Shown here: piece after piece, positions 1-61,769 of the stretch
How positions within the stretch are numbered: the first letter of the stretch is position 1
How the letters are laid out: every line of letters starts with the position of its first letter
Virus record (IMG/VR): IMGVR_UViG_3300045999_008136
Span: 1 to 61,769 of that record
Length of the DNA stretch: 61,769 bases
Source: a virus
Strand: one strand, 5' to 3'
Made by a program: the position numbers and the translations under genes
Notes under the pieces: generated by a model
What the model saw: only the letters and a program-made list of their open reading frames with translations
What the model was told of the DNA's origin: nothing
Database searches by the model: none

Positions 1-1
1 G

Positions 2-124
2 GATCGTTTCGTCTGCCATTTCCTACCCCTTAAACTGCGCCGCCTTCGAGCTTTTTCATGAGCTTGTACATGCGCGCCGCGCCTTTGCGGCGACTTCCGC
101 CGCCGGCATTGCGAACAGCCTTGG
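2..124. repeat. Terminal direct repeat, left copy
   Basis: These 123 bases recur exactly at the right end of the window (61646-61768). The flanking bases differ at both ends (base 1 against 61645, base 125 against 61769). Joining the copies leaves the 768-aa gene and the 766-aa gene intact and correctly spaced, so the contig is best read as one circular or circularly permuted genome of about 61,644 bp. A short overlap of this kind is usual when an assembler closes a circle; it is not evidence of a biological terminal repeat. Confidence 0.9.
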
Positions 125-2336
125 CAGTAAAGACAAACTCCCCGTCGGAGAGCATAGCTGGAATGTCATCCGAAGTCCCCGTGCCAGGGCCGTTGATTGG
201 GCCGTTTTTGCGCGGGAAATACGTCGGCTGGGGCTGGCCGCCCTTGGCCAAGCGCTGCGGACGGCCGTCCGGTCCGTAAATCAGCGGCACGCCATACAGG
301 CCGGCCACGTTGTAGGGCTGCGCCACGCCGCCGGGGCTTTGCGTGATGCCGCCGGGCATGACCATCCCCGGCCGACCAGTGGGAATGGAGGCATAAGACG
401 GCGTCTCGACGATCGGGTTTCTTGGCGGGTTGGGGGGCACGTAGCCAAGGTCTAGACCACCAGAAAACTTGCTTGGGTTGTCCCGGATGTAGTCGTCACC
501 GGTGTAGTTGCGGTTGAAGGCAGGGTTCTGATTGGCGGGCTCGCCTTTCATTCCGCCAAATGCGGCTGTTGCAGCCAGGCCGGCACCCATCAGCGGGCCG
601 TACTTGCGCAAAAGGCCGGCATCTGCGGGCAGGCCAGGCCGGTCCGGGGAAAGGTACTCGCCGTAGAGGTCCTTGGCCCCGGTGGTCATCCGATCGAGGA
701 AACCTGGAGGCTCTCCTTTGCCGAATTCGGGATCAAGAGCATAGTTCCTCGGATTGGGGGACGGGCCCATCATGTCCGGGCCGGGACCTGCCGCGGCAGC
801 AGGTGCCCCTGGGGCAGCACCTGGCGCTCCTGGGGCCGCTGCGGCGCCTGTAGTCGGCGCCCCAGATGCCGCCCCAATCATGTCGGGGCTCGCCCTAAAG
901 CCATTAAGCCCGAGGCCTGAAGTGGCCCTGGGCGGTGCTAGGCTGTAGTCGATAGGGGCGTCTGGTTTAGCGCCAAAAGTGTAACTGTCAGCGTCAAGAA
1001 AACCGCCTCTCAAGCGGAATCCGGGAGCGGCACGGTCCGAAGCCCCTGCGTTAAAGTCTTCAAAGCCGTAGTTTGCCGGGCTGTAGTTGGCAGCCTTAGC
1101 GGCCAACATATCCTGCGCAGTGCCGGCGGGACCAACAGGGCCCGTGGGCCCTGCTTCGCCAATCGCGCTGGGGCTTCCAAACCTGTCAGTGCCCGTGGCA
1201 GGCGTGCCGCTTCCCCCTTCGGCCTTCAAAATATCTTCCTTGGTCACTCTTCCTTCAGCGATCAGGCCCGAGTTCCGCGCTCCTTGCATGGCGCCCGCTG
1301 TCGCGCCTGACGTCAGGCCCATCCTCAAGGCATCTTGCGTGCTCATGCCGCCCAGTTTGCCGATGCCAGCGGCGATGACGCCAGTGGAAAAGCCCGTGTT
1401 CAGGGCGCTTCCTGCAAGGCCTGGCATGTATTTGCCGACCGCTGCCAGGGGATTGGTGCCCATGATGGTTCCGCCACCGCCAATGTAGCCCATGGCGCCG
1501 GAGATCAAGGCCTCTTTGAGCGAGCCGCCCCCTGCCAGGGTTACAGTACCAGAAGCCAATGCGGCAGTGCCAGCAGGGCCCATGAACGCTCCAATGGCCG
1601 TTGGCCCGAGGACCGTGGCCAACGCAACAGTGGCAATGATCCGCCCGATGGGGCTCTTTGCGATCTTCTTGACCACGTTGGCCACGGACTTGAAGGCTTT
1701 CCCAATGGCCTTGAAAGCCTTCTTTATGAAGAACTCGGGAAGGCCTGTCACAGGGTTGATCGTCCCCGAGCCGCCGCGGCTGCGCAGCAGCTCGGCCTCT
1801 TCCGGGGTGATGTGCGCCAACATGCTGTCGCCGTTTCGGCCCTGAGAGGCCAGGTACGAAGCGACATCTGCAAGACCGCCCTCGGCCATGCCGATCGGTG
1901 CCAGCCCCTCAACGGTGGGGGACATCTGCATGGGCTCCATGGCCCCTTGGCCACGCATCGACTGCATCTCATTGAGCACAATCAAGAGCGTGCCCATGAA
2001 CTCAGGGTCGTACTGGTCGGGCAGGTCCCCCTGCTCAACAATGCCCTCTTGGATCAACTGCTGAAGGACTTGGTCGTACTTGCCGGGGTTCTGGCTGAGG
2101 TACTCCACCACCTCCAAGAGGGTGTCGATCTCCTCTTGGGTCAGTTGCAGATCACCAATGGCTTCCTGGACGACCTGTTTGGAAGCTATTTGGTCCCCGG
2201 GGTTGACCATGCCAAGGGCAGTCTGAGCGGCGTCGTAGGACTCGGCGCTGGTGACTGTGAGCGGCTGCTGGTTTTGGGCCTCTTCGGCCGGCATGTCCAT
2301 GCCGCCAGGCAGGGCCATGATTCCTTCATTTGCCAT
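30..2336 (-). CDS. Large virion-associated protein (768 aa)
   Basis: This is probably a structural or internal virion protein of unknown exact role. Residues 1-150 are acidic and helical. Residues 166-203 hold a module (G-x-x-GD..LA....PEE.ELL...GGSGT.NP.TGLPEFF) that also occurs in the 1599-aa protein at 23512-28311. It is followed by a basic helix rich in KKAFKAIGKAFK and hydrophobic Gly/Ala stretches (about 230-330) that could insert into membranes. The middle is Pro/Ala/Gly-rich. The C-terminus carries a TSDDIPAMLSDGEFV motif, known to me from other uncultured phage structural proteins. The gene lies 10 bp downstream of the 766-aa gene once the circle is closed. An ejection-protein role is inference. 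Confidence 0.8.
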   Translation of the reverse strand: MANEGIMALPGGMDMPAEEAQNQQPLTVTSAESYDAAQTALGMVNPGDQIASKQVVQEAIGDLQLTQEEIDTLLEVVEYLSQNPGKYDQVLQQLIQEGIVEQGDLPDQYDPEFMGTLLIVLNEMQSMRGQGAMEPMQMSPTVEGLAPIGMAEGGLADVASYLASQGRNGDSMLAHITPEEAELLRSRGGSGTINPVTGLPEFFIKKAFKAIGKAFKSVANVVKKIAKSPIGRIIATVALATVLGPTAIGAFMGPAGTAALASGTVTLAGGGSLKEALISGAMGYIGGGGTIMGTNPLAAVGKYMPGLAGSALNTGFSTGVIAAGIGKLGGMSTQDALRMGLTSGATAGAMQGARNSGLIAEGRVTKEDILKAEGGSGTPATGTDRFGSPSAIGEAGPTGPVGPAGTAQDMLAAKAANYSPANYGFEDFNAGASDRAAPGFRLRGGFLDADSYTFGAKPDAPIDYSLAPPRATSGLGLNGFRASPDMIGAASGAPTTGAAAAPGAPGAAPGAPAAAAGPGPDMMGPSPNPRNYALDPEFGKGEPPGFLDRMTTGAKDLYGEYLSPDRPGLPADAGLLRKYGPLMGAGLAATAAFGGMKGEPANQNPAFNRNYTGDDYIRDNPSKFSGGLDLGYVPPNPPRNPIVETPSYASIPTGRPGMVMPGGITQSPGGVAQPYNVAGLYGVPLIYGPDGRPQRLAKGGQPQPTYFPRKNGPINGPGTGTSDDIPAMLSDGEFVFTAKAVRNAGGGSRRKGAARMYKLMKKLEGGAV
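1728..1841 (-). repeat. GGSGT/TGLPEFF protein module, copy in the 768-aa protein
   Basis: The 38-codon segment (residues 166-203) aligns without gaps to residues 212-249 of the 1599-aa protein (27565-27678). Shared residues include GD, LA, PE, ELL, GGSGT, NP and TGLPEFF. In both proteins it is followed by a basic helix. It may be a common targeting or cleavage segment; its function is unknown. Confidence 0.75.
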
Positions 2337-2441
2337 GATGGTCCTTTCCGATTTGTGCCAAAGGCCTCAAGGGCCGCGCGCCGGGAAAGGACGCGATGAT
2401 GGCCGAAATTATCCAACAAGAGGGGGCGTTTTGTCCACTCA

Positions 2442-2768
2442 TTACGTGCGGTCCGATTCCAGATACGACAGGTAAAAGTGGGCGCCGGCAAGACTTGACG
2501 TCACCCTCAACACGTCCCCCGCCTCCAAGACGCAGGGAATGCCGTTGAACACGTCAAAAGTCGTGTTGACCGTCAATGCGCGGTCCTTCTGCAGGTAATA
2601 GGTCGTTCCCGTGCCCGTGTGGGTGACGGTGATTGAGGTCACGCCGGCGCCGACGTTTGTCACGCGCAGGGAGCGCACAACGGCGGAGTTCGCCGCCGGC
2701 ACGGTGTAAAGGGCTGTCTCCGTGGAGGCCGCCGGGATGACGAATTTGCGCAGGTACTTGTTTGCCAC
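2442..2768 (-). CDS. Small beta-rich virion protein (108 aa)
   Basis: A 108-aa protein of alternating Val/Thr/Ser strands with no charged core, ending in YLSYLESDRT. It looks like a beta-sandwich head or tail decoration protein. It lies 9 bp after the 470-aa fibre-like gene in the same direction and before the 768-aa gene, so it belongs to the late virion operon. No catalytic motif is visible. The family is not recognised by name. Confidence 0.75.
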   Translation of the reverse strand: MANKYLRKFVIPAASTETALYTVPAANSAVVRSLRVTNVGAGVTSITVTHTGTGTTYYLQKDRALTVNTTFDVFNGIPCVLEAGDVLRVTSSLAGAHFYLSYLESDRT

Positions 2769-2777
2769 GGTTTTCTC

Positions 2778-4190
2778 CTATCGACTGATCTCTTCCCAGT
2801 CCACTGAGCCAAGAACTTGATCTCCGTTGGATGCAGAAGTGCAGGCCAGAGTCAGTTCATATGGGGTGGCCGTAAAAGGTTGGCGTTCAAGCTGGTTGGC
2901 AAACAATGCTTCTTTGAGAATGTCAACGCTGCTTGAGCCTTGGTTTGATCCTTGGAAGAACCCCGTAGCCAAAATACGCCCGCCGGTACTTGAGAAAGCA
3001 GTGCCAGTGATGTTGTATTCCACCGCAGAATTTGTTCCGGCGCTTACCCATGTGCCGCCAGTTGTCGCGCCCTGCACAACAACTTCCCATTTGTAGTTGG
3101 CATTGTTTGTAATCCCAAGGAGGGAAATTGCCGTCAGGATAACAACGGCGTCAAGTCTTGCGGTTTTCAGGCGTATAGACACCACGGGATAAAAGGTGCC
3201 CGCCGTAGTCAATGTTTTTGGTGTGGTAATCGTTGTACCGGCTGATTGCTGTGCTCCAGCAAGCTGATAGCCACCTTCAGAGATCACCGTTGAGCAGACC
3301 TGCTTGAGCGTACTGGCGCTGGCTGTAGCCGCCGTGTTTTCCATCTCATAGCGCAGTGGCAGAGATGCCGTTGTGATGTACGTTGTGGTGACCAGGTTGG
3401 CGTGATCAAAGTTGTGTGCCGGGACAAACGTCCCGTTGATGATGAAGCCAGTACGCACCGTGCCCAAGCCCAGCCATTCCACGTCCATGTACAGAATTTG
3501 AGCTTTGGATGTGTCCAACGTCAGCCCAGACGGGCCGGTGCCGTTAAGGGGGTCCTGGTTCCAGTTGGCCTGCGCTACCCTGGTATTGGTCAAAACGCCC
3601 GTCACACTGCTGCGCTCGACCATGTAGTTGGTGGTGCCGTCGCGCTCAAAGTAGATGCCGTTGGCAGCGCCGTAATAGCCAACACGCTGGCGTAGGCCGG
3701 CTTGGGCGGTGCCCATAACAAACGTGCTCATGACCAGTAGGCTTTTGCCCGGCTGATAGGAAAACACCTTGATGGTTTCGCGGGTGACTTGATCGCCGCT
3801 GGCAGTACCCACGGTCAAGTTGACCAAGCCTTCATTTGCGCTGAACGTGGCGGCAGCGGTGCCGGTGGTGCTGGTTGCCCACAGGTTGTTGTCGGCAAAA
3901 CGGTGGGACGAGTCAAACAGCGTGAACGGGTTGCTGACCCTCAGTCTTCCAAAGGCATCCAGGTTGGTCCCTCCGATAGAGACCGGTACGGGCATTCCGC
4001 TTGTATCCATAAATCCTCCGCCATCTCCATACCACGCGAACGCCGAATCCTTGTCCTCGGTGACCACGGGAGAGTACGTGTTGTTGAGCTGAAAAATGAC
4101 CTGCTCAAGCGAACGCACAAGCTGGTTGAACTGGGCGGCATCGTATTCCAACGATGCGTTGGGTAAGCGGACGTTGTTGATCTTGCTCAT
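2778..4190 (-). CDS. Putative tail or head fibre protein (470 aa)
   Basis: This protein is rich in Ser, Thr, Asn and Gly, with a short helical N-terminus (residues 15-40) followed by an extended beta-rich body. That is typical of fibre, spike or appendage proteins. It contains lectin-like or jelly-roll-like stretches such as YGAANGIYFERDG, but no identifiable enzymatic motif. Its start codon overlaps the stop of the gp10-like gene (ATGA), which places it in the tail module. A receptor-binding or base-of-tail role is inference from composition and context. Confidence 0.7.
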   Translation of the reverse strand: MSKINNVRLPNASLEYDAAQFNQLVRSLEQVIFQLNNTYSPVVTEDKDSAFAWYGDGGGFMDTSGMPVPVSIGGTNLDAFGRLRVSNPFTLFDSSHRFADNNLWATSTTGTAAATFSANEGLVNLTVGTASGDQVTRETIKVFSYQPGKSLLVMSTFVMGTAQAGLRQRVGYYGAANGIYFERDGTTNYMVERSSVTGVLTNTRVAQANWNQDPLNGTGPSGLTLDTSKAQILYMDVEWLGLGTVRTGFIINGTFVPAHNFDHANLVTTTYITTASLPLRYEMENTAATASASTLKQVCSTVISEGGYQLAGAQQSAGTTITTPKTLTTAGTFYPVVSIRLKTARLDAVVILTAISLLGITNNANYKWEVVVQGATTGGTWVSAGTNSAVEYNITGTAFSSTGGRILATGFFQGSNQGSSSVDILKEALFANQLERQPFTATPYELTLACTSASNGDQVLGSVDWEEISR

Positions 4191-6037
4191 CGGAAACCGT
4201 CCGATTGAATGTCAACACGCATTGTTCCGAATCGCCAGAAGCTGTTCAGCTCAGTGCTTTCAATGCGCAACTGCACCTGCCTGCCGCGGGCGCGCGTGCT
4301 GACGAATTCCGTGTCTGGAGCGATGACGTATGGGTCCAGCGAGCTGGCCACAGCAGGGGCCTGTGGGTAGGGCCGCAGGCGCAGGTGCACGGTGAGGTTG
4401 CCGACCTGGCGCTTGAAGTCCGGAATGAACTTCTGCATCAGCACCATGTTGTCACCTTCGCCAATGTCGAAGTACCCTGAGTACACGTATGCGTCAATGG
4501 GCTCACCATTGCCGTTGACACCCTCCTCTTGACTGAACAGCTTGCTGCGGCCAGGCGTGAGGCCGTAGATGGTCGTCAAGGTCGCGGTGGTGGCCGTGCT
4601 GTCGTATTCCGTTGCCAAGGGCTTGTCAAAGGTGCCGATGTCCGTCCAAGCCGTGCGCGCCATGGTGCCGATCGACCAGACGTTCTCAAGGTAGTTGTAC
4701 GTGACAAAGCGGTTGATGTAGTCGCTGCTCAAGGTCGGGTAGTACCACGTCACCTCGTTGAACTGGGTGTTGATGCCCACGTTCACGGACTCTGCCTGGA
4801 CGATGTTCAGGTCCTGGAAGACGTAGTCCTGCACAGTGCAGGCGATCTTCTTAACCGAGCCGTCAAAGACAAAGAAGGCGTCCTTGCTCATCCAGTACGC
4901 CACGCCGTTGACGTCCGCCGCGGCGTGAGGCCCGATGATGCCGCAGTTGGCGCCAAGCTGCTGGAAGCCAAAGGTGTAGGGGGGCCCCAGGTACTGCTGG
5001 CCATGCAGCGACGTGTCCGTCCAGATCAAAATCTGGCCGCGCGAGCGCAGCGCGGAGATGATCTCGTTGCCGTCCGTGAGCCGTTGTCCGCCAGCCGTGT
5101 TGGTGGCAGAGGGCACAAACTGGTTGATGTCCTCTTGGTTGGAGAAGCGGACAAACATCGGGTCCTGGGTGCTTGGGCTGCCGATCGTGGACTCCGTGCC
5201 AAAGCACACCAGGTGGCGGTCCGGCGTTGAGACCAGCGCGAACTTGCTTTTAGTGGGCGCCCCTGCAACGATCGCGGCCCGCGTGCCGAGGCCCCCGTTT
5301 GGACTCCACGAATAGATGGGCCCGTCGATGAGCTGCAGCAGCAGGTCCTGGCCAAAGTTGTCGAACTGCCAGAGCTGGGCAATCAGCGCCAGCGAGGCCG
5401 AGGGAGGCCGTGGTGTGCCCCAGGTGCTCAAGCCCCACGTGCCGGTGCCCCAACCGAAGTCGGCAAAGCTCTTGTCCGCGCCGACGTTTATCTGGAAGGC
5501 CGCTGTTGCCGTGCCGGCCGCTGTTGCCGTTGAGGTCGCCGCGGTCGGCGAGAGGATGGTGAACTCAGTGGAGCTGATGACATTTTGAATCTCAAACTCG
5601 TTTTGAAGGTCCGCGTTCGGGATGCCGCCAGGGTTGCCAGTGACGGCGCTGAAGGTGACAAAGTCCCCGTCTACTGCGCCGTGGCCCGAGCAATTGACGG
5701 TCACGGTGGTCGATCCGTTAACCGTGTCAAACGTGACGGAGTCCGTCTTGCGAATGGGGGTGATATCGGCCCACGTGCCGCCATAGAAGACGTAGACCTT
5801 GCGGTTTGTGCCCAAGGCCGCGTAGGGCGCCCCGTCCAGTGCATTCCACGTGAAGATGTCGCTGACAGAGCCTACGAAGCTGCTAGAGGTTGCGCTGAAA
5901 AGCTCCCAGCCTCCCATCTTCTCAGGTAGGCCGTAGCGAAACCGGACATAGTCGGAGTCCACCCAGCCACCTTCGGCGCCGTACTCAGTGTTTTGCTTGT
6001 CAACACCAGGCTTGAGAAAAAGTCGCAGAAGTGGCAT
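4187..6037 (-). CDS. P22 gp10-like tail accessory / DNA stabilisation protein (616 aa)
   Basis: The N-terminus holds a segment (VRFRYGLPEKMGGWE) typical of the packaged-DNA stabilisation or tail hub proteins of P22-type podoviruses. The rest is predicted to be beta-propeller-like, with repeated W, YW and DG motifs (for example GVAYWMSKDAFFVFDG and VTWYYPTLSSDYINRFVTYNY). Family knowledge: such proteins close the portal-tail channel after packaging. The protein is somewhat longer than P22 gp10. It overlaps the downstream fibre gene by 4 bp. Together with the gp4-like proteins at 13.6-15.3 kb it supports a short-tailed virion. Confidence 0.7.
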   Translation of the reverse strand: MPLLRLFLKPGVDKQNTEYGAEGGWVDSDYVRFRYGLPEKMGGWELFSATSSSFVGSVSDIFTWNALDGAPYAALGTNRKVYVFYGGTWADITPIRKTDSVTFDTVNGSTTVTVNCSGHGAVDGDFVTFSAVTGNPGGIPNADLQNEFEIQNVISSTEFTILSPTAATSTATAAGTATAAFQINVGADKSFADFGWGTGTWGLSTWGTPRPPSASLALIAQLWQFDNFGQDLLLQLIDGPIYSWSPNGGLGTRAAIVAGAPTKSKFALVSTPDRHLVCFGTESTIGSPSTQDPMFVRFSNQEDINQFVPSATNTAGGQRLTDGNEIISALRSRGQILIWTDTSLHGQQYLGPPYTFGFQQLGANCGIIGPHAAADVNGVAYWMSKDAFFVFDGSVKKIACTVQDYVFQDLNIVQAESVNVGINTQFNEVTWYYPTLSSDYINRFVTYNYLENVWSIGTMARTAWTDIGTFDKPLATEYDSTATTATLTTIYGLTPGRSKLFSQEEGVNGNGEPIDAYVYSGYFDIGEGDNMVLMQKFIPDFKRQVGNLTVHLRLRPYPQAPAVASSLDPYVIAPDTEFVSTRARGRQVQLRIESTELNSFWRFGTMRVDIQSDGFR

Positions 6038-6046
6038 GTGCTTACC

Positions 6047-6487
6047 TTATCGAATTGGGCCGCCCACGAGCCACGCATCGCAAGTGCGGTCGCCAGCACA
6101 CTTGAAGTGGAAGAGCTCGCAGTAGCCCAGATTGGCCGCGCCAATGACGTCATCGGCGTAGCTCTTGTGCTCTCCGGCGTCTTCCTTTTCGATGCCCTGA
6201 GCCATCCACTTGAGCATCTCAGGGGTCTGGATGAAGGCGCCGCAGTTGCCACAGCGGGCCTTCTTGGCCTCGGCCACTGTGGTCTCCCACATGTCGGCCT
6301 TGCCTTGCCAAAAAACACGCGATTCGGACTCTGGGTTAAGCGGGCCGTAGCCGTACTCTTTGATGGCGTTGTTGCGGTTTTTGAGGTTGACGTGGATATC
6401 CACCACAGCCTCAGGAGCGCCTTTTGTGCCCCGCTCATAGGCCTGGCGGATGCCCTGTGCGATCGCGTCCTTTTTGACCGTGGCCAT
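6047..6487 (-). CDS. Cysteine-rich conserved phage protein (146 aa)
   Basis: The C-terminal half contains RCGNCGAF, then GYCELFHFKC, then RTCDAWLVGGP. This pattern of four to five cysteines resembles small iron-sulphur (high-potential type) or zinc sites seen in conserved proteins of uncultured phages. The N-terminus is helical. It lies 9 bp upstream of the gp10-like gene and 2 bp after the basic 53-aa gene. Metal binding is inferred from spacing only, and the virion role is unknown. Confidence 0.75.
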   Translation of the reverse strand: MATVKKDAIAQGIRQAYERGTKGAPEAVVDIHVNLKNRNNAIKEYGYGPLNPESESRVFWQGKADMWETTVAEAKKARCGNCGAFIQTPEMLKWMAQGIEKEDAGEHKSYADDVIGAANLGYCELFHFKCAGDRTCDAWLVGGPIR

Positions 6488-6489
6488 GG

Positions 6490-6651
6490 TCAGCCCTTAC
6501 GCGCCGCGCGCATGTTGTCGACCAGGTTCGGATAGGGGCGGCCAGCCTTCTTGGCCGCGCTTTTGGCAGCGGCCTTCTTGGCGGGGGTCAGGGCCTTTGG
6601 TTTGCCCAAGCCTTTTGGCCGTTTCTTGTCCCAGACGGGGGTGCTTTTCAT
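6490..6651 (-). CDS. Small basic Lys/Ala-rich protein (53 aa)
   Basis: The start ATG at 6651 begins MKSTPVWDKKRPKG. The centre is an Ala/Lys stretch (AKKAAAKSAAKK) like histone H1 tails, followed by GRPYPNLVDNMRAARKG. A nucleic-acid-binding or DNA-condensing virion role is plausible but unproven. Upstream frame extensions lack a good start. The gene sits between the endolysin and the cysteine-rich protein in the late operon. Confidence 0.65.
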   Translation of the reverse strand: MKSTPVWDKKRPKGLGKPKALTPAKKAAAKSAAKKAGRPYPNLVDNMRAARKG

Positions 6652-6668
6652 GGGTCGGTCTCCTGTGG

Positions 6669-7187
6669 TCATGAAGATAGGAAAAGGGCGCGTTCGTCCT
6701 TGCGGCGGCGCTCCAGGCCCGGCAACACTTTGCCGCCACCCTTGTTCCAGAGCAAAAAGGCATCTGCCGCACCCTCCCATTCTCCGCGATTTGCTTTGAT
6801 ACGGATAGAGCTGCGCTGGAGGTTTCCTAGCCCAAAATTGAAGGAAATACTGACCAAAGCGTCAAAGCGGCCTTGACGGCTAGCACTGCCGGGAACAAGT
6901 CGAAGAACACCCCGTTCAAAAGACGCGACATCAGCCGCGAATAGTTCGTCGATTTCCTGCTTTGTCCAGACACGGTTGTCCTCCGGCTTGAGCGGCATTT
7001 CCTTGCGGATCATCGGGATATCGGCCTTGGTCTTGCCCTCTGGCCGCATCATAGGGAGCCTGATCTGCTCTTGGTACAGCACATGGCCGTAGCCAATGGT
7101 CCAAATGTGCGCTGGGCACAGGTACGGGCGGGTTCTGTACCCCTCGTACTTGTGCATCAAGTCAGCGCCGACCTTGCTCAGTTTCAC
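6669..7187 (-). CDS. Endolysin, GH24 (T4-type) lysozyme (172 aa)
   Basis: A muramidase that cleaves the glycan backbone of peptidoglycan at lysis. The triad appears as E-x8-C-x5-T in KYEGYRTRPYLC followed by PAHIWTIGYGH; Cys replaces the T4 Asp, a known variant in lambdoid and P21-type enzymes. The C-terminal part (RRRKDERALF) also fits the family. I chose the GTG at 7187: it overlaps the upstream stop as GTGA and has GGAG six bases upstream. The TTG at 7199 lacks usable spacing. There is no signal peptide, so export depends on the adjacent holin candidate. Confidence 0.88.
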   Translation of the reverse strand: MKLSKVGADLMHKYEGYRTRPYLCPAHIWTIGYGHVLYQEQIRLPMMRPEGKTKADIPMIRKEMPLKPEDNRVWTKQEIDELFAADVASFERGVLRLVPGSASRQGRFDALVSISFNFGLGNLQRSSIRIKANRGEWEGAADAFLLWNKGGGKVLPGLERRRKDERALFLSS

Positions 7188-7687
7188 TTTTTGCTCCAAG
7201 TCCTAGACCCAAACCAAAATCCCAGAATTCCGCCCAACATGGCCATCTCGTCGCTGGAGAAGATCAAGTCGGAGTACTTGACGACATCGTCGATGTTGGT
7301 GATCAGGGTGGGATGGTTCCACAGGTAGACCGCCATGAAGGCGTTGATGAGCACCAGTTCCAACACGAAGATGTACGTCACTGTGGGGCGTACCGTGCCG
7401 ACATAGCTGGCCACCCACTGGCTGGCCTTCTCCAGCACCTTCTCGTCGTGCTTGAGAGCGGCCTCGGTCATCTGCGCTTCGGTCTGCATCATGACCTGGT
7501 CGGTGCGGATTTCTTCGATCTTCTGCTGGGCGGCGTAGCCCTGCGCGGCCAAGGCCAGCTCACGTTCGTTCTGCATCCGGGCAAGGGCCAGCTCATGCTG
7601 CTGGTCAGACTTGTTCTGGAAGTACTCAAGCAGTTTGGGCAGGCCGCTGATCAACAGGCCGCCGAGAGTCGAAATCAGTGAAAGCAT
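7184..7687 (-). CDS. Putative holin (167 aa, three hydrophobic segments)
   Basis: There is a hydrophobic N-terminal segment (about residues 3-20), a long charged coiled coil (about 25-95), then two membrane segments (about 103-122 and 148-165) around a conserved VRPTVTYIFVLELVLINAF stretch. This resembles three-TM holins of the gene-transfer-agent type. It is translationally coupled to the endolysin (GTGA overlap) and to the upstream membrane protein (TAATG). The holin assignment rests on topology and position; a spanin or injection role is possible. Confidence 0.65.
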   Translation of the reverse strand: MLSLISTLGGLLISGLPKLLEYFQNKSDQQHELALARMQNERELALAAQGYAAQQKIEEIRTDQVMMQTEAQMTEAALKHDEKVLEKASQWVASYVGTVRPTVTYIFVLELVLINAFMAVYLWNHPTLITNIDDVVKYSDLIFSSDEMAMLGGILGFWFGSRTWSKK

Positions 7688-8301
7688 TACCCACCCCTTT
7701 TAGTTAATATTGCGCTGGCAATCTCCAGCATAAATCGAGTTTGCTCCAGGTTTGCTGGCTGCGTTGCCCAACCGACTGTAACCTGTCCCACGAAGCGATG
7801 CGAGTCCGGTGGGACGCTGACACGACATGTGTACGTCACACCCTTCTCAAGATACCAAAGCCCAACTTCTGACTGGGCGTAACGGTACTCGCCACACGGG
7901 ATTTCGTTGGTCATCAGCTTGACCACGTCCGCGTTATTCGACGAGTTGTGTGTGAACAGGCCGACGTCGATGTCCTCAATCGTCTTGTCTCGCCCGTCCT
8001 TGGTGTAGGCCCTGTAGAGCGTCCGGGAGTTGAACAGGGGATTGACTTTGAAGATTGCCACCACCGTTGCGCCGGTCTGCTTGAAGAGCATCGTTGCTGC
8101 GTCATCGGCCCGGTCTGTTCGTATCTCCGGCAGCTTCTGCGACTCCCTATAGGCGTCGCGGATGAATTCCTGGCTCTCGTACAGGGCGTAGCCCGCAAAC
8201 GCAACCACCGCCATCAGGATCACCGCAAACAGCTTGAACGGTGAGTCCACATACCCCAGAACCTTGTCAAGGGTGGTGTTGGCGTTGAGCTTCTCGGTCA
8301 T
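7687..8301 (-). CDS. Membrane-anchored protein of the lysis region (204 aa)
   Basis: One transmembrane segment at about residues 22-42 (KLFAVILMAVVAFAGYALYE) precedes a soluble domain of about 155 residues with two cysteines that could form a disulphide (PCGEYRY and TYTCRVSVP). That topology suggests a periplasmic domain. It overlaps both neighbours by a few bases and lies in the lysis cassette. A lysis accessory or superinfection function is possible. No named family is recognised. Confidence 0.65.
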   Translation of the reverse strand: MTEKLNANTTLDKVLGYVDSPFKLFAVILMAVVAFAGYALYESQEFIRDAYRESQKLPEIRTDRADDAATMLFKQTGATVVAIFKVNPLFNSRTLYRAYTKDGRDKTIEDIDVGLFTHNSSNNADVVKLMTNEIPCGEYRYAQSEVGLWYLEKGVTYTCRVSVPPDSHRFVGQVTVGWATQPANLEQTRFMLEIASAILTKRGG

Positions 8302-8777
8302 ATCTGCCGCTGCCCCAGCTCGACTATGAAGTAGACGGTCAGGCCAAGAACGAACACCGTAGTCAGGGCGGTGATGCCGATCAAGAACATGTCGTCGATT
8401 TCAGCCTGGCGGCGCTTTGCCTCTGCCTTGCGCTTGCCTTCAGCACGCGCCGCATCGGCCTCCATCTGCTTGGCACGGGCGGTGATTCGGACCCACACGT
8501 CCATTTTATTGCTCTGGAAAAAGAGCATCTTGACGGATTCTTCAAATTCCCTGGCCTGCTCCAGAGCAAGCTCAAGCTCCAATGCTTTGCCAAGTGCCGA
8601 CCCCTTAAATCCACCGGTTTTGGCCTTTTCAACGACCTCAATGGCCTGGGCCTTGGCGTCAAAGTACTGACCTAAAACGGGCCCCAATGACTGCACATCC
8701 TGCACAGTCTTGACGGCCTTTTTGACCAGGTTGACCGCAGAAGAGACGGCAGCAAGGGCGGTGATTGGGTCGATCAT
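8298..8777 (-). CDS. Helical protein with C-terminal TM segment (159 aa)
   Basis: The start at 8777 (MIDPITALAAVSSAV) avoids an unlikely arginine-rich extension. The body is a long coiled coil (about residues 60-125, with ARAEGKRKAEAKRRQAE), followed by one TM helix (about 133-153, IGITALTTVFVLGLTVYFIV). The N-terminus is amphipathic and Ala/Val-rich. It could be a spanin-like or holin-accessory protein, or a membrane-active virion protein. It overlaps the next gene by 4 bp. Confidence 0.65.
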   Translation of the reverse strand: MIDPITALAAVSSAVNLVKKAVKTVQDVQSLGPVLGQYFDAKAQAIEVVEKAKTGGFKGSALGKALELELALEQAREFEESVKMLFFQSNKMDVWVRITARAKQMEADAARAEGKRKAEAKRRQAEIDDMFLIGITALTTVFVLGLTVYFIVELGQRQI

Positions 8778-8787
8778 GGCTTCCTGA

Positions 8788-9000
8788 TTACATCGTGGCC
8801 CCCGATGCAGCAGGAACCGTCGTGATCTCAATGGCCACCGAACGGGCGAGGTTCAGTGGCTGGCCGCAGTCGGAGCAGGCGTCTGCATCCAACTCGGCCT
8901 GGTCGAGGTCGTAGCCACACGCGCCACAGAGAACCTCTATGGCGTGTGCGGGCTCGATACTGCCGTCAGGCAGCGTCCGCGACGGGTTTTGCAGCTTCAT
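8788..9000 (-). CDS. Zinc-ribbon-like small protein (70 aa)
   Basis: Two CxxC pairs (LCGACGYDL and DACSDCGQPL), 17 residues apart, form a likely zinc ribbon. The start at 9000 (MKLQNPSRTLPDG) overlaps the end of the preceding gene by 35 bp in another frame. The role is unknown; small zinc proteins of this kind are common in phage genomes. Confidence 0.6.
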   Translation of the reverse strand: MKLQNPSRTLPDGSIEPAHAIEVLCGACGYDLDQAELDADACSDCGQPLNLARSVAIEITTVPAASGATM

Positions 9001-9151
9001 CGGTCTTTGCCATCTCGGGCATCGGGATTTGTGGCTGCACTTCACCGTGAATGGCATTGACCAACTGGAACACTTCGCCGTAGGGGCGCGTACCCAGGTA
9101 GCCCAAGATGCCGTTGATGAGGGGCAGGGACACTTTCACTTCGTCATTCAT
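8966..9151 (-). CDS. Small conserved protein (61 aa)
   Basis: The protein begins MNDEVKVSLPLINGILGYLG and has a helical, amphipathic N-terminal half and an Ala/Pro/Glu tail. The start at 9151 follows a purine-rich stretch (GGAGATATCC). This type of 60-aa protein (LPLxxxNxILxYLxxRPYxEV) is common in phages, with no assigned role. Confidence 0.6.
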   Translation of the reverse strand: MNDEVKVSLPLINGILGYLGTRPYGEVFQLVNAIHGEVQPQIPMPEMAKTDEAAKPVADAA

Positions 9152-9203
9152 GGATATCTCCAAAGCATCGCTGAGATGGGGCAGCGATGGAACCCCATAC
9201 GCA

Positions 9204-9503
9204 TTATGCCGACCAGGGCAGGCCCTGAGATACGGGCGGATTCTTCTGCATGGCGATGTTCTGCGCCAGTGCAGCTTCAGTGGCATCCTTATCGACCCCC
9301 GATGTCCAGCACCAATCCAGCACCTCTTGCTGCGTGACTTGAGCATATGGAATTGTGGGGGTGCCCGGTGCCCAAGAACAAGTGCTGTAAATGCTTGCGG
9401 TGTAGTCACCATCGACTGCGGTGGCAGTCCAATGGGCTGTGATGATGAAACCTGTTGCGGTTTCGAAGTTTGTATCAGTGATTGTCCAAGTAATGGTGGT
9501 CAT
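9204..9503 (-). CDS. Small protein adjacent to the tail fibre (99 aa)
   Basis: The protein has a Thr-rich beta N-terminal half (MTTITWTITDTNFE) and a helical C-terminal half (QEVLDWCWTSGVDKDATEAALAQ). Its ATG overlaps the stop of the S74 fibre gene (ATGA). Proteins of this form are often found beside tail fibre genes. A fibre-assembly or attachment role is inferred from position. Confidence 0.65.
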   Translation of the reverse strand: MTTITWTITDTNFETATGFIITAHWTATAVDGDYTASIYSTCSWAPGTPTIPYAQVTQQEVLDWCWTSGVDKDATEAALAQNIAMQKNPPVSQGLPWSA

Positions 9504-11917
9504 GGTTGGGTTCCTTCAAGTTGGGCGACCTTCGCCTCTAGAGTTTCAATACGGGCCATTGCTTCTTGCAGGGCTTTGGCTGCTTTCATCAGCAGGATGG
9601 ACGATTTGACCGTCATCGTCGTGGTTCCGTCAGGCGCTTGCGTCTGCGTGACGTTGCCTTCCTCGTCTGTGACTTCCACCATCTTCATGTTCGGGTGTTC
9701 GTCAACCAAGCCGGGGCAAACTTCCGCGAGTTCCTGAGCCACCACACCAAACATTGCTGATGCGTTTGGATTGGCCTCAACGTCTGTCTTCATCCGGTAC
9801 TTGCGGAACCGAATGGCTTTGAGGTCATCCCACTGACTGCCAGCGTCTACGATGTCCTGCTTTAGTCGTGCATCAGAGATGGTGCCGTATACACCATCAT
9901 GGTTTGCAAGATCGCCATCAGACCAGATGTAACATCTTGTCGTTGTACTATCTAAGCAACGTAAAAAATAGTTGGTGTTATTGTCTGGAGATGCAGAAGG
10001 AAAATCTAAATAGATGCCGTATGGACTAGCCGCTGTGTTTGCAAAATTGGCAATAAATCCGTCAGTTGCGCTTGACCTTAACTCGTGATACGAACCTGTG
10101 TCGTTTCCATACGTCCCCGCATTACTCGCCTTAAAGTAACCCCCGCTGGTGATACGGGCGCGTTCGGTGTTGCCGCCTGTTGAGAATTTGATGACCCCAC
10201 TGGCGTTGTCCGACATGATGGACAAACTGTTGTCTGCATATAAAAAAGCATCCCCGGCAGTGGTCGCCCCATAGGTGGTTGCGCCTTGTTTGCCGATGGC
10301 GGTAACAGACGCATTTTGCACATTCCCGATGCGAATCGTTGCGTCAGTTGACGCAGACTCATACACGTCTATGTTTGCTCCAGTTCCAGTTGTTCGGCCA
10401 ACCAACAGATTCCCACTCGCATCCAGCGTCATTGCTTGGGTGAAGGAGATGGCGTTGCCTGCTGTGCCGGAGGGGGCGATGCGCCAAGCGTAGCCACCGT
10501 TAAATTGATATTGGTTTGTAGCAAAGCCGTTGCCAATATACCTCCAGTTACTGCCATCAAAATATGCGTTGTGGCTGAGATCAACTTCACTTGAATTGGC
10601 CGCAAGACTTCCGCGAGATACTTGGAACGTGGAAAACGTACTCCAAGCACTCGGCGTCACCCCCAAGCCGAGGTTGCCGGAGGAGTCGAGCAACATCGTT
10701 GTGGCAGGCGATGCTCCAGTCTTAAAAGCCATCGACAAGGCAAGCAAGTTCATGGCGGTATACGCGCCACCAGACCTGTTGTAAGTCTGCATGAGACTGT
10801 TTGTGGGGTCAAATTCAAACCCGTTTGCGCCCGCATTTGACACAACCAACTTATTTGCAGGCGAACTCGTCCCAATACCCAGACCTGTGGAGGTCAGGCG
10901 CATTTGTTCGGCGCTGCCAATTTGCCAAACTTGAGCATTTGTTGATCCGCTGCTATAAGTTTGGTTGTACGTTGCAATTCCCGCCGCTTGTGAGATTACC
11001 AATCGGTTATTGTTGCCGCTTGCGGTTTCAAAAATAGTGACTGTTGGGGCGCTGGTCACAACGCCAAACCCCGTCCCATCAAACGTCAGCGCACTCCCCG
11101 TGGTCAGGACTTTGCTGGCGTTGAGGTAGGCTACGCCGTTGGCTGTGCCGCCGTTGATCGTGACGGTGCTTGTCGTGGTCAGAGCATTGGCTGTGAGGGT
11201 GGTGCCATCAAACGTCAGGTTCGCGCTGTCAACCAACGCCCCGCCCGTGCTGGCGTACACCACGCGGCCAGAAGTCAGGCCGGAGTCAGCAAGGTCAGCC
11301 ACCGTCAGGCGAGTGCCGTTGAAGGTCATGTTGGCCGAATCAACCAACAGGCCACCAGTGCTGGCGTAGGGCACGCGGGTCGCGGTCAGGCCGGAGTTGG
11401 TGACCGACGTCGCGCTCAGGGACGTAAACGCGCCGGTGGACGCGGACGACGCGCCGATGGGCGTGCCGTCAATCGCGCCACCGTTGATGTCCACAAAGTC
11501 GAACATCTGGATGACGTCGGTGCCGTTGACGTACAAGTGCGCCTTGCGCCCGTTGGGCACAGTGATGCCCGTGCCGGCAGAGGTCTTGACGACAATGCTC
11601 TGGCCGCCCGCGGTGTTGTTCTGGACGATGTACTGCTTCTGGCTGGTGGGCACCACCAGGTTGCGCGTCTGCGTGAGCGAGCCGAACACGGAGGTCACAT
11701 TGAGGACCAGGGCCCGCGCTGCTTGGGACGAGTTGCTGTTGGTGATGCTGATGGTCAGGTTCGCATCAGCAACGAAGTCTGGATTGCCATACCCGACAAT
11801 CGCCTGCTCCAAGGCGGTCCCCAAGTTGGTGTTTGTGATGTCGCCCCAGGTGCCGGAATTCTCACCGGTCGCCATCAGCTCAATCTTGAGGTTTGTGGAG
11901 TAGGTACTTCCTGGCAT
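9500..11917 (-). CDS. Tail fibre with C-terminal peptidase S74 chaperone domain (805 aa)
   Basis: A short N-terminal attachment region leads into a long Ser/Thr/Gly/Asn-rich beta shaft with repeated STGGLLVDSANMTFNGTRLT-like units (about residues 185-290). The C-terminal part (about residues 680-790) is an intramolecular chaperone of the S74/endosialidase type: SDARLKQDI holds the Ser-Lys dyad, and FGVVAQELAEVCP and a terminal coiled coil follow. Family knowledge: the domain helps trimerisation and then self-cleaves before the Ser. The host-range determinant probably lies just upstream of it. Confidence 0.9.
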   Translation of the reverse strand: MPGSTYSTNLKIELMATGENSGTWGDITNTNLGTALEQAIVGYGNPDFVADANLTISITNSNSSQAARALVLNVTSVFGSLTQTRNLVVPTSQKQYIVQNNTAGGQSIVVKTSAGTGITVPNGRKAHLYVNGTDVIQMFDFVDINGGAIDGTPIGASSASTGAFTSLSATSVTNSGLTATRVPYASTGGLLVDSANMTFNGTRLTVADLADSGLTSGRVVYASTGGALVDSANLTFDGTTLTANALTTTSTVTINGGTANGVAYLNASKVLTTGSALTFDGTGFGVVTSAPTVTIFETASGNNNRLVISQAAGIATYNQTYSSGSTNAQVWQIGSAEQMRLTSTGLGIGTSSPANKLVVSNAGANGFEFDPTNSLMQTYNRSGGAYTAMNLLALSMAFKTGASPATTMLLDSSGNLGLGVTPSAWSTFSTFQVSRGSLAANSSEVDLSHNAYFDGSNWRYIGNGFATNQYQFNGGYAWRIAPSGTAGNAISFTQAMTLDASGNLLVGRTTGTGANIDVYESASTDATIRIGNVQNASVTAIGKQGATTYGATTAGDAFLYADNSLSIMSDNASGVIKFSTGGNTERARITSGGYFKASNAGTYGNDTGSYHELRSSATDGFIANFANTAASPYGIYLDFPSASPDNNTNYFLRCLDSTTTRCYIWSDGDLANHDGVYGTISDARLKQDIVDAGSQWDDLKAIRFRKYRMKTDVEANPNASAMFGVVAQELAEVCPGLVDEHPNMKMVEVTDEEGNVTQTQAPDGTTTMTVKSSILLMKAAKALQEAMARIETLEAKVAQLEGTQP

Positions 11918-11927
11918 GTTCTTTCCT

Positions 11928-12896
11928 TTACGTTAGGACTTGGGTCCAAATCACTGTGTTGCCATCATTGACGACTACCCAGCCTCCGGACTGTGCATCA
12001 TCAACGGCTGTCCAACTGCCGGACTGTGCATCATTTACAACCACCCAATTCCCAGACTGCGCATCATCCACATTGTGCCAGTTGGGAGTCTGGTTGTCAT
12101 CAACTACACCCCAGACAAGGACGTTTGCGATCTGACCAACCGCCTGGACACCGGTGAGCAAAACCGTGGCACTGCCAACGATCGCCACGCTGCCCACACT
12201 GCCCGTGGCCTGAATGCCTGTGACCGGTACGTTGGTGACCGTCTCGACCTGGACACTGCCCATGACGCCCGTGGCGGCCACGCCCGTGACCAAGACATCG
12301 ACGTCGGCCCGGTGGTCGACACTTCCGACCTCGCCCACCGCTTGGACCCCGCTGACAAACACGTCGGCGTTGGCGGCTACCGTGACGTTGCCCAAGGCCA
12401 TCGTGCCTTGGACCCCGGTGAGCTGGACGTTGGCATCCCCGGTCATAGTGACCTGGCCAACAAACCCGATTGCTTGGACCCCAGTGACGTTGACGTCAGC
12501 GTTGGCGGTCACCACCACGTTCCCCAGGAACATGGTTGCGCTGACCCCAGTCAGGGTGACGTTGGCATCCGCAGATACGGTGGCCTGGCCGATGAATCCG
12601 GTGGCCGAGACGCCTGTTGGGAAGACGTTGGCGGTGCCGGTGACCGTAACAGAGCCTACGGCGCCCGTAGCGGCCACGCCCGTGACGCTGACGTCAGCGT
12701 TGGCCTGAACAGTGGCCTGGCCAACGAACCCCGTGGCCGACACCCCGGTAAGGGTGACGTTTGCATTGGCAGTGACAGTGACGGAGCCGACCGCGCCTGT
12801 CCCCAAAGGAAGCGCAGGCTGCGCATTCCCCCAAGTCGACTGGCCCCAGCCTACAGAGGCGTTCCAGCCAGTAAAGGCAACGGTCGCATCTGCCAC
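11928..12896 (-). CDS. Nested-repeat beta-solenoid-like virion protein (322 aa)
   Basis: After an N-terminal region with three Trp (GWNASVGWGQSTWGN), residues 47-266 are ten 22-residue repeats of the form V.(V/L)TGV.A.G.VG.VTV.A.A(D/N). Residues 265-319 then form five 11-residue repeats of the type V(D/N)DAQSG.W. Both repeats are in register at DNA level. Such short Val/Thr/Gly repeats suggest a beta-solenoid or fibre stalk. The gene lies 10 bp upstream of the tail fibre gene. The function is not recognised. Confidence 0.75.
   Translation of the reverse strand: MADATVAFTGWNASVGWGQSTWGNAQPALPLGTGAVGSVTVTANANVTLTGVSATGFVGQATVQANADVSVTGVAATGAVGSVTVTGTANVFPTGVSATGFIGQATVSADANVTLTGVSATMFLGNVVVTANADVNVTGVQAIGFVGQVTMTGDANVQLTGVQGTMALGNVTVAANADVFVSGVQAVGEVGSVDHRADVDVLVTGVAATGVMGSVQVETVTNVPVTGIQATGSVGSVAIVGSATVLLTGVQAVGQIANVLVWGVVDDNQTPNWHNVDDAQSGNWVVVNDAQSGSWTAVDDAQSGGWVVVNDGNTVIWTQVLT
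11940..12104 (-). repeat. Five 33-bp tandem repeats
   Basis: Five in-frame copies encode 11-residue units ending in W plus two residues (V-D/N-D-A-Q-S-G-x-W). The middle three are the most alike; the outer two have diverged. Confidence 0.85.
12099..12758 (-). repeat. Ten 66-bp tandem repeats
   Basis: Ten in-frame copies encode 22-residue units with a conserved TGV core and VG(S/Q/N)V turn. Copies alternate between two subtypes in part (ending AN-D or GT/DA-N), which suggests growth by duplication of pairs. Confidence 0.85.
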
Positions 12897-12907
12897 TTGC
12901 CCGCCTT

Positions 12908-13345
12908 TTAGGCGATGCGGATGATCGCGCTCGTGGCGTCAGCAGTCGGGAAGATGATGGTGAAAGTGCCGCTGGTGGACGTCTTTGCACCGCCAAAGTC
13001 CAAGATGCAGACCGACGGGTCGCCGGCAGCCGAGTCGTTGTAGATCATCGCGCCAAAGGCAGTGATGGTCGCACTGGTGAACGACAGGTCGGCAAAATCC
13101 GTGAACGCAGTCGTGCCGGTGGACGTTGGCGTGACGTTGGTCAGCGTACCTCCCCCAGCCGTGTACGTGCCCGAGTTGGCCACCTCGTTGGTGGCCGTGT
13201 ACGCGGTCGTGGCCGCCGTGAAAGAGGCGCTGTTGTCGTACAGCGCCAGCTTGAACGTGTTGCCCGTGCCGGTCGTGAAGTTGTGCACAGCACGCATCAG
13301 CTCCACTTTGAAGCTGGTGCACATGTAGTTTCCAGAAAAACTCAT
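12908..13345 (-). CDS. Beta-rich tail/head completion protein (145 aa)
   Basis: The N-terminus (MSFSGNYMCTSFKVELMRAVHNF) leads into a long Thr/Ala/Gly beta-rich body with FKLALYDNSASF and ILDFGGAKTSTSGTFTIIFP. This pattern is familiar from conserved structural proteins of uncultured freshwater and marine phages, probably fibre-base or neck proteins. It is followed by the repeat protein 11 bp downstream. Confidence 0.7.
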   Translation of the reverse strand: MSFSGNYMCTSFKVELMRAVHNFTTGTGNTFKLALYDNSASFTAATTAYTATNEVANSGTYTAGGGTLTNVTPTSTGTTAFTDFADLSFTSATITAFGAMIYNDSAAGDPSVCILDFGGAKTSTSGTFTIIFPTADATSAIIRIA

Positions 13346-13347
13346 AA

Positions 13348-13635
13348 TTACTCTCCTAACAGGTGGACCAGGTCCGGGTACCCCGCCTCACGAAGGCGAT
13401 TCGCAATCGTCAAACGATCCTGCTGCACGGCCTCCTGCAGATAGAACGCGACCACGGCCTTGACGCCTTCTTTGAAGGCTCGGGCCTGCTCGCGCACGGC
13501 AGGGTGAGACTGATCGCCAACGAAGATGATCTTGTCGGCGGCCCGCTGTGCGAGCTCCTCCGTTGACCAGCCGCGATGGCTCGTTGTTTCGACTTGAACG
13601 CCGCCGACGAGGACGGGGGATTGAACAGAAATCAT
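13348..13635 (-). CDS. Small virion-region protein (95 aa)
   Basis: A beta N-terminus with a W (ETTSHRGWSTEELAQRAADK) is followed by helices with HPAVREQARAFKEGV and a conserved end, RLREAGYPDLVHLL. The protein starts 4 bp inside the end of the gp4-like gene (ATGA overlap) and ends 3 bp before the next gene. It is widespread in related phages as far as I recall; the role is unknown. Confidence 0.7.
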   Translation of the reverse strand: MISVQSPVLVGGVQVETTSHRGWSTEELAQRAADKIIFVGDQSHPAVREQARAFKEGVKAVVAFYLQEAVQQDRLTIANRLREAGYPDLVHLLGE

Positions 13636-14291
13636 GGGCCAGGTGAATCAGATTTGATGGGGATGCGAAGCATGCCGTCACGGTACTCGTCACGGCGGCG
13701 GCGACCTTGCTGCTCAGTGCCCAGGCCTTGGATGGCTTCCTTGTACGCGCCTCGGAAGTACTGCATCATCTCGGCCGGGCCCTTGGTGTAGCTGTACGCC
13801 TGGATCAAGCAGGCGTACAAGAGAGCCTCAGGCGCGTTGTTGCTGACCCAGGTCGTCGTGTTGGTCGACGAGAGCTGCGCAGGACGGTAGATGTACCCCA
13901 GCTCGACGCTGTAGTTCTGGTTCGGCGTCGGGGCAATGTAGAAGGTGTTCTGGTCCCACACCGAATAGTACTTGGGCGTGCCCTGCGTGGCGCCGTTGGG
14001 CCAGTACTCCTTCATGAACGAGGTGTCCCTGAAGTCCAAAAACAACTGCTCCCCGCTGACGGGCGTCAGAATCATGTAGCGGTGCGTCAAGAGATCAGAC
14101 GGCGCCGTCAGGAACTTGTTGCCCTGGGTCATGCTGCCCGTGACTTCGAGCTTAAACACGTCCAAGTCAATGTCGCGAAGAATCTGGTTCTCCGCCATGG
14201 TGATGAACGTGTTGATCACCGCTGGGGTGAACACGTTGCTGTTCACCTCGGTGTAGTTTCGAATGTTGGTGACAAGTTCGTCGTAGGTCAT
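13632..14291 (-). CDS. Phage adaptor / tail accessory protein (219 aa)
   Basis: The N-terminal helix (MTYDELVTNIRNYTEV and VINTFITMAENQILRDIDLD) and later YYSVWDQNTFYIAPTP match the head-tail adaptor proteins that line the portal exit in short-tailed phages. The C-terminus is basic (QQGRRRRDEYRDG). It overlaps neighbours by 4 bp on both sides. It probably acts with the 221-aa protein at 14640-15305 as a gp4-like connector. Confidence 0.7.
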   Translation of the reverse strand: MTYDELVTNIRNYTEVNSNVFTPAVINTFITMAENQILRDIDLDVFKLEVTGSMTQGNKFLTAPSDLLTHRYMILTPVSGEQLFLDFRDTSFMKEYWPNGATQGTPKYYSVWDQNTFYIAPTPNQNYSVELGYIYRPAQLSSTNTTTWVSNNAPEALLYACLIQAYSYTKGPAEMMQYFRGAYKEAIQGLGTEQQGRRRRDEYRDGMLRIPIKSDSPGP

Positions 14292-14638
14292 GATGTACTC
14301 ACAGTCACTGATCCAACAACGCCTTGCGCAATGAGCGCCTGATCCTGCACGTACGGCTGCATGTTGGTGCCGCCTTGGACACTGCCGTAGCTTTGGAAGG
14401 CCGTAAAGCCCGGTGCGCCGACGAAGACTGATACAGGCTCGATGCGATCGGGGCGCGGATCACGCAGCGCGATGGCATCGCCGCGGTAGCGCAGGGGCTC
14501 AAGCTGGGGCTCCTTGGGCTCGTAGTCGTCAGGGCACACCATGAACCCCCGCCAGTTCTTGCGCAGGGTGTTGTACTGATACCGCTGGCCGCAGTAGTCG
14601 CACAAACCATACGAGAACTTGCCGGAAGCAAAGGCCAT
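14288..14638 (-). CDS. Zinc-finger-like virion-region protein (116 aa)
   Basis: The N-terminus contains GLCDYCGQRY followed 20 residues later by MVCPDDYEP, so three or four Cys/Asp ligands may hold a metal ion. The rest is Pro/Asp/Arg-rich and then Gln/Gly-rich (QSYGSVQGGTNMQPYVQDQ). It sits between two connector genes, overlapping the downstream one. Function unknown. Confidence 0.65.
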   Translation of the reverse strand: MAFASGKFSYGLCDYCGQRYQYNTLRKNWRGFMVCPDDYEPKEPQLEPLRYRGDAIALRDPRPDRIEPVSVFVGAPGFTAFQSYGSVQGGTNMQPYVQDQALIAQGVVGSVTVSTS

Positions 14639-14639
14639 G

Positions 14640-15305
14640 TCATACCCCTAAGTCCGGAACGAACTGCACACTGGCCGTGTCGCGATCCTCCAAGGCAGCG
14701 CGCTGGAAGTCCTCGTCATAGATCGCCTTGAGCGCAGAAGCGCGGTCCGCGGCAAACTTGAGCGACAGGTAATAGGCCAGCCCCGATGCCAGGCACGGCA
14801 GGAAGCGGAAATTGACGTCAGCAGTGTTGGTGTAGTCGCCAGCATCCTGGATGCGGCGGATGCGGTAGTACACGAAGGTGTAGTTGCGGTCCGCTGCAGG
14901 GTAGAAGAACACCTTGGGGATGTTGGTGCGCTGCACGTAGAACTGCGCAGGGCGCGCCTGCGTGGTCTTGTCGGGCACATTGAGCCAGTCCTCGCGGCTG
15001 ATGCGCTCAATGTAGATGTCCGTCGATGGACTGGTGCTCGGATCACGGATCACGGCCTCCAAGACGTTGACCACAGAGGCGTCCAACGCGATCTCGTTGG
15101 TGCCCTGTGTCAGCGAATAGGTGGCCTGCTCGATCGTCCACAGGTTGAGCCCTCGATTGGCCCAGTCAAGGAAGAGCAGATTGAGCGAGCGGCGCGCGGA
15201 CGAGAGCTGATAGCCGCTCGTCGCACGCATCCCGCAGCGCTCAAACGCTTCCTCGACCAGGTCGTCAATCGACAGGTCAAATGTGGTTGTGCCCGAAGTG
15301 GCCAT
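14640..15305 (-). CDS. P22 gp4-like head-tail connector protein (221 aa)
   Basis: The helical N-terminus (DLSIDDLVEEAFERCGMRAT) is followed by SARRSLNLLFLDWANRGLNLW and a later FYVQRTNIPKVFFYPAAD. This organisation is typical of P22 gp4-like tail accessory factors that bind the portal ring after packaging. In P22 this family can also carry muramidase activity; no such active site is obvious here. It is followed 1 bp later by the zinc-finger-like gene. Confidence 0.72.
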   Translation of the reverse strand: MATSGTTTFDLSIDDLVEEAFERCGMRATSGYQLSSARRSLNLLFLDWANRGLNLWTIEQATYSLTQGTNEIALDASVVNVLEAVIRDPSTSPSTDIYIERISREDWLNVPDKTTQARPAQFYVQRTNIPKVFFYPAADRNYTFVYYRIRRIQDAGDYTNTADVNFRFLPCLASGLAYYLSLKFAADRASALKAIYDEDFQRAALEDRDTASVQFVPDLGV

Positions 15306-15545
15306 TTAGCAGGCTGCTCCGCCTTTTTTGTAGCCCTTGGCCATCATGCCGCCGCCCATCTTGCCAATGGGCTTGCCCATGGCCATGCGCTTGTGCTGAT
15401 TCATGCCGCCTTTGTTGGCCGCACCGCCCTTTTTCATCATGATAGGACCAGTAGTTTTGCTGGTCTCCGAGATCATGCGGTTTTTCCCGCCGCTCTCGAC
15501 TGCTCCGCCGCCACGTGTGGCGCAACCCATACCTCTTCCAGCCAT
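15306..15545 (-). CDS. Gly/Met/Lys-rich small protein (79 aa)
   Basis: A low-complexity protein with repeated KKGGAANKGGMNQ, MGGGMMAKGYKKGG and a terminal Cys. It abuts the gp4-like gene (stop and start adjoin) and resembles the 72-aa protein just upstream in composition. Basic Gly/Met peptides of this type are found beside capsid genes in related phages; DNA or RNA packing in the virion is a guess. Confidence 0.55.
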   Translation of the reverse strand: MAGRGMGCATRGGGAVESGGKNRMISETSKTTGPIMMKKGGAANKGGMNQHKRMAMGKPIGKMGGGMMAKGYKKGGAAC

Positions 15546-15547
15546 GA

Positions 15548-15766
15548 TCAGGCTCCTTTCTTCATTGCACGGCCCTTGACGTCGGCCGTTTTACGTTTGA
15601 CAGCACGGCCCATCTGGTCGGCCATGTCGGAATCTTTCATCATCTTGCCGTCGGGCATCTTGTGCATGCCAACGGCACCGCCTTTTTTCATTTTGCCCAC
15701 GCCATCGGCCGCAAAAGCGGGCACTTTTTTGCCCGCTTTCTTGACCATCGCCATCTTTGCTTTCAT
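15548..15766 (-). CDS. Lys/Met-rich small protein (72 aa)
   Basis: A basic protein with GKMKKGGAVGMHKMPDGKMMKD and an RKTADVKGRAMKKGA tail. It is similar in composition to the next protein downstream (15306-15545), with shared KKGGA motifs, so the two may be diverged duplicates. Role unknown. Confidence 0.55.
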   Translation of the reverse strand: MKAKMAMVKKAGKKVPAFAADGVGKMKKGGAVGMHKMPDGKMMKDSDMADQMGRAVKRKTADVKGRAMKKGA

Positions 15767-15770
15767 CGGG

Positions 15771-16016
15771 TTACCCTGCCTTCCGGAGTTCGTCCAGTTT
15801 CACTTCAAGCCGGTTGAACCTTTGGTCCACATGGCTCACAAACTTGTCAAATCGGTCGTCGACTTCCTTGCGCGTGACATGGTCCCTTGCAACCTCTTCG
15901 CGAGTCTTGTTCAACAAGATGCCCAAGCGGCCTACCTCGTCAAATTTGCTCTTGAGCAAGAACCCCATGACCGCCACCAGCGCAGTCAAGACCACGTTCC
16001 ATATCATCATCTCCAC
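15771..16016 (-). CDS. TM plus coiled-coil protein (81 aa)
   Basis: One N-terminal membrane segment (about residues 4-22, MIWNVVLTALVAVMGFLL) is followed by a charged coiled coil (about 35-78). The topology fits a small inner-membrane spanin, an antiholin-like protein or a membrane-interacting virion protein. It is remote from the lysis cassette and embedded in the capsid-tail module. Assignment uncertain. Confidence 0.6.
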   Translation of the reverse strand: MEMMIWNVVLTALVAVMGFLLKSKFDEVGRLGILLNKTREEVARDHVTRKEVDDRFDKFVSHVDQRFNRLEVKLDELRKAG

Positions 16017-16019
16017 GGC

Positions 16020-16307
16020 CTAGCACCTCCAACGCTTTCGCGCCTGGCGCAGGCGGCTGTTCGGGTCCTTGGCGGCGTCTGGAAACTGCTTCATCTGGCC
16101 CTCAGAGCGCGCGCAGTACGATTCCCTGCGCTGCGCCCTCTTGCCAGATGGATTCTTCTCAGTCACAGCAGTTTGCAGCTTGCTGCCAGGGTTGGCGCGG
16201 CGAAATGCCTTGACCCCCTGCTCGGTCATGCCTGCACCCTTCTTGGTCGCCCGGAAATTTCCGGATTTGACCGAAGTCTTGATGCCCATGCCCTTCTTCG
16301 AAGCCAT
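16020..16307 (-). CDS. Basic conserved protein, DUF6321-like (95 aa)
   Basis: The conserved stretches KGAGMTEQGVKAFRRANPGS, KLQTAVTEKNPSGKRAQRR and ESYCARSEGQMKQFP match a conserved basic phage and bacterial domain I recall as DUF6321. The protein has a basic C-terminus (SRLRQARKRWRC). Nucleic-acid binding is likely from charge. It overlaps the start of the downstream TM protein region with 3 bp spacing. Confidence 0.7.
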   Translation of the reverse strand: MASKKGMGIKTSVKSGNFRATKKGAGMTEQGVKAFRRANPGSKLQTAVTEKNPSGKRAQRRESYCARSEGQMKQFPDAAKDPNSRLRQARKRWRC

Positions 16308-16609
16308 TACGCAGCCGCCCCACCGTAGAACAGCAGCGTGACACTGGTGACCTGCGCATCATTGACGTCAATGAACACCCCGTCTGGGAACAGGATGCCC
16401 ATGTCGGGCATGATGATGTCGTAGGCACCCGCCGATGCCGGGGTGGTAATCGTTATCAGCGCCGTGCCGCCAGCCGTTGATCCGTTCTTCAGGGCAAAGG
16501 AGGACGCCGTTGCAGAGCACGTGTAGTAGATGCCGGCAACGCGGGTTCTACCCGCGATCGCCTGGGCATCGGCGGTCTTGGTGACCGCCTGGATGTTGCT
16601 GGCGCTCAT
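16307..16609 (-). CDS. Small beta-rich capsid-region protein (100 aa)
   Basis: The protein is Ala/Thr/Ser-rich and predicted beta-sandwich-like (GIYYTCSATASSFALKNG and GVFIDVNDAQVTSVTLLFYG). Its stop overlaps the start of the DUF6321-like gene. A head decoration or fibre role is inferred from composition and from its place next to another beta-rich protein. Confidence 0.65.
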   Translation of the reverse strand: MSASNIQAVTKTADAQAIAGRTRVAGIYYTCSATASSFALKNGSTAGGTALITITTPASAGAYDIIMPDMGILFPDGVFIDVNDAQVTSVTLLFYGGAAA

Positions 16610-16618
16610 GTCGCCTCC

Positions 16619-17074
16619 TTACAGGTCGTTGCTCTGGATGTACAGGACCGTGACAGTTGCCGAACCCGCTGCACCGTTGCCGTTTTGGGCGGTGAAGTCA
16701 GCCAGGACCTGGATGTCAGAGGCGCCGACGTCGGTTGCGGCGCTGTTCGTCAGCGTGCCCCGAGTAGTGGCAGCCGACTTCACCGAGGTGGCTGGCAAGA
16801 AGGCAGTAGCGGCGCCTGAGGTGCCAACTGAAACGGTTGCAGTCCCGGTGTCGTCATTGGGGGTAATGACGTTCAGGATGACGTCAACAATCTGCGACCG
16901 TGCCGGAATGGTGGCGACAACCTGATCAAGGGCCGAGGCGCCGATGATGTCAATGACGATGGACTGTGCCATGAGCACAAAGCCGGTGTTTTTGACGTTG
17001 GTTCCGACGGTGGTGCCGGTGGTTTCTTTGATGGTGCCCGCTTTGACCGGGCCGGAGAAGGTGGTGGTAGCCAT
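16619..17074 (-). CDS. Beta-rich virion protein (151 aa)
   Basis: The start at 17074 (MATTTFSGPVKAGTIKETTG) has a GAGGATC stretch upstream; the longer frame back to 17140 is unlikely. The body alternates hydrophobic and Thr residues (IVDVILNVITPNDDTGTATVSVG). It is probably a decoration or minor capsid protein. It is the first gene downstream of the terminator that follows the major capsid gene. Confidence 0.65.
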   Translation of the reverse strand: MATTTFSGPVKAGTIKETTGTTVGTNVKNTGFVLMAQSIVIDIIGASALDQVVATIPARSQIVDVILNVITPNDDTGTATVSVGTSGAATAFLPATSVKSAATTRGTLTNSAATDVGASDIQVLADFTAQNGNGAAGSATVTVLYIQSNDL

Positions 17075-17139
17075 TTGATCCTCACATGCGAGTTGAGGTG
17101 CTTCCATCTGCATGTCGTCGGCCGGGACCGTCAGAAGCA

Positions 17140-17187
17140 CCGGAAATTCCCGGTATGGACCTCAATATAACCTATTTACAGGAAAAG
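17140..17187 (-). promoter_or_regulatory. Possible promoter downstream of the capsid terminator
   Basis: Just after the capsid terminator the minus strand reads AAATAGGTTATATTGAGG, with a TATATT-like -10 and only a weak T-rich -35. It could restart transcription of the 151-aa gene and the tail module. The match is weak. Confidence 0.25.
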
Positions 17188-17213
17188 AAAAAGGGGCCCG
17201 AAGGCCCCTTTTT
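17188..17213 (-). terminator. Rho-independent terminator after the major capsid gene
   Basis: On the minus strand a GGGGCC/GGCCCC stem with a TTCG loop is flanked by A5 and T5, 20 bp after the capsid stop codon. It would also work weakly in the other direction. It separates the abundant head proteins from the tail module. Confidence 0.85.
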
Positions 17214-17232
17214 CATCGCTGTTGGACAGCTA

Positions 17233-18141
17233 TCAAGCCGCACCGGGCGAGCCAAAGATGCCGCGCGGATCGCTGAAGCCGAAGCTGTAGCGCTCGCGAG
17301 CCTTGTAGCGCACGTTGCCGGTGTCGAAGTCGCCTTCGAAGCCAGTCTTCATGGACACGCGCTCAAACATCTTCATGCCGTTGGGGGCGTCGGTCTTAAC
17401 GAACCAAGCGTCCGGATCGGTCAGGAAGTGGTTGACCACGTAGCCTTGCGGCACCATGCCCATGTTGCGGACAGCGTTGATGTCGTTGTCAGCAGTGCCA
17501 ACCCGCAGAGTGGACTTCAGAATACGGTCGCCCGTGAACTGCAGTTCCTTCGGCAGGATCAGCTTCAGGCCCTGAACGGCGATCTTCAGGCCGCGCTCAT
17601 CGGTGAACGCGGCGATGTCGATCAGCGCCTGCTCCAGAGAGGTCTCGGACAGGTCGGCGGCCGTGGCCAGGGTGTTGGACAGGTTGGGACCAGTCAGGGT
17701 GGGGTGGTTGGTTGCGCACAAAGCAACGCCGTCGCCACCGATGGAGGTGGTGAAAGCGCCGTTCAGCACGGACGCAGCCTTGATCTGCTTGGTCTGGGCC
17801 ATCGAGCGGGCCAGGGCCTTGGTGTAGCGGGCCGACAGACGGTCGTAGAGGTTGTCCTCCACGGCTTCTTCGGTCAGCGAGAACGCCAGGGCGATGGTCT
17901 CGTGGGTGTAGCGAGCGGTGTACACCTCTTGCGCCTGGTCGTAAGCGACGCCAGCGCCCTCAGTTTTCACCGGAGCTTCCGCAAAGCCCGACTCCATCAC
18001 CTCTTCTTCGAATGCACGATCAGAAGATTCGACGGAATAGATTTGCGTGTGCTCGTTCTCGTAGTTTTTGTACTCAAGACCGAACAGAGCATTGAGACCA
18101 GGCTCAAGCTCTTTCACCAGTTGTGCACGTGAAATTGCCAT
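17233..18141 (-). CDS. Major capsid protein (302 aa)
   Basis: This is the shell protein, probably of HK97 fold. The N-terminus (MAISRAQLVKELEPGLNALFGLEYKNYENEH) is followed by the motif YTHETIALAFSLTEEAVEDNLYD, then ALCATNHPTLTG, KLILPKELQF and a C-terminal ARERYSFGFSDPRGIFGSPG. These resemble Mu gpT-like and uncultured freshwater phage capsid proteins. It follows the decoration protein by 11 bp and is followed by a strong terminator, as expected for the most abundant product. The RBS is AGGAGA. Confidence 0.85.
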   Translation of the reverse strand: MAISRAQLVKELEPGLNALFGLEYKNYENEHTQIYSVESSDRAFEEEVMESGFAEAPVKTEGAGVAYDQAQEVYTARYTHETIALAFSLTEEAVEDNLYDRLSARYTKALARSMAQTKQIKAASVLNGAFTTSIGGDGVALCATNHPTLTGPNLSNTLATAADLSETSLEQALIDIAAFTDERGLKIAVQGLKLILPKELQFTGDRILKSTLRVGTADNDINAVRNMGMVPQGYVVNHFLTDPDAWFVKTDAPNGMKMFERVSMKTGFEGDFDTGNVRYKARERYSFGFSDPRGIFGSPGAA

Positions 18142-18152
18142 GATTGATCTCC

Positions 18153-18737
18153 TTAGGTGCTAAAGCCCGGCGTGCCAGTGCTGCCGTAGATGTGCTCATT
18201 GATCTTCACAACGAGAACGGCGTATTGGCCCATCTCATTGCCCGGAACATTCCACAGGCCGACTGCCTTAAGGTTACCCGCAGAAGCGGTGTCACCAAAA
18301 GTGCCACTCATGGTCATGTTGGACAGACCCGTAGTGTTGCTACCGGTGGTGCTGGCAGTGATGTCAGCGTTGGTGCCGATATTGGCCTGGGTGGGAGTGC
18401 CCGCGTTCTGGATGATGAACAACTGGTTCGGATCGTCGATCACGTCAGCCACGATCTGGCCGGCGGTGATGTTGACGGAACCCGGGTAGTAGTTCTTCCA
18501 GGTGGGCTTGCCGGTGGTGGGGTCAATGTAATTGCATCCATTGAACACGCCAACCGCACAAGTGTGGTCCGTGTTGTTGAACTTGACCAAGTAACCATTG
18601 TCAATGGTCACCAGGTCGCCCTGAAAAATCGCCCCGGACTGGTTATCAGCAATCAGGTAGCCGTACTGCTTTTGAGCGCCGGTAGCTGAAAGATTGCCGA
18701 GAGGACGCAGACCAAAAGGCTTATTCACGTTTGCCAT
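18153..18737 (-). CDS. Capsid decoration / head protein (194 aa)
   Basis: The N-terminus MANVNKPFGLRPLGNLSATG is typical of a small head protein that precedes the capsid gene in many related phages. The body is beta-rich with GDLVTIDNGYLVKF and VGVFNGCNYIDPTTGKP. It directly precedes the major capsid gene. Family name not certain; a decoration or capsid-stabilising role is inferred. Confidence 0.7.
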   Translation of the reverse strand: MANVNKPFGLRPLGNLSATGAQKQYGYLIADNQSGAIFQGDLVTIDNGYLVKFNNTDHTCAVGVFNGCNYIDPTTGKPTWKNYYPGSVNITAGQIVADVIDDPNQLFIIQNAGTPTQANIGTNADITASTTGSNTTGLSNMTMSGTFGDTASAGNLKAVGLWNVPGNEMGQYAVLVVKINEHIYGSTGTPGFST

Positions 18738-18763
18738 TTGATGTTTCCTTCAAAAAGTTGATT

Positions 18764-19243
18764 TCACTGGCTGCGAGAGCCACCGAATGAAACGCGGGAC
18801 TGGCGAGTGGGCTTCAGAATGTTCATGCTGTTGTGAGCATTGGCCTTCATCAGCTCGTTGTCGACAGCCTGCAATTGGTCGTTTGCACGCCTGTTGTAAT
18901 ACGCATTGCGCTCTTGAACCGTTTCCTTGGGAATGCGAGCTAGGAGCAGACCTCCCACGCTGATCACGCCAGCATGTCGGCCGTCTTCTACTGTTGGGAC
19001 GTGGTATTCAGGGTATTCGTCCCCACGAACCAGCTCATACCCCTCGCGGAGCTTTCCAGAGACGTTCGTGCGGTCTTCTACCCCTCCTGCTTCGGCCCGA
19101 ATCCAACGGTGCTCGAATCCCGGAGGCGCGGGTGGCGCATCCAGACGAGAAGGCGGTGCCCATGGCTTGCGTCGCGCATCTTTTTCACGCGATTCGGCCG
19201 CGCGGGAAGTGCGATTGAGAACTGGAATTTTGACGTCAGACAT
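18764..19243 (-). CDS. Head-region protein (159 aa)
   Basis: A basic Pro-rich N-terminus (RKPWAPPSRLDAPPAPPGFEHRW) precedes a compact domain with TNVSGKLREGYELVRGDEYP, VEDGRHAGVISVGGLLLARI and a helical, basic C-terminus. This arrangement is common between scaffold and capsid genes in uncultured phages. The role is unknown; a head assembly factor is likely from position. Confidence 0.65.
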   Translation of the reverse strand: MSDVKIPVLNRTSRAAESREKDARRKPWAPPSRLDAPPAPPGFEHRWIRAEAGGVEDRTNVSGKLREGYELVRGDEYPEYHVPTVEDGRHAGVISVGGLLLARIPKETVQERNAYYNRRANDQLQAVDNELMKANAHNSMNILKPTRQSRVSFGGSRSQ

Positions 19244-19246
19244 GGC

Positions 19247-20158
19247 TTACTCCTTCACGTACTTGGCGTATTCCTCAAGCGGAACGCCCAGCTTTTTGGC
19301 AATTGCAACTTGACTCGGAGTCAATCTTACAGTGCGGCGTGCGTTGTTGATACCCGATGATCGGGATGCAGGTGCCACCGTTTGCACGGATCGGGCGGCC
19401 CTGTTAGTTTGCGCTTGCTGCTGGCCTCCACCCAATTTCTGGGGGAAAGTCTGCCTCAAGCGGTTGTCAAGCTCATCATAGTACGCTTCGGTGTTGGGGT
19501 CAAACCCCTCAACCTGAATCAACTGACGATGGATGCCCCACGCTGCGTGGGTCATGGCGGTGTCGCGGCCATACCACGGGTTGCGTTCAGCCCAGTCCTC
19601 GACCCGCGGATCGACTTCCTGCTGGACCTGCACCTGCGGCTGCATGGCGGCCTGCTGGGCAGCGACCTGCTGCTGATAGTTCCATTGAGCTTGGGCCTGC
19701 TCGCGCTGCTGGGATGCCGCGGCGATCTGGCTTTGCTCCATAGTCATGGCGGCCAGGCGCTGCTGGGCTTCCGTTTCGGTGTCGATGTCACCTTCTTCAC
19801 GGGCCTTGCGGATGATCTGCTTGAGGGCAACAACCTGGGTCTGGACGCGGCTGCTGGCCTCGCCAAGGCGCTCGTTGTCGACCGTCATGTACTGCTGCTC
19901 AAGCTGCGTGGCGCGGGCCTGCACGTTCTTGGCGTATTCCAAGGCGGCTTGCTCGCGGCGCTGCGTTTCGCGCAGGCGGGCGGTCAGCTTGTCGATGCGT
20001 TTTTTGACGCCCTCGCTGTACTGATCCAGCTCGCTCGACTGAGGAGCCGATTGCCCCGCTTCCGGGCGGGCTACGACCTCTGCCGTACCGTCCTCTGAGA
20101 CGGCCACGGTGGCAGAACTTTCGTCCTCACCGATTTTGAATTCCAATTCATCGTTCAT
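19247..20158 (-). CDS. Scaffolding-like coiled-coil protein (303 aa)
   Basis: The start at 20158 (MNDELEFKIGEDESS) follows GGAGCTCC; the longer frame to 20218 overlaps the upstream gene. An acidic N-terminus, a long Gln/Ala/Arg coiled coil (about residues 45-175), a folded middle (NPWYGRDTAMTHAAWGIHRQLI) and a basic C-terminal helix (TPSQVAIAKKLGVPLEEYAKYV) give the usual plan of a capsid scaffold. Family knowledge: the basic C-terminal helix binds the capsid protein. It lies three genes upstream of the major capsid gene. Confidence 0.72.
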   Translation of the reverse strand: MNDELEFKIGEDESSATVAVSEDGTAEVVARPEAGQSAPQSSELDQYSEGVKKRIDKLTARLRETQRREQAALEYAKNVQARATQLEQQYMTVDNERLGEASSRVQTQVVALKQIIRKAREEGDIDTETEAQQRLAAMTMEQSQIAAASQQREQAQAQWNYQQQVAAQQAAMQPQVQVQQEVDPRVEDWAERNPWYGRDTAMTHAAWGIHRQLIQVEGFDPNTEAYYDELDNRLRQTFPQKLGGGQQQAQTNRAARSVQTVAPASRSSGINNARRTVRLTPSQVAIAKKLGVPLEEYAKYVKE

Positions 20159-20168
20159 GGGAGCTCCT

Positions 20169-20642
20169 TTACATGTGCAGAACGTCTTCAGGACTGTTGA
20201 CCACGGCCAGTACCTCATCGTCGTTCAACAGGCGAATTTCTCCGCCGTCGATTGGTATGCGGGCGCCAGCATACCGGCCGAAGATGATCCAGTCGCCTTC
20301 CTTGCACCACGCGCCGGCAGGGAACTTGCCCTCGTCCGCGTATGCCAGGTCGCCCACTTTCAAGACGTAGCCGCACGTAGTGCCGAGCTGTGTCTTGCGC
20401 TGCGTCTCCTCAGCCAGGACGATGCCGCCCTTGGTCTTCTCGGCGCCGCGATAGGGCAGGATGGCAATGCGCCACCCAGTAGGCTTGGGAATGGTATCGA
20501 TGACCGCCTGATCGAGTTTTTCGGGGTCAAACCCCAACTCGGTGTAGGCATCCTCCAAAGCAGGAGGTTTGCTGGCGGCCTCTTCGGCCCATTTGCGTTC
20601 CAGCGCGGTCATTTGTGGTGCAGAAACTTCAGCGGTCTCCAT
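20169..20642 (-). CDS. GroES-like co-chaperonin (157 aa)
   Basis: The C-terminal about 110 residues form a Cpn10 fold: GWRIAILPYRGAEKTKGGIV (the mobile-loop region), then GYVLKVGDLAYADEGKFP, GDWIIFGRYAGARIPIDGGE and LLNDDEVLAVV. An N-terminal extension of about 45 residues precedes it. T4 gp31 and similar phage co-chaperonins replace host GroES to fold a large capsid protein; here the gene sits between portal and scaffold, so that role is likely. The start at 20642 has AAAGGAC upstream; the start at 20675 overlaps the previous gene. Confidence 0.82.
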   Translation of the reverse strand: METAEVSAPQMTALERKWAEEAASKPPALEDAYTELGFDPEKLDQAVIDTIPKPTGWRIAILPYRGAEKTKGGIVLAEETQRKTQLGTTCGYVLKVGDLAYADEGKFPAGAWCKEGDWIIFGRYAGARIPIDGGEIRLLNDDEVLAVVNSPEDVLHM

Positions 20643-20652
20643 TGGTGTCCTT

Positions 20653-20853
20653 TCAGTTGATGAGGTCTTCGTCATCCGTGACCTTCTTGAGAAGCTCTTT
20701 CACGGAATCCTCTACCATCCTCAATCCTTCAAGGCGACCCATCATGAAGCGGTAACGCTCCATGTCTGTGATGGTCCCGTTCAGAACAATCTGCTTCGAT
20801 TGCTCCTGAAGTTTCCTGATTTCCTTCAGAACTGCTTCTGCAAATTCAAGCAT
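20653..20853 (-). CDS. Small helical protein (66 aa)
   Basis: All-helical and charged, with EIRKLQEQSKQIVLNGTITD followed by YRFMMGRLEGLRMVEDSVKELLKKV. This form is common next to the head genes in related phages. The start at 20853 follows a purine-rich tract. A role in head assembly is possible. Confidence 0.6.
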   Translation of the reverse strand: MLEFAEAVLKEIRKLQEQSKQIVLNGTITDMERYRFMMGRLEGLRMVEDSVKELLKKVTDDEDLIN

Positions 20854-20912
20854 GGGGATTCCATGAAAAGCAGGTGGTTTAAGGCCCCACCCGTTGGCAC
20901 GGTTGACAGTGT

Positions 20913-21164
20913 TCAGTATATCTTAACTGGACGGTTCCCGTCCTTTTTCTTCACGATCATGGCCGGGCCCTGCACGCCGCCGCCCTTGGCCATCTTCTTG
21001 GTCTTGCCGGCCTTGTCATAAGCAATCGCGGCGGCCTGTTTGACGGCCGCGGCCTTGCTCTTGGGCTTGCTGGTGCCAATCATTCCGTCTTGCTTGTAGT
21101 CGCGCACGATCTCGCCGATGTTGCGACTGATGGTCTTCTGGCTGGAGCCTTTTTTAAGCGGCAT
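20913..21164 (-). CDS. Small basic protein after the portal (83 aa)
   Basis: A basic Lys/Ala/Gly protein (MPLKKGSSQKTISRNIGEIV and KSKAAAVKQAAAIAYDKAGK) that overlaps the end of the portal gene by 11 bp. The pattern MPLKKGSSQKTISxNIxE is a recurrent small phage protein as I recall. DNA binding or head assembly is plausible; function unknown. Confidence 0.65.
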   Translation of the reverse strand: MPLKKGSSQKTISRNIGEIVRDYKQDGMIGTSKPKSKAAAVKQAAAIAYDKAGKTKKMAKGGGVQGPAMIVKKKDGNRPVKIY

Positions 21165-23502
21165 TTTGAACTCCCATGGGTGGTTGGTTGACCTTGGCCT
21201 CTTGCAGGGCCAGCTTCTGCTGGTTGAACATCTTGGTGTCTTGCAGCTTCTGCTGGTCCAGGGCCAGGCGCTGCTGGTCGATCTGGTTCTTGGCCTGGTC
21301 GTTCTGCGCGCGCTGCTGCAGCTCTGTCTCCTTGAGCTTGATCAACGGATCGGGGCCCTCTTCGCCCTCGCCAGAAAGCTCCTGCTGCAGGTCCCGCACC
21401 TCTTTCATGCCCAGGGCAATCTTGAGTGCGACCATGCCCTCCTTCTGGATGGCCGAGATCATGCGGTCGGGGTCGGTGCCATAGGTCTTGAACAGCTCTG
21501 CTTCCACGTCTTCCTCGGCCTTGATCCGCACGTGGTCAAGAACGTGCTTCTGCAGTTCTGCCGCGGACAGCGGGTTGGACTGCAGGATGGGGGACATGCC
21601 CATCATCAGGTGACTTGCGATGTGCGCGTCGTGCTGTTGGCCAGCAAAGGCCTTGAGCTTCATGCCATTGAGCACGTCGCTGTTCTCGGACGCCGGATCG
21701 CGCGGTGTGCTGGTGTTCTGGGGCAGCAAGATGCCGTCGATGTCGCGGATGTTGAGCGCCGCGTACATGCGGTAGAAGGCCTCGTACATGTTGTGCATGT
21801 TCGGGGCGCTCTGAGCGAGCTGCAACTGCATCTGGGCAAGCTGGATGCGCTGCGCAGAGCTGAAGATGTTGGGGTCGGCCACCGGCTGCACGCCCACCAT
21901 CGAGTTGAAGTCCGACTTCTTGACCTTGCGACTCGCGCCAGGCACGTCGTAGGGGTACTCGTCGGGCAGGTACTGGCCAAAGCCCTCGAACAGCAGCCGG
22001 AACTCCAGCGTCTGCGCGTAATGCAGGCGTTTGTGGATGCTGGACATGACCATGGAGCCGCGCTCCAGCAGCGCCAGGGTCGTTCCAACCTGCGCGTACT
22101 GGTTGCCGTCGCCAACCTGCATGTCGGCGGTGCTGGACAGGCGCTTGCCGGCGTCCACAAGGAAGCCCAGCAGCGCAAACAGCACCTGGCTGGGCTCTTT
22201 GTAGGGCAGAGGCATCAAAGAGGCCGAAAGCTCGGCGCCACCAGCGTCAATGTCGCGCCATTCGCCCGGCTGGATGGGGTCAGAGTCGTCCGCGATCCGC
22301 GCACCCTTGGCTTTGAAGCCTGCGGGCAGGTTTGCGAGCGTGCCAGCGTCGATCAACTGCCTCAGGGCGCTCGTTGCGGCCTTTCCAAGGCCTCCAATGA
22401 GGTGCACAAAGCCCAAACCATAGGCGCCAGGGCCCTCGACGAGCACGTAGTGGACGTAGTAGTTGCGGCGGCGCTTCTTTTCGTCGTTTTCCTTCCAATT
22501 CCGACGAATTCCGACAACCTTGAGGCTGTCTTCGGCCAGTGTGACCACGTACGGCAGCTTAATTCCGGTGGGTTCGCCCTTTTCGTCCTTGTCCTCGAAG
22601 CCTGGGATGTCCAAATCGACCAGTTGTTCGAGCAAAAACACCTCGCCAACGTCGTCGGTGGGCTGAATGCCCGTCACTTTGTCCACTGCGGCCTTGATTT
22701 GGCTCGGATCGGCCGGTGTGGAGTAGGTTTCAACGGGGATGTCGATGTATTCGCCGGCCAAAGAGCGCTTTTTGTACTCGTTGGCGTCCATCGGAATGCG
22801 GTTCGTGAGCCGCGGGCACTGCGAAACGACGCTTGAACCGTTGTACGGGATGTAGACGTCGTCTGCCAGGCACAGTTTTGACACCATCCGGCCCAGTTGG
22901 TAGTCGTAGTAGACCTTTTTGAAGGTCGAACCGCCGTATCCGGTGTAGAAAAGCTGCTGGTCGAACTCCGGTGTGTACTCCTCCATCACCGTGGTGAGCT
23001 GGTAGTTCATGAAATCCTGCACGCGGCCGGCCTGCTGGAACTTGTCGACCGTTTCTTTGCCCATGATCTGCGTGCGCACAGGGCCGCCAGCGGGCATCAG
23101 CTCCTTCAGAGCCTGCGCCTGGAACTGGATGATGGCTTCGGTGATCATTGGATGCACCGCACCGGCCGCGCCGCGGAATGGCTTGGTGCGTTCTTCGATG
23201 CGCAAGCCCAGCAGATCAAGGCCCTTGGCGTACATCTGCTCCCAATCGGAGCGGGAGGCCTTGTCGGCCTCGAACATGGCGGCCACGTCCAGCGAAATAC
23301 GGGACAAGGCGTCCGGGTCAATGACGTCAACCAGGTTGTCGTAGAAGTCGACCGACTGCGCCTCGTCCTCGCCCATCTCAATGGTGGCGCCACCGTCATC
23401 GTCAATGACCACTTCGATGTCCATTGACGGCTCAGGGATGCCGCCACCCCCTACGATGACCTCCAGGGTCGGGGCGCGGTTGAGTGCTTTGTCGATTGGC
23501 AT
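21154..23502 (-). CDS. Portal protein (782 aa)
   Basis: The dodecameric head vertex through which DNA is packaged. The acidic N-terminus precedes a conserved core: ALKELMPAGGPVRTQIMG, LFYTGYGGSTFKKVYYDYQL, then SQCPRLTNRIPMDANEYKKR and the clip/stem regions. The C-terminal about 110 residues are a Gln/Leu helical barrel (ELQQRAQNDQAKNQIDQQRL). The length is close to P22-type portals, which are larger than siphovirus ones. It lies 9 bp after the 1599-aa gene and upstream of the capsid genes. Confidence 0.85.
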   Translation of the reverse strand: MPIDKALNRAPTLEVIVGGGGIPEPSMDIEVVIDDDGGATIEMGEDEAQSVDFYDNLVDVIDPDALSRISLDVAAMFEADKASRSDWEQMYAKGLDLLGLRIEERTKPFRGAAGAVHPMITEAIIQFQAQALKELMPAGGPVRTQIMGKETVDKFQQAGRVQDFMNYQLTTVMEEYTPEFDQQLFYTGYGGSTFKKVYYDYQLGRMVSKLCLADDVYIPYNGSSVVSQCPRLTNRIPMDANEYKKRSLAGEYIDIPVETYSTPADPSQIKAAVDKVTGIQPTDDVGEVFLLEQLVDLDIPGFEDKDEKGEPTGIKLPYVVTLAEDSLKVVGIRRNWKENDEKKRRRNYYVHYVLVEGPGAYGLGFVHLIGGLGKAATSALRQLIDAGTLANLPAGFKAKGARIADDSDPIQPGEWRDIDAGGAELSASLMPLPYKEPSQVLFALLGFLVDAGKRLSSTADMQVGDGNQYAQVGTTLALLERGSMVMSSIHKRLHYAQTLEFRLLFEGFGQYLPDEYPYDVPGASRKVKKSDFNSMVGVQPVADPNIFSSAQRIQLAQMQLQLAQSAPNMHNMYEAFYRMYAALNIRDIDGILLPQNTSTPRDPASENSDVLNGMKLKAFAGQQHDAHIASHLMMGMSPILQSNPLSAAELQKHVLDHVRIKAEEDVEAELFKTYGTDPDRMISAIQKEGMVALKIALGMKEVRDLQQELSGEGEEGPDPLIKLKETELQQRAQNDQAKNQIDQQRLALDQQKLQDTKMFNQQKLALQEAKVNQPPMGVQNAA

Positions 23503-23511
23503 GTGGGGTCC

Positions 23512-26500
23512 TTACGGCGCAGGGGCGTTATTGAGTTGATCTTTGTAGGATGTTAACAGCGGGGTCAGGTACCTGTCATCCTCTTTGATCTTCACCGGTT
23601 TGAGATAAGTCTGAAGGAACCTCAGAACGGCCCCGTCGTACTTTTCGGGTGCGGTGTTGCCAGTGGCCCGGCCGTTGCCCTTGATCTGGGTGACTACGGG
23701 ACCGCTTTGCTCCATCTTCACTTCAACGGTGTTGACCGGTCGATTGCGAGCGTCTCGCAGCGTGTAAATCTGGTACAGGCCGCTGTTAAATCCCTCGCGC
23801 TTTTCAGAGGTGTAGGTTGCGCCGCCTAGCTCGTACCCGCCGACAGAGTGGCCCACGTACGCGCCCTCTGGCACAGTGGCCTCGCGCTTTTCAATGCGCT
23901 TCCACGCAAATCCGCCAAGTCCTGAGTCCTTGTCAAACTGTAGCAATGGGCTGCTCACCCCATCTGAAAACACTTTGTCTGGTATTGGCTTGCCCGACTG
24001 AATGCGGCGAATGAGGTTGTCAATCCTGAACTGGTTTTCACCGACTTTTACCCCTCCCCGTACCGCGTCCTCGAAGCGGATGTTATTAAGCTCGCGGGGA
24101 GGCAGGCTGGACAAATAGGTGTTGATGTTTTCAGCGTTGAACAGCGATTTCAGCGTACTGCCCATGTAGCCGACGTCATACACCGGTTCGCCTTTTTCAA
24201 TGGCTGTGCGTACGTTATCTGCCAGCAGGTTCTTGCCTACGTCTTCATAGTCCAAGCCGTGCATCATGCGGCCCTTACCAAACTCGTCATTTGCCCAGGC
24301 CAATTGTTGTTCCGGGGTCATTTTGTTGTAGGCAGACGCTTCCTCAAATGCGGCAAGAAGCGCTTTCGATGAGCCTGTGCCATCCGCTGACGCTATTTTG
24401 CTGGGGTCCGTAATAGAGCGGGCAACAGTCCCGACCAAGGTGTTGATCAGTTCTGGACGGACGCCCTGGGCGATCATCTTGTCCGCCTCTCTTTCGGCGG
24501 CGGTAACGGACATTGAGCGGCCTTGTGCGCTGAGAAAGTTGTACCCAGGCTCAAGGGCCGCGGGGTCTGATGTGATTAAGTTGCCCTTGAGCCCCGTGTC
24601 CCGGTCATAGCGCTTTGTAAAGTCCTCCATGGCCCGTGGGTACTTGGGGAAGAACCTTGACTGGCCCTGCTCATTTACGCGAGTTTTCCCAGCCCCAATC
24701 TGAGCAATCATGTAATCCGGAAACAGCTCGTCCAACACCGAACCTTTTATCTGGTTTTTGGCAATCGCTGCTGCAACAGGATCGTCGGGGGTGCCAAACT
24801 GGCGCGTAAAGTAGTTGCGCGCTTTCTTCTCCCAAAACTCTTTGATCTGATCTTCTTGACTTGCGTTCTGGCCCGCCACGCTGCGAGCATTGTCCACGCC
24901 CCTTCTTAATACCTTCTCAATCTCACTGACATCCTTGTCTAGGCCCACGCGACCGGTGAGCACAGTGCTTCCAACGGGACGCACCGCGTACGACGCACCG
25001 GGCGCGGCCAACTGGCGGTTGTACTGCTGGAAGTCCTTGGCCGCGTCAGAGGCTGCCTCGCCGGCCCTCTGCACTGCCCGTACGCCCGAGCGCGTGACGC
25101 CGGCCGGATTGGTCAGGTTGGACAGCAGTTGCCCGGCGGTGTAGAAGCCCTTGTCGGTGGCGTCCTTCGGCGGCTCAGGGCGCACCTTGGCGGCGGTCAT
25201 CTTTTCCTTGATCCAGTCGCTGCCCATGACAGGCTTGTCGACGCCGTAGCCCAACGGGCGCAGCGCCATGGTGGCGATGTCCACCGGTGCGCCAGCGATG
25301 TCGTAGGGCAGCTCAGTGACGCCCTTGGCCATGTTCACATACGCCTCGCCGGAGTTCAGCGCGCGGCTGATCGGGCCCTGCCTGCGGCCAATGCCGGACT
25401 TGGGCGTGACAAAAGCTGGGCGACTGGCCGCGTCCAGTTCTTCCTGGCTGACCTCGCCCTCTTTGGGGCTGCCTTCGGCGCGCTTGACAGCAGGGCCAAG
25501 GTTAATGTCAACCTGGCGGCCGTAGCCAGGGGGAATCTTTTCGCCGGCATACTCGCGCATCAGGCCGAAGGGCCCAAACGCGCCGTAGTCCCCGGTCCGC
25601 GCTTCTTGGGTCGCGCTCTTGTCGCGCGGGTTGAAGTCATAGGTGTCGGTGACGCGCATGTTTCCAGACGGGTCGACGCTGTAGGTGAACCCGCCCAAGG
25701 TGTTGCGCACGTTGCCCACGGGCGAGCCCAGCGAGAAAAAGCTCGACGTCGCATCTGCGCTCTTGCCCTCTTTGCGCATGTCCTCAACCAGGGCCTGGTA
25801 GTCCTCGTACCGGACAACACCCTTTTGGCCCTTGGCCAACTTCTTCAGGACCTCAAGCTCGTCCTTTGAAAACGACGACTCGGTGATCGGCCCCTTGTTG
25901 CCCTGCACTGACTCCAAGAAGACCTTGCCGGCCGTTGGAAAGGAGCCCGCCGGCAGCCTCTGAGCAATAAAGTCCACGAGCTTGCTGACCCCTGTCACCT
26001 CCGGTTGAGCAGGGGCCTCTTCAGACTTTTTTGCTTCACCTCCCTTCGCAAAGCGCTTCTTGACCAGGCTGTTCTTGGTCAGGGCGGGCTTCTCCAAGGT
26101 CGGCGCGCCCATGGTGTTGCGCATCAGGCCGCGGGCCGTGTTTTCCGCTTCACGGGCCTTGAGCTTGTAGGCCAGGGCCAGCGCTTCCATCTGCGATCGG
26201 GCACTGTCCTCGCCCTTGAGCTCGGGCACCAGGGCCTTGGCCGACATGAGCGACTCAATGCCCATGGTCATTTCCTTGCCGGACTTGGCGCCACCAGAGG
26301 ACTTGGCCACGCGCTTGACGCTGACCTCGTTGGGCGATGCCTTTTTGCTGCCCATCAAGTCCGCCATCATCTTCTGCGCCGAGCCCATGGGGTCGGTGTT
26401 GATCTGCTCTTCCTCGGAGTCAGACATGTTGTAGGCGTTCACGTCGGCCAGGCCGCCTTCGGCAAACAGCAGCGGACTGGCAGGGGCGTAGATGCGGTTG

Positions 26501-28311
26501 CCCAGGCGGTCGGTGATGAAGCCGGCGTTCTCCTGCCCGCCCAGTATCGTCGGTGACAAGTTCTTGTTCGCGCCGATCGCGCCCATGGTGATCTTGCCGG
26601 GCTCCAACGGCATGTCGGGGGAGCCAATGGCCCGCGTGCCAGGGCTGATGCCCTGGCTGGGCGAGGGCGGGGCAATCCCAAAGTAATTCTTCGGGTCAAC
26701 GGCAGGCCCTTTGGGGGCAGCAGGGGGTTGACCAAAAATAGGCATCGGAGTGGGCGTGCGGCCGATGGGGATGTCCGGCAGGGGTGGTGTGACCGCTGAA
26801 GGCGGTGGGGTCACGGGCGAAGGCTTGCTCGGCTGGGGTATGACATCCCCATCGTCCCGAACCCAATCAGAGCTGGGAGGCCGGGTGGCGCCGTCAGGAG
26901 CTGTGTACGTCTCGCCCGTCTTGGTGTTACGCCACTTGACCAGGGCGCTCGTTCCAATCTCATTTGGGTCACGGGTGAAGCCAAAGTTTGGCTTCACTAC
27001 AGAGCTCGGGGGAGGAGCAATGGGGCTTGGTCCGGGGGCCACGAGTCCCGGTCCAGGGGGCTTTGCACCGGTGCGGTTAATCGGGGGGAGGCCCACAATG
27101 GCCCGCATGATGTCCTCTGCGCCCTGCTTGTCATTTCCCTTGAGCCGTGCAATTGCATCGCTCAACTGAGGCTTTTCAGGCATGGGGGCCGGGGCCATTC
27201 TTTTCAACGGAGGAAGCCCCACAATGGCCCGCATGGTGTCCTCTGCACCCTGCTTGTCATTTCCCTTGAGCTGCGCAATCGCGTCGGAAAGCTGCGGCGT
27301 GGCAGGTTTGTTCAAAGCATATCCAGGGCCCCCGGGCTGGTTGTACGTCTCGTTGGACTTGTCGACGGCCTTGATCGCGTCCAATTGGTCCTTGGCCGTA
27401 ACTGATGGGGCGGCAGGAGCCGGGGCCGGTGTGCCCATGACAGGGGCTGAGACCCTTTCTGCAATAGGGATCGGGGCGGCGGCGGGAGCCGGGGCCGGCG
27501 CTGGTGCAGGGGCTGCATTTGAGCGGCCAAAAATCCGGTTCAGGGCCTGGCGAAGTCTGCGGAAGAAAAACTCCGGCAGACCGGTGTCGGGATTGGTGGT
27601 TCCCGATCCGCCCATCTGCTTGAGCAGCTCCACCGACTCGGGCGACAGATAGGCCAGCAGCTCGTCGCCGCCGCGCCCGGCTGCCGCTACACGGTCCACG
27701 GCCTCCATGATCTGCTCTCGGCTCATCCGAGTGTTGTCGCCAAGCTCCTGGGCGATGCCCTCAAACATCTCGTCGTTGTCGTCGCTCTCCACAGGGCCCC
27801 CTTCCGCCATGAACCTGCCGGCCACGGACATCGAACCAAAATTGAACTTGTCAGGATTGCTGGCCACGTCAATGGCCACCGCCCTGCTCGCCGCATCCCT
27901 CTGCGCCCGCTGGCCAGCAGCCTTCTGATACTCCTTGACGTCCGCTTCCTTGAATGCCAGCTCAGGCGCTTTCATGTCAAACGCCTTCAGTGTGGGCTCG
28001 GCCGGCCCGGCATAGTCCTCGGTCCGCGGTCCGGCGTTCCAGTCCTCCACCGCCTTGGCATAGGCGTCGTACTGTGAGCTGTACGGGTTGTAGACCTCTT
28101 CCTGGTACTTGGTCAGGGCGCTGTTGTAGGCCTGGCGCTGGGCTTCGTACGCCTCCAGCTCCTTGGCCCGCTGGTCAAGGTAATTCTTGTCCGAGCCACG
28201 GAGAAAGGCCCGCTGACCGGGGAGGGCAATGCCGCCGATGGCAAAGTTTTGGACAGGCTCCGGCTCGTAGCCTTCGCTCATCTGGTTTGGAGACAGATAT
28301 TGTTCGTCCAT
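23512..28311 (-). CDS. Very large multidomain virion protein (1599 aa)
   Basis: Not a known single family. Residues 45-150 are a Tyr/Gln coiled coil. Residues 212-249 carry the GGSGT/TGLPEFF module shared with the 768-aa protein. Residues 262-340 are Ala/Pro-rich. Residues 341-368 and 383-410 are two tandem copies of an LSDAIA...IVGLPP module, also present in the 384-aa protein at 58196-59350. Residues after 800 form several folded domains. The C-terminal about 90 residues (LYQIYTLRDARNRPVNTVEV and VTQIKGNGRATGN) look like the C-terminal module of phage polyvalent proteins. It is encoded between terL and portal, so it is probably packaged and perhaps injected with DNA. Confidence 0.7.
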   Translation of the reverse strand: MDEQYLSPNQMSEGYEPEPVQNFAIGGIALPGQRAFLRGSDKNYLDQRAKELEAYEAQRQAYNSALTKYQEEVYNPYSSQYDAYAKAVEDWNAGPRTEDYAGPAEPTLKAFDMKAPELAFKEADVKEYQKAAGQRAQRDAASRAVAIDVASNPDKFNFGSMSVAGRFMAEGGPVESDDNDEMFEGIAQELGDNTRMSREQIMEAVDRVAAAGRGGDELLAYLSPESVELLKQMGGSGTTNPDTGLPEFFFRRLRQALNRIFGRSNAAPAPAPAPAPAAAPIPIAERVSAPVMGTPAPAPAAPSVTAKDQLDAIKAVDKSNETYNQPGGPGYALNKPATPQLSDAIAQLKGNDKQGAEDTMRAIVGLPPLKRMAPAPMPEKPQLSDAIARLKGNDKQGAEDIMRAIVGLPPINRTGAKPPGPGLVAPGPSPIAPPPSSVVKPNFGFTRDPNEIGTSALVKWRNTKTGETYTAPDGATRPPSSDWVRDDGDVIPQPSKPSPVTPPPSAVTPPLPDIPIGRTPTPMPIFGQPPAAPKGPAVDPKNYFGIAPPSPSQGISPGTRAIGSPDMPLEPGKITMGAIGANKNLSPTILGGQENAGFITDRLGNRIYAPASPLLFAEGGLADVNAYNMSDSEEEQINTDPMGSAQKMMADLMGSKKASPNEVSVKRVAKSSGGAKSGKEMTMGIESLMSAKALVPELKGEDSARSQMEALALAYKLKAREAENTARGLMRNTMGAPTLEKPALTKNSLVKKRFAKGGEAKKSEEAPAQPEVTGVSKLVDFIAQRLPAGSFPTAGKVFLESVQGNKGPITESSFSKDELEVLKKLAKGQKGVVRYEDYQALVEDMRKEGKSADATSSFFSLGSPVGNVRNTLGGFTYSVDPSGNMRVTDTYDFNPRDKSATQEARTGDYGAFGPFGLMREYAGEKIPPGYGRQVDINLGPAVKRAEGSPKEGEVSQEELDAASRPAFVTPKSGIGRRQGPISRALNSGEAYVNMAKGVTELPYDIAGAPVDIATMALRPLGYGVDKPVMGSDWIKEKMTAAKVRPEPPKDATDKGFYTAGQLLSNLTNPAGVTRSGVRAVQRAGEAASDAAKDFQQYNRQLAAPGASYAVRPVGSTVLTGRVGLDKDVSEIEKVLRRGVDNARSVAGQNASQEDQIKEFWEKKARNYFTRQFGTPDDPVAAAIAKNQIKGSVLDELFPDYMIAQIGAGKTRVNEQGQSRFFPKYPRAMEDFTKRYDRDTGLKGNLITSDPAALEPGYNFLSAQGRSMSVTAAEREADKMIAQGVRPELINTLVGTVARSITDPSKIASADGTGSSKALLAAFEEASAYNKMTPEQQLAWANDEFGKGRMMHGLDYEDVGKNLLADNVRTAIEKGEPVYDVGYMGSTLKSLFNAENINTYLSSLPPRELNNIRFEDAVRGGVKVGENQFRIDNLIRRIQSGKPIPDKVFSDGVSSPLLQFDKDSGLGGFAWKRIEKREATVPEGAYVGHSVGGYELGGATYTSEKREGFNSGLYQIYTLRDARNRPVNTVEVKMEQSGPVVTQIKGNGRATGNTAPEKYDGAVLRFLQTYLKPVKIKEDDRYLTPLLTSYKDQLNNAPAP
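27082..27165 (-). repeat. LSDAIA/IVGLPP module, second copy
   Basis: This 28-codon segment (residues 383-410 of the 1599-aa protein) is nearly identical to the copy 42 codons upstream. Both DNA and protein are conserved, so the duplication is recent relative to the distant copy at 59072-59155. Confidence 0.85.
27208..27291 (-). repeat. LSDAIA/IVGLPP module, first copy
   Basis: Residues 341-368 of the 1599-aa protein; pattern LSDAIA.LKGNDKQGAED.MRAIVGLPP. The adjacent copy differs at only a few codons. Confidence 0.85.
27565..27678 (-). repeat. GGSGT/TGLPEFF module, copy in the 1599-aa protein
   Basis: Residues 212-249, matching residues 166-203 of the 768-aa protein (1728-1841). The conserved order is GD..LAY/H..PE..ELL...GGSGT.NP.TGLPEFF followed by basic residues. 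Confidence 0.75.
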
Positions 28312-28352
28312 GTGCGACGGCTCCGTGGAAACAGTTCAAGCCATTTTAAGCC

Positions 28353-29810
28353 TCAATAGTACTCCGGCACAAGCTCGCCCTTGTCCTGCGGCTCGTTGTC
28401 GTCAGACTCCAAGCTGATGAAGTTGCCCTGGCGAAAACGCATCATCGCCATCGTGGTGCTGTCGACCATGTCGTCGTTGTCCCCGTTTGGAAACGCCGCG
28501 CATTCCTCGACAAGCTCCTCGGCCCAGTCCGTGTCCGGCGCCCAGACCATCCCGGCCTCGAAGATCGGCGCCACGGCGTTGGCCCGCGAGACCTTGTCAG
28601 TGCCGCTCCTGCGCCCGCCCGGCGCGTACATGGTCACCGGAATGCTCATCCGGCGCAGCTCCTGCTGCAGCGACGTGCCCGTGGCCTTGGCCTCGATCAG
28701 CACGTTGTCAGGCTGCCAGTGGTCGTACTGGTCCTTGGCCACGCGCTTGAGCTCAGGGAAATCCCAGCGCCCACGTTTGACGTCGAGCAAGATGATCGAC
28801 GCCCCCGAGTCCTCGTTCAAGTAAAACACGCCCCAGGTGGTGATCACCGAATAGTCAGCCGTCTCCTTTTTGGAATACGCCGTGTCCAAGGACTGGATGA
28901 TGTAGTTCACCACCGGTGGATCGTCCTTTGGCCAGACCTTCCACCACTCCCTCTTCAAGATTGCACCCTCGTCGTTGGTGGGCTGCTGCTGGTACATCGC
29001 GTTCCACTTCTGCACCGACAAGGTGGCCCGCACGCCCTGCAGCTCCTCGATCTTCCAAAAGCCAGGCCATAAGGGTTTACCACTAGGCAGGATGGCCGGG
29101 AACTCAATCACCTCCCACTGGTCCGCGTTGCGCGATTTCTGCGCCTTGAGCAAACGGGCCGTCAGGTCCTTCGTGCCCCAGCGCGTCATCACAATTACGA
29201 TCGCCCCGCCTGGCTGCAGACGAGTCCTTGGGCCAGAGATGTACCACTCCCATGCGTTGTCCAAAGCAAGATCACTCATCGCGTCCTGCTCCGAATGCGG
29301 GTCGTCAATGATCAAAACGTCAGCGCCCCGACCAGTCATGGCGCCGCCCACGCCAACGGCAAAGTACTCCCCTCCCTTGTTCGTGTCCCACCGGCCAGCA
29401 GCTTTGGAGTCCTGCTTCAAGGCGACGTTGGGGAAGATTTCCTTGTACGTGTCCATGTCCATCAAGTCACGCACCTTCCTGCCAAAGCGGACGGCGAGCT
29501 CGCTGTTGTGGGTCGCTTCAATGGCCTTGGTTCGCGGCTCACGGCCCATGAGGTAGGCCGGCAGGAGGTAGGACGCAAATTCAGACTTCGTGTGCCGCGG
29601 GGGCATGTTGATGATCAAGCGCTTCAAGGTGCCGTTGGCAATGCGGTCGAAGGCGTTGGCCATCTTCGCGTGGTGCTCGCCAAGGATCGCCTCTGGCCAG
29701 ACGTAGCGAACGAAGTCGATGAAGTGAGCACGCGCTTTGTCTTGAGTTTCAAGCTGCGCGAGCCGGTACTCCAGCTTGAGCCGTTCTGATTCAATTTCGT
29801 CAGGGATCAT
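28353..29810 (-). CDS. terL: Terminase large subunit (485 aa)
   Basis: The packaging motor ATPase and headful nuclease. The N-terminal ATPase shows the adenine/Walker A region (INMPPRHTKSEFASYLLPAY) and Walker B plus catalytic acid (DVLIIDDPHSEQ), then VMTRWGTKDLTARLL. The C-terminal RNase H-like nuclease shows QSLDTAYSKKETADYSVI, LIEAKATGTSLQQELRR and FPNGDNDDMVDS acidic residues. The start at 29810 (MIPDEIESERLKLEYRL) is preferred over the extended frame. terS lies about 4.8 kb upstream, separated by an accessory island. Confidence 0.92.
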   Translation of the reverse strand: MIPDEIESERLKLEYRLAQLETQDKARAHFIDFVRYVWPEAILGEHHAKMANAFDRIANGTLKRLIINMPPRHTKSEFASYLLPAYLMGREPRTKAIEATHNSELAVRFGRKVRDLMDMDTYKEIFPNVALKQDSKAAGRWDTNKGGEYFAVGVGGAMTGRGADVLIIDDPHSEQDAMSDLALDNAWEWYISGPRTRLQPGGAIVIVMTRWGTKDLTARLLKAQKSRNADQWEVIEFPAILPSGKPLWPGFWKIEELQGVRATLSVQKWNAMYQQQPTNDEGAILKREWWKVWPKDDPPVVNYIIQSLDTAYSKKETADYSVITTWGVFYLNEDSGASIILLDVKRGRWDFPELKRVAKDQYDHWQPDNVLIEAKATGTSLQQELRRMSIPVTMYAPGGRRSGTDKVSRANAVAPIFEAGMVWAPDTDWAEELVEECAAFPNGDNDDMVDSTTMAMMRFRQGNFISLESDDNEPQDKGELVPEYY

Positions 29811-30012
29811 TGAGGGTCCGTTTCGTTTTGGATTTGCAAATATTTTGGCACGAGTTGACTTGGCTGACAAAGGGGGCCTTTTTCAAGGTGGGGGCCAAAA
29901 CTGTTTTGTGCAGCATCTAGCGTGTGAAATCGGGCAAAGGCCTGCGCAGCTTGCACCCGGGCCTATTTTTTCTACCCCGGGTCGGGGTGGGGGTCCGCGG
30001 CGCGCGGCGCGC

Positions 30013-30054
30013 GGCGCCTGGTCGGGCGCCTGGTCGGGCGCCTGGTCGGGCGCC
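30013..30054. repeat. Three tandem 12-bp GGCGCCTGGTCG units plus half unit
   Basis: The units lie at 30013-30024, 30025-30036 and 30037-30048, followed by GGCGCC. Each GGCGCC is palindromic, so the array forms evenly spaced 6-bp palindromes. It could bind a protein or arise by replication slippage. Confidence 0.9.
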
Positions 30055-30246
30055 ACCAGGTCGGCGGGCCATAGGGCGGGGCTATCCTGGCCACGGGCCA
30101 CGGGCCACGATACCCAGGGCACGGGGCGGGGCGCCTGGTCGGTTGACCAGGGGGCAGGCACGGCCGGGCGTCGGCCAGGCGGGTTTCGGGCGGGGCAGCC
30201 TGGTCGGCGGGGCGGCCACCAGCTCGGGCGGCCTGATACCAGGCGC

Positions 30247-30272
30247 AAAAAAGCCCGCCACCAGGGCGGGCT
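30247..30272 (-). terminator. Rho-independent terminator after the 138-aa gene
   Basis: An 8-bp stem (AGCCCGCC with GGCGGGCT) followed on the minus strand by a run of T. It is identical in its hairpin to the one at 30814-30840. Confidence 0.85.
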
Positions 30273-30301
30273 CGGATCGGCCGGGGGCGGCCTGGTCGGG
30301 G

Positions 30302-30718
30302 TCAGCTCAGGCCCAGGTCGGCCCGGGTGACGTCGCGCAGCCAGGCGGGCCCGAACCGGTTCCGCACCTGGCGCAGCAGGTGGCCGTCGGGCTCGGCGGC
30401 GTCGCGGCCGGATAACCAGGCGGCGGCCAGGTCGGCGCGCCAGGTCCGGCCGTGCCTGGTGGCGAAAGCGGCCACGGCGGCCACCTGGTCGGCGGTCGGG
30501 CCGGCCAGGCGGGCCAGGATCGCGTCGGCGGTGTCCAGGGCGTCGGCCCGGTCGTCGGTGTGGTACTCGCTCACCAGGCGGCCGTCGGCGTTCCAGGCCT
30601 GCACGCGGTACTCGGACCAGTCGGCGTCGAACCCGACGCGGACCTTACCGATACCCTGCAGGGCCTGCACCTGCACCAGGCGGCCGACGACGGGGGCGGA
30701 TTTCATTTTTTGGGGCAT
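30302..30718 (-). CDS. Accessory-island protein (138 aa)
   Basis: The start is ATG at 30718 (MPQKMKSAPVVGRLV) after a AGAAAGCGAGAAAG leader; a second ATG at 30706 is also possible. The N-terminal half is beta-rich (VRVGFDADWSEYRVQAWNAD) and the C-terminal half is helical with Arg/Ala-rich segments. The function is not recognised. It is flanked by terminators on both sides, so it is expressed alone. Confidence 0.7.
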   Translation of the reverse strand: MPQKMKSAPVVGRLVQVQALQGIGKVRVGFDADWSEYRVQAWNADGRLVSEYHTDDRADALDTADAILARLAGPTADQVAAVAAFATRHGRTWRADLAAAWLSGRDAAEPDGHLLRQVRNRFGPAWLRDVTRADLGLS

Positions 30719-30813
30719 TGCTTTCTCGCTTTCTGAAAATGCCGGCCACGGCGGCCGGTCCCGGAATTTTAGGGCAAAAAATCCAGGGCGCGCAAGCCCC
30801 CGGCGGCCAGGCG

Positions 30814-30840
30814 AAAAAAAGCCCGCCACCAGGGCGGGCT
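30814..30840 (-). terminator. Rho-independent terminator after the 85-aa gene
   Basis: The hairpin is identical to that at 30247-30272 (AGCCCGCC...GGCGGGCT) with a longer T run of seven on the minus strand. It ends the DUF932-led operon. Confidence 0.85.
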
Positions 30841-30860
30841 CGGGCACCAGGTGCAGCAGC

Positions 30861-31118
30861 TCAGGCGGCCGCGTGCCTGGTGTCGATGGCGTGCTGCAGC
30901 TCCAGCTCCAGCAGCTCGGCGGCGGCGGTCCAGGCGGTGTCGTCGAACTGCACCCCGGTGTAGATCGGTTTGCGCAGCTCGGCGAACACGGCCGGCAGCA
31001 GGCGCTGCACGGCCCCGTCCCAGGTGGCCCCGGCCGTGAAAGCGGCCAGGGCGGCGGCCCGGGCGGGCTCGGTGGTCCGATCATTGAAAACGGCGACGGC
31101 GACCTGCTGCATTTTCAT
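30861..31118 (-). CDS. Small accessory-island protein (85 aa)
   Basis: An Ala-rich helical protein (MKMQQVAVAVFNDRTTEPAR and later LLELELQHAIDTRHAAA). The start overlaps the stop of the preceding gene as ATGA. A terminator follows. Function not recognised. Confidence 0.65.
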   Translation of the reverse strand: MKMQQVAVAVFNDRTTEPARAAALAAFTAGATWDGAVQRLLPAVFAELRKPIYTGVQFDDTAWTAAAELLELELQHAIDTRHAAA

Positions 31119-31330
31119 GGCCGGACCCCCACCAGGTCGGCGGCCAGGTCCTGGCCACCATTGCGACCGATCCAGCCATGGCCGACCAGGCCCCAGGGGC
31201 CGCGCTCGATTGTGATCTGATTCTCGCCCCAGGTGAGCTGAACCCAGGTCTCGCCGGCCTGCAGGGCTTTGCGGATCGCGGCCAGCAGCTGCGGCCGGCT
31301 CGGTTTGCGGGTGTAGTCGATCTGAACCAT
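31115..31330 (-). CDS. Small accessory-island protein (71 aa)
   Basis: Starts at ATG 31330 (MVQIDYTRKPSRPQLLAAIR), 2 bp after the stop of the DUF932-type gene. It has one beta-helix-beta pattern with WVQLTWGENQITIERGPWGL. Such small proteins often follow DUF932-type genes in phage and plasmid islands. Function unknown. Confidence 0.65.
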   Translation of the reverse strand: MVQIDYTRKPSRPQLLAAIRKALQAGETWVQLTWGENQITIERGPWGLVGHGWIGRNGGQDLAADLVGVRP

Positions 31331-31332
31331 GA

Positions 31333-32355
31333 TCAAGCCCCCACCAGGTCGGCGGCCAGCAGCTCGGCGGCCCGGGCTTTCAGGGCCGCACCGGCCCCGA
31401 ACCATGCCGATTCAATCCGGGTATTGTTGGAGCGGCCGCGCGCATGGTCCACCAGCTCGGTGACGGCGTTAAGCATGGCCCACCGGGTACCGGCCACCCC
31501 GGGCAGGTCCGACCCGATGGCGCGGCCGTTGAAAAGCTCCAGGACCTGGCGGTAGGCTTTGCTTTCCTGCAGGGGCTTGGCGCTCGTATGGTACGGGGCC
31601 AGCAGCTCGGCCAGGAATTCATCCGCATCGGCCTGGCCCATGGGGACGTCGGCGAGCTGGCGGGACTGCACCAGGAACGATTCCCAGGCACCGGCCACAA
31701 TCCCGAGCTGCAGGCGCACGGCGTCGGCGTCGAATCGCTCGGAATGCAGGACCCGCACGGCCGATTTCAGGTAGCCCAGGCTTTGCTCGGTCTCGCCCTT
31801 GATCACGCGGCCGGCGGAATACCCACCGACGGCGGCGGTGATGGTGTTATTGCACACCACGCGGATCGCGGTGAATTTCGCGACCGTGGCCATGGTCCCA
31901 TCGTAGGACGTGCCCAGCAGCAGGTAAGGCTTGACCAGGTCGCGCGACACCACGGGGGCCGCGTCGCCGACGCTGGCCAGGGCCCAAACCCGGCGGCCGT
32001 CGCTCAGGGCCCCGGCCGTTTCGAGCTGAAAGCCCCCGAGCTCGACGAGCTGGCGGAAAAAATCCATCACCTGGCCAGGCTGGACCACGTGGTAACTGTC
32101 GGAAACCACGGCCAGGGGCGCGCCGGTGTCGGATCGGTGCAGGACCTTACGGGCCGGCCAGGTTTGGGGCTCGCTGGCGGCCGGGGAATCGTACCGGACG
32201 GGGGATTCCAGGACGGTATAACCTAGGCCGGCTTCGCGGGTCCAGGTCTCAATGCTGGCCCCGGGGGTCAGTGCCTGGCCCAGGCCATGCCAGGGGGTTT
32301 GGCCGGCGTAGGCCATTGCAGCGCGGCCGGTGGTGGTGTCGATCATGTGAGCCAT
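31333..32355 (-). CDS. DUF932 / TIGR03299 phage-plasmid protein (340 aa)
   Basis: The conserved N-terminus (AYAGQTPWHGLGQALTPGAS), the VVSDSYHVVQPGQVMDFF core and the LGTSYDGTMATVAKFTAIRVVCNNTI region match the DUF932 (LGT_TIGR03299) family found on phages, plasmids and integrative elements. Its biochemical role is not established. An AGAAAGCGAGAAAG leader precedes it, and a terminator (32417-32444) separates it from the gene upstream. It heads a three-gene unit. Confidence 0.85.
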   Translation of the reverse strand: MAHMIDTTTGRAAMAYAGQTPWHGLGQALTPGASIETWTREAGLGYTVLESPVRYDSPAASEPQTWPARKVLHRSDTGAPLAVVSDSYHVVQPGQVMDFFRQLVELGGFQLETAGALSDGRRVWALASVGDAAPVVSRDLVKPYLLLGTSYDGTMATVAKFTAIRVVCNNTITAAVGGYSAGRVIKGETEQSLGYLKSAVRVLHSERFDADAVRLQLGIVAGAWESFLVQSRQLADVPMGQADADEFLAELLAPYHTSAKPLQESKAYRQVLELFNGRAIGSDLPGVAGTRWAMLNAVTELVDHARGRSNNTRIESAWFGAGAALKARAAELLAADLVGA

Positions 32356-32416
32356 ATCTTTCTCGCTTTCTGAAGTTAAGGCCGGGCGGTATTGCCCGGT
32401 CCGGAAATTTTAGTCT

Positions 32417-32444
32417 AAAAAAATCCAGGGGCGCAAGCCCCTGG
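32417..32444 (-). terminator. Rho-independent terminator after the 229-aa gene
   Basis: On the minus strand CCAGGGGC, a TTGC loop and GCCCCTGG are followed by A and seven T, 10 bp after the stop of the 229-aa gene. It is followed by the leader of the DUF932-type gene. Confidence 0.85.
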
Positions 32445-32454
32445 CAAAAATAAT

Positions 32455-33144
32455 TTAGGCGGCGGCGCCCAGGTCGCCGACCACGTGGTGACGCAACAGT
32501 GAGCCAGGCGGGAGGGACCGAGCGAAACGGGCCAGCTCGGCCGCGTCGGCCTGGTGGCCGCCGGTCCGGGTTTTCTCCCAGGCCAGGCGCACGGGCCCGC
32601 CGTTACCGTAGCACCCGCCGGCCTGGTCGGTGCCGACCAGGCGCGCGCCGCTACCGTGGGCGACAAACACAATCACATAATCCCGCTCGCCGCGGGCGCA
32701 CAATGGCCGGCCGCCGCCACACTGCGCACAATTGAAGCTCTCAGAAAGCTCGGCGGGGCATTGAACAAAGCGCACGCCTTCGGCCGTATGCGGCCAGACT
32801 GTGCCGGCCGGAGCGGCCACCACGGCGGGGCGGCCAGCTCGCACGGCGGCCAGGGCGTCGGCCATGGTGTCACAGCTCGCATTAATCACCGTTTCACCCG
32901 GGGCGGGCACGGGCAACAGCTCGGCGGGAAAATGCGAATAGGTCCAGGCCTGGCCGCCACGGGGCACGGCCTGGCGCACGGCGGCCAAATATTCGGCATC
33001 AATCAGCTCGGCCGCATGGTCGCCCTGGGGATTGAGGGCGCAAGATTTTGGGCACGTGCCGAACACGTTGTGGCCACCGGCGCGATACGTAACGGCTATC
33101 GGGCCCGTCTTTTTGTTGGCCGAGTGCTTAATGGTTTTGAGCAT
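32455..33144 (-). CDS. Cysteine-rich accessory protein (229 aa)
   Basis: The protein has a conserved opening (MLKTIKHSANKKTGPIAVTY, FGTCPKSCALNPQG), a WTYSHFPAEL motif, a NASCDTMADAL motif, and a C-terminal metal-like cluster (CPAELSESFNCAQCGGGRPLC). The Cys arrangement suggests a metal or iron-sulphur site. I do not know its function. Related proteins occur in phages and plasmids beside DUF932-type genes. It has its own promoter (33198-33227) and terminator. Confidence 0.75.
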   Translation of the reverse strand: MLKTIKHSANKKTGPIAVTYRAGGHNVFGTCPKSCALNPQGDHAAELIDAEYLAAVRQAVPRGGQAWTYSHFPAELLPVPAPGETVINASCDTMADALAAVRAGRPAVVAAPAGTVWPHTAEGVRFVQCPAELSESFNCAQCGGGRPLCARGERDYVIVFVAHGSGARLVGTDQAGGCYGNGGPVRLAWEKTRTGGHQADAAELARFARSLPPGSLLRHHVVGDLGAAA

Positions 33145-33197
33145 GGGACTTTCTCGCTTTCTAGGTTAAGGCCTGGCGGGGCGCTGGCCTGGCCGTA

Positions 33198-33227
33198 ATT
33201 TTAATCTAACAAAAATCTACCTGTCAA
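33198..33227 (-). promoter_or_regulatory. Sigma70-like promoter for the 229-aa gene
   Basis: The minus strand reads TTGACA, an 18-bp spacer and TAAAAT, followed about 55 bp later by a AGAAAGCGAGAAAG leader and the ATG at 33144. Confidence 0.7.
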
Positions 33228-33240
33228 CTGCCCACAAATA

Positions 33241-33270
33241 AAAAAAAAACCCGGCGCGGTGGCCGGGCTT
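33241..33270 (-). terminator. Terminator after the 75-aa gene
   Basis: On the minus strand CCCGGC, a short loop and GCCGGG precede a run of about nine T. It lies 18 bp after the 75-aa gene. Confidence 0.8.
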
Positions 33271-33287
33271 TGTCGGGGCATGGTCTA

Positions 33288-33515
33288 TCAGTCGGCGCCT
33301 TCCAGGCGGCGCAGCTCATCGGCCACCATGGCCGCGGTGGCGTACCAGGCGCGGCCGTTTATCAGGCTGGCGGCGTTTTCTTCGGGCTCGCCTTCGGCCA
33401 GCACCTGGCCGGCGTAGTGGCGCACGGCCTCAATGATGAAAACCTGGGTAAGGGGGCCGCCCGGGTTCATTACCATCAGGTGCTTGATTTTTTGGACGTT
33501 GTCTTTTCGTTTCAT
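33288..33515 (-). CDS. Small accessory-island protein (75 aa)
   Basis: The protein begins MKRKDNVQKIKHLMVMNPGG, with a helical AVRHYAGQVLAEGEPEENAA and a GRAWYATAAMVADELRRLEG end. The family is a small phage accessory type that I cannot name. It follows the 107-aa gene by 7 bp and ends before a terminator. Confidence 0.65.
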   Translation of the reverse strand: MKRKDNVQKIKHLMVMNPGGPLTQVFIIEAVRHYAGQVLAEGEPEENAASLINGRAWYATAAMVADELRRLEGAD

Positions 33516-33522
33516 GATGGCC

Positions 33523-33846
33523 TCAAGGCTTGATGGTGAACGACTGGTTTTGAAACCAGTCGGAAAGGGCGCCGTCCAGCTCGCCGGTCAAGTCGGACAG
33601 GTTTAGCTTGCCGGCCAGGTCGTTAAGGTCGATTCCTTCGGCGACGGTTTCCAATTGGCTGTCGGTCAGCTCGCCGGCCAGGTCGGCCAGGCTGACCTGC
33701 TCGGCGAGCTTGGACAGGTCAATATTTTCCGCAATTGCAGCCATGTCCAATTGGCCGACAACCAACTCAGCCCTGATCATGTCGCGAACCATTGGGCGCA
33801 ATTGCTCGGCCAGGTCTTTCACCAAGGCCTCAATGAGGTGTTGCAT
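33523..33846 (-). CDS. Helical repeat accessory protein (107 aa)
   Basis: The start at 33846 (MQHLIEALVKDLAEQLRPMV) follows the AGAAAGAGAGAAAG leader; the frame to 33930 is too long. The protein has repeating helical segments of the form DL..LA...(S/N)L.DL.GEL (about residues 45-95), which resemble a solenoid or coiled coil and end in a WFQNQSFTIKP tail. Function unknown. Confidence 0.65.
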   Translation of the reverse strand: MQHLIEALVKDLAEQLRPMVRDMIRAELVVGQLDMAAIAENIDLSKLAEQVSLADLAGELTDSQLETVAEGIDLNDLAGKLNLSDLTGELDGALSDWFQNQSFTIKP

Positions 33847-33899
33847 GTCTTTCTCTCTTTCTAGGTTGTAGGCCGGCGTGATTGCGCGGCCTGGTCGGG

Positions 33900-33930
33900 A
33901 TTCTACACTACTTCTATCAACTTGTGTCAA
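33900..33930 (-). promoter_or_regulatory. Sigma70-like promoter for the 107-aa gene
   Basis: TTGACA on the minus strand with a 17-19-bp spacer to TGTAGAAT, directly after the stop of the 39-aa gene. The leader AGAAAGAGAGAAAG and the ATG at 33846 follow. Confidence 0.65.
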
Positions 33931-34050
33931 CTACTGGTCGCCACCGCCAATGATTTTGTGGAAGGCCCAAAAGGCTATCAGTTTCCCGATCAGCCCCCGG
34001 TTATCAGGCAATGGCGGTGGCGGTGGTGGGGGGCGGCTGGCTTTGAGCAT
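33931..34050 (-). CDS. Small Pro-rich protein (39 aa)
   Basis: A short but credible gene: AAAAGGAAC precedes the ATG at 34050, and the product MLKASRPPPPPPPLPDNRGL continues with a hydrophobic helix (GKLIAFWAFHKIIGGG). Proteins of this style recur in phage genomes as tiny proteins. A promoter for the next gene starts right after its stop. Confidence 0.5.
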   Translation of the reverse strand: MLKASRPPPPPPPLPDNRGLIGKLIAFWAFHKIIGGGDQ

Positions 34051-34086
34051 GTTCCTTTTGACCTTCTTTTTTGTGTCCCGATTCAC

Positions 34087-34245
34087 TCAGGTGTCCAACT
34101 CAGGCGAGTAGGGCTCATACCGCTCGTATCGAAGGTACAGGTCAATGATCTCTTGTCTGGAAATGCCTAAATCGGCAGCGATCTCAGTTATCGTCCACCC
34201 AGCCGAGTCGGCCTCAAATATCTCTTCAATGAGCGCGTTGTCCAT
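34087..34245 (-). CDS. Small helix-turn-helix protein (52 aa)
   Basis: The start at 34245 (MDNALIEEIFEADSAGWTIT) follows the AGAAAGAGAGAAAG leader. The middle, WTITEIAADLGISRQEIIDL, is a clear helix-turn-helix, with a Tyr-rich tail. It could be a small regulator of the island genes. It overlaps no neighbour. Confidence 0.7.
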   Translation of the reverse strand: MDNALIEEIFEADSAGWTITEIAADLGISRQEIIDLYLRYERYEPYSPELDT

Positions 34246-34289
34246 AATCTTTCTCTCTTTCTGTGCCCTGGGACGACCCCAGAACGCCC

Positions 34290-34318
34290 ACGATACATTA
34301 ACTGGGCGCAACTGTCAA
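34290..34318 (-). promoter_or_regulatory. Sigma70-like promoter for the 52-aa HTH gene
   Basis: TTGACA, a 17-bp spacer and TATCGT on the minus strand, overlapping the end of the nuclease gene. A leader and the ATG at 34245 follow. Confidence 0.65.
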
Positions 34319-34734
34319 CTGTCCAACAAGGCCTTGCGGAGCTCGGCCCAGGCGATGCCTGTCCACGGCCACCTGGCAAGGGGGCTGACGTCAATCCCGC
34401 GGTTCACCAGGTCGATTGCCTGCTCCCCACAGTACAGCAGCAGCTCCGACTTGTGGGCATGGGCGGTGCCTGGCGGGAAGTACTGGACCAGGATGTAAGT
34501 CGGGCAACGCAGGTCTGCGTGCTTGACGTGGAAGGCGACCTGATGCGGCGACAGGGCAATCTTGCGGCCGCGCTTGACCACCTTCAGCTCGACCATCATG
34601 AATTCCCCGTGCGGGAATGCCAGCAGGCAGTCCGGGATGCCCAGGTTCACCCTGGACTCAATCCGGGTGAAATGGCAGCTTGGGAGGTTTTCTTTCAGCC
34701 TTTTGTACAGGTTCGCTTCGGGCTTCACTGACAT
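34315..34734 (-). CDS. VRR-NUC-type nuclease (139 aa)
   Basis: A PD-(D/E)XK nuclease of the VRR-NUC family. The start is ATG 34734 (MSVKPEANLYKRLKENLPSC), inside the end of terS. The core is visible as ESRVNLGIPDCLLAFPHGEF followed by MVELKVVKRGRK, giving the Asp and the E-x-K, with SPHQVAFHVKHAD after it. Family members act as structure-specific or single-strand nucleases. The overlap of 77 bp with terS suggests coupled expression and perhaps a role in packaging or DNA end processing. Confidence 0.8.
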   Translation of the reverse strand: MSVKPEANLYKRLKENLPSCHFTRIESRVNLGIPDCLLAFPHGEFMMVELKVVKRGRKIALSPHQVAFHVKHADLRCPTYILVQYFPPGTAHAHKSELLLYCGEQAIDLVNRGIDVSPLARWPWTGIAWAELRKALLDS

Positions 34735-35332
34735 CGTCGTCTTCCTCTTCCTCGATCTGCTTGGGCGTGACGTCCACAATCGGCCCGGCGTTGCCTCCAT
34801 ACAGGCGCTTGATCTCGTCCAGCTTGCGTTGCACCTCTTCCTTCGACATCGAGTCGATGGTGCCGTGCCTGATTTCCTTGCGGTCGATGTAGATGGTGCC
34901 TAGGGCCTGGCCGCGGCGGTACTCAGCCTGGACGGCCGCACCGTAGGCGCCGGCTTGCAGTGCCTGGTCACGGATGACCTGTAGGTCGCGCATGTGCCGC
35001 TCGAACGTGGTGGCGTATTTCTCGCCCAGCTCCCGGCGCCGCTCCTGGATGGCAGCCACAATGTGAGGGCTCTTGTCCGGGTCTGTCAGCTCCCGGGCCC
35101 GGTTCTTGGCCCAGACCTCACTGTATCCTGCGCGCAGGGCCGCCTCCTTGAGGGTCACGTGCCCATCGCCAGAGACGAACTCTTCGACGAACTTCCATTC
35201 CTGGGGCGTCAGCACCTTGGGCTTGTGGGGCTTGACCGGTGCGGTAAGCCTGGCCTCGACCACCGCCGGGCGGCCGCCCAGGCTTTTACCGGCCATGAAT
35301 TTATCGTCCTTTGACGATCCGAGGCTGGCCAT
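34658..35332 (-). CDS. terS: Terminase small subunit (224 aa)
   Basis: The N-terminal domain carries LTPQEWKFVEEFVSGDGHVT followed by LKEAALRAGYSEVWAKNRAR, the DNA-recognition helix-turn-helix of the Terminase_2-like small subunits. A coiled coil (SKEEVQRKLDEIKRLYG) follows. It recognises the packaging start on concatemeric DNA. The start ATG at 35332 lies in TGATG with the upstream stop and has GGAGGG eight bases before it; the TTG at 35335 is less likely. The acidic tail (IEEEEDDDV) overlaps the nuclease gene. Confidence 0.85.
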   Translation of the reverse strand: MASLGSSKDDKFMAGKSLGGRPAVVEARLTAPVKPHKPKVLTPQEWKFVEEFVSGDGHVTLKEAALRAGYSEVWAKNRARELTDPDKSPHIVAAIQERRRELGEKYATTFERHMRDLQVIRDQALQAGAYGAAVQAEYRRGQALGTIYIDRKEIRHGTIDSMSKEEVQRKLDEIKRLYGGNAGPIVDVTPKQIEEEEDDDVSEARSEPVQKAERKPPKLPFHPD

Positions 35333-35550
35333 CAAGCAACCCTCCAGAGCCGCCAGCCCTCACCATACTTGCGGATGGTGAACTTCACCCCGTCATGCCG
35401 CCGGCTGTACATGTAGGCGGCGCTGCGCAGGTTCTTGATCCAGTCAGCCTCCAGGACCAGAAAGCTATCCCCGATCTTCATGTCCGGGAACGGGTAGCGC
35501 TGCCGGGCGTCAGCCTCGGGCGGAACAGGGATGTGTCGATCTATTTTCAT
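35332..35550 (-). CDS. Conserved small phage protein (72 aa)
   Basis: The start at 35550 gives MKIDRHIPVPPEADARQRYP, then FPDMKIGDSFLVLEADWIKN and TIRKYGEGWRLWRVA. This is a recurrent phage protein form (KYPFxxMxxGDSF) that I recall as DUF7303-like. A DNA- or RNA-binding helper role is possible but unproven. Upstream is the AT-rich region, so it is the first gene of the packaging operon. Confidence 0.7.
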   Translation of the reverse strand: MKIDRHIPVPPEADARQRYPFPDMKIGDSFLVLEADWIKNLRSAAYMYSRRHDGVKFTIRKYGEGWRLWRVA

Positions 35551-35982
35551 GTCAACATTATCCAACAACGCTACAGTTAACGCAAACCCTCCAAAGGTCA
35601 AATTCAGGGGTTTAGCTAGGAAAAATATGACCAATGTATGTTTTTTTTTTTTCAAAAAGTCATCGCGCGCGCATTTTATGTGAATTACACCTGTAGACAC
35701 ACTGTGATGACCTGTACACGTCTAACCCATTGATTTCATTCACTTCTTACACCATTACGTCTATTACGTCATTTTTCAAAAAAAAAAAAACAAAACACAT
35801 GATTTTCAAATAAGGTCTATCAAAACAGCGAAATTGACCCTCGGTCCGTGATCCTTGTACGTATAAACCCTAACAAACACCCTCTCCGCGCCCTCTATCC
35901 GCCTCAAACCCCCTAAAATGCGCAAAGCCCAGGTGTTGGACCACCCGGGCTTCACTTCTCACCATCGTTAATGGGGAACGAC
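35551..35982. promoter_or_regulatory. AT-rich intergenic region, possible origin or control region
   Basis: This 432-bp gap is the longest AT-rich stretch in a GC-rich genome and separates minus-strand terS genes from the plus-strand HNH gene. It holds T12 (35641-35652) with C and A5 after it, and T5-C-A12 (A run 35778-35789), two near-mirror arms 120 bp apart. It also holds tandem ATTACGTC (35754-35761 and 35763-35770), direct repeats ACCTGTAGACAC (35689-35700) and ACCTGTACACG (35710-35720), and a hairpin (35926-35953) with AAGCCC/GGGCTT arms. It likely carries divergent promoters. An origin function is inference. Confidence 0.45.
35926..35953. other. Hairpin upstream of the plus-strand HNH gene
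   Basis: AAGCCC and GGGCTT arms, with a partial GGTG/CACC continuation around a TTGGA-containing loop. There is no clear T run. It may be a leaky terminator on either strand or an RNA element in the leader. Confidence 0.5.
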
Positions 35983-36282
35983 ATGAGCACTGACCATCTT
36001 ACCCTGATTGACCGCTCAATCCGCTACGACGCGACCACTGGCGGCATCTATTGGCGCGTGAGCCGTGGCACTCGTGCCAGGCGTGGCCATCCTGCTGGCA
36101 CTGTCACCAAGGGGTACTCCATTCGCATTGGCATAGGGGCCCGCTATTTTGCTGCTCATGACATCGCCTGGTTCTTGGGCCATGGGGAGTGGCCCCCAGC
36201 CCCTGTAGAGCACGTCAACGGGGATGCCCTGGACAACCGTTTGGGCAACCTCGCTCTCACTGCTTCCCCACCCCTTCGCTGA
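35983..36282 (+). CDS. HNH endonuclease (99 aa)
   Basis: The core matches small phage HNH enzymes: YDATTGGIYWRVSRGTRARR, then AHDIAWFLGHGEW and PVEHVNGDALDNRLGNL, giving the H-N-x8-N metal-site motif. The start at 35983 has GGGGAA seven bases upstream; an ATG at 35971 is in frame but lacks one. These free-standing enzymes are usually homing endonucleases. It lies on the strand opposite its neighbours and overlaps the next gene's end by 26 bp, so it is probably a recent arrival. Confidence 0.8.
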   Translation: MSTDHLTLIDRSIRYDATTGGIYWRVSRGTRARRGHPAGTVTKGYSIRIGIGARYFAAHDIAWFLGHGEWPPAPVEHVNGDALDNRLGNLALTASPPLR

Positions 36283-36499
36283 ACTCCCCCGTCAGCACCT
36301 TGGCTGCCAGGACCGCGGGGATGACCTCTCCGAACTCGATCTCTTGCACCTCCCCTTCCTCGACCACTGGGCCCAGGTACAGGTGCTTGCAGCCGTTGAT
36401 CGTGATGCAGACCACCTGAACCATGGTCCGTGGTCCGAGGATCGTGCCCAGTGCCTCGTCGACGGCCCTGATGGTGTAGCCATCCGGTTCCGGGCTCAT
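36257..36499 (-). CDS. Small conserved protein (80 aa)
   Basis: A beta-rich N-terminal half (MSPEPDGYTIRAVDEALGTI and MVQVVCITINGCKHLYLGPV) is followed by an acidic segment and a GEFSEG tail. It converges on the HNH gene, overlapping its last 26 bp. First member of the small-gene train running to 43 kb. Function unknown. Confidence 0.6.
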   Translation of the reverse strand: MSPEPDGYTIRAVDEALGTILGPRTMVQVVCITINGCKHLYLGPVVEEGEVQEIEFGEVIPAVLAAKVLTGEFSEGVGKQ

Positions 36500-36744
36500 T
36501 TTGGAACCTCCCGCCAGATGGCGCCGCCCTCGCCCTGTTTGATGCCCAAGTCCAGGGACAGTTTGTCGACCTCTTCTTCAAGCCGGCGGTTCTTCACCTT
36601 GAGCGTAAAGACCTGGTTGGCCAGGTGTTCCATGCTGTCTTGCTGGACTTCAATGCGGCGGCGCAGGCCGGCGATGTATTCCTTGGTTTCGACGCAGTCG
36701 ATTGAACGTGGTGGGTTTTCCGTTGAAAACGTAGCGGGGCGCAT
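36496..36744 (-). CDS. Coiled-coil small protein (82 aa)
   Basis: The start at 36744 (MRPATFSTENPPRSIDCVET) has an AAAGGAC-type leader. Residues 22-68 form a coiled coil (RRRIEVQQDSMEHLANQVFT then VKNRRLEEEVDKLSLDL). It overlaps the next gene as ATGA. Role unknown. Confidence 0.6.
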   Translation of the reverse strand: MRPATFSTENPPRSIDCVETKEYIAGLRRRIEVQQDSMEHLANQVFTLKVKNRRLEEEVDKLSLDLGIKQGEGGAIWREVPK

Positions 36745-36755
36745 GTCTTGTCCTT

Positions 36756-36950
36756 TCAAAGTTTGATGGCTCGAAGTTGCCGGCAGCGCTCTCGTTCTGC
36801 CGGGGTGATGTCGGGGCTGATCTCTGCGACGGGGCACAGGTGGTCCCTGGGGGCCCGTGGCACGTGGGCCGAGAGCCACATAGCGCCCAGCATGACCGCT
36901 GCCGCCAGGATGACCAGGGCCACCATGCCGGCGTAGTGTAGGTTCACCAT
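36756..36950 (-). CDS. Small single-TM protein (64 aa)
   Basis: A membrane segment at residues 8-27 (GMVALVILAAAVMLGAMWLS) is followed by a soluble tail with two Cys (DHLCPVAEIS and ERERCRQL). It could be a small membrane regulator. It overlaps the following gene by 7 bp. Confidence 0.6.
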   Translation of the reverse strand: MVNLHYAGMVALVILAAAVMLGAMWLSAHVPRAPRDHLCPVAEISPDITPAERERCRQLRAIKL

Positions 36951-37123
36951 GTCTGGCCTCTGGCGCGCAGCTCTGCGGCGTTGGCCTGGAGCAGGCTTCG
37001 GTGGACGGGATTCTCGCAGGCCATGGCGTTGGCCTCAAGGCGCGTGGCGCAGGCCTCGCGCTCGTTCTTGACCGCCGCCTCCAACTCGGAGCGATAGCAA
37101 AGGGTGTCGTCGTCGTCTTTCAC
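36944..37123 (-). CDS. Small protein with GTG start (59 aa)
   Basis: The frame starts at a GTG (37123) that overlaps the preceding stop as GTGA; the product is helical with Cys residues (ERACATRLEANAM-like segment). The coupling makes the start credible despite the rare codon. Function unknown. Confidence 0.55.
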   Translation of the reverse strand: MKDDDDTLCYRSELEAAVKNEREACATRLEANAMACENPVHRSLLQANAAELRARGQTW

Positions 37124-37347
37124 GTGTTCCCCCTTGCTCGGATGGCGGCCTGAATCACATCGTGCTTGGCCTGCGCAATCGGGGCGGCGCATTCGTCGCA
37201 CATCTCTAACGCACCGTCGAGTTGGTAGGTGTGCAGGGTCGTTGGTCGAGGGAATGCCACGCCGAGGTAGTTGGTGCAGTCGAAGCTCTCGACATGGCAC
37301 TCTTTGTGGCAGATGTCGCAGACGGTTTGGTAGGTGAGCTTGATCAT
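37120..37347 (-). CDS. Zinc-finger-like protein (75 aa)
   Basis: The start at 37347 (MIKLTYQTVCDICHKECHVE) gives CDICHKEC and later MCDECAAPI, a likely two-site zinc motif. The longer frame to 37407 is less likely because the upstream gene ends at 37344 (ATGA overlap). Function unknown. Confidence 0.6.
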   Translation of the reverse strand: MIKLTYQTVCDICHKECHVESFDCTNYLGVAFPRPTTLHTYQLDGALEMCDECAAPIAQAKHDVIQAAIRARGNT

Positions 37348-37715
37348 GTTTGCCCCCTGGTCGCGGCCTTCAGCGCTTCCTCTTCCGCTTTGCGTCTTGT
37401 CAGCCACTTCGTATAAGAGGATCGCAGGTAGCGGCGTTTGCTGGCGTCGTAGCGGCTGCTCTTGGGCTCGATGTCTGGAGGGGGCTCCAGCAGGGCAGTG
37501 CGAATCTGCCCTGCGTCCGCGCCGATGAGCCGGGCGTAATCTTCAAAGGAAGAGGTCTTGCTGAACAGCCAGTCAACGGCGGCGAAGTTCTCGGCGCCGG
37601 TGGCCTGCCTGCTCGATGCGTCCTCGATGGCCTGGGCAATGACCGCGGCCAGCAGGCGCGCGCAGGCCACGGTCTGCGGATGCGCGGTGGGGTTCGATGA
37701 GATGAAGTCGATCAT
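37344..37715 (-). CDS. Helical conserved protein (123 aa)
   Basis: The N-terminal half is Ala-rich helical (ARLLAAVIAQAIEDASSRQA), followed by FAAVDWLFSKTSSFEDYARL and a basic C-terminus (SYTKWLTRRKAEEEALKAA). It overlaps the next gene as ATGA. No family recognised. Confidence 0.6.
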   Translation of the reverse strand: MIDFISSNPTAHPQTVACARLLAAVIAQAIEDASSRQATGAENFAAVDWLFSKTSSFEDYARLIGADAGQIRTALLEPPPDIEPKSSRYDASKRRYLRSSYTKWLTRRKAEEEALKAATRGQT

Positions 37716-37906
37716 GTGTTCCTCTCCTTTGGCTCATGGGTACAGGATTCCTCGTAGTCGAGAACATCTTTCAGCCGGTAGCGGATCAGACCGCCGATTT
37801 TGAGATAGCGCACGCCTTGCTTAAGTGACCTGTCGCGCTCAAGGGTTGCTTCGCTAATCTTCCAGCGGAAGGCCACTTCCTCTTGCGTCAAAAGTTGCTC
37901 GTTCAT
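37712..37906 (-). CDS. Excisionase-like HTH protein (64 aa)
   Basis: The sequence LLTQEEVAFRWKISEATLER followed by GVRYLKIGGLIRYRLKDVLD is the winged-helix pattern of MerR-like/AlpA/Xis proteins (HTH_17). As no integrase is visible, a regulatory role is more likely than excision. It overlaps the flanking genes by 4 bp. Confidence 0.75.
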   Translation of the reverse strand: MNEQLLTQEEVAFRWKISEATLERDRSLKQGVRYLKIGGLIRYRLKDVLDYEESCTHEPKERNT

Positions 37907-38028
37907 TGTGGCCTCTCCTCTTCATCAAATGCCATGTCTGGCGGGTGCGGTATGGCGTCATGCACGAGCACACCATCGACTGCCTCGATGTACTTGCCAC
38001 AGACCACGCAGTAGTAGCCGTCATCCAC
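37903..38028 (-). CDS. Small zinc-ribbon protein with GTG start (41 aa)
   Basis: A short frame with a CxxC pair: start GTG 38028, VDDGYYCVVCGKYIEAVDGV, then HDAIPHPPDMAFDEEERPQ. It overlaps its upstream and downstream neighbours by a few bases. Similar tiny proteins (YYCVVCGK) recur in phages, so it is a real gene. Confidence 0.6.
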   Translation of the reverse strand: MDDGYYCVVCGKYIEAVDGVLVHDAIPHPPDMAFDEEERPQ

Positions 38029-38584
38029 CGTTCTTCTCCTTGAGTTTGGCCTCAATGGCTTGTTTCAAAGTGCTCCAGATGATTTGCCCCGTAGTGTCTG
38101 CAATGGCTTGCCAGTCCTCATCCGTCAGCGGCTCTGTGCGCTGTGGTGGGGCGGTGTAGAGGGGCACTTGCCACGACAGCAACGATGAAGGAAACTGGAT
38201 TTTGTAGAGAGGATTGGCTCGGAACACCCCGTCCGGTGACTCAAGCCAACCAACGGGCACCATGTCCCCGCAACTTGCTTCGGGAACATCCTGCTCTGGC
38301 TGCGCCAGCCGTGAACGCAGTTCGTCCCGCTGCGCTTTGATGCACTCGGCCCTGTCGCAGTGGTAACTGCAAGAGTGGAGGGCTCCGTGGTCCTTGAACA
38401 CCGAAGCAGGATCAATGCGCTTACCGCCCTTGCTCCAGGCGCTGCCGACCGTCAAGACATCGGCCAGCAACTCTTGGGTGCGCTCTTCCACGCTCTTTGG
38501 CCAGGTCATCTGCCCGCAGCGGGTGCAGCGCAGGCGCTCCGTCAGGCCTTGTACAAAGTGCCAGTCGTGTTTGCAGTCTGCCAT
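38021..38584 (-). CDS. Cysteine-rich small-train protein (187 aa)
   Basis: A Cys-rich N-terminus (MADCKHDWHF, RLRCTRCGQMTWPKSVEE, LHSCSYHCDRAECI) suggests metal binding. The C-terminal half carries PLYTAPPQRTEPLTDEDWQA, a motif that recurs in several phage proteins (an LTDEEWQAI-type tail of unknown function). It overlaps the next gene by 8 bp. Confidence 0.65.
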   Translation of the reverse strand: MADCKHDWHFVQGLTERLRCTRCGQMTWPKSVEERTQELLADVLTVGSAWSKGGKRIDPASVFKDHGALHSCSYHCDRAECIKAQRDELRSRLAQPEQDVPEASCGDMVPVGWLESPDGVFRANPLYKIQFPSSLLSWQVPLYTAPPQRTEPLTDEDWQAIADTTGQIIWSTLKQAIEAKLKEKNGG

Positions 38585-38859
38585 GATTGTTCTCCTTCAT
38601 ATTTTGCTTTGAGGCGCTCCAGCTCTTTACGTTCTCGCTCTTCGTCTGCCCTAGCGGCTCGCTTTCGCTCCTCTCGCCACTCGTCTTCCATGAACTTGGC
38701 ATACATGGCAGCGTGGGCCGACCTGAAGAAGTCAATGACACGCTGATCCACGTCGCTGCATTCGCTGGAGCTGTCACTCCAGTTGACCCACATGTCGGCC
38801 TTCTTGGTCTCGCCATACATGCTGAACTCGACTTTGATTGATGCGCGGTGGTCCCCCAT
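38542..38859 (-). CDS. Charged helical protein (105 aa)
   Basis: The start at 38859 (MGDHRASIKVEFSMYGETKK) overlaps the upstream stop (TGATG). A beta N-terminus is followed by a highly charged helix (EERKRAARADEERERKELER). The frame back to 39057 is unlikely. Overlaps the 187-aa gene by 43 bp in another frame. Function unknown. Confidence 0.6.
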   Translation of the reverse strand: MGDHRASIKVEFSMYGETKKADMWVNWSDSSSECSDVDQRVIDFFRSAHAAMYAKFMEDEWREERKRAARADEERERKELERLKAKYEGEQSWQTANTTGTLYKA

Positions 38860-39179
38860 CAGAACTTCTCCTTGTAGAACTGCCCGATGACCTCGGCCAG
38901 CTCGTGGATGTGAAAGTCGCCGCCCTCGCCACCGGCGTCGCTGATCCAGATCATGCCTGGCTGCACGCCAGGTGACAAGGTCCAGCCCCCGACCTGAACC
39001 TGGTAGCGCGCCTGGCCTTGCCTGAAGCCCTCGTCGTAGGCCACCTGGGCCTTGCACGCCTCTTCAATGGTCATGAGCGTGTGCTTCTGGCACTCATCCC
39101 ACACAAAGCGCGCGTTGCCCTCGCCCAGCACTTTCTTCTCAGCCTTGGTCAGGCCGTTCCACCACTCTTGAAAGCTCAT
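38859..39179 (-). CDS. Small-train protein (106 aa)
   Basis: The start at 39179 (MSFQEWWNGLTKAEKKVLGE) is 1 bp after the upstream gene. The helical N-terminal half is followed by a beta C-terminal half (VQVGGWTLSPGVQPGMIWIS). Function unknown. Confidence 0.6.
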   Translation of the reverse strand: MSFQEWWNGLTKAEKKVLGEGNARFVWDECQKHTLMTIEEACKAQVAYDEGFRQGQARYQVQVGGWTLSPGVQPGMIWISDAGGEGGDFHIHELAEVIGQFYKEKF

Positions 39180-39180
39180 G

Positions 39181-39426
39181 TCAGCTCTCCCGTTTGAAAA
39201 GGCCCGTGAGCCGTGACCAGGCCAGCTTGCGCAGCGACACGTTGGCCAGTGCAGCCTGCGTGCGCAGCAGCTCGGCCATGGTCTCGCTGTCATGCTTGGA
39301 CAAAAGCCTGTAGGCCTCTTCAAACTCCTTGCGAGCCAGCTCGCGGCCCTCTGCCCAGCCCCGGGCGTAGCCCTCTGCGTCCACGTCCCTGTAGGTGCGG
39401 CGTTTGTACTTAACAGTGTCGGTCAT
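39181..39426 (-). CDS. Small helical protein (81 aa)
   Basis: Basic N-terminus (MTDTVKYKRRTYRDVDAEGY), then RGWAEGRELARKEFEEAYRL. All-helical. Overlaps the upstream gene by 4 bp. No family recognised. Confidence 0.6.
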   Translation of the reverse strand: MTDTVKYKRRTYRDVDAEGYARGWAEGRELARKEFEEAYRLLSKHDSETMAELLRTQAALANVSLRKLAWSRLTGLFKRES

Positions 39427-39659
39427 AAAATCACTCCTTTGGCGTCTTGCACTATCTGCTGCACGCGCTGGAGCGCGGCGTTGTTCTTGCCCTGCTTGAG
39501 CAGGACGTACAGCTCTTCAATGGCGCTCGCTGGAATGCCACCGGAACTCAGCCCACGGCCCTTGCAGATTTCCAAGAGGTCGTCGTCGGACAGGTCGTTC
39601 TGGTCGATGTCCACGTCCACGTCAATGTTGACGGTGGTCGAATAGGTGTAGCCCTTCAT
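39423..39659 (-). CDS. Small acidic protein (78 aa)
   Basis: The start at 39659 (MKGYTYSTTVNIDVDVDIDQ) is coupled to the upstream gene (ATG within its stop region). An alternating strand rich in Asp and Val leads to a helix (ASAIEELYVLLKQGKNNAAL). Function unknown. Confidence 0.6.
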   Translation of the reverse strand: MKGYTYSTTVNIDVDVDIDQNDLSDDDLLEICKGRGLSSGGIPASAIEELYVLLKQGKNNAALQRVQQIVQDAKGVIL

Positions 39660-39976
39660 AGCGGCATGTCCCCGTGCCATGGCTCGTCGGCCATGCGCTT
39701 TAGATTGAAGATGAAACGGTACTGCGGGTGCACCTTGACGAACAGCCTGGCGTAGAACGCAATGTGGTCATTGCTGATCTTGAAGTCAGAGCCGGTTGTC
39801 TGGATGGCCACCTCCCAGCGGATGCGGTTGATGATCAGCCAGTGGCTGATTTTCCTATGCCCCGCGTCGATCGCCTCCAACGTGAAACGCTGGAAGTACT
39901 CCCATACCGCAGGGTTGGCGGCGTTGAAGGCATTGAACTCCCGCTGCCGAATGTGGAAGGGGGTGTTCATGCTCAT
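39656..39976 (-). CDS. Conserved small phage protein (106 aa)
   Basis: The stretches FHIRQREFNAFNAANPAVWE, RKISHWLIINRIRWEVAIQT and KISNDHIAFYARLFVKVHPQ are typical of a conserved small phage protein. I recall it as widespread and uncharacterised. It overlaps both neighbours by 4 bp. Confidence 0.65.
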   Translation of the reverse strand: MSMNTPFHIRQREFNAFNAANPAVWEYFQRFTLEAIDAGHRKISHWLIINRIRWEVAIQTTGSDFKISNDHIAFYARLFVKVHPQYRFIFNLKRMADEPWHGDMPL

Positions 39977-40173
39977 AGCTCCGCCCCCTTCGCAAGCGCC
40001 TTGTCAACGCGCCGCAGCAGGCGCTGGTAAAAGTACTTGTCCCGGTCCAGGTCCTCAATCTCGTCAGCGAACAGGGTCGTGTCAGGGCAAGCCCCGATCT
40101 CTGCATCGACGTCACTGATTGCGCGAGACAGGGCCTGGCGCACCAGGACCAGGTTAAAGCCCGTGAAGTTCAT
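39973..40173 (-). CDS. Small helical protein (66 aa)
   Basis: Two helices (LVLVRQALSRAISDVDAEIG and IEDLDRDKYFYQRLLRRVDK). Starts within the stop of the next upstream small gene (ATGA). Role unknown. Confidence 0.6.
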   Translation of the reverse strand: MNFTGFNLVLVRQALSRAISDVDAEIGACPDTTLFADEIEDLDRDKYFYQRLLRRVDKALAKGAEL

Positions 40174-40295
40174 GGCAGCACCTCTGTCACGTAGGGCGCC
40201 GGCTCGTCCTTGTCGCTGGGCTTGTACTTGTCAGGACCGGGTGGGATGCCGGCCCTGTCCAGGGGATTGGGGAAGGGAGGAAAAGGCCAGGTCAT
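40170..40295 (-). CDS. Tiny proline-rich protein (41 aa)
   Basis: ATG at 40295 has GGAGG nine bases upstream and overlaps the previous stop (ATGA). Product MTWPFPPFPNPLDRAGIPPG, then DKYKPSDKDEPAPYVTEVLP, overlapping the next gene's ATG. The perfect coupling on both sides supports it as a real gene. Confidence 0.6.
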   Translation of the reverse strand: MTWPFPPFPNPLDRAGIPPGPDKYKPSDKDEPAPYVTEVLP

Positions 40296-40492
40296 GACTT
40301 GACCTCCAGTATCTCTCCTCCGTGGTCCTTGTCCAGGTAGCCAGAGAACAAGCTGATCTCAAAGGTGCCATCAGGCGTTTCAATCAGGATGTCCCGATTG
40401 CCGCTGACGTAGTCTTCACCCTGGCGCTCTTTAACAGGGCCGATGGTCACCGAAGTAACTTGGTGAATGTTGAGGTGGAAATTTTTACTCAT
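40292..40492 (-). CDS. Small beta protein (66 aa)
   Basis: The frame MSKNFHLNIHQVTSVTIGPV, GNRDILIETPDGTFEISLFS suggests a small beta domain. It has its own promoter (40523-40553) and an AGAAAGGAG leader. It starts the operon that runs down to 36.26 kb. Confidence 0.65.
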   Translation of the reverse strand: MSKNFHLNIHQVTSVTIGPVKERQGEDYVSGNRDILIETPDGTFEISLFSGYLDKDHGGEILEVKS

Positions 40493-40522
40493 GCCATTTC
40501 TCCTTTCTAAGTTGGCGAGTCA

Positions 40523-40553
40523 ATTTTAACAGGCACCTTCAAGTACCTGTCAA
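40523..40553 (-). promoter_or_regulatory. Sigma70-like promoter for the 66-aa gene operon
   Basis: On the minus strand TTGACA, then an 18-19-bp spacer, then TTAAAAT, followed by the leader AGAAAGGAGAAATGGC and the ATG at 40492. It likely drives the small-gene train downstream. Confidence 0.7.
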
Positions 40554-40563
40554 GCACTTTCAA

Positions 40564-40731
40564 TTAAAACCATCCGAACCAGATGCCTGTGCCGTGCACG
40601 CACCCCACAGGAAAGAACACGGCCCCTGCAATCAGGAAGCCCCACTTGGCTGCGCTCAAGCAGGTGACCACATGCGTGAGCCACGCAGCGGCCACCCAGA
40701 TGATGCCGACGATAGGAAGAAGTTCGCTCAT
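40564..40731 (-). CDS. Small membrane protein (55 aa)
   Basis: The product has two hydrophobic stretches (LLPIVGIIWVAAAWLTHVVT and WGFLIAGAVFFPVGCVHGTG) with ATG at 40731 and TAA at 40564. This form (LPIxGxxWVAxWLTHVxxC) is a widespread small phage membrane protein. It probably inserts into the inner membrane. Confidence 0.65.
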   Translation of the reverse strand: MSELLPIVGIIWVAAAWLTHVVTCLSAAKWGFLIAGAVFFPVGCVHGTGIWFGWF

Positions 40732-40740
40732 GTCTGCTCC

Positions 40741-41115
40741 TTATCTAATTTCGATGTCTGGGATGATGACCGAGGGCTTGAAGATCACTCGGTAAAAAGA
40801 CGCGCTGACGTTCTTGGCAGCCAGTTGTTCAACGAAGAACGTCACGTTGTCGGACAGGCCGAGGAAGTGCTTCTTGTAAACACCAGGCCCTGTCTTACAG
40901 GTCACGGACAGGTAGCCTGCCCTGTCGTTGTTGCCGAGAGAGCAGTAGCCTTCGATGGTCAGCATGTAGTCGTTGGTGATGCCGTTGTAGAAGATCACCC
41001 GGCGAGCAACTTCAAAGTTGTCCGCCGCCTTCGACACGTTCCGTGAGGCAACGTCTGCGTCAGACGAACAGCCCGCAACCGCCAATGCGGCCAGAAGCGC
41101 GGCAAGTGCTCTCAT
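40741..41115 (-). CDS. Phage lipoprotein, beta-sandwich type (124 aa)
   Basis: An N-terminal signal peptide with lipobox (LAALLAALAVAGCSSD) gives a lipidated Cys at residue 16. The mature domain is beta-rich, with NVSKAADNFEVARRVIFYNG, TNDYMLTIEGYCSLG, VTCKTGPGVYKKHFLGL. This is a recognisable phage beta-sandwich lipoprotein type, possibly involved in superinfection exclusion or envelope alteration. It overlaps the next gene by 4 bp. Confidence 0.75.
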   Translation of the reverse strand: MRALAALLAALAVAGCSSDADVASRNVSKAADNFEVARRVIFYNGITNDYMLTIEGYCSLGNNDRAGYLSVTCKTGPGVYKKHFLGLSDNVTFFVEQLAAKNVSASFYRVIFKPSVIIPDIEIR

Positions 41116-41672
41116 CGCTCCACCCCCTGCAGCCGATCAGCCACCAGCGTGGCGTAGCCGGCAATGTCCACCCAGTGGTCGACCTTGTCGGGGTTGCCGT
41201 TGACGATGCGCGCGATCTTGTGGACGATCATCTCCAGTGCTTCCCACTGGTCGTCAGCGAACGTCTTGTTGTGCATCCTGGCGTGGTCCGAGAGCAGTCG
41301 CTTCATGCCCTGCATCAATGCAGCGCCATCCTTGAACTTGCCGTACTCCTGCGCGCGCTCGTTGAGCGTTGTGTCGACCGTAGGCGCAGCCGCAAAGCCA
41401 GCGAAGTACCTGGCCACGCGCTCCTTGGACTGCTCTTCAGTGCGCTTGGCATCCATCAGCGCGTAAGCGGCCGCGGCCGCTGCCTCGTCCTCAGGCGTGG
41501 GCATGGGCACAACGTCAGGCGACAGCAGGGTCGCCTGGATGTTCTCCTCAAACACTTCCCTGCGCAGCTTGTACACGTAGGAGATGGCAGTGTTGAACCT
41601 CAATGCCACGCCTTTGACATCCGCTGCCGGATGCTTTCGGAAGTGCTCTTTGATTTTTTGACCAGAGGTCAT
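41112..41672 (-). CDS. DUF6378-like protein with HTH-like N-terminus (186 aa)
   Basis: The C-terminal half matches a conserved phage domain (NERAQEYGKFKDGAALMQGM; DDQWEALEMIVHKIARIVNG; DHWVDIAGYATLVADRL), which I recall as DUF6378 and which may have a nucleotide-metabolism-like fold. The N-terminus (MTSGQKIKEHFRKHPAADVK; NTAISYVYKLRREVFE) looks like a helix-turn-helix fused to it. A regulatory or nucleotide role is inference. Confidence 0.7.
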   Translation of the reverse strand: MTSGQKIKEHFRKHPAADVKGVALRFNTAISYVYKLRREVFEENIQATLLSPDVVPMPTPEDEAAAAAAYALMDAKRTEEQSKERVARYFAGFAAAPTVDTTLNERAQEYGKFKDGAALMQGMKRLLSDHARMHNKTFADDQWEALEMIVHKIARIVNGNPDKVDHWVDIAGYATLVADRLQGVER

Positions 41673-42154
41673 GATGTTTCCTTTCTGCTTTCAATGATTG
41701 CACGTGCCTTGCCCTGAGAGATGACCCTCTGAACGAAGTTGTGCGCCTTCTCGATGTCATGAACAGTGGCCTGCGCCAACTGCTCCTCATGCAAGTCCAT
41801 CACCAGCTTCAGTGACTCCCACTGCTTGGCCGTCATGACGAACCGCATGTTCCTTTCGACGCCCTTGCGCGCTAACTCCAACAGCGCGGTCTGGGCCTCG
41901 TTGATCTCTGATAACCAGTCATAGCCCAGGCCAAGGATGGCCAGGGCCTCGGTGATGTTGAATGCCCCGATAAGCAGATCAATGTCGCGCTTGGTGGCGT
42001 CACCCTTGCGCAGTTGCTCAAGCGCTTGCCGGTTCTTGATCTGAACCTCCAGGTACACGCCTGGCAGATCGCGCACAGGTTTTAAGCCTGACAGCACGAA
42101 CTCAAGCGGGTTTTGAAGGACAGGCCTGGGGCGGTACTTGCTGCGCTTTTTCAT
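41669..42154 (-). CDS. Conserved helical phage protein (161 aa)
   Basis: The start at 42154 (MKKRSKYRPRPVLQNPLEFV) gives a basic N-terminus; the body is all-helical with NRQALEQLRKGDATKRDIDL, LIGAFNITEALAILGLGYDW and AKQWESLKLVMDLHEEQLAQ. This is a recurrent uncharacterised phage family. It overlaps both neighbours by 4 bp. Confidence 0.65.
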   Translation of the reverse strand: MKKRSKYRPRPVLQNPLEFVLSGLKPVRDLPGVYLEVQIKNRQALEQLRKGDATKRDIDLLIGAFNITEALAILGLGYDWLSEINEAQTALLELARKGVERNMRFVMTAKQWESLKLVMDLHEEQLAQATVHDIEKAHNFVQRVISQGKARAIIESRKETS

Positions 42155-42408
42155 TTGAGCAACCCGAAGGCGAAGAACACGACAGCCATCACCGCCAGCA
42201 CCGCGACGTAGCACATCCACGAGGTAGTCACGTGCCAACGGCGCGTGCCCAGGATGATGTCCTGTATGAACAGCTCGTTGTGGGACATGTCCCTGGGCCG
42301 TGGGCAGTGAGCCACGCCAATGAGCACCTTGCCGGTACTCACGTACCTACCAGAGGCCGAGAGACGCTTGAACGTCTCCTCAGATCGAGTGAGTTTTTTC
42401 TTGGCCAT
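42151..42408 (-). CDS. C-terminal TM protein (85 aa)
   Basis: Basic helical N-terminus (MAKKKLTRSEETFKRLSASG) and a C-terminal membrane segment (about residues 64-84, SWMCYVAVLAVMAVVFFAFG). Preceded by its own promoter (42439-42466) and a leader AGAAAGGAGAAAG. Function unknown. Confidence 0.65.
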   Translation of the reverse strand: MAKKKLTRSEETFKRLSASGRYVSTGKVLIGVAHCPRPRDMSHNELFIQDIILGTRRWHVTTSWMCYVAVLAVMAVVFFAFGLLK

Positions 42409-42436
42409 CTTCTTTCTCCTTTCTGTTGATGAGCCC

Positions 42437-42613
42437 CTATCTTAGCAGCTTCAATTCCTCTGTCAACTCCTCAACTCTTTTTTCTGCGCGTAACCATCCT
42501 TCACGCCACAGCCTCTGGTCTTCAAGGGTCTGCGCTGCCTCCAGAAGCAGTGGCGCGATGGTCTCGTAGCTCGGGAAGTCCGCCAGGTAACGGAGGAACT
42601 CAGGGGTTCTCAT
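42437..42613 (-). CDS. Small helical protein (58 aa)
   Basis: The ATG at 42613 lies 14 bp inside the end of the previous gene. Product MRTPEFLRYLADFPSYETIA, then PLLLEAAQTLEDQRLWREGW, ending in a coiled coil. Its C-terminal codons contain the TTGACA promoter for the gene at 42151. Function unknown. Confidence 0.6.
   Translation of the reverse strand: MRTPEFLRYLADFPSYETIAPLLLEAAQTLEDQRLWREGWLRAEKRVEELTEELKLLR
42439..42466 (-). promoter_or_regulatory. Sigma70-like promoter inside the 58-aa gene
   Basis: TTGACA, a 16-bp spacer and TAAGAT on the minus strand, within the last codons of the 58-aa gene. The leader AGAAAGGAGAAAG follows and leads to the ATG at 42408. Confidence 0.7.
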
Positions 42614-42836
42614 TTGTGAAGTGCTCCACGATCTCGTCTTCCAGCAGGAACATCTGCTCCTCTGTCATCGTCTTGGTGATGTCCACCTGCCGCGGCTTGC
42701 CCCCGGGCCCTGTGATGGTCAGCAGTATCTTGGTGATGTCCAACTGCGCAGGCAGCTCAGTTCCATCAACCTCCAGTGGCTCCAGTATCTCAAAAGTGAG
42801 TTCTACGGGGAGCGTCATCTCCGTCTTGTACTTCAT
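42600..42836 (-). CDS. Small beta protein (78 aa)
   Basis: The start at 42836 (MKYKTEMTLPVELTFEILEP) follows AGAAAGACCAAG. The product has beta strands LPVELTFEILEPLEVDGTEL and a helical tail (EEQMFLLEDEIVEHF). It overlaps the upstream gene by 47 bp in another frame. Function unknown. Confidence 0.6.
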   Translation of the reverse strand: MKYKTEMTLPVELTFEILEPLEVDGTELPAQLDITKILLTITGPGGKPRQVDITKTMTEEQMFLLEDEIVEHFTNENP

Positions 42837-43164
42837 CTTGGTCTTTCTGTTTGTTGGCTGCAATGCGTTGAAGGGTCAGCGATTCTTTGTAGGCTTTCTC
42901 GAAGGCGGGCTTGATGAGTTCTCGCAAGATTTCGCTCTTGGTCTTCTTGTAGAACAAGGCCATCTCGCTGATCATGTAGAACACGTCCTCAGGCGCTGAG
43001 ACGCTCTTGAACCGTGAGCCGGCGCGCTTGGATGGAGAGGACCGAAGCTCTGGCCAGCGGTCCTTCTTGGGCCTCCCGTTCTTCTTCGGACGGCCACGTT
43101 TGCGCTTGCGCACATAGGGCTCAGGATAGGCTGGAACGACCTTGTTCTTAACGTACGTACCCAT
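42790..43164 (-). CDS. Basic conserved phage protein (124 aa)
   Basis: A basic, Arg/Lys-rich N-terminus (RKRKRGRPKKNGRPKKDRW contains AT-hook-like RGRP) precedes a helical segment (EDVFYMISEMALFYKKTKSE). The C-terminus is helical and acidic. AT-hook-like motifs suggest DNA binding in a regulator or an early protein. It lies right after the polymerase terminator, so it is the first gene of the next transcript. Confidence 0.65.
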   Translation of the reverse strand: MGTYVKNKVVPAYPEPYVRKRKRGRPKKNGRPKKDRWPELRSSPSKRAGSRFKSVSAPEDVFYMISEMALFYKKTKSEILRELIKPAFEKAYKESLTLQRIAANKQKDQDEVQDGDDAPRRTHF

Positions 43165-43181
43165 GAATTCTTCTTTCTCTG

Positions 43182-43209
43182 AAAAAGAGGCCAGGGACGA
43201 GCCCTGGCC
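43182..43209 (-). terminator. Rho-independent terminator after the DNA polymerase
   Basis: On the minus strand GGCCAGGG, a short CTCGT loop and CCCTGGCC are followed by T-rich sequence (TCTTTTT), 40 bp after the polymerase stop. The leader of the 124-aa gene follows. Confidence 0.85.
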
Positions 43210-43250
43210 AAATGGAGACCAATCGAGGCAACTGCATTACCTCACCTCGA

Positions 43251-45131
43251 TTATGCAGCGGTGCCCCAGCTCGTGCCAACCTCTACGTCGACACGAGACG
43301 GAACTTCCAGGCGCACGGCGTTGGCCATGATGTCCGCGGCCTCACGTGCTTCTGCCTTGTCCTTGACCGACAGGGCGATCTCGTCATGCACTTGGAGCAG
43401 CAGCTTGAAGCCCGCCTTGTGCAGCGCCACCATGCCCGCCTTGGTCTGGTCAGCGGCCGACCCCTGGATGAGACGGTTCAGGCCCTTGTAGGTGCCCGCC
43501 CGCTTGATCCGTGAGCCGTATTCAATGACTGCTTGCTCGCGCGGCAGCGCCTTGTTGACGCCCCACTCCACCGGCTCCCACAGCGGGAAGCGGCAGCGCC
43601 TGCCCAGCAGCGTGCGAATGGAGCCGCCAGAGGCCGGGTGCTCAATGCGCTTCATGACCGCATCCACGGTGCCCTTGAGGAACGGGACCTTGCTGTGGAA
43701 GGTGGCGATCAGCTCGCTGGCCTCGTCCAGCGGCAGCTCCAGGCTGCCGGCCAGCTTGTTCTTGCCCATGCCGTACATCAGGCCCAGGCCGATCGTCTTG
43801 GCAGCCTTGCGCTTAATGCCGGCCAGGTCGGCGACCATCTGGTGGAAGTCCGTGTCGGGGTTTTCACGGTACGCATTGGCCATCTTCTCAGCCCCCGGCA
43901 GGTCCAGCAATGTGGCATAGTGCACCAGCAAGCGCGGCTCCTGCGAGGAGAAGTCGTTTGCCGCCCAAAGGTCGCCCTCCTCCGGCAGGAACAAGCCCCT
44001 GACCAGCGGGCCGATCAGTTCGTGGCGCGCGGGCACTTGCTGGAGGTTCGGGTTGCTCGCTGACAGGCGCCCGGTGACCGTGCCACCGTCGTCGTTGCGC
44101 ATCTGGTTGAAATGGGTGTGAATGCGCCCGTCTTTGGCGCTGTGCTTCAGGTAGGGCTCCAGGAACGTGCCGTGGGTCTTGTTCAACTCCCGGGCCTCCA
44201 GGATCATCTTGGCCATGGGGTGCTCGTGCGTGTCCAGGAAGCTCTTGGTGAAGCTCGGCGCGCCGGCCGCGGTCCGTGGGTATTGAACCCCCAGGCGGTC
44301 AAAGGCGGCCGCAATGGACTGCGCAGCCCAGATGTCCACCTTCATGCCGGCCTGCTCTTTGAGGTAGTTGAGGATTTCGAACTCCTTGGAGCGCATCACC
44401 GTCATCTCGTGCTCGCAGCGCAGGCGGTCAAAGCGCACGCCCTTGAGCGTGGTGTCCACCAGCACCGGCAGCACCTCGGTCTCCAGGTTGAAGATGGACT
44501 CGACCTCGTCCTTCTTGATCAGGGCCTTGAAGTGATGCCAGAGCTTGAGCGTGAGCGCCGCGTCCTGCTCCGCGTACTCGCCCACGTGCATGGCCGGCAG
44601 CTTCCACAGCTCCTTCTTGGCGTGCACGCCGAAGTCCTGCGCGGCCTCTTTCAGCCCCTGCTCGCTCTTGATCTCCTTGAGGTAGTCAAAGCCCAAGCTG
44701 TTGAGGGCGTAGCTGAAGCGGTTCTCGTCCAGCAGCGGCGCTGCCAGCATGGTGTCGTAGATGGTGCCGTTCACCTCGAAGCCGGAGGCGCGGAGCCAGC
44801 CGAGGTCGTAGGCGGCGTTGTGCATGATCTTGTCAGCCGGCGTCGCGAGAACATCTCGTACCCAGCGTTCAACAATACGGCGATCAAGGTTACCGCCCCC
44901 GCCATGGGCAACAGGGAAGTAACCGGCCCACCCGTCCACAGCCACAGCATAGCCCACGATGTAGCCGTCAGCGCGAGGCCACCCAGGGCCCATCGACTCC
45001 ATGTTCGGATCACATGTTTCAAGGTCAATTGCAATCTCCGTGGCTGTGGATAAGTTGGGGAAAGACTGTGGAGGAACCCACTCGGAAATCCGGGGGAACA
45101 TGGACATGGTGCTGGTGTCGCGCTTCTTCAT
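43251..45131 (-). CDS. Family A DNA polymerase (626 aa)
   Basis: A replicative polymerase with an N-terminal 3'-5' exonuclease (Exo I AIDLETCDPN near residue 35, Exo II HNAAYDLGWLRASG near 105, Exo III YAEQDAALTLKLW near 180). The polymerase domain shows motif A (ANDFSSQEPRLLVHYA), motif B (RKAAKTIGLGLMYGMGKNKL) and motif C (LLQVHDEIALSV). There is no 5' nuclease domain. It overlaps the helicase gene by 4 bp and ends before a terminator, so it is the last gene of the replication operon. Confidence 0.92.
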   Translation of the reverse strand: MKKRDTSTMSMFPRISEWVPPQSFPNLSTATEIAIDLETCDPNMESMGPGWPRADGYIVGYAVAVDGWAGYFPVAHGGGGNLDRRIVERWVRDVLATPADKIMHNAAYDLGWLRASGFEVNGTIYDTMLAAPLLDENRFSYALNSLGFDYLKEIKSEQGLKEAAQDFGVHAKKELWKLPAMHVGEYAEQDAALTLKLWHHFKALIKKDEVESIFNLETEVLPVLVDTTLKGVRFDRLRCEHEMTVMRSKEFEILNYLKEQAGMKVDIWAAQSIAAAFDRLGVQYPRTAAGAPSFTKSFLDTHEHPMAKMILEARELNKTHGTFLEPYLKHSAKDGRIHTHFNQMRNDDGGTVTGRLSASNPNLQQVPARHELIGPLVRGLFLPEEGDLWAANDFSSQEPRLLVHYATLLDLPGAEKMANAYRENPDTDFHQMVADLAGIKRKAAKTIGLGLMYGMGKNKLAGSLELPLDEASELIATFHSKVPFLKGTVDAVMKRIEHPASGGSIRTLLGRRCRFPLWEPVEWGVNKALPREQAVIEYGSRIKRAGTYKGLNRLIQGSAADQTKAGMVALHKAGFKLLLQVHDEIALSVKDKAEAREAADIMANAVRLEVPSRVDVEVGTSWGTAA

Positions 45132-46660
45132 AGCCTGAAGCCTTTCTGTTCGTTCTTGGGCAGCACAATGTGCAGCGTCTGTTTGGCGCGGGTGATCCCC
45201 ACGTAGAGCAGCCGGTTGATGTCGTCTGCGTTCTTGTCGTACTCCTTGGCGAACTTGGTCGACAGGTCCGACAGCAACAGCACGTTGTCAGCCTCGCCGC
45301 CCTTGGCGCCGTGGATCGTGGACAGCTTGATGGGCACGTGGCCCGTGAGCCGTGTGTTGCGCCGCAAGAGCGAGATCAGGTAGTCCCTGCGCTCCTCACT
45401 GATTTTGGTCAGCGCCTTGTGCCAGATTTCTGTGGAAAGAAGCCCGTGCTTTTCTTTCAGCAGGTCCATGGTGTAGCTGACGGTCGTGTCGGCCGTGCGC
45501 AGCATCTTGTGGCCGTGCTTGATGAAGCTGCTGTCCAGGTACTTGTAGATGGTTTTGACCACCGGGTAGGGCACCTCACCGCCTTTGCGCAGCTTCTCCC
45601 AGCCCAGCACCGCGGTCAGCACCGCTTCGCTGACGCTGCGTTGGCCGTGGCGCTCGAACAGCAGGCCCTGGCTCTTGATCCAGTCGTGCATGTCCGTGAG
45701 CATGTAGTTGGCGGCGGCCAGGATGAGCCAGTTGCCCTGGCTGATGTCGACCTGCTGGAAGTCGTTGTAGTAGCTGATGCTGCCGACCTCCTCGCGGGCC
45801 TTCCAGACCTTGGGCTGACGCTGCTTGATGCGCATGACCACGCGGTTGGCCAGGGCGTGGATTTTGGACGGCACGCGGTAGGACTGGTCCAGCACCTTGA
45901 TCTCGCCCTCGAAGTTCAGGAAGCTCTTGACGTCTGCTCCGGCCCAGGTGTAGACGGCCTGATCGTCGTCGCCTGCCAAAAAGCAGCGCTGGGCGCGCAG
46001 CGCTAACTGCTCGACCAGCCTCCATTGCAAACGTGAGAGGTCCTGCGCCTCGTCGATGATCAGCGCCTCCAGCTTGGGCAGCCGGTTGGGCTCCAGCAGC
46101 ACATGCTCCAGGAGGTCGGTGAAGTCCAGCAGGTTGCGCGAGGTCTTGTAGTGGCGGTAGGCGCGCTCGACATACTCGAAGTGGAACCACTCGATTTCCA
46201 TCCTCGACAGGTTGTAGTGCGTGCGCAGGTCCAGGCCCTTGATCCGTGCAATGTTGATCTCGTTGAGGATGGGGTTGTCCGCCTTGACGGCAAACTCCTC
46301 ATCGCCGCTTTCCACGGCCAGCTCAATGCCGGCTTCCAAAGCAAACTCACGGTAGTGCTCGGGCGACATCATGTCCTTGGTGCTGATGCCCAGGCACCGG
46401 TACGCCAGGCTGTGCAGCGTGCGAAACCATGGGAAGTCCATGTCAGGATTCAGGTGCGGGAACTTCTGGATGGCCCTGTCGCGCGCTTCGGTGGCCGCCT
46501 TCTTGGTGAAGGCGAAGTAGCCGATCTGCGTGGGGTGCACCTGCTTCTCAAGCTCGATCTCGACGACACTGAGCAAGAAGGTGGTCTTGCCGGAGCCAAG
46601 CTAAGGGGGGCCGAAGACTTTTACGATCTTCGGCCCCAACTCCTCATAAGTTGTGTTCAT
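45128..46660 (-). CDS. UvrD-like SF1 helicase with an in-frame TAG in its Walker A motif
   Basis: The full frame starts at ATG 46660 (SD GGAAAG) and reads MNTTYEELGPKIVKVFGPP, then TAG (46601-46603), then LGSGKTTFLLSVV. Removing six bases restores GPPGSGKTT, the normal Walker A motif. After the TAG the frame is open to 45128: FAFTKKAATEARDRA (Ia), DEAQDLSRLQW (II, near residue 205), AGDDDQAVYTWAG (III), STIHGAKGGEAD (V) and YVGITRAKQTLHI (VI). A start at TTG 46576 would lack Walker A. The HNH stop overlaps the first codons (46644-46660). Bypass, inactivation or an assembly error are all possible. Confidence 0.82.
46607..46637 (-). other. Perfect 11-bp hairpin just before the in-frame TAG
   Basis: On the minus strand GGGGCCGAAGA (46637-46627), a 9-base loop and TCTTCGGCCCC (46617-46607). 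The stem ends three bases before the TAG and is not followed by a T run, so it is not a standard terminator. It lies wholly inside the helicase N-terminal codons. Confidence 0.85.
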
Positions 46661-47063
46661 GTTGAATCTTTCCGTGCCATCTTTCCATGCAGTGAATACG
46701 GGCATGCTCTGCCTGTGTCATCACCTCAAGGTTGTCTGGGTTGTTGTTCCATTTATCACCATCTTTATGGTGGACGACCTCTCCAGGCAGGAGCTTTCTG
46801 CCGAGCATTTCCTCCGCAACAGCGCGGTGCATGTGGCGGCCCTGCAGCTTGACGTAGTTTTCTCTGCTGCCTGTGTACCGTAAGGCGTCTTTGCCCCTGA
46901 ATGAGGCCCTTCGCCTTTGTTCTTCGGCATCAATAAGCCTGCTGTTGTGGCCGTTAATGAATCGAAGTGGCTGGCCCTTAGCCTGGCCACGTCCTGTCCT
47001 GGTACGGATTGCGATAGGTGTCGGGAGTCCGCACCCGCACTCGCAGAGTGAAGCGTCTGACAT
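46644..47063 (-). CDS. HNH homing endonuclease-like protein (139 aa)
   Basis: An N-terminal zinc-like cluster (CECGCGLPTPIA) is followed by a RFINGHN segment, then the HNH core: GRHMHRAVAEEMLGRKLLPG, VVHHKDGDKWNNNPDNLEVM and EHARIHCMERW. H, N and H metal/catalytic residues are all present. It has a good RBS (AAAGGGG) and lies between primase and helicase, overlapping the helicase start by 17 bp. It is probably a mobile free-standing endonuclease acquired by the phage. Confidence 0.88.
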   Translation of the reverse strand: MSDASLCECGCGLPTPIAIRTRTGRGQAKGQPLRFINGHNSRLIDAEEQRRRASFRGKDALRYTGSRENYVKLQGRHMHRAVAEEMLGRKLLPGEVVHHKDGDKWNNNPDNLEVMTQAEHARIHCMERWHGKIQHEHNL

Positions 47064-47160
47064 GGCTTTCCCCTTTGTAAGCCGCCCTTAAAAGAAAGGT
47101 GACCAGGCGGTAAGGGAAACCACTTTTCGCTCCGTCGAGCTAGGTCCCGTTCAGTGTATA

Positions 47161-48693
47161 TCAAAATGGGCTCCTTTGTGTGCGCTGCTCCGGTGTGTCA
47201 AACGGCGCGTCCTGGCGGTTGAAGCGGGGAATGCGCCAGCACCGCGCTGCGCGGTTCTTGAGAAACAGGCTGATGGGCTCGCCGCCTAGGTCCCGCAGGC
47301 GCTGGGCCATCTTGGGCGCCGTCATGCCTTTGAAGTTATTGCGCGTCAGGTGCGCTTCCAGGTCCTTCATGCGGAAGTAGGTCTTGGCCTCTTCGTCATC
47401 CGTCCAGGGCCGGCCCATGAGGATTTCATCGCGGTCCATCGCTTGCTGCAGGTGGGTGCAGAACTCTTCAAGCAGGTCGTTGAAGCGGCCGGTGATGCTG
47501 GTGTCTTCGCTGGCCTCGGTGATCTGCTCGGTCTCCACCATCTCCTTGAGCAGGGCATTGAGCAGTTGCTCCCAGTCCTGTTTGCGCAGTGTGGGCGGCA
47601 GGAGGTTGATCTTCTCGACGCAGGCCTTCTGGAACGCGGCCTGGGCAAACAAGCTCTCGGTGTCCAGCTCGATGCGCTTGCCGTTGATGTCGAGGAACCA
47701 CAGGGGCGGCTCGCTGTTGTACTTGGACAGGGAGGACATCTGTGGGGCATCTGGCCCGTGGGCCCCGATCCCATGCTTGCGTGTCCTGCACAGGCCGCTG
47801 TTGCAAAAGCTGTTGAGCGGCGCGTCCTTGCACTTGTAGCGGTAGTCCTTCTTGTGGAGCTGCTTGATGATGACCTGCAGCTCGTTGTTGGGCAGCGGCG
47901 GCGCCACGTACTTGAAGTTGTGCTCTGACAGGGCGTTGTCCCAATTGACCGGGTGCACCTTCTTCAGGTAGATGCCGATGTTGAAGAGCGCGTTGTTGCG
48001 GGTGCCCTCTGGTACGCCCTGGGAGCACAGCGCCTGCAAGCATGGCGGGCCGTCCTTGATCGGGTGATCGGCCTGCTTGGGCTCCTCTGGGAACTTGAGC
48101 TCTGTGGGCTGCACCCACTGGTCGTACAGGCCATAAAACTCTTCCAGAGTAGCGGCGCTGCCATCGTCCTTGATGGCGTAGCGCATGGTCTGATCCCCGC
48201 CGAAGTAAGGCAGGTTCAGGAAGTTGCCCGTGTCGCCGCGGTCAACCAGGATTTCAGATTGCTTGGGAAAAATCTCTCGGCCGGCCTCGCCCAGAAGGGC
48301 TGCGCCGGCCTTGAGAAAGCGCTGCATCTCAGCAGCGGGGATGGGTTCTTTGACGAACAGGAAGACGTGCGCGCCGCCTGACTTGCTGCGACAGACAACC
48401 ATCGGCAGCTCTAGGCTGCGCACCTTCTTGATCAGCCCTGTGTGATCCAGTGGATACTGGTCAATGTCAATACAGCCCCAGACACAGGAGTTATCCGCCC
48501 TGATCGGGATAATTCCCAAACTCGGCTCAACGCCTTCCAGGTGCTTGACCCAGAGGTCGTCAGTCGGTGGCTTGCGCACCACGACGGCCTTGCCTGCCTG
48601 CTTTCCGTCCCCTCGTGACGATTCGATTTTGTATGTTCCATAGGCGATGTCCAGGCCGGAAAAGATCGCTTTGAACCTGGTGATGTCGGTCAT
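47161..48693 (-). CDS. Archaeo-eukaryotic-type primase (510 aa)
   Basis: The start at 48693 (MTDITRFKAIFSGLDIAYGT) has an AGAAAGAAGAA leader; the 48741 frame adds a doubtful extension. Near residue 80 VWGCIDIDQYPLDHTG provides the catalytic DxD, and around residue 105 SKSGGAHVFLFVKE provides the S/H motif of the primase fold, as in TOTE-associated AEP primases. The middle holds Cys that may bind zinc (DAPLNSFCNSGLCRTRKHG). The C-terminal region is helical. It is the only primase in the genome, so it should start lagging strands. Confidence 0.82.
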   Translation of the reverse strand: MTDITRFKAIFSGLDIAYGTYKIESSRGDGKQAGKAVVVRKPPTDDLWVKHLEGVEPSLGIIPIRADNSCVWGCIDIDQYPLDHTGLIKKVRSLELPMVVCRSKSGGAHVFLFVKEPIPAAEMQRFLKAGAALLGEAGREIFPKQSEILVDRGDTGNFLNLPYFGGDQTMRYAIKDDGSAATLEEFYGLYDQWVQPTELKFPEEPKQADHPIKDGPPCLQALCSQGVPEGTRNNALFNIGIYLKKVHPVNWDNALSEHNFKYVAPPLPNNELQVIIKQLHKKDYRYKCKDAPLNSFCNSGLCRTRKHGIGAHGPDAPQMSSLSKYNSEPPLWFLDINGKRIELDTESLFAQAAFQKACVEKINLLPPTLRKQDWEQLLNALLKEMVETEQITEASEDTSITGRFNDLLEEFCTHLQQAMDRDEILMGRPWTDDEEAKTYFRMKDLEAHLTRNNFKGMTAPKMAQRLRDLGGEPISLFLKNRAARCWRIPRFNRQDAPFDTPEQRTQRSPF

Positions 48694-48784
48694 TTCTTCT
48701 TTCTGTGAAAAAGGGGGCCTACTCGCTACACTGAGGCTCAATGCCCATGTGACGTATCAGCAGCATCTGCTTTCGGCCCCAGAA

Positions 48785-49558
48785 TCAAAACACGGATGGA
48801 CCGTTGCCCGTGGCACCTGTCTCGCTCTCGTGCTTCACCTTGACATCACCCGCACCAACCGACTGCGCGAATGACTTGGCAGCGTTGTAGATGTCAGCGC
48901 TTGCGACATCACCAATGCGCTGAATCTCCCAACCAAACCACTTGCCCTTGTCGTTGGACTCGGCCACGGTGGTCAGCATGTACATCTGGCTGTACATCGG
49001 GGGCGTGAACAGGCCGTTCTTGCCCGACATCTTCACCGACTGCATCATGGAGTTCCACTTGCGGCTCTTCTTGAGCTGCGTGGACTTCATGGTGATCAGC
49101 GCCGGCTCAGGGATGCCATTGGCACTGACCAACATCACGTAGTAGTTGGCGGTGTTCTCGATGTAGTTGCCATTGTCCAGATAGTCCTTGTTGTCGCCAG
49201 GCTCCTTGTGGGTCTGCGACAGGATGTCACTGGTAGCAGGGTAGATGTGCACCGGAGCGCCACTGCCCTGGCCGCGAGGGGCCCACTCGATGTACTGGCG
49301 CACGTAGGCGCAAGGCACAACAGTCACGCCCTTCTTGCCGTCATGCAGCTCGCCCGTGACGGAGTTCAGGATCATGCCTGGCAAGGCGCCGTCCACTTCG
49401 CCCACTTCGGGGCTCGTGCTCGTCAGCAGCCGCAGGAAGGGCAGTGCATAGTCCTCCTGCGTCATGCCGTCAAAGCCGGCGTTTGCGTCCTGCTCCAGGT
49501 CGCTCATGATCGCCAGTGCGGTGCTGGTCTTTTGTTCCGCGATCTCGTTCTTGGCCAT
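48785..49558 (-). CDS. Putative ssDNA-binding or recombination accessory protein (257 aa)
   Basis: The conserved body (DYALPFLRLLTSTSPEVGEV; DYLDNGNYIENTANYYVML; KKSRKWNSMMQSVKM) fits a common phage protein next to the primase and SNF2-like genes. Beta-rich, with a flexible acidic-rich tail ending GNGPSVF, similar in plan to phage SSBs (OB-like domain plus acidic tail). This assignment is by context. It is separated by about 90 bp from the primase, with a possible terminator in the gap. Confidence 0.5.
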   Translation of the reverse strand: MAKNEIAEQKTSTALAIMSDLEQDANAGFDGMTQEDYALPFLRLLTSTSPEVGEVDGALPGMILNSVTGELHDGKKGVTVVPCAYVRQYIEWAPRGQGSGAPVHIYPATSDILSQTHKEPGDNKDYLDNGNYIENTANYYVMLVSANGIPEPALITMKSTQLKKSRKWNSMMQSVKMSGKNGLFTPPMYSQMYMLTTVAESNDKGKWFGWEIQRIGDVASADIYNAAKSFAQSVGAGDVKVKHESETGATGNGPSVF

Positions 49559-49573
49559 TTTCTGGTTCCTCGT

Positions 49574-50128
49574 TTACTTGGTTTTGATGATTGCTTTTTG
49601 GCCGATGAATACGCCAAAAAGTTCGGTATCGACGGTTTGACCCTTCTCGATACGCTCCTTCACCCAGGCCTTGAGGGTCTGGGGCTCTATCTTCTCGGTC
49701 TGCTCGGCAGGGTAGCCTTGCTCGCCCAGAATCTGGAGTAGTCGTGTGCACAGCTCGTCCTCGTTGCGGCCGAAGCGTACGCTCACAGTGTTCTTGATGA
49801 TGTCGTCAAAGCCGTGCTCGCGCAGCCACTTGTACGCTTCAGCTTGACGTGCCTTGGGGATGCTCGCCCCGTAGAACGGCTTGATGTCAATCATCGAGCC
49901 GTCTTCCATGACGAACTTCTTCATGCCGGACTCGGCCATGGCCTCAGGGATGGTCTGCTCGGTCAGCTTGCGGTACTGGTCTGACTTATCAGACACAGTC
50001 TTCTCAAGGTCCGCCAGTTCCTTCTCAAGCAGTTTGGCCCGCTTGGCAAGGTTCGCGATCCCTGATACCTGATCGTCAGCTACCTTCAAGGCGCTTGCGT
50101 CATCCTCAAATAAAGTCGTAAGACTCAT
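49574..50128 (-). CDS. Coiled-coil protein of the replication operon (184 aa)
   Basis: The start at 50128 (MSLTTLFEDDASALKVADDQ) has AAGAAAGGAG upstream; the 50182 frame is less likely. A coiled coil (about residues 25-60) is followed by a compact domain with FVMEDGSMIDIKPFYGASIP and HGFDDIIKNTVSVRFGRNED. This is a conserved family in phages with SNF2/primase modules, which I recall as DUF7173. It may assist the SSB-like protein. Confidence 0.65.
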   Translation of the reverse strand: MSLTTLFEDDASALKVADDQVSGIANLAKRAKLLEKELADLEKTVSDKSDQYRKLTEQTIPEAMAESGMKKFVMEDGSMIDIKPFYGASIPKARQAEAYKWLREHGFDDIIKNTVSVRFGRNEDELCTRLLQILGEQGYPAEQTEKIEPQTLKAWVKERIEKGQTVDTELFGVFIGQKAIIKTK

Positions 50129-50450
50129 CGATTTCTCCTTTCTTGAAAAGATCAACCTCCAATGGAATGTAGCGTCTCTCACGCTTGTCCCACTTGAGGC
50201 ACTTGAAGCGGCCGTTGTTCTTCGCGGCTGCTACTGCACAGGTGATACCTATTGCAGAGGGGTCACCAATGAGGAGCAGGAAGTCCTCATCAGTAAATTT
50301 TTCCAGCTTGCGCTGGATACGGCGTACCGTAGGCACAACGGAAAAAGCGATCTGAGCATTGGGCGGCAGAATTGTTTCTATCTGGCCGTAGTCCAGAGCG
50401 CTTGCGATGTTGTGCTGAGTCGTCTCGGAGACGACATAGACTTTGGGCAC
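50106..50450 (-). CDS. Conserved replication-region protein with GTG start (114 aa)
   Basis: The start is the GTG at 50450 (GGAGAAATTCAC before it), giving VPKVYVVSETTQHNIASALD. The longer frame to 50573 lacks an RBS and crosses the intergenic palindrome. The core (LPPNAQIAFSVVPTVRRIQR; DEDFLLLIGDPSAIGITCAV) is a conserved phage family that sits beside the SNF2-like helicase; function unknown. It overlaps the downstream gene by 23 bp. Confidence 0.7.
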   Translation of the reverse strand: MPKVYVVSETTQHNIASALDYGQIETILPPNAQIAFSVVPTVRRIQRKLEKFTDEDFLLLIGDPSAIGITCAVAAAKNNGRFKCLKWDKRERRYIPLEVDLFKKGEIDESYDFI

Positions 50451-50535
50451 GTGAATTTCTCCTTTCTGAATTCGAGCGACCAGTGTACACTGTCTTTTCA
50501 GGGCCTTGCAACCCCCTGCCAGAAAGCGAGACATC
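50451..50535. promoter_or_regulatory. Divergent promoter region of the replication genes
   Basis: These 85 bp separate the minus-strand replication operon from the plus-strand SNF2/exonuclease pair. The minus strand reads TTGCAA, an 18-bp spacer and TACACT before the AGAAAGGAG leader. A perfect 12-bp palindrome, CAGTGTACACTG (50481-50492), overlaps that -10 box and may be an operator. On the plus strand the leader AGAAAGCGAGACATC precedes ATG 50536. Confidence 0.55.
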
Positions 50536-51987
50536 ATGGACCAATTTTTATCGACATACCCCTTCAAGAACAAGCCTTTCCTGCATCAGCAGGCTTACCT
50601 TCAGCGCTTCTGGGAAGACCCAGTAGCAGCTCTCTTTGCCGACATGGGCACAGGCAAGAGCTTCATGCTGATCAACAACGCGGCCGTGCTCTACGACAAG
50701 GGCAAGATCAATGGGCTGCTGATCGTAGCGCCCAAGGGGGTGTACCGCAACTGGTACGACACCGAAATCCCTAAGCATTTACCCGAGCACATCGTCTACC
50801 GCATGGCCATCTGGTCAGCGAGCCCCCGCAAGGCGGAGCAGCGCGCGATGGACGAACTGTTCACCGTCACAGAGGACCTCAAAATCCTGGTAATGAACAT
50901 CGAGGCCTTCAGCACTGCCAAGGGCACTGCGTATGCCAAGCGGTTCTTGCTCGTGCACAACGCGATGATGGCGATCGACGAGAGCACCACCATCAAGACG
51001 CCTACGTCGACGCGCAGCAAGAACACCGAGAAGGTGGGCCGTGGTGCGCGGTTCAGGCGCATTATGACGGGCTCCCCGGTCACGAAGAGCCCGATGGACC
51101 TGTACCAGCAGTGCGCCTTCTTGTCCGATGGCTGCCTTAACGTGGGCAGCTACTACGTCTTCCAGGCCCGCTACGCTGTGACGGTGGAGCGCCAGCTCAA
51201 CACGCACAGCTTCAAGCAGATCGTCGGCTACAGGCGCTTGGATGAGCTCAAGGAAAAGCTCGACCGCTTCGCCTTTCGCGTGAAGAAGGAGGAGTGCCTG
51301 GACCTGCCCGACAAGCTCTACGTCAAGCGCGAGGTGGACCTCACTGACGAGCAGGCCAAGGCCTACAACGAGATGAAGACGCTGGCCCTGGCGCAGATTC
51401 AAGGCGGCCTGGTGAGCACGGTCAACGCGCTCACGCAGATCATGCGGATGCACCAGATCGTCTGTGGCCACGTGAAGATGGACGACGGCACGGTCAAGGA
51501 GCTGCCCAACAACCGCATCAAAGAGCTCCTGTCCATCGTCGAGGAGACGGACGGCAAGATCATCATCTGGGCCGACTACCGGCACGACATCGAGGCCATC
51601 AAGCTGGCCTTGGCCAAGGAATACGGCATGAACAGCGTGGCCACCTACTTCGGCGACACTGAAGGCGAGGAGCGCCAGCGCATCGTCAACCGCTTCCAGG
51701 ACATGAACGACGAGCTGCGCTTCTTCGTGGGCAACCCGAGCACGGGCGGCTACGGCTTGACGCTCACGGCCGCGCACACGATGGTCTACTTCAGCAACAG
51801 CTTTGACCTTGAAAAGCGCCTGCAGTCCGAGGACCGCGCACACCGCATCGGCCAGACCAAGAACGTCACCTACATCGACCTGATCGCGCCCGGCACGGTG
51901 GACGAGAAGATCGTCAAGGCTCTGCGCGACAAGATTGACATCGCAACCCAGGTGCTGGGAGAGGACCTCAAACAATGGCTTATCTGA
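50536..51987 (+). CDS. SNF2-family helicase (483 aa)
   Basis: Starts at ATG 50536 after AGAAAGCGAGACATC; the upstream TTG frame is not needed. SF2 motifs are present: I (ADMGTGKSF near residue 38), II (AIDESTTIK near 155), III (IMTGSPVTKSP), V (GGYGLTLTAAHTMVYFS) and VI (QSEDRAHRIGQTKNVTYID). Family members move on DNA and may displace proteins. It overlaps the exonuclease gene by 13 bp, so the two should be made together. Confidence 0.88.
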   Translation: MDQFLSTYPFKNKPFLHQQAYLQRFWEDPVAALFADMGTGKSFMLINNAAVLYDKGKINGLLIVAPKGVYRNWYDTEIPKHLPEHIVYRMAIWSASPRKAEQRAMDELFTVTEDLKILVMNIEAFSTAKGTAYAKRFLLVHNAMMAIDESTTIKTPTSTRSKNTEKVGRGARFRRIMTGSPVTKSPMDLYQQCAFLSDGCLNVGSYYVFQARYAVTVERQLNTHSFKQIVGYRRLDELKEKLDRFAFRVKKEECLDLPDKLYVKREVDLTDEQAKAYNEMKTLALAQIQGGLVSTVNALTQIMRMHQIVCGHVKMDDGTVKELPNNRIKELLSIVEETDGKIIIWADYRHDIEAIKLALAKEYGMNSVATYFGDTEGEERQRIVNRFQDMNDELRFFVGNPSTGGYGLTLTAAHTMVYFSNSFDLEKRLQSEDRAHRIGQTKNVTYIDLIAPGTVDEKIVKALRDKIDIATQVLGEDLKQWLI

Positions 51988-52664
51988 TCCCCTGGTCTGA
52001 CCGCTTCAAGTACAGAAAACTCGAAAGAGTAGACACGTCGTCGGGACGTGTATACAAAACGGAAAATTTTGGACATGTCCCCTCGGTCACCACAATCCTG
52101 GACAAGACCAAGGACAAGAAGGCCCTTGATGCGTGGGTCGCGCGTGTTGGCCAGGAGGAGGCCGATCGGATCAAGAACGAGGCAGCCTACGTGGGCACGA
52201 ACATGCACACCACGCTGGAGTGCATCCTTGAAAGCGAGCCGATGCGATTCGGCACGGACTGGCTGGCCATGCGTGGGCACCTGATGGCGCTGAAGCTGGC
52301 CTACACCTACTTCAGGGAGATCACCACGGTTTACGGCTCCGAGGTAAACCTGGCGTACGGGGACCGCTTTGCGGGCACGACCGACTTGGTGGCCGAGTAC
52401 CGCGGACACCTGGCCATCCTCGACTTCAAGCAGTCAGTCAAGCCCAAGCGCTACGAGTACATCACCGACTACTTCCACCAGCTTGCGGCCTATGCCATTG
52501 CGCACGACGAGATGCACGGCACCAACATCGACTTTGGCGCCGTGCTCGTGGCCGTGCAGGACGGCTCAACCCAGGAGTTCACCATCACCGGCCGGGAGTG
52601 GAGCAACTTCAAGCTTCAGTGGATAGAGCGTGTCGATCGCTACCACTCCACTTATCAGCCCTGA
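51975..52664 (+). CDS. PD-(D/E)XK exonuclease, RecB/Cas4-like (229 aa)
   Basis: The active-site region reads FAGTTDLVAEYRGHLAILDF followed by KQS, giving D...D-x-K, and later YFHQLAAYAI (QxxxY). N-terminal segment GHVPSVTTILDKTKDKKALD is typical of this family. It would resect dsDNA ends for replication or recombination, likely with the SNF2-like helicase. Its end overlaps the convergent 1118-aa gene by 10 bp with no terminator between. Confidence 0.82.
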   Translation: MAYLIPWSDRFKYRKLERVDTSSGRVYKTENFGHVPSVTTILDKTKDKKALDAWVARVGQEEADRIKNEAAYVGTNMHTTLECILESEPMRFGTDWLAMRGHLMALKLAYTYFREITTVYGSEVNLAYGDRFAGTTDLVAEYRGHLAILDFKQSVKPKRYEYITDYFHQLAAYAIAHDEMHGTNIDFGAVLVAVQDGSTQEFTITGREWSNFKLQWIERVDRYHSTYQP

Positions 52665-55600
52665 GGAGGCTGCGGGGCTGGCTGCGCTGCCATGGCGCCG
52701 ATGGAGTCAAACGGGAAGAGCTGTTGGAACATGGCCCGTGAGTCGGTTGCCGGTGCGCCGCCGCCCGCAGGGGCCGCGCTGGACTGCTGTCCAAGGCCTG
52801 GGACCCCGCGCGTGTTGGGCGCAGGAGGACTCTTTTTCTGGTCCATGGGCAACAAACGTAACTGCCTAGCCGCCTGCCCCTCTGGAGTGAGGGGAGGCTG
52901 CCTAAAGCCGCTACTTTGTTCAATCGCCTTAGGGAAGTAGCCGAAGCGATCCATGTCTTGACGACGTGGCCCAAACGCCCTTGAAATATCGCGAGGAAAC
53001 TGTGAAGTCCGAGGCTCTTCAGGTGCGATGTAGTTCAGGGCCGGGGTCATGGCGCTCTTGCCCACTGAAATGCCCATCGCGCCGAGCTTGTCGAGCAGCT
53101 TGTTGTAGATGTCGGTCTGTTGCTTGGCAGTCTTGCCCTTCTCCAGCAGCAGCGCCATCATCTCCGGGTCCTTGGAGGCGTTTTCCAGGACCTGGCGGAT
53201 GGTGGCATTAGGCAGCGCGTCAAAAATCTGGCGCACTGCCTTTGAGCCGGCGGCCCCGGCGATCAGGGAGTTACCCCCACCGACCGTGCTTGCGGCCGCC
53301 TGGCCTGCCTCTGAGCCCGCCACGCGCAGTCCAAGCTCTGTCACCGCATCCGCTGCTGGGATGAGGTTGTTGATCGGGATGCCATTTTTCATGGCAGTCT
53401 CAATCCTCGACATTGGGTCCACGAGCCGCATGATGTTTTTCTGCTCGTCCAGCGTCATCAGCCCACTGGCGCGCATGATGTTGATCAGCGAAGGCTGGTT
53501 GCGGGCAATGGGCTCAAAAAGCGCGTCCTTGTATGCGGTGACGCTAAAGCTGTTTGACATGCCCCCCGCCCGGGTGTAGGCATAGTCGAACACGGATGAC
53601 TTCAGGCCATTCATCGCATCTGGGCCGCCGGCCGTGGCCAGCTTGGTCAACTGCGTGAAGCCCCTGACAGGGTTGCGACTGTTGAGCACGTCACCGACAA
53701 CCTGCATCGGGCTTTCCGAGGAAAGCACCTTGGCAAAGGCCGTCTGATCACGGACCGTCTTTGCCATGGCATTGTTCTGGCTCTTGACTTGGAGCAGCAG
53801 GTTTTGCGCATGAGTCGCGTCGCGCAGGCTGTCCATAATGCCCAGCTTGGTGAGCATCGTCTCGTTCTGTTGTGCAAAGCGAGTGAGCTTGGCAGTGTTC
53901 AGGCTCTGCACATAGGCATTTTTGACCGGGTCAAACTTGGTCTCGATGGCATCGGCCGCAAGCAGCCGTAGCACTCGATCTTGTGCGTCCCGGATAGAGA
54001 CAACATTCTTGTCGGCCAACTCTGCCATTGGCTTGAGCATCTGGGCGTACTCGCTGCGCTTGCCAAACTTTGTGACCGCCTCGTCGTACTGCGTGCGCAG
54101 GAACCGAACGGCGTCATCCACCTGCTCCATGCGCTGCATGGTGACATCGGCGTTGGAGCCAAAGGCACGAGAGACCAGGATTTCAGCAGGCAGCCGTTCA
54201 GCACCCCCACGCGCCACATCACCGGTGATGGACGCGGTCTTTGCAAAGGTGCGGGTAAAGGTGTCGTTCAGCGCCTTGGAGAACGAGCGCGCCTTGTCAA
54301 ACATTGGATTTTTGATGGTGCTCAAATCATCCAAAATGGAGTTGGCCAGCCTGGCGTAAAGTTCCGAATTGGCAGGGTCATTGCGCGCCGCCTCAAGGAG
54401 GTTGGAACGGTAGTTCACCAGCTCGCCGATCGGGATGTCCTTCGGCGTAGGCACGAAACTCTTGGGCACAACACCGGTTTCCAAGAACTCCTGGGTGTTG
54501 CGCCCCATCTTGTACTTTTGAACCGCCGCTTGGTCCAGGCCGAAGCCGTCCATGATCTTACGGACGGTACTGGGAAGGGCCTCGTCGTAGATCAGGTCGC
54601 CAATCTCCGATGCGCGCTTCATGAAGGACTGCGCGGTGTTGGAGGGCTTGAGCGTCGGCGTGACCAGGCGTGTCTCATCCCAAGTGCGGAACTGCGGCCG
54701 TCCCATGACATCATCAACCCGCTGCCGAACACGCTGTGTAGCAGTGACAGGGCGAAGCATCCGGTTGATGGCGTCCGACCACAGCTCACGCTCGGCCATC
54801 CTGGCCTGGTTGAGGGCCAGTTCGGTCTCGGTCTTGACGATGTCGCCAATCTGCCGACGGGCAGCGGGAGTGTCCTTCGTGATGAGGGCAATCTTTGCCG
54901 CTGCATTGGCATCGGCTGTTGCCAGGCGGTTGTCCAAAGTTGCGTTGAACTTGTTTTCACGCAGTTGAGCTGCTATCCGCAGCGCCTCAGGATTACCGCT
55001 TGCCTGCAGATTCTCAATCAGCAGCTCGTACGCCTCCAAGGCCTCGCGGCCTTGCTTGGAAATCTGGCCGCCCAATTGCGGATTGGCCTTGCCAAGCGAG
55101 GTTTCCAGGTCCATCAGGGTCTGACTGCCCGTCCGCTGCGCCGACGAAGGAACAACCCCTCTTGGCAACTGGCTTCGAAGGGCCTGTATCAGCGCAGCAG
55201 GGTCCTCCTGATTTTTCTCCAGAGCATCGAGCAGGATGTTTGCGGACTTAACCTGGGCGCGGTCCTGACTACCGGAGACGCCACTTTTGATGGCCTTCAA
55301 CCCTTGAGAGGCCGCATCCACGCCGGCCAACAGGAGTTTGGTTGGGGTGAGTATTGCAGCTCCCAATTCCGCGCCGAAGCGCACGCCCTGCTGCCCAGGG
55401 AAATACGACTCCGCACCGCCGCCGGCAACGCCCATGCCGGCGCCGGTGATGGTTTCCGTTGCCATAAAAGTGGCGGGATTGCGACGTGCCGTTTCACCAA
55501 AAGTGGACAAGAACCGCGAGACGCGGTTCCCGGTCATCTGTGGCAGGCCAAAGGCTGCCGGCGCGCTTCCAATGGCCGAGCCAAAGGTCTTTCCGCCCTC

Positions 55601-56011
55601 GCGGTAGGGCACCAGGTCCTCGCGAGGGACGGCTGGGAACCAGCGGTCAAGCTCCGAACCAAACAGCAGCCCAGCCCCAGCGCCAGCAAGCGTCGTTACG
55701 ACTGGGATGCCCGCTGCAAACGGCCCCAGGGCAGGGGCGGTGGCAGCGGCCAGGGGCAGGCCAAGGCGAAGGCCGGTGACCATGCCCGCTGCGACCGGCG
55801 CGTCACGGGCGGCGCCCTGCATTGCGCCAATTCCCACCTGTTCAGCTCGCTCAGTCATTGATGGGCGACTTGCAGACCAACCTTCGGGGGCAGGAGGAGT
55901 TCCGTCGCCCGTTGAGGTCTCGCTGAACATCCTCATGCTGGGGGAGCCCCCAACTGATTGCCATCCTTCAGGAACAGGAGGAAGTCCGCCGTCTGTGTTG
56001 TCTGTTGCCAT
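52655..56011 (-). CDS. Giant internal virion protein candidate (1118 aa)
   Basis: The N-terminus contains two PP.PEGW-type segments (LPPVPEGWQSVGG and TPPAPEGWSAS). Residues 60-130 hold Ala/Gly hydrophobic stretches that may span or insert into membranes (MVTGLRLGLPLAAATAPALG; TTLAGAGAGLLFGSELDRWF). The rest is largely helical up to a Pro-rich C-terminus. This plan, and the position next to other giant virion genes, fits an ejection or internal core protein. It converges on the exonuclease gene. Confidence 0.65.
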   Translation of the reverse strand: MATDNTDGGLPPVPEGWQSVGGSPSMRMFSETSTGDGTPPAPEGWSASRPSMTERAEQVGIGAMQGAARDAPVAAGMVTGLRLGLPLAAATAPALGPFAAGIPVVTTLAGAGAGLLFGSELDRWFPAVPREDLVPYREGGKTFGSAIGSAPAAFGLPQMTGNRVSRFLSTFGETARRNPATFMATETITGAGMGVAGGGAESYFPGQQGVRFGAELGAAILTPTKLLLAGVDAASQGLKAIKSGVSGSQDRAQVKSANILLDALEKNQEDPAALIQALRSQLPRGVVPSSAQRTGSQTLMDLETSLGKANPQLGGQISKQGREALEAYELLIENLQASGNPEALRIAAQLRENKFNATLDNRLATADANAAAKIALITKDTPAARRQIGDIVKTETELALNQARMAERELWSDAINRMLRPVTATQRVRQRVDDVMGRPQFRTWDETRLVTPTLKPSNTAQSFMKRASEIGDLIYDEALPSTVRKIMDGFGLDQAAVQKYKMGRNTQEFLETGVVPKSFVPTPKDIPIGELVNYRSNLLEAARNDPANSELYARLANSILDDLSTIKNPMFDKARSFSKALNDTFTRTFAKTASITGDVARGGAERLPAEILVSRAFGSNADVTMQRMEQVDDAVRFLRTQYDEAVTKFGKRSEYAQMLKPMAELADKNVVSIRDAQDRVLRLLAADAIETKFDPVKNAYVQSLNTAKLTRFAQQNETMLTKLGIMDSLRDATHAQNLLLQVKSQNNAMAKTVRDQTAFAKVLSSESPMQVVGDVLNSRNPVRGFTQLTKLATAGGPDAMNGLKSSVFDYAYTRAGGMSNSFSVTAYKDALFEPIARNQPSLINIMRASGLMTLDEQKNIMRLVDPMSRIETAMKNGIPINNLIPAADAVTELGLRVAGSEAGQAAASTVGGGNSLIAGAAGSKAVRQIFDALPNATIRQVLENASKDPEMMALLLEKGKTAKQQTDIYNKLLDKLGAMGISVGKSAMTPALNYIAPEEPRTSQFPRDISRAFGPRRQDMDRFGYFPKAIEQSSGFRQPPLTPEGQAARQLRLLPMDQKKSPPAPNTRGVPGLGQQSSAAPAGGGAPATDSRAMFQQLFPFDSIGAMAAQPAPQPPQG

Positions 56012-56029
56012 CTGAAAACCTCGCCTTGT

Positions 56030-58192
56030 TTAATCCCGCCGGATGGGCCGCACGCCGTGCCAGAGCACTTCCTTGTATCCCCGCTGAAACAGCCGGTTTG
56101 CCTCATCCTGCGAATAGGCAGCAGGAGGGAGCCCAAGCTGACCGAGGAACTTCTGATATTCCATCGTTTTTTCACGGGCCCTTGCTTTGTCTTCCGGCGA
56201 CAACGGAGAGTCGTCCGCGCCCATTTTCCTGTAAGACTCGATGCCCTCCCGCAGCGAGTTGCCCAATGCAATCAGCCGCGTTCCGTACACGTCAGGGTCG
56301 GTCGTCGCACTCGGCTTGAGCGAAGTGACCTTGTCGATGTTCTTCTGCTCCCAGACACTGCCCGCAACGCTCTTGAGCATTGCCTCTTTCAACCGCTCGG
56401 CCAGCAGTTCGGCATTCTTGCGCGCCAGAGTGACCGCTGACGCCGGGTCTCCAAGGCCTGGCACAGACGAGCCCGCCGCAACGGCCGCTGCCACGGGCCC
56501 TGCGATGTTGAAGCGGCTTCCCCACAGGGTAAACGCGCCAGGGCCCTGTGCTCCCGTGGGCCGTGGTCCTTGGCCCGCGGCTCCCGGCGCAACCGCCGCA
56601 GGAGCGCCACCAGGCCCAGGAGCTGCACCGCCGGCACCGCCGGCACCGCCGGCACCGCCTGCAGGGGCAGCAGGAGCGCCGCCACCTTGAGCACTTCCCG
56701 CGCCGGGGGCAACTATTGAGCCCTGGGGCGAAAGACGGACGGTGCCGCCGCCTGGCCCGCTCATGACAGGAACCGCGGCAGTGGGTAGGCTTAGTGCTCG
56801 GCGGGCCGCCTCTGCACGCTCGACGAAGTCAGGCTTAATGCCGGGAATTTCAACCGTGTAAGGGACCTTGGTCACTGGATGAGTGCGGGTTTCAATACGG
56901 GGCATCCCCAGCTTGGTAATCGCGGACGAAACCAGGTTGGTTTCGGTGTCGGTGGTTTCGCCCTTGGCGTAGCGATCCAGCATGCCCGGCGTGTTGACAA
57001 TGTTCCACTCCCAGTCGCCTTTGCCAAAGATGGACGCGCCCATGCCCTTGAGCTTTTCCGCCTCAAGTCGGGCCTGTGACCTAAGAACCTCTTTGAACAG
57101 GTCGGTCTTGCGCTTGAGCAGTTCGGTGTTTTGGCCAACAACCTGATCCACGTCCTTCTCGCCCTGTTGAAGGGCCAAGGTCTTGATCTGGCGGTCAATC
57201 CTGTCCATTTCCTCGATGCGTTTACCCATCATGGCCGGCAAGGTCTTTACAGCCCCTGCCGCACGAGCGAGGAAGCTGCCGCGAAGGGGCCTGCCGCCCT
57301 CATCCGTGTTGGCAGCAAAGCCGAAGGCCCGTTGGCCAAGCTCAAGCAGCATCTGAGCCTCAGACGCCCTTCTATCCGGCGCCAGCAGGCGCTGGTACTC
57401 GGGCAGACGTGTCTTCATGGCATTTTCAAGCGAAGGCACGGGTGCCGGCCGCTGGTTGATCAACTGGGCGGTGTTTGCTCGCGCTGTCTCAACCAGGTCC
57501 GCTGGATATGCCAGCAAGGGCTCATCGGAAGCGGATTGATTCCCGGCAGGGGTCACGCCGCTTTCATCGGACCCTGTTTGAAAATGTTGGACGTACCCGC
57601 CGCGAGCCATGGCCACAGGGGGCATGTCTCCAGGAGGCATACCGGGCGGCGGACCGGCTGGGGCGCCACCAGGAGCGCCACCAGGAGCGCCACCACCCAT
57701 GCCTGCCATCAGCGCTGCAATGCCGCCATCGCCAGGAGGCGGAGGGGCGCCACCGCCGGCGTCAGGGGGCATCGGAGGCATACCGGGCGGGGGACCGCCA
57801 GGAGCGCCACCAGGCGCAGCACCGGGTGCCGCTCCCATCATCGGGGGCTGTGGCCCTTGGGCCATGGGCCCTGATTGGGGCAGCGCGCCGATGCCGCCAC
57901 CGCCCTGCTGTGCCAGCACCGGCTGCAGCATTGCGAGGACCGCCTCAGGCGTCTCAGTGGCGGCCTTGTAGCCCACCAGGTCGGCGAGTTCGTCGCGGCG
58001 CGCTTCAAGCGAGCGCATGTCACCGCGCAGGTTGTTCATGAGGATTTCTGGAGAGTCGGGGCGACGCTCCACCATCTTCTCCTCGTCGTCATCGCCCTCG
58101 TCGTCGCCCTCATCAGCCATGGAGTCCATGAACCCCTGCATGATCCCGACGTTTTCGATGTCGTCGTCCATCATTTTGTCTTTCATAGCCAC
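56030..58192 (-). CDS. Pro/Gly-rich giant virion protein (720 aa)
   Basis: An acidic N-terminus is followed by collagen-like and Gly/Pro/Met-rich segments (about residues 100-200: GAPGGAPGG, PPPGMPP), then VAMARGGYVQHFQTGSD, a motif of the MA.GG.V..F type that also occurs in related form elsewhere in these large proteins. A helical domain follows (about residues 240-430) and a Pro/Ala/Gly linker (about 500-560). It probably contributes to the virion interior; function unknown. Confidence 0.65.
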   Translation of the reverse strand: MAMKDKMMDDDIENVGIMQGFMDSMADEGDDEGDDDEEKMVERRPDSPEILMNNLRGDMRSLEARRDELADLVGYKAATETPEAVLAMLQPVLAQQGGGGIGALPQSGPMAQGPQPPMMGAAPGAAPGGAPGGPPPGMPPMPPDAGGGAPPPPGDGGIAALMAGMGGGAPGGAPGGAPAGPPPGMPPGDMPPVAMARGGYVQHFQTGSDESGVTPAGNQSASDEPLLAYPADLVETARANTAQLINQRPAPVPSLENAMKTRLPEYQRLLAPDRRASEAQMLLELGQRAFGFAANTDEGGRPLRGSFLARAAGAVKTLPAMMGKRIEEMDRIDRQIKTLALQQGEKDVDQVVGQNTELLKRKTDLFKEVLRSQARLEAEKLKGMGASIFGKGDWEWNIVNTPGMLDRYAKGETTDTETNLVSSAITKLGMPRIETRTHPVTKVPYTVEIPGIKPDFVERAEAARRALSLPTAAVPVMSGPGGGTVRLSPQGSIVAPGAGSAQGGGAPAAPAGGAGGAGGAGGAAPGPGGAPAAVAPGAAGQGPRPTGAQGPGAFTLWGSRFNIAGPVAAAVAAGSSVPGLGDPASAVTLARKNAELLAERLKEAMLKSVAGSVWEQKNIDKVTSLKPSATTDPDVYGTRLIALGNSLREGIESYRKMGADDSPLSPEDKARAREKTMEYQKFLGQLGLPPAAYSQDEANRLFQRGYKEVLWHGVRPIRRD

Positions 58193-58195
58193 CTC

Positions 58196-59350
58196 TTAGA
58201 AAAGGCCCGTACGACCGGTCGATCCGCCCGCTTTTTGCATGGGGCTATTTTGCTGCATCCCGGGCTGTTGCGGCTGCTGCATCCCGGGCTGTTGCGGCGC
58301 CGTCCCCAACTGCTGTAGCTTGGCCGGACCCGCGAAAGGACCCGTCTGCTGCTGACCCGGGGAGTTGGGCTGCTGCGGCTGCAAAGGTCTTGCAAAGGGG
58401 TTCTGTGCCTGCCCGAACTGCTGGCCCAGGGAGTTGGGCTGCTGCGGCTGCATTCCGGGCTGCTGCGCCATGGCTTTAGCCCCCAGAATATTGGCACCAA
58501 GATTGCCCCCAAAAACAGCATTTTGCATCGGCTGCGGCCCCATTTGCTGTTGCTGCATGGCCCCCTGCTTCGCCATCTGCTCCATCATCATTTTCTGTTG
58601 AGTCTCTTGAGCCGGACTCTGGTATGCAGGCATTGGCTGGTAAATTCCCTGCTGCGCCAGAAATTGCTGCTTCAACGCATCATTGGATTGCGGGTTCACC
58701 ATCGGCTGCGGGCCCATCTGACCAGGCTGGGGAAATTGGCGCTGTTGCATCTGCATCTGCGCATACTGCTGGGCTGCCTGCTGCATCTCCATCGGGTTCA
58801 TTGTGGGTTGCTGACCAGCAGGCATGCCTCCCAGAGGCGCCATTTGACCGGGCTGTATGCCTCCTAAAAAACCCGGTTGCAGATTGCCTTGGGGGGTGAG
58901 CCCTGGGCCAACGGTTTGCTGCATCCCAGGCTGCGGCTGCATCTGAGAAGCAATCTGTGCCTGGCGCTGTTGCATCTCCATTGCCAATCGCTGGAAATCT
59001 GTCATTTGCCCCATTTGGCCAGGCTGGGGAAATTGCCGCTGCTGCATTCCAGGCTGCTGCGGCGCACCAGAAGGGGGCAAGCCAACGATCTGCTGCATCA
59101 TCCTCTGCATGCCGGCCTGGTCGCCAGCCTTACCAAGCGCGATCGCGTCCGACAGACTGGGCTGCGCTTGTTGCATCATCCTCTGTTGAAAGTCCATTGG
59201 CTGGGGCACTCCAACCCGCCCCTGCTGCGGCTGGGCAGGAGGCAGGTTCCTGAGGTAGGGATTGGGCATCGCCGGCTGCGCAACAGGCGCCGGGGGCGGC
59301 GGAGCGGGCATTGGAGCGGGAGCGGCGCGACGACGGCTGAAAATGGACAT
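58196..59350 (-). CDS. Met/Gln/Pro-rich low-complexity virion protein (384 aa)
   Basis: More than half is Gln/Met/Pro repeats (QQPGMQQRQFPQPGQMG and relatives). Residues 66-93 hold a third copy of the LSDAIA...IVGLPP module found twice in the 1599-aa protein. The N-terminus is basic and Pro-rich (MSIFSRRRAAPAPMPAPPPP). Low-complexity, glutamine-rich proteins of this type lie next to virion genes in related phages. Role unknown. Confidence 0.6.
   Translation of the reverse strand: MSIFSRRRAAPAPMPAPPPPAPVAQPAMPNPYLRNLPPAQPQQGRVGVPQPMDFQQRMMQQAQPSLSDAIALGKAGDQAGMQRMMQQIVGLPPSGAPQQPGMQQRQFPQPGQMGQMTDFQRLAMEMQQRQAQIASQMQPQPGMQQTVGPGLTPQGNLQPGFLGGIQPGQMAPLGGMPAGQQPTMNPMEMQQAAQQYAQMQMQQRQFPQPGQMGPQPMVNPQSNDALKQQFLAQQGIYQPMPAYQSPAQETQQKMMMEQMAKQGAMQQQQMGPQPMQNAVFGGNLGANILGAKAMAQQPGMQPQQPNSLGQQFGQAQNPFARPLQPQQPNSPGQQQTGPFAGPAKLQQLGTAPQQPGMQQPQQPGMQQNSPMQKAGGSTGRTGLF
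59072..59155 (-). repeat. LSDAIA/IVGLPP module, distant copy
   Basis: Residues 66-93 of the 384-aa protein read LSDAIALGKAGDQAGMQRMM then QQIVGLPP. It aligns without gaps to the two copies in the 1599-aa protein. Confidence 0.75.
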
Positions 59351-59362
59351 GATGCGTGTTCC

Positions 59363-61663
59363 TTAGAAAAGGTTGGCGCGCTTGGCGCCTGCGGCAGTTG
59401 CCACGGCCCCCAGGCCAACGCCAACTGCCTGCTGGAAGGGGCTTGCACTGGGCTGGCTTGAGGCCGTTGTGGCCATCTGCGAAGAAGGCGCCCCCTTGTA
59501 GATGTCCGACAGGAAGCCCGCTTGCTGGTACGGGGCGTAGACCTTCTGCGTCTCCGTGGCGCGGGTCGCGTCGATGCCCTGCTGGTTGAACGCCTGCTGC
59601 GCCTGGCCGACGTTGTACAGGAAGTTGACGTCGCCCTGCTGCAGCGCCTGCGCCGTCTGGCCCAAAGCCCCCTGTTGCACGCCAAGCTGGCCCAACTGGC
59701 CGCCAAGAGCGCCAAGACCCTGTGCGGTGGCCTGGCCAATGCCAAACTGCTGACCCGCCAACTGCCCAATGCCCTGGCCAAGTTGCTGGTACTGCTGGCC
59801 CTGCTGGCCGTAGATGCCGGCGGCCGTCTGCGCCGCCTGGTTGCGGCCCTGCGACTGCTGCATCATCTGGTTGGCGATGTTCTGGTTGATCGCCGCCTCC
59901 TGCCCTGCCAGAGCGCCACCCTGAGACGCCAAATTGCCGTACTGCTGCGCTGCCTGCATGTACTGCCCTGCCGCGCCCTGGCCCAACTGCGCTTGCTGCA
60001 CGCCAAGCTGGCCGAGGCCCTGGCCAGCGGCCACTTGGTTTTGCGACAGGTTGCCGTACAAGCCCGCTGCCGCTTGGCCCAACTGCGCCTGCTGCGCCGC
60101 CTGTGCGCCCACCGTCTGGCCAATGTTGGCCAACTGGCCCGCTCCGGCCTGTCCAAGCTGCGCGCGTTGCGCTTCCAAAGAGCCCATCTGAGAGCCCGCT
60201 TGCACGCCAAGACCTGCTTGTTGGGCAGCGATTTGAGCGGCGGTCTGCTGAAGCCCTGCTTGCTGCGCAGAAGCGGCCACTTGCCCTTGACCGGCGGCCA
60301 TGAGCTGCTGCGCGGCATTTTGGCCAAGGCCTGCTTGCTGCGCTGCCACCTGAGCCTGTTGGGAACCCAGTTGGCCAATGCCTTGCCCCGCCTGCATCTG
60401 ACGCTGCTGTTGCTGCTCGAACGATGCCATGGACTGCGCCTGCGCTTGGCTGTAGCCCTGCGACAGGAGGTTGGCAATCGTCGAGGCCTTTTGGTCCATC
60501 AGATTGCGCTGCGTCTCGGCGCGTTGAACGCCTTCACGCTCGCCGCCAAAGGCGCCCGACTTCACCGCCTGTGCAGCTTGACCCTGCGCAGCAATCATGG
60601 ACTGGCGGTCCATCTGCTTCATGGCCTCGTCAATCACCTGCTGGCGATACGGGTCCATGAAGTTTTGCACCAGGGAAGGGTCGTATTTCTGCTGCGCACC
60701 ACCCAAGGTGCCGATGCCTTGCCCAAGCGCCTGTTCAGCGGCCCCAAAGCCAGGCTGCTGCGCGGCTTGAGCTGAAGCGGCTGCCCCACCGTACATGGAC
60801 TCCACGCCCTGCTGCATTCCTGGTGCGCGGGCAGCCTGCGCTGCCATGCCAATGGCCTGCTGGCCCTGGCCAAGGCCCTGCTGCATGGTCCGTTGTGCTT
60901 GGCCAAATTGCGGCTGCGCGCCTTGAAGCTGCCCTGCCGCTTGGGCCATGAGCGCTTGCGAGCCGCTGAAGTCCGCGGCTCCAGAACCAAGGGCCAACTG
61001 CTGCGCTTGAGTCAAGCCGCCAATGCCCTGCGCGATCGCGGCGGTGGCCGGCTGCAGGTTGGCCTGGCTTGAAGCGGCGGCCATGTTCTGGGCCGTGGCC
61101 AGCGATCCGAGGCCCGTGGCCAGGTCTTGCCGGGCCGCGCCAAACTGACCAGTGGTGTCAGACGCTGCTGTGCGCTGGGCGGCCTGGTCAAGGTAGCCCA
61201 GGCCCTGGTTGATCTGGCCGATGCCCGCGGTCACGTTGGCCGCGGCGCCACCAGCTTGGCTCATGGCCTTTTGGGCGTCGGTGAACTGCGCACGGGTGTC
61301 GGCCCCGCGCATGATGTCAGCGGCTTCTGCTGTCGTGCTGTAGGCACCGCCCAGCGCCTTGTTGGCAGCGTCCATGTAGGGCGTGTAGGCCCCAATACCC
61401 TGGGTTTCAGCAGATTTGATTGCGGCCAACTGGGCAGGGGAGAACCCCGCAACCTGGTAGCCAGGGAGCTGCTGTGCCAAAGTCTGCGGCGCAGCGGTGT
61501 ACTGGATGTTTCCGCTGGCATCCTTGACGACGTTGCCAGAGGCATCGCGCTGCGGGACCTGGTTGTAGGCAAGGGCCTGGGCGTTTTCAAGCAGCTTGAG
61601 CTTGTACGCCTCGATCCTCGGGTCTTCCCGAACTATCTGTTGGGTGATCGTTTCGTCTGCCAT
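59363..61663 (-). CDS. Ala/Gln/Gly-rich giant virion protein (766 aa)
   Basis: The conserved N-terminus (MADETITQQIVREDPRIEAY; LPGYQVAGFSPAQLAAIKSA) and a central YDPSLVQNFMDPYRQQVIDE region are typical of large proteins of uncultured freshwater phages. The rest is very rich in Ala, Gln and Gly with irregular repeats (QQAQLGQGAAGQ), predicted helical, as in tape-like or internal core proteins. It lies 10 bp before the 768-aa gene on the closed circle, so they form one operon. Confidence 0.7.
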   Translation of the reverse strand: MADETITQQIVREDPRIEAYKLKLLENAQALAYNQVPQRDASGNVVKDASGNIQYTAAPQTLAQQLPGYQVAGFSPAQLAAIKSAETQGIGAYTPYMDAANKALGGAYSTTAEAADIMRGADTRAQFTDAQKAMSQAGGAAANVTAGIGQINQGLGYLDQAAQRTAASDTTGQFGAARQDLATGLGSLATAQNMAAASSQANLQPATAAIAQGIGGLTQAQQLALGSGAADFSGSQALMAQAAGQLQGAQPQFGQAQRTMQQGLGQGQQAIGMAAQAARAPGMQQGVESMYGGAAASAQAAQQPGFGAAEQALGQGIGTLGGAQQKYDPSLVQNFMDPYRQQVIDEAMKQMDRQSMIAAQGQAAQAVKSGAFGGEREGVQRAETQRNLMDQKASTIANLLSQGYSQAQAQSMASFEQQQQRQMQAGQGIGQLGSQQAQVAAQQAGLGQNAAQQLMAAGQGQVAASAQQAGLQQTAAQIAAQQAGLGVQAGSQMGSLEAQRAQLGQAGAGQLANIGQTVGAQAAQQAQLGQAAAGLYGNLSQNQVAAGQGLGQLGVQQAQLGQGAAGQYMQAAQQYGNLASQGGALAGQEAAINQNIANQMMQQSQGRNQAAQTAAGIYGQQGQQYQQLGQGIGQLAGQQFGIGQATAQGLGALGGQLGQLGVQQGALGQTAQALQQGDVNFLYNVGQAQQAFNQQGIDATRATETQKVYAPYQQAGFLSDIYKGAPSSQMATTASSQPSASPFQQAVGVGLGAVATAAGAKRANLF

Positions 61664-61768
61664 TTCCTACCCCTTAAACTGCGCCGCCTTCGAGCTTTTT
61701 CATGAGCTTGTACATGCGCGCCGCGCCTTTGCGGCGACTTCCGCCGCCGGCATTGCGAACAGCCTTGG
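61646..61768. repeat. Terminal direct repeat, right copy
   Basis: Exact copy of 2-124. Bases 61674-61769 repeat the C-terminal codons of the 768-aa gene and are not an extra gene. Confidence 0.9.
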
Positions 61769-61769
61769 T

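Follow-up and report, generated by a model that had tools for sequence, protein, structure and literature searches.

The interrupted helicase gene and its cassette

The window is a stretch of 61,769 nucleotides taken from an IMG/VR virus record, and the locus described here lies on its minus strand. It has the following features.

45128–46660, minus strand: UvrD-like SF1 helicase gene, interrupted by a stop codon (Pfam UvrD-helicase, E 3.8e-27)
46604–46660 and 45128–46597, minus strand: N-terminal part and remainder of this same gene, split by the stop
46598–46603, minus strand: putative bypassed element of 6 nt, made up of the stop TAG (46601–46603) and the proposed landing codon CTT (46598–46600)
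46604–46606, minus strand: proposed take-off codon CCT (Pro); CC[AGT] in 73/73 distinct sites, CCC never
46607–46637, minus strand: 5' hairpin; its 3' arm, coding for VFGP, lies directly against the take-off codon; conserved with compensatory changes
46640–46645, minus strand: Shine-Dalgarno-like GAGGAG immediately 5' of the hairpin; internal here, role uncertain
46644–47063, minus strand: free-standing HNH_3 endonuclease gene, 139 aa (E 5.9e-15), active-site residues conserved
47085–47150, minus strand: int-alpA RNA (Rfam RF02996, 52.9 bits), leader of the HNH gene in the same cassette

Read on the minus strand, the helicase gene runs from ATG 46660 through MNTTYEELGPKIVKVFGPP to TAG (46603–46601), and continues with CTT (46600–46598) and GSGKTTFLL as far as 45128. 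A sequence-only reading had described the gene in this way, from the ATG to VFGPP, then TAG-CTT and GSGKTT, and had placed a hairpin three bases before the TAG and an HNH gene whose overlap with the start of the helicase is 17 bp. The minus-strand reading bears out all three points, and only CCT stands between hairpin and stop. That reading did not mention the int-alpA RNA ahead of the HNH gene, nor the presence of this device in many other phages. The window hairpin, GGGGCCGAAGAU/GUCUUCGGCCCC, has 11 Watson-Crick pairs and a closing G-U, and its fold (z = -3.85) was matched by none of 200 shuffles. Here as at the other sites, the 3' arm codes for the last part of the strand that leads into the P-loop, and the 5' arm is complementary to it. 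An outer stem, in which GGAGUU pairs with GGCUCC, is also seen in the window and is by eye absent from some other sites. A tRNA gene scan of the window found none.

Among the close helicase relatives that are readable at the site, 74 of 77 have no insert and start with MxxTKVFGPPGSGKTT or similar, while the remaining three, L011 (TAG), L049 (TAA) and L058 (TAA), carry the same device. L058 has both the HNH gene and the int-alpA RNA, and L011 and L049 have neither; judged from its sequence, L049 looks like L058 after deletion of the HNH gene with hairpin and stop retained. A small conserved ORF lies between primase and helicase in phage DSL-LC04 (L168:1206-1463), where it is annotated 'RNA polymerase sigma-G factor', a name that is doubtful; similar pre-helicase ORFs occur in L011, L128, L134 and L143.

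Relatives of the HNH protein were gathered by single-sequence search and by profile search. The catalytic residues are conserved among them, and when identity to the window protein is at least 54% the arrangement hairpin-CCN-stop-CYN follows 28–74 nt after the HNH match in 20/20 loci. The int-alpA RNA is found in the HNH leader of the window and of nearly all these loci, and scans of occupied loci lacking the HNH gene gave no match to it. An HNH gene with an intact active site thus stands beside an insertion that empty alleles lack, and about 20 helicase loci carry the HNH gene together with the int-alpA RNA as a mobile cassette, the cleavage activity of the HNH protein and its homing at the empty Walker A site being inferred. 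The suggested link between HNH gene and stop insertion holds for these loci, but the HNH gene is not required, as it is absent beside many helicase sites and beside all kinase sites inspected.

The function of the int-alpA RNA, which leads HNH genes in the window (47085–47150, minus strand), L058, L087–L101, L353 and L355, is unexplained; a promoter-like TATACT lies just 5' of it, and complementary runs flanking the Shine-Dalgarno sequence precede the HNH start in several loci. In the Corynebacterium phage StAB (L161) an HNH protein that is 67% identical over 61 aa is encoded directly before an SNF2-type helicase whose Walker A is intact, which suggests that helicase starts are more generally a target of the HNH family. 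With this neighbour and this intact motif, StAB was not accepted as a case of the same device.

Occurrence of the sites in phage P-loop genes

A free scan of IMG/VR for [FY]GPP, any 6 nt and GxxGKT gave 44 stretches. Forty-one of them are in helicases, and in 41/41 the first inserted codon is a stop and the second is CYN, while the other three lack a stop and all lie in non-gene frames. On these counts the recurrence of a stop at the inserted position is far beyond chance. Looser scans, with a stop-like TRR and CYN fixed and the preceding residues free, brought in several AAA_33 kinases and also UvrD-like helicases belonging to other branches. The restriction to CYN and Walker A is partly by design, since the looser scans demanded both; this bias does not affect the free scan, the search for kinase relatives or the HNH searches.

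Altogether IMG/VR yielded 73 distinct 6-nt sites and 3 variants, all of one architecture: the 3' arm of a hairpin abuts a Pro codon CCN, which is followed by a stop, by CYN and by the rest of Walker A. By length class, the non-redundant 73 divide into 37 helicases and 36 kinases. The host genes are of at least five kinds, all coding for P-loop proteins, with several UvrD-like helicases and several AAA_33 kinases (about 120, 275–290 and 293 aa, and also a 725-aa kinase-phosphoesterase-RNA ligase), so that the recurrence in unrelated genes is a matter of observation.

All occupied sites are in metagenomic contigs, and no cultured carrier was found. Prokaryote genomes amounting to 257 Gb, searched with a related pattern, contained only five hits, which were chance or junk, and every isolate relative read in the helicase and kinase families of INPHARED has an intact motif. 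A general scan for hairpin, codon and stop with open frames on both sides was made in 2.3 Mb of DNA and gave 55 Walker A sites and 14 others, with a CCN take-off in 0/14 of the latter. No target outside Walker A was thus found in these 2.3 Mb, which had themselves been collected by Walker A and HNH queries.

Two further observations concern other types of insertion. A 961-aa helicase with the stop-hop arrangement (L139:2385-5267, minus strand) also matches Pfam Intein_splicing at residues 181–603, below the curated cut-off, and this gene may combine a bypass site and an intein. In two near-identical Ruminococcus phage genomes (L162 and L380; PV036433.1 and PV036441.1) an HNH gene is followed by a short ORF ending ...LLLDMGLG-TGA, and the Walker A of an SNF2-like helicase has TGAC inserted ahead of AAA ACT, possibly another bypass or a frameshift.

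Codons and hairpin at the sites

The stop is kept at all 73 sites while its type changes (TGA 28, TAA 27, TAG 18). The third base of the take-off codon is G in 33, T in 31 and A in 9, and the landing codons are CTA (24), CCA (19), CCG (11), CTG (10), CTT (6) and CCT (3), with A (43), G (21) or T (9) at the third position. C is thus the third base of 0/146 take-off and landing codons. The corresponding codon of empty relatives ends in C in 22/104 cases (20/67 in helicases), and the naive p for the difference from occupied sites is about 3e-8, which is only indicative since the sites are phylogenetically related. At the codon preceding take-off, C is the last base in 13/37 occupied helicases, which indicates that C is avoided only where re-pairing would be needed.

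By the wobble rules, the anticodon UGG of a tRNAPro accepts A, G or U as third base and does not accept C. This range means that a single tRNAPro can explain both codons, although the identity of the tRNA is inferred. The landing codon is CCN in 33/73 sites and CUN in 40/73, and the latter pairs only with a G-U in the middle, so that re-pairing would often involve a G-U at this position. In the variants with a gap of 5 nt two of three positions match. The pattern CC[AGT]-stop-C[CU][AGT] hence fulfils the demand of a stop hop for re-pairable codons around the stop, while the formation of a single amino acid from the nine nucleotides has not been shown.

The stems had been chosen for complementarity, and it is therefore the empty and shuffled controls that carry the weight of the evidence for them. 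A stem scoring at least 8 and lying 0–3 nt from the take-off codon is found in 58/71 occupied sites, in 0/104 empty relatives and in 4/1420 sequences with the 5' part shuffled. The mean upstream folding energy is -21.6 kcal/mol in occupied sites versus -8.4 kcal/mol in empty ones. The hairpin also covaries: at position -1 the pair is G-C, A-U or C-G in helicases, and C-G, A-U, G-C or U-A in kinases. Two sites without a stem (L122 and L131) are cut by the start of the contig, and in the L131 contig the hairpin region can be seen at the HNH locus (L355); imperfect stems are present in L293, L295 and L302. Downstream, the first 70 nt beyond the site show no stronger folding than their counterparts in empty relatives, which gives no sign of a stimulatory structure there.

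In L099, L100, L102, L139, L155 and L187 the hairpin itself contains the start codon, so that only about 9–12 codons come before the stop (9–10 in L099 and L102). At sites of this kind the GAGGAG-type sequence would be the Shine-Dalgarno sequence for initiation.

A proposed stop hop, its alternatives and its relation to known bypassing

We propose that the element is a programmed +6 translational bypass signal, a 'stop hop', carried here in a mobile HNH cassette, and we put the probability of this reading at roughly 85%. All the evidence is comparative, with no peptide, ribosome profile or reporter data. The suggestion in the sequence-only reading of a minimal 6-nt bypass element has thus gained strong support from comparison and none from experiment.

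The ribosome would initiate at ATG 46660 and translate to GPP. Termination would be slow with the stop in the A site and peptidyl-tRNAPro paired to CCU in the P site. A proline at the end of the nascent chain has been reported to disturb termination (Hayes 2002, as it appears in the reference list of PMC3985003). The anticodon would then release CCN, and the 11–12-bp hairpin, refolding in the mRNA exit channel, would pull the mRNA by 6 nt. The same tRNAPro, presumed to have the anticodon UGG, would re-pair at the landing codon C(C/U)N, and elongation would restart at GGC and give a product with an intact GPPGSGKTT P-loop. After such a hop the base of the hairpin would stand 6 nt before the P-site codon, near the distance of a Shine-Dalgarno helix. 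The bypass itself, the hairpin as its motor, its efficiency and its product are all inferred.

Readthrough, where a tRNA decodes the stop and two residues (X and Leu or Pro) are added inside the P-loop, is the alternative that survives best, and we regard it as improbable. A C follows the stop in all 6-nt sites found, a context known to weaken termination, and the frame is identical before and after the gap in 73 sites; readthrough is not excluded for single 6-nt sites. Against it stand the use of all three stops, the restricted third bases at both flanking codons, the absence of a tRNA gene from the window and the distortion that two added residues would cause in Walker A. Three variants also bear on this point. 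Hairpin and stop are kept in all of them while the downstream frame is altered: in one kinase (L247) the sequence is CCT TGAG CTA GGA with a gap of 7 nt, in another (L233) it is CCG TGACA GGA with a gap of 5 nt, and in the L103/L360 helicase, which adjoins an HNH gene of 39% identity, the hairpin GGGAGGGCCAA/TTGGCCCTCCC abuts a Gly codon and the sequence is GGT TGAGC ACA GGC AAA ACA, again with a gap of 5 nt. No ATG of their own was found near the start of these downstream frames. As gaps of 5 or 7 nt shift the frame, readthrough cannot join the two halves and a bypass can. Each variant comes from a single contig or phage, and could contain sequencing errors.

The sequence-only reading had also allowed for a decayed gene, the insertion being a scar, for example one giving resistance to the HNH nuclease, that leaves the helicase dead or truncated. 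The stop does lie within a catalytic motif, and a start at TTG 46576 would yield a truncated helicase. This is contradicted by the downstream genes, which remain open and, as judged from dN/dS, are under purifying selection: the values are 0.05–0.19 for the listed occupied helicase pairs against 0.03–0.08 for close empty pairs, with medians over many pairs of 0.20 and 0.14, respectively. In a tree of 99 helicases, a quick one in which long branches are uncertain, an 11-member deep-branched clade is wholly occupied and keeps open frames of about 489 codons, while stop and flanking codons vary within it. Hairpin, stop and a re-pairable landing codon are thus maintained across deep divergence, with compensation in the hairpin and with the stop switching between TAA, TAG and TGA, and we give the scar very little credence. 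That reading had further named, as a finding that would refute the HNH-linked bypass, homologues that carry the insertion without an HNH gene and make a shorter protein from the TTG. Such HNH-less homologues exist, but there is no support for a TTG-started protein, which is disfavoured because it would lose Walker A, while this motif and the codons of the upstream beta-strand are conserved.

Removal of the 6 nt from the RNA before translation, by an unknown intron-like or editing event, would fit a hairpin that abuts the site and the frequent travel of HNH enzymes in introns. Rfam searches gave no match to an intron family, the gap length varies without conservation of splice sites, and conservation of a stop and of codon-anticodon re-pairing would be meaningless for excision, so that such an event is hard to credit. 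Equally hard to sustain is termination followed by reinitiation to give two assembling polypeptides, as in genes split by homing endonucleases (Aeh1 nrdA): the splitting of genes by insertions of the MobE and MobA type is known (PMC2988022) and short upstream ORFs exist, but most sites have no start codon after the stop (CTA, CCA, CCG), and a split in the strand-loop of the P-loop would leave a piece of 10–30 residues.

Three further causes were rejected. One is a sequencing error or an assembly artefact as a general cause: many metagenomes independent of one another contain the site, and both the hairpin and the stop differ between them. Another is a group I or II intron enclosing the HNH gene, as no Rfam intron matches, no 5' exon lies upstream of the HNH gene and the 5' coding part is downstream of it. 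The third is stop reassignment or a suppressor tRNA, against which stand the use of TAA, TAG and TGA alike and the lack of a tRNA in the window.

The spread of the stop-hop sites is patchy. Occupancy changes 13 times on the helicase tree, and at least 8 of the changes are forced by well supported branches. L087 and L143 share 98% identity in the 45-nt cassette and 75% in the coding sequence, which is consistent with transfer of the cassette separately from the gene. It seems reasonably probable that a compact, portable signal of about 45 nt, independent of the nascent peptide, has on repeated occasions entered the codons for Walker A in phage ATPases unrelated to one another, maybe at first with the HNH gene and the int-alpA RNA. 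The signal would then have been retained without these two, possibly as protection against the nuclease or as a translational control point.

In T4 gene 60 a stop follows the take-off codon, a 5' stem loop has been modelled as a motor pulling the mRNA, and a long nascent-peptide signal takes part (PMC5009743, PMC11194080). The phage sites share with gene 60 and mobA the stop right after the take-off codon, the 5' stem loop, a linked HNH gene and, as proposed here, re-pairing at a codon downstream and a phage gene that works despite the insert. They differ in a gap of 6 nt (rarely 5 or 7) instead of 50 nt, in a hairpin base that abuts the take-off codon, in being mostly zero-frame with Pro and not Gly at take-off, and in their occurrence in many gene families, often without HNH. 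A T4-type signal about 30 residues before the P site is absent from L099 and L102, and with as few as 9 codons before take-off there can be no 46-codon nascent-peptide signal as in gene 60.

Stop hops between matching codons exist in synthetic constructs (PMC5009743). The +6 hops in E. coli have the same order of codon, stop and matching codon, with nine nucleotides giving one amino acid (Weiss et al. 1987, cited in PMC5009743); the phage sites, in contrast, are natural, conserved and have a hairpin as proposed stimulator. The byp elements of Magnusiomyces mitochondria are likewise short inserts skipped in translation at many sites, but are largely independent of mRNA context (PMC5009743), while the phage sites have a stop in the A site and a strictly adjacent hairpin, and are in bacterial-type phage genes. 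The ShiLan element is also an HNH-linked insertion in a phage gene and neither intron nor intein, but it is a long in-frame insert that encodes the HNH protein out of frame, without a stop hop (PMC11855218). A review of 2016 knew of no natural in-frame stop hop and expected short counterparts (PMC5009743). No report of such a stop-hop family was found in the open-licence literature, and the sites, if they function as their conservation implies, would be the first natural in-frame family.

For efficient bypassing in bacteria, T4 gene 60 has so far been essentially the only example. The natural sites, more than 70 in number, make up an evolutionary data set on what bypass needs, namely a hairpin at fixed distance, a stop and a re-pairing codon, and as no long nascent-peptide signal would be needed they offer structural studies a minimal system. 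In gene calling such genes would be split or discarded, as an ORF of 10–30 codons comes first and the stop is inside the P-loop, and for this reason phages seem to be without a helicase or kinase that they probably make.
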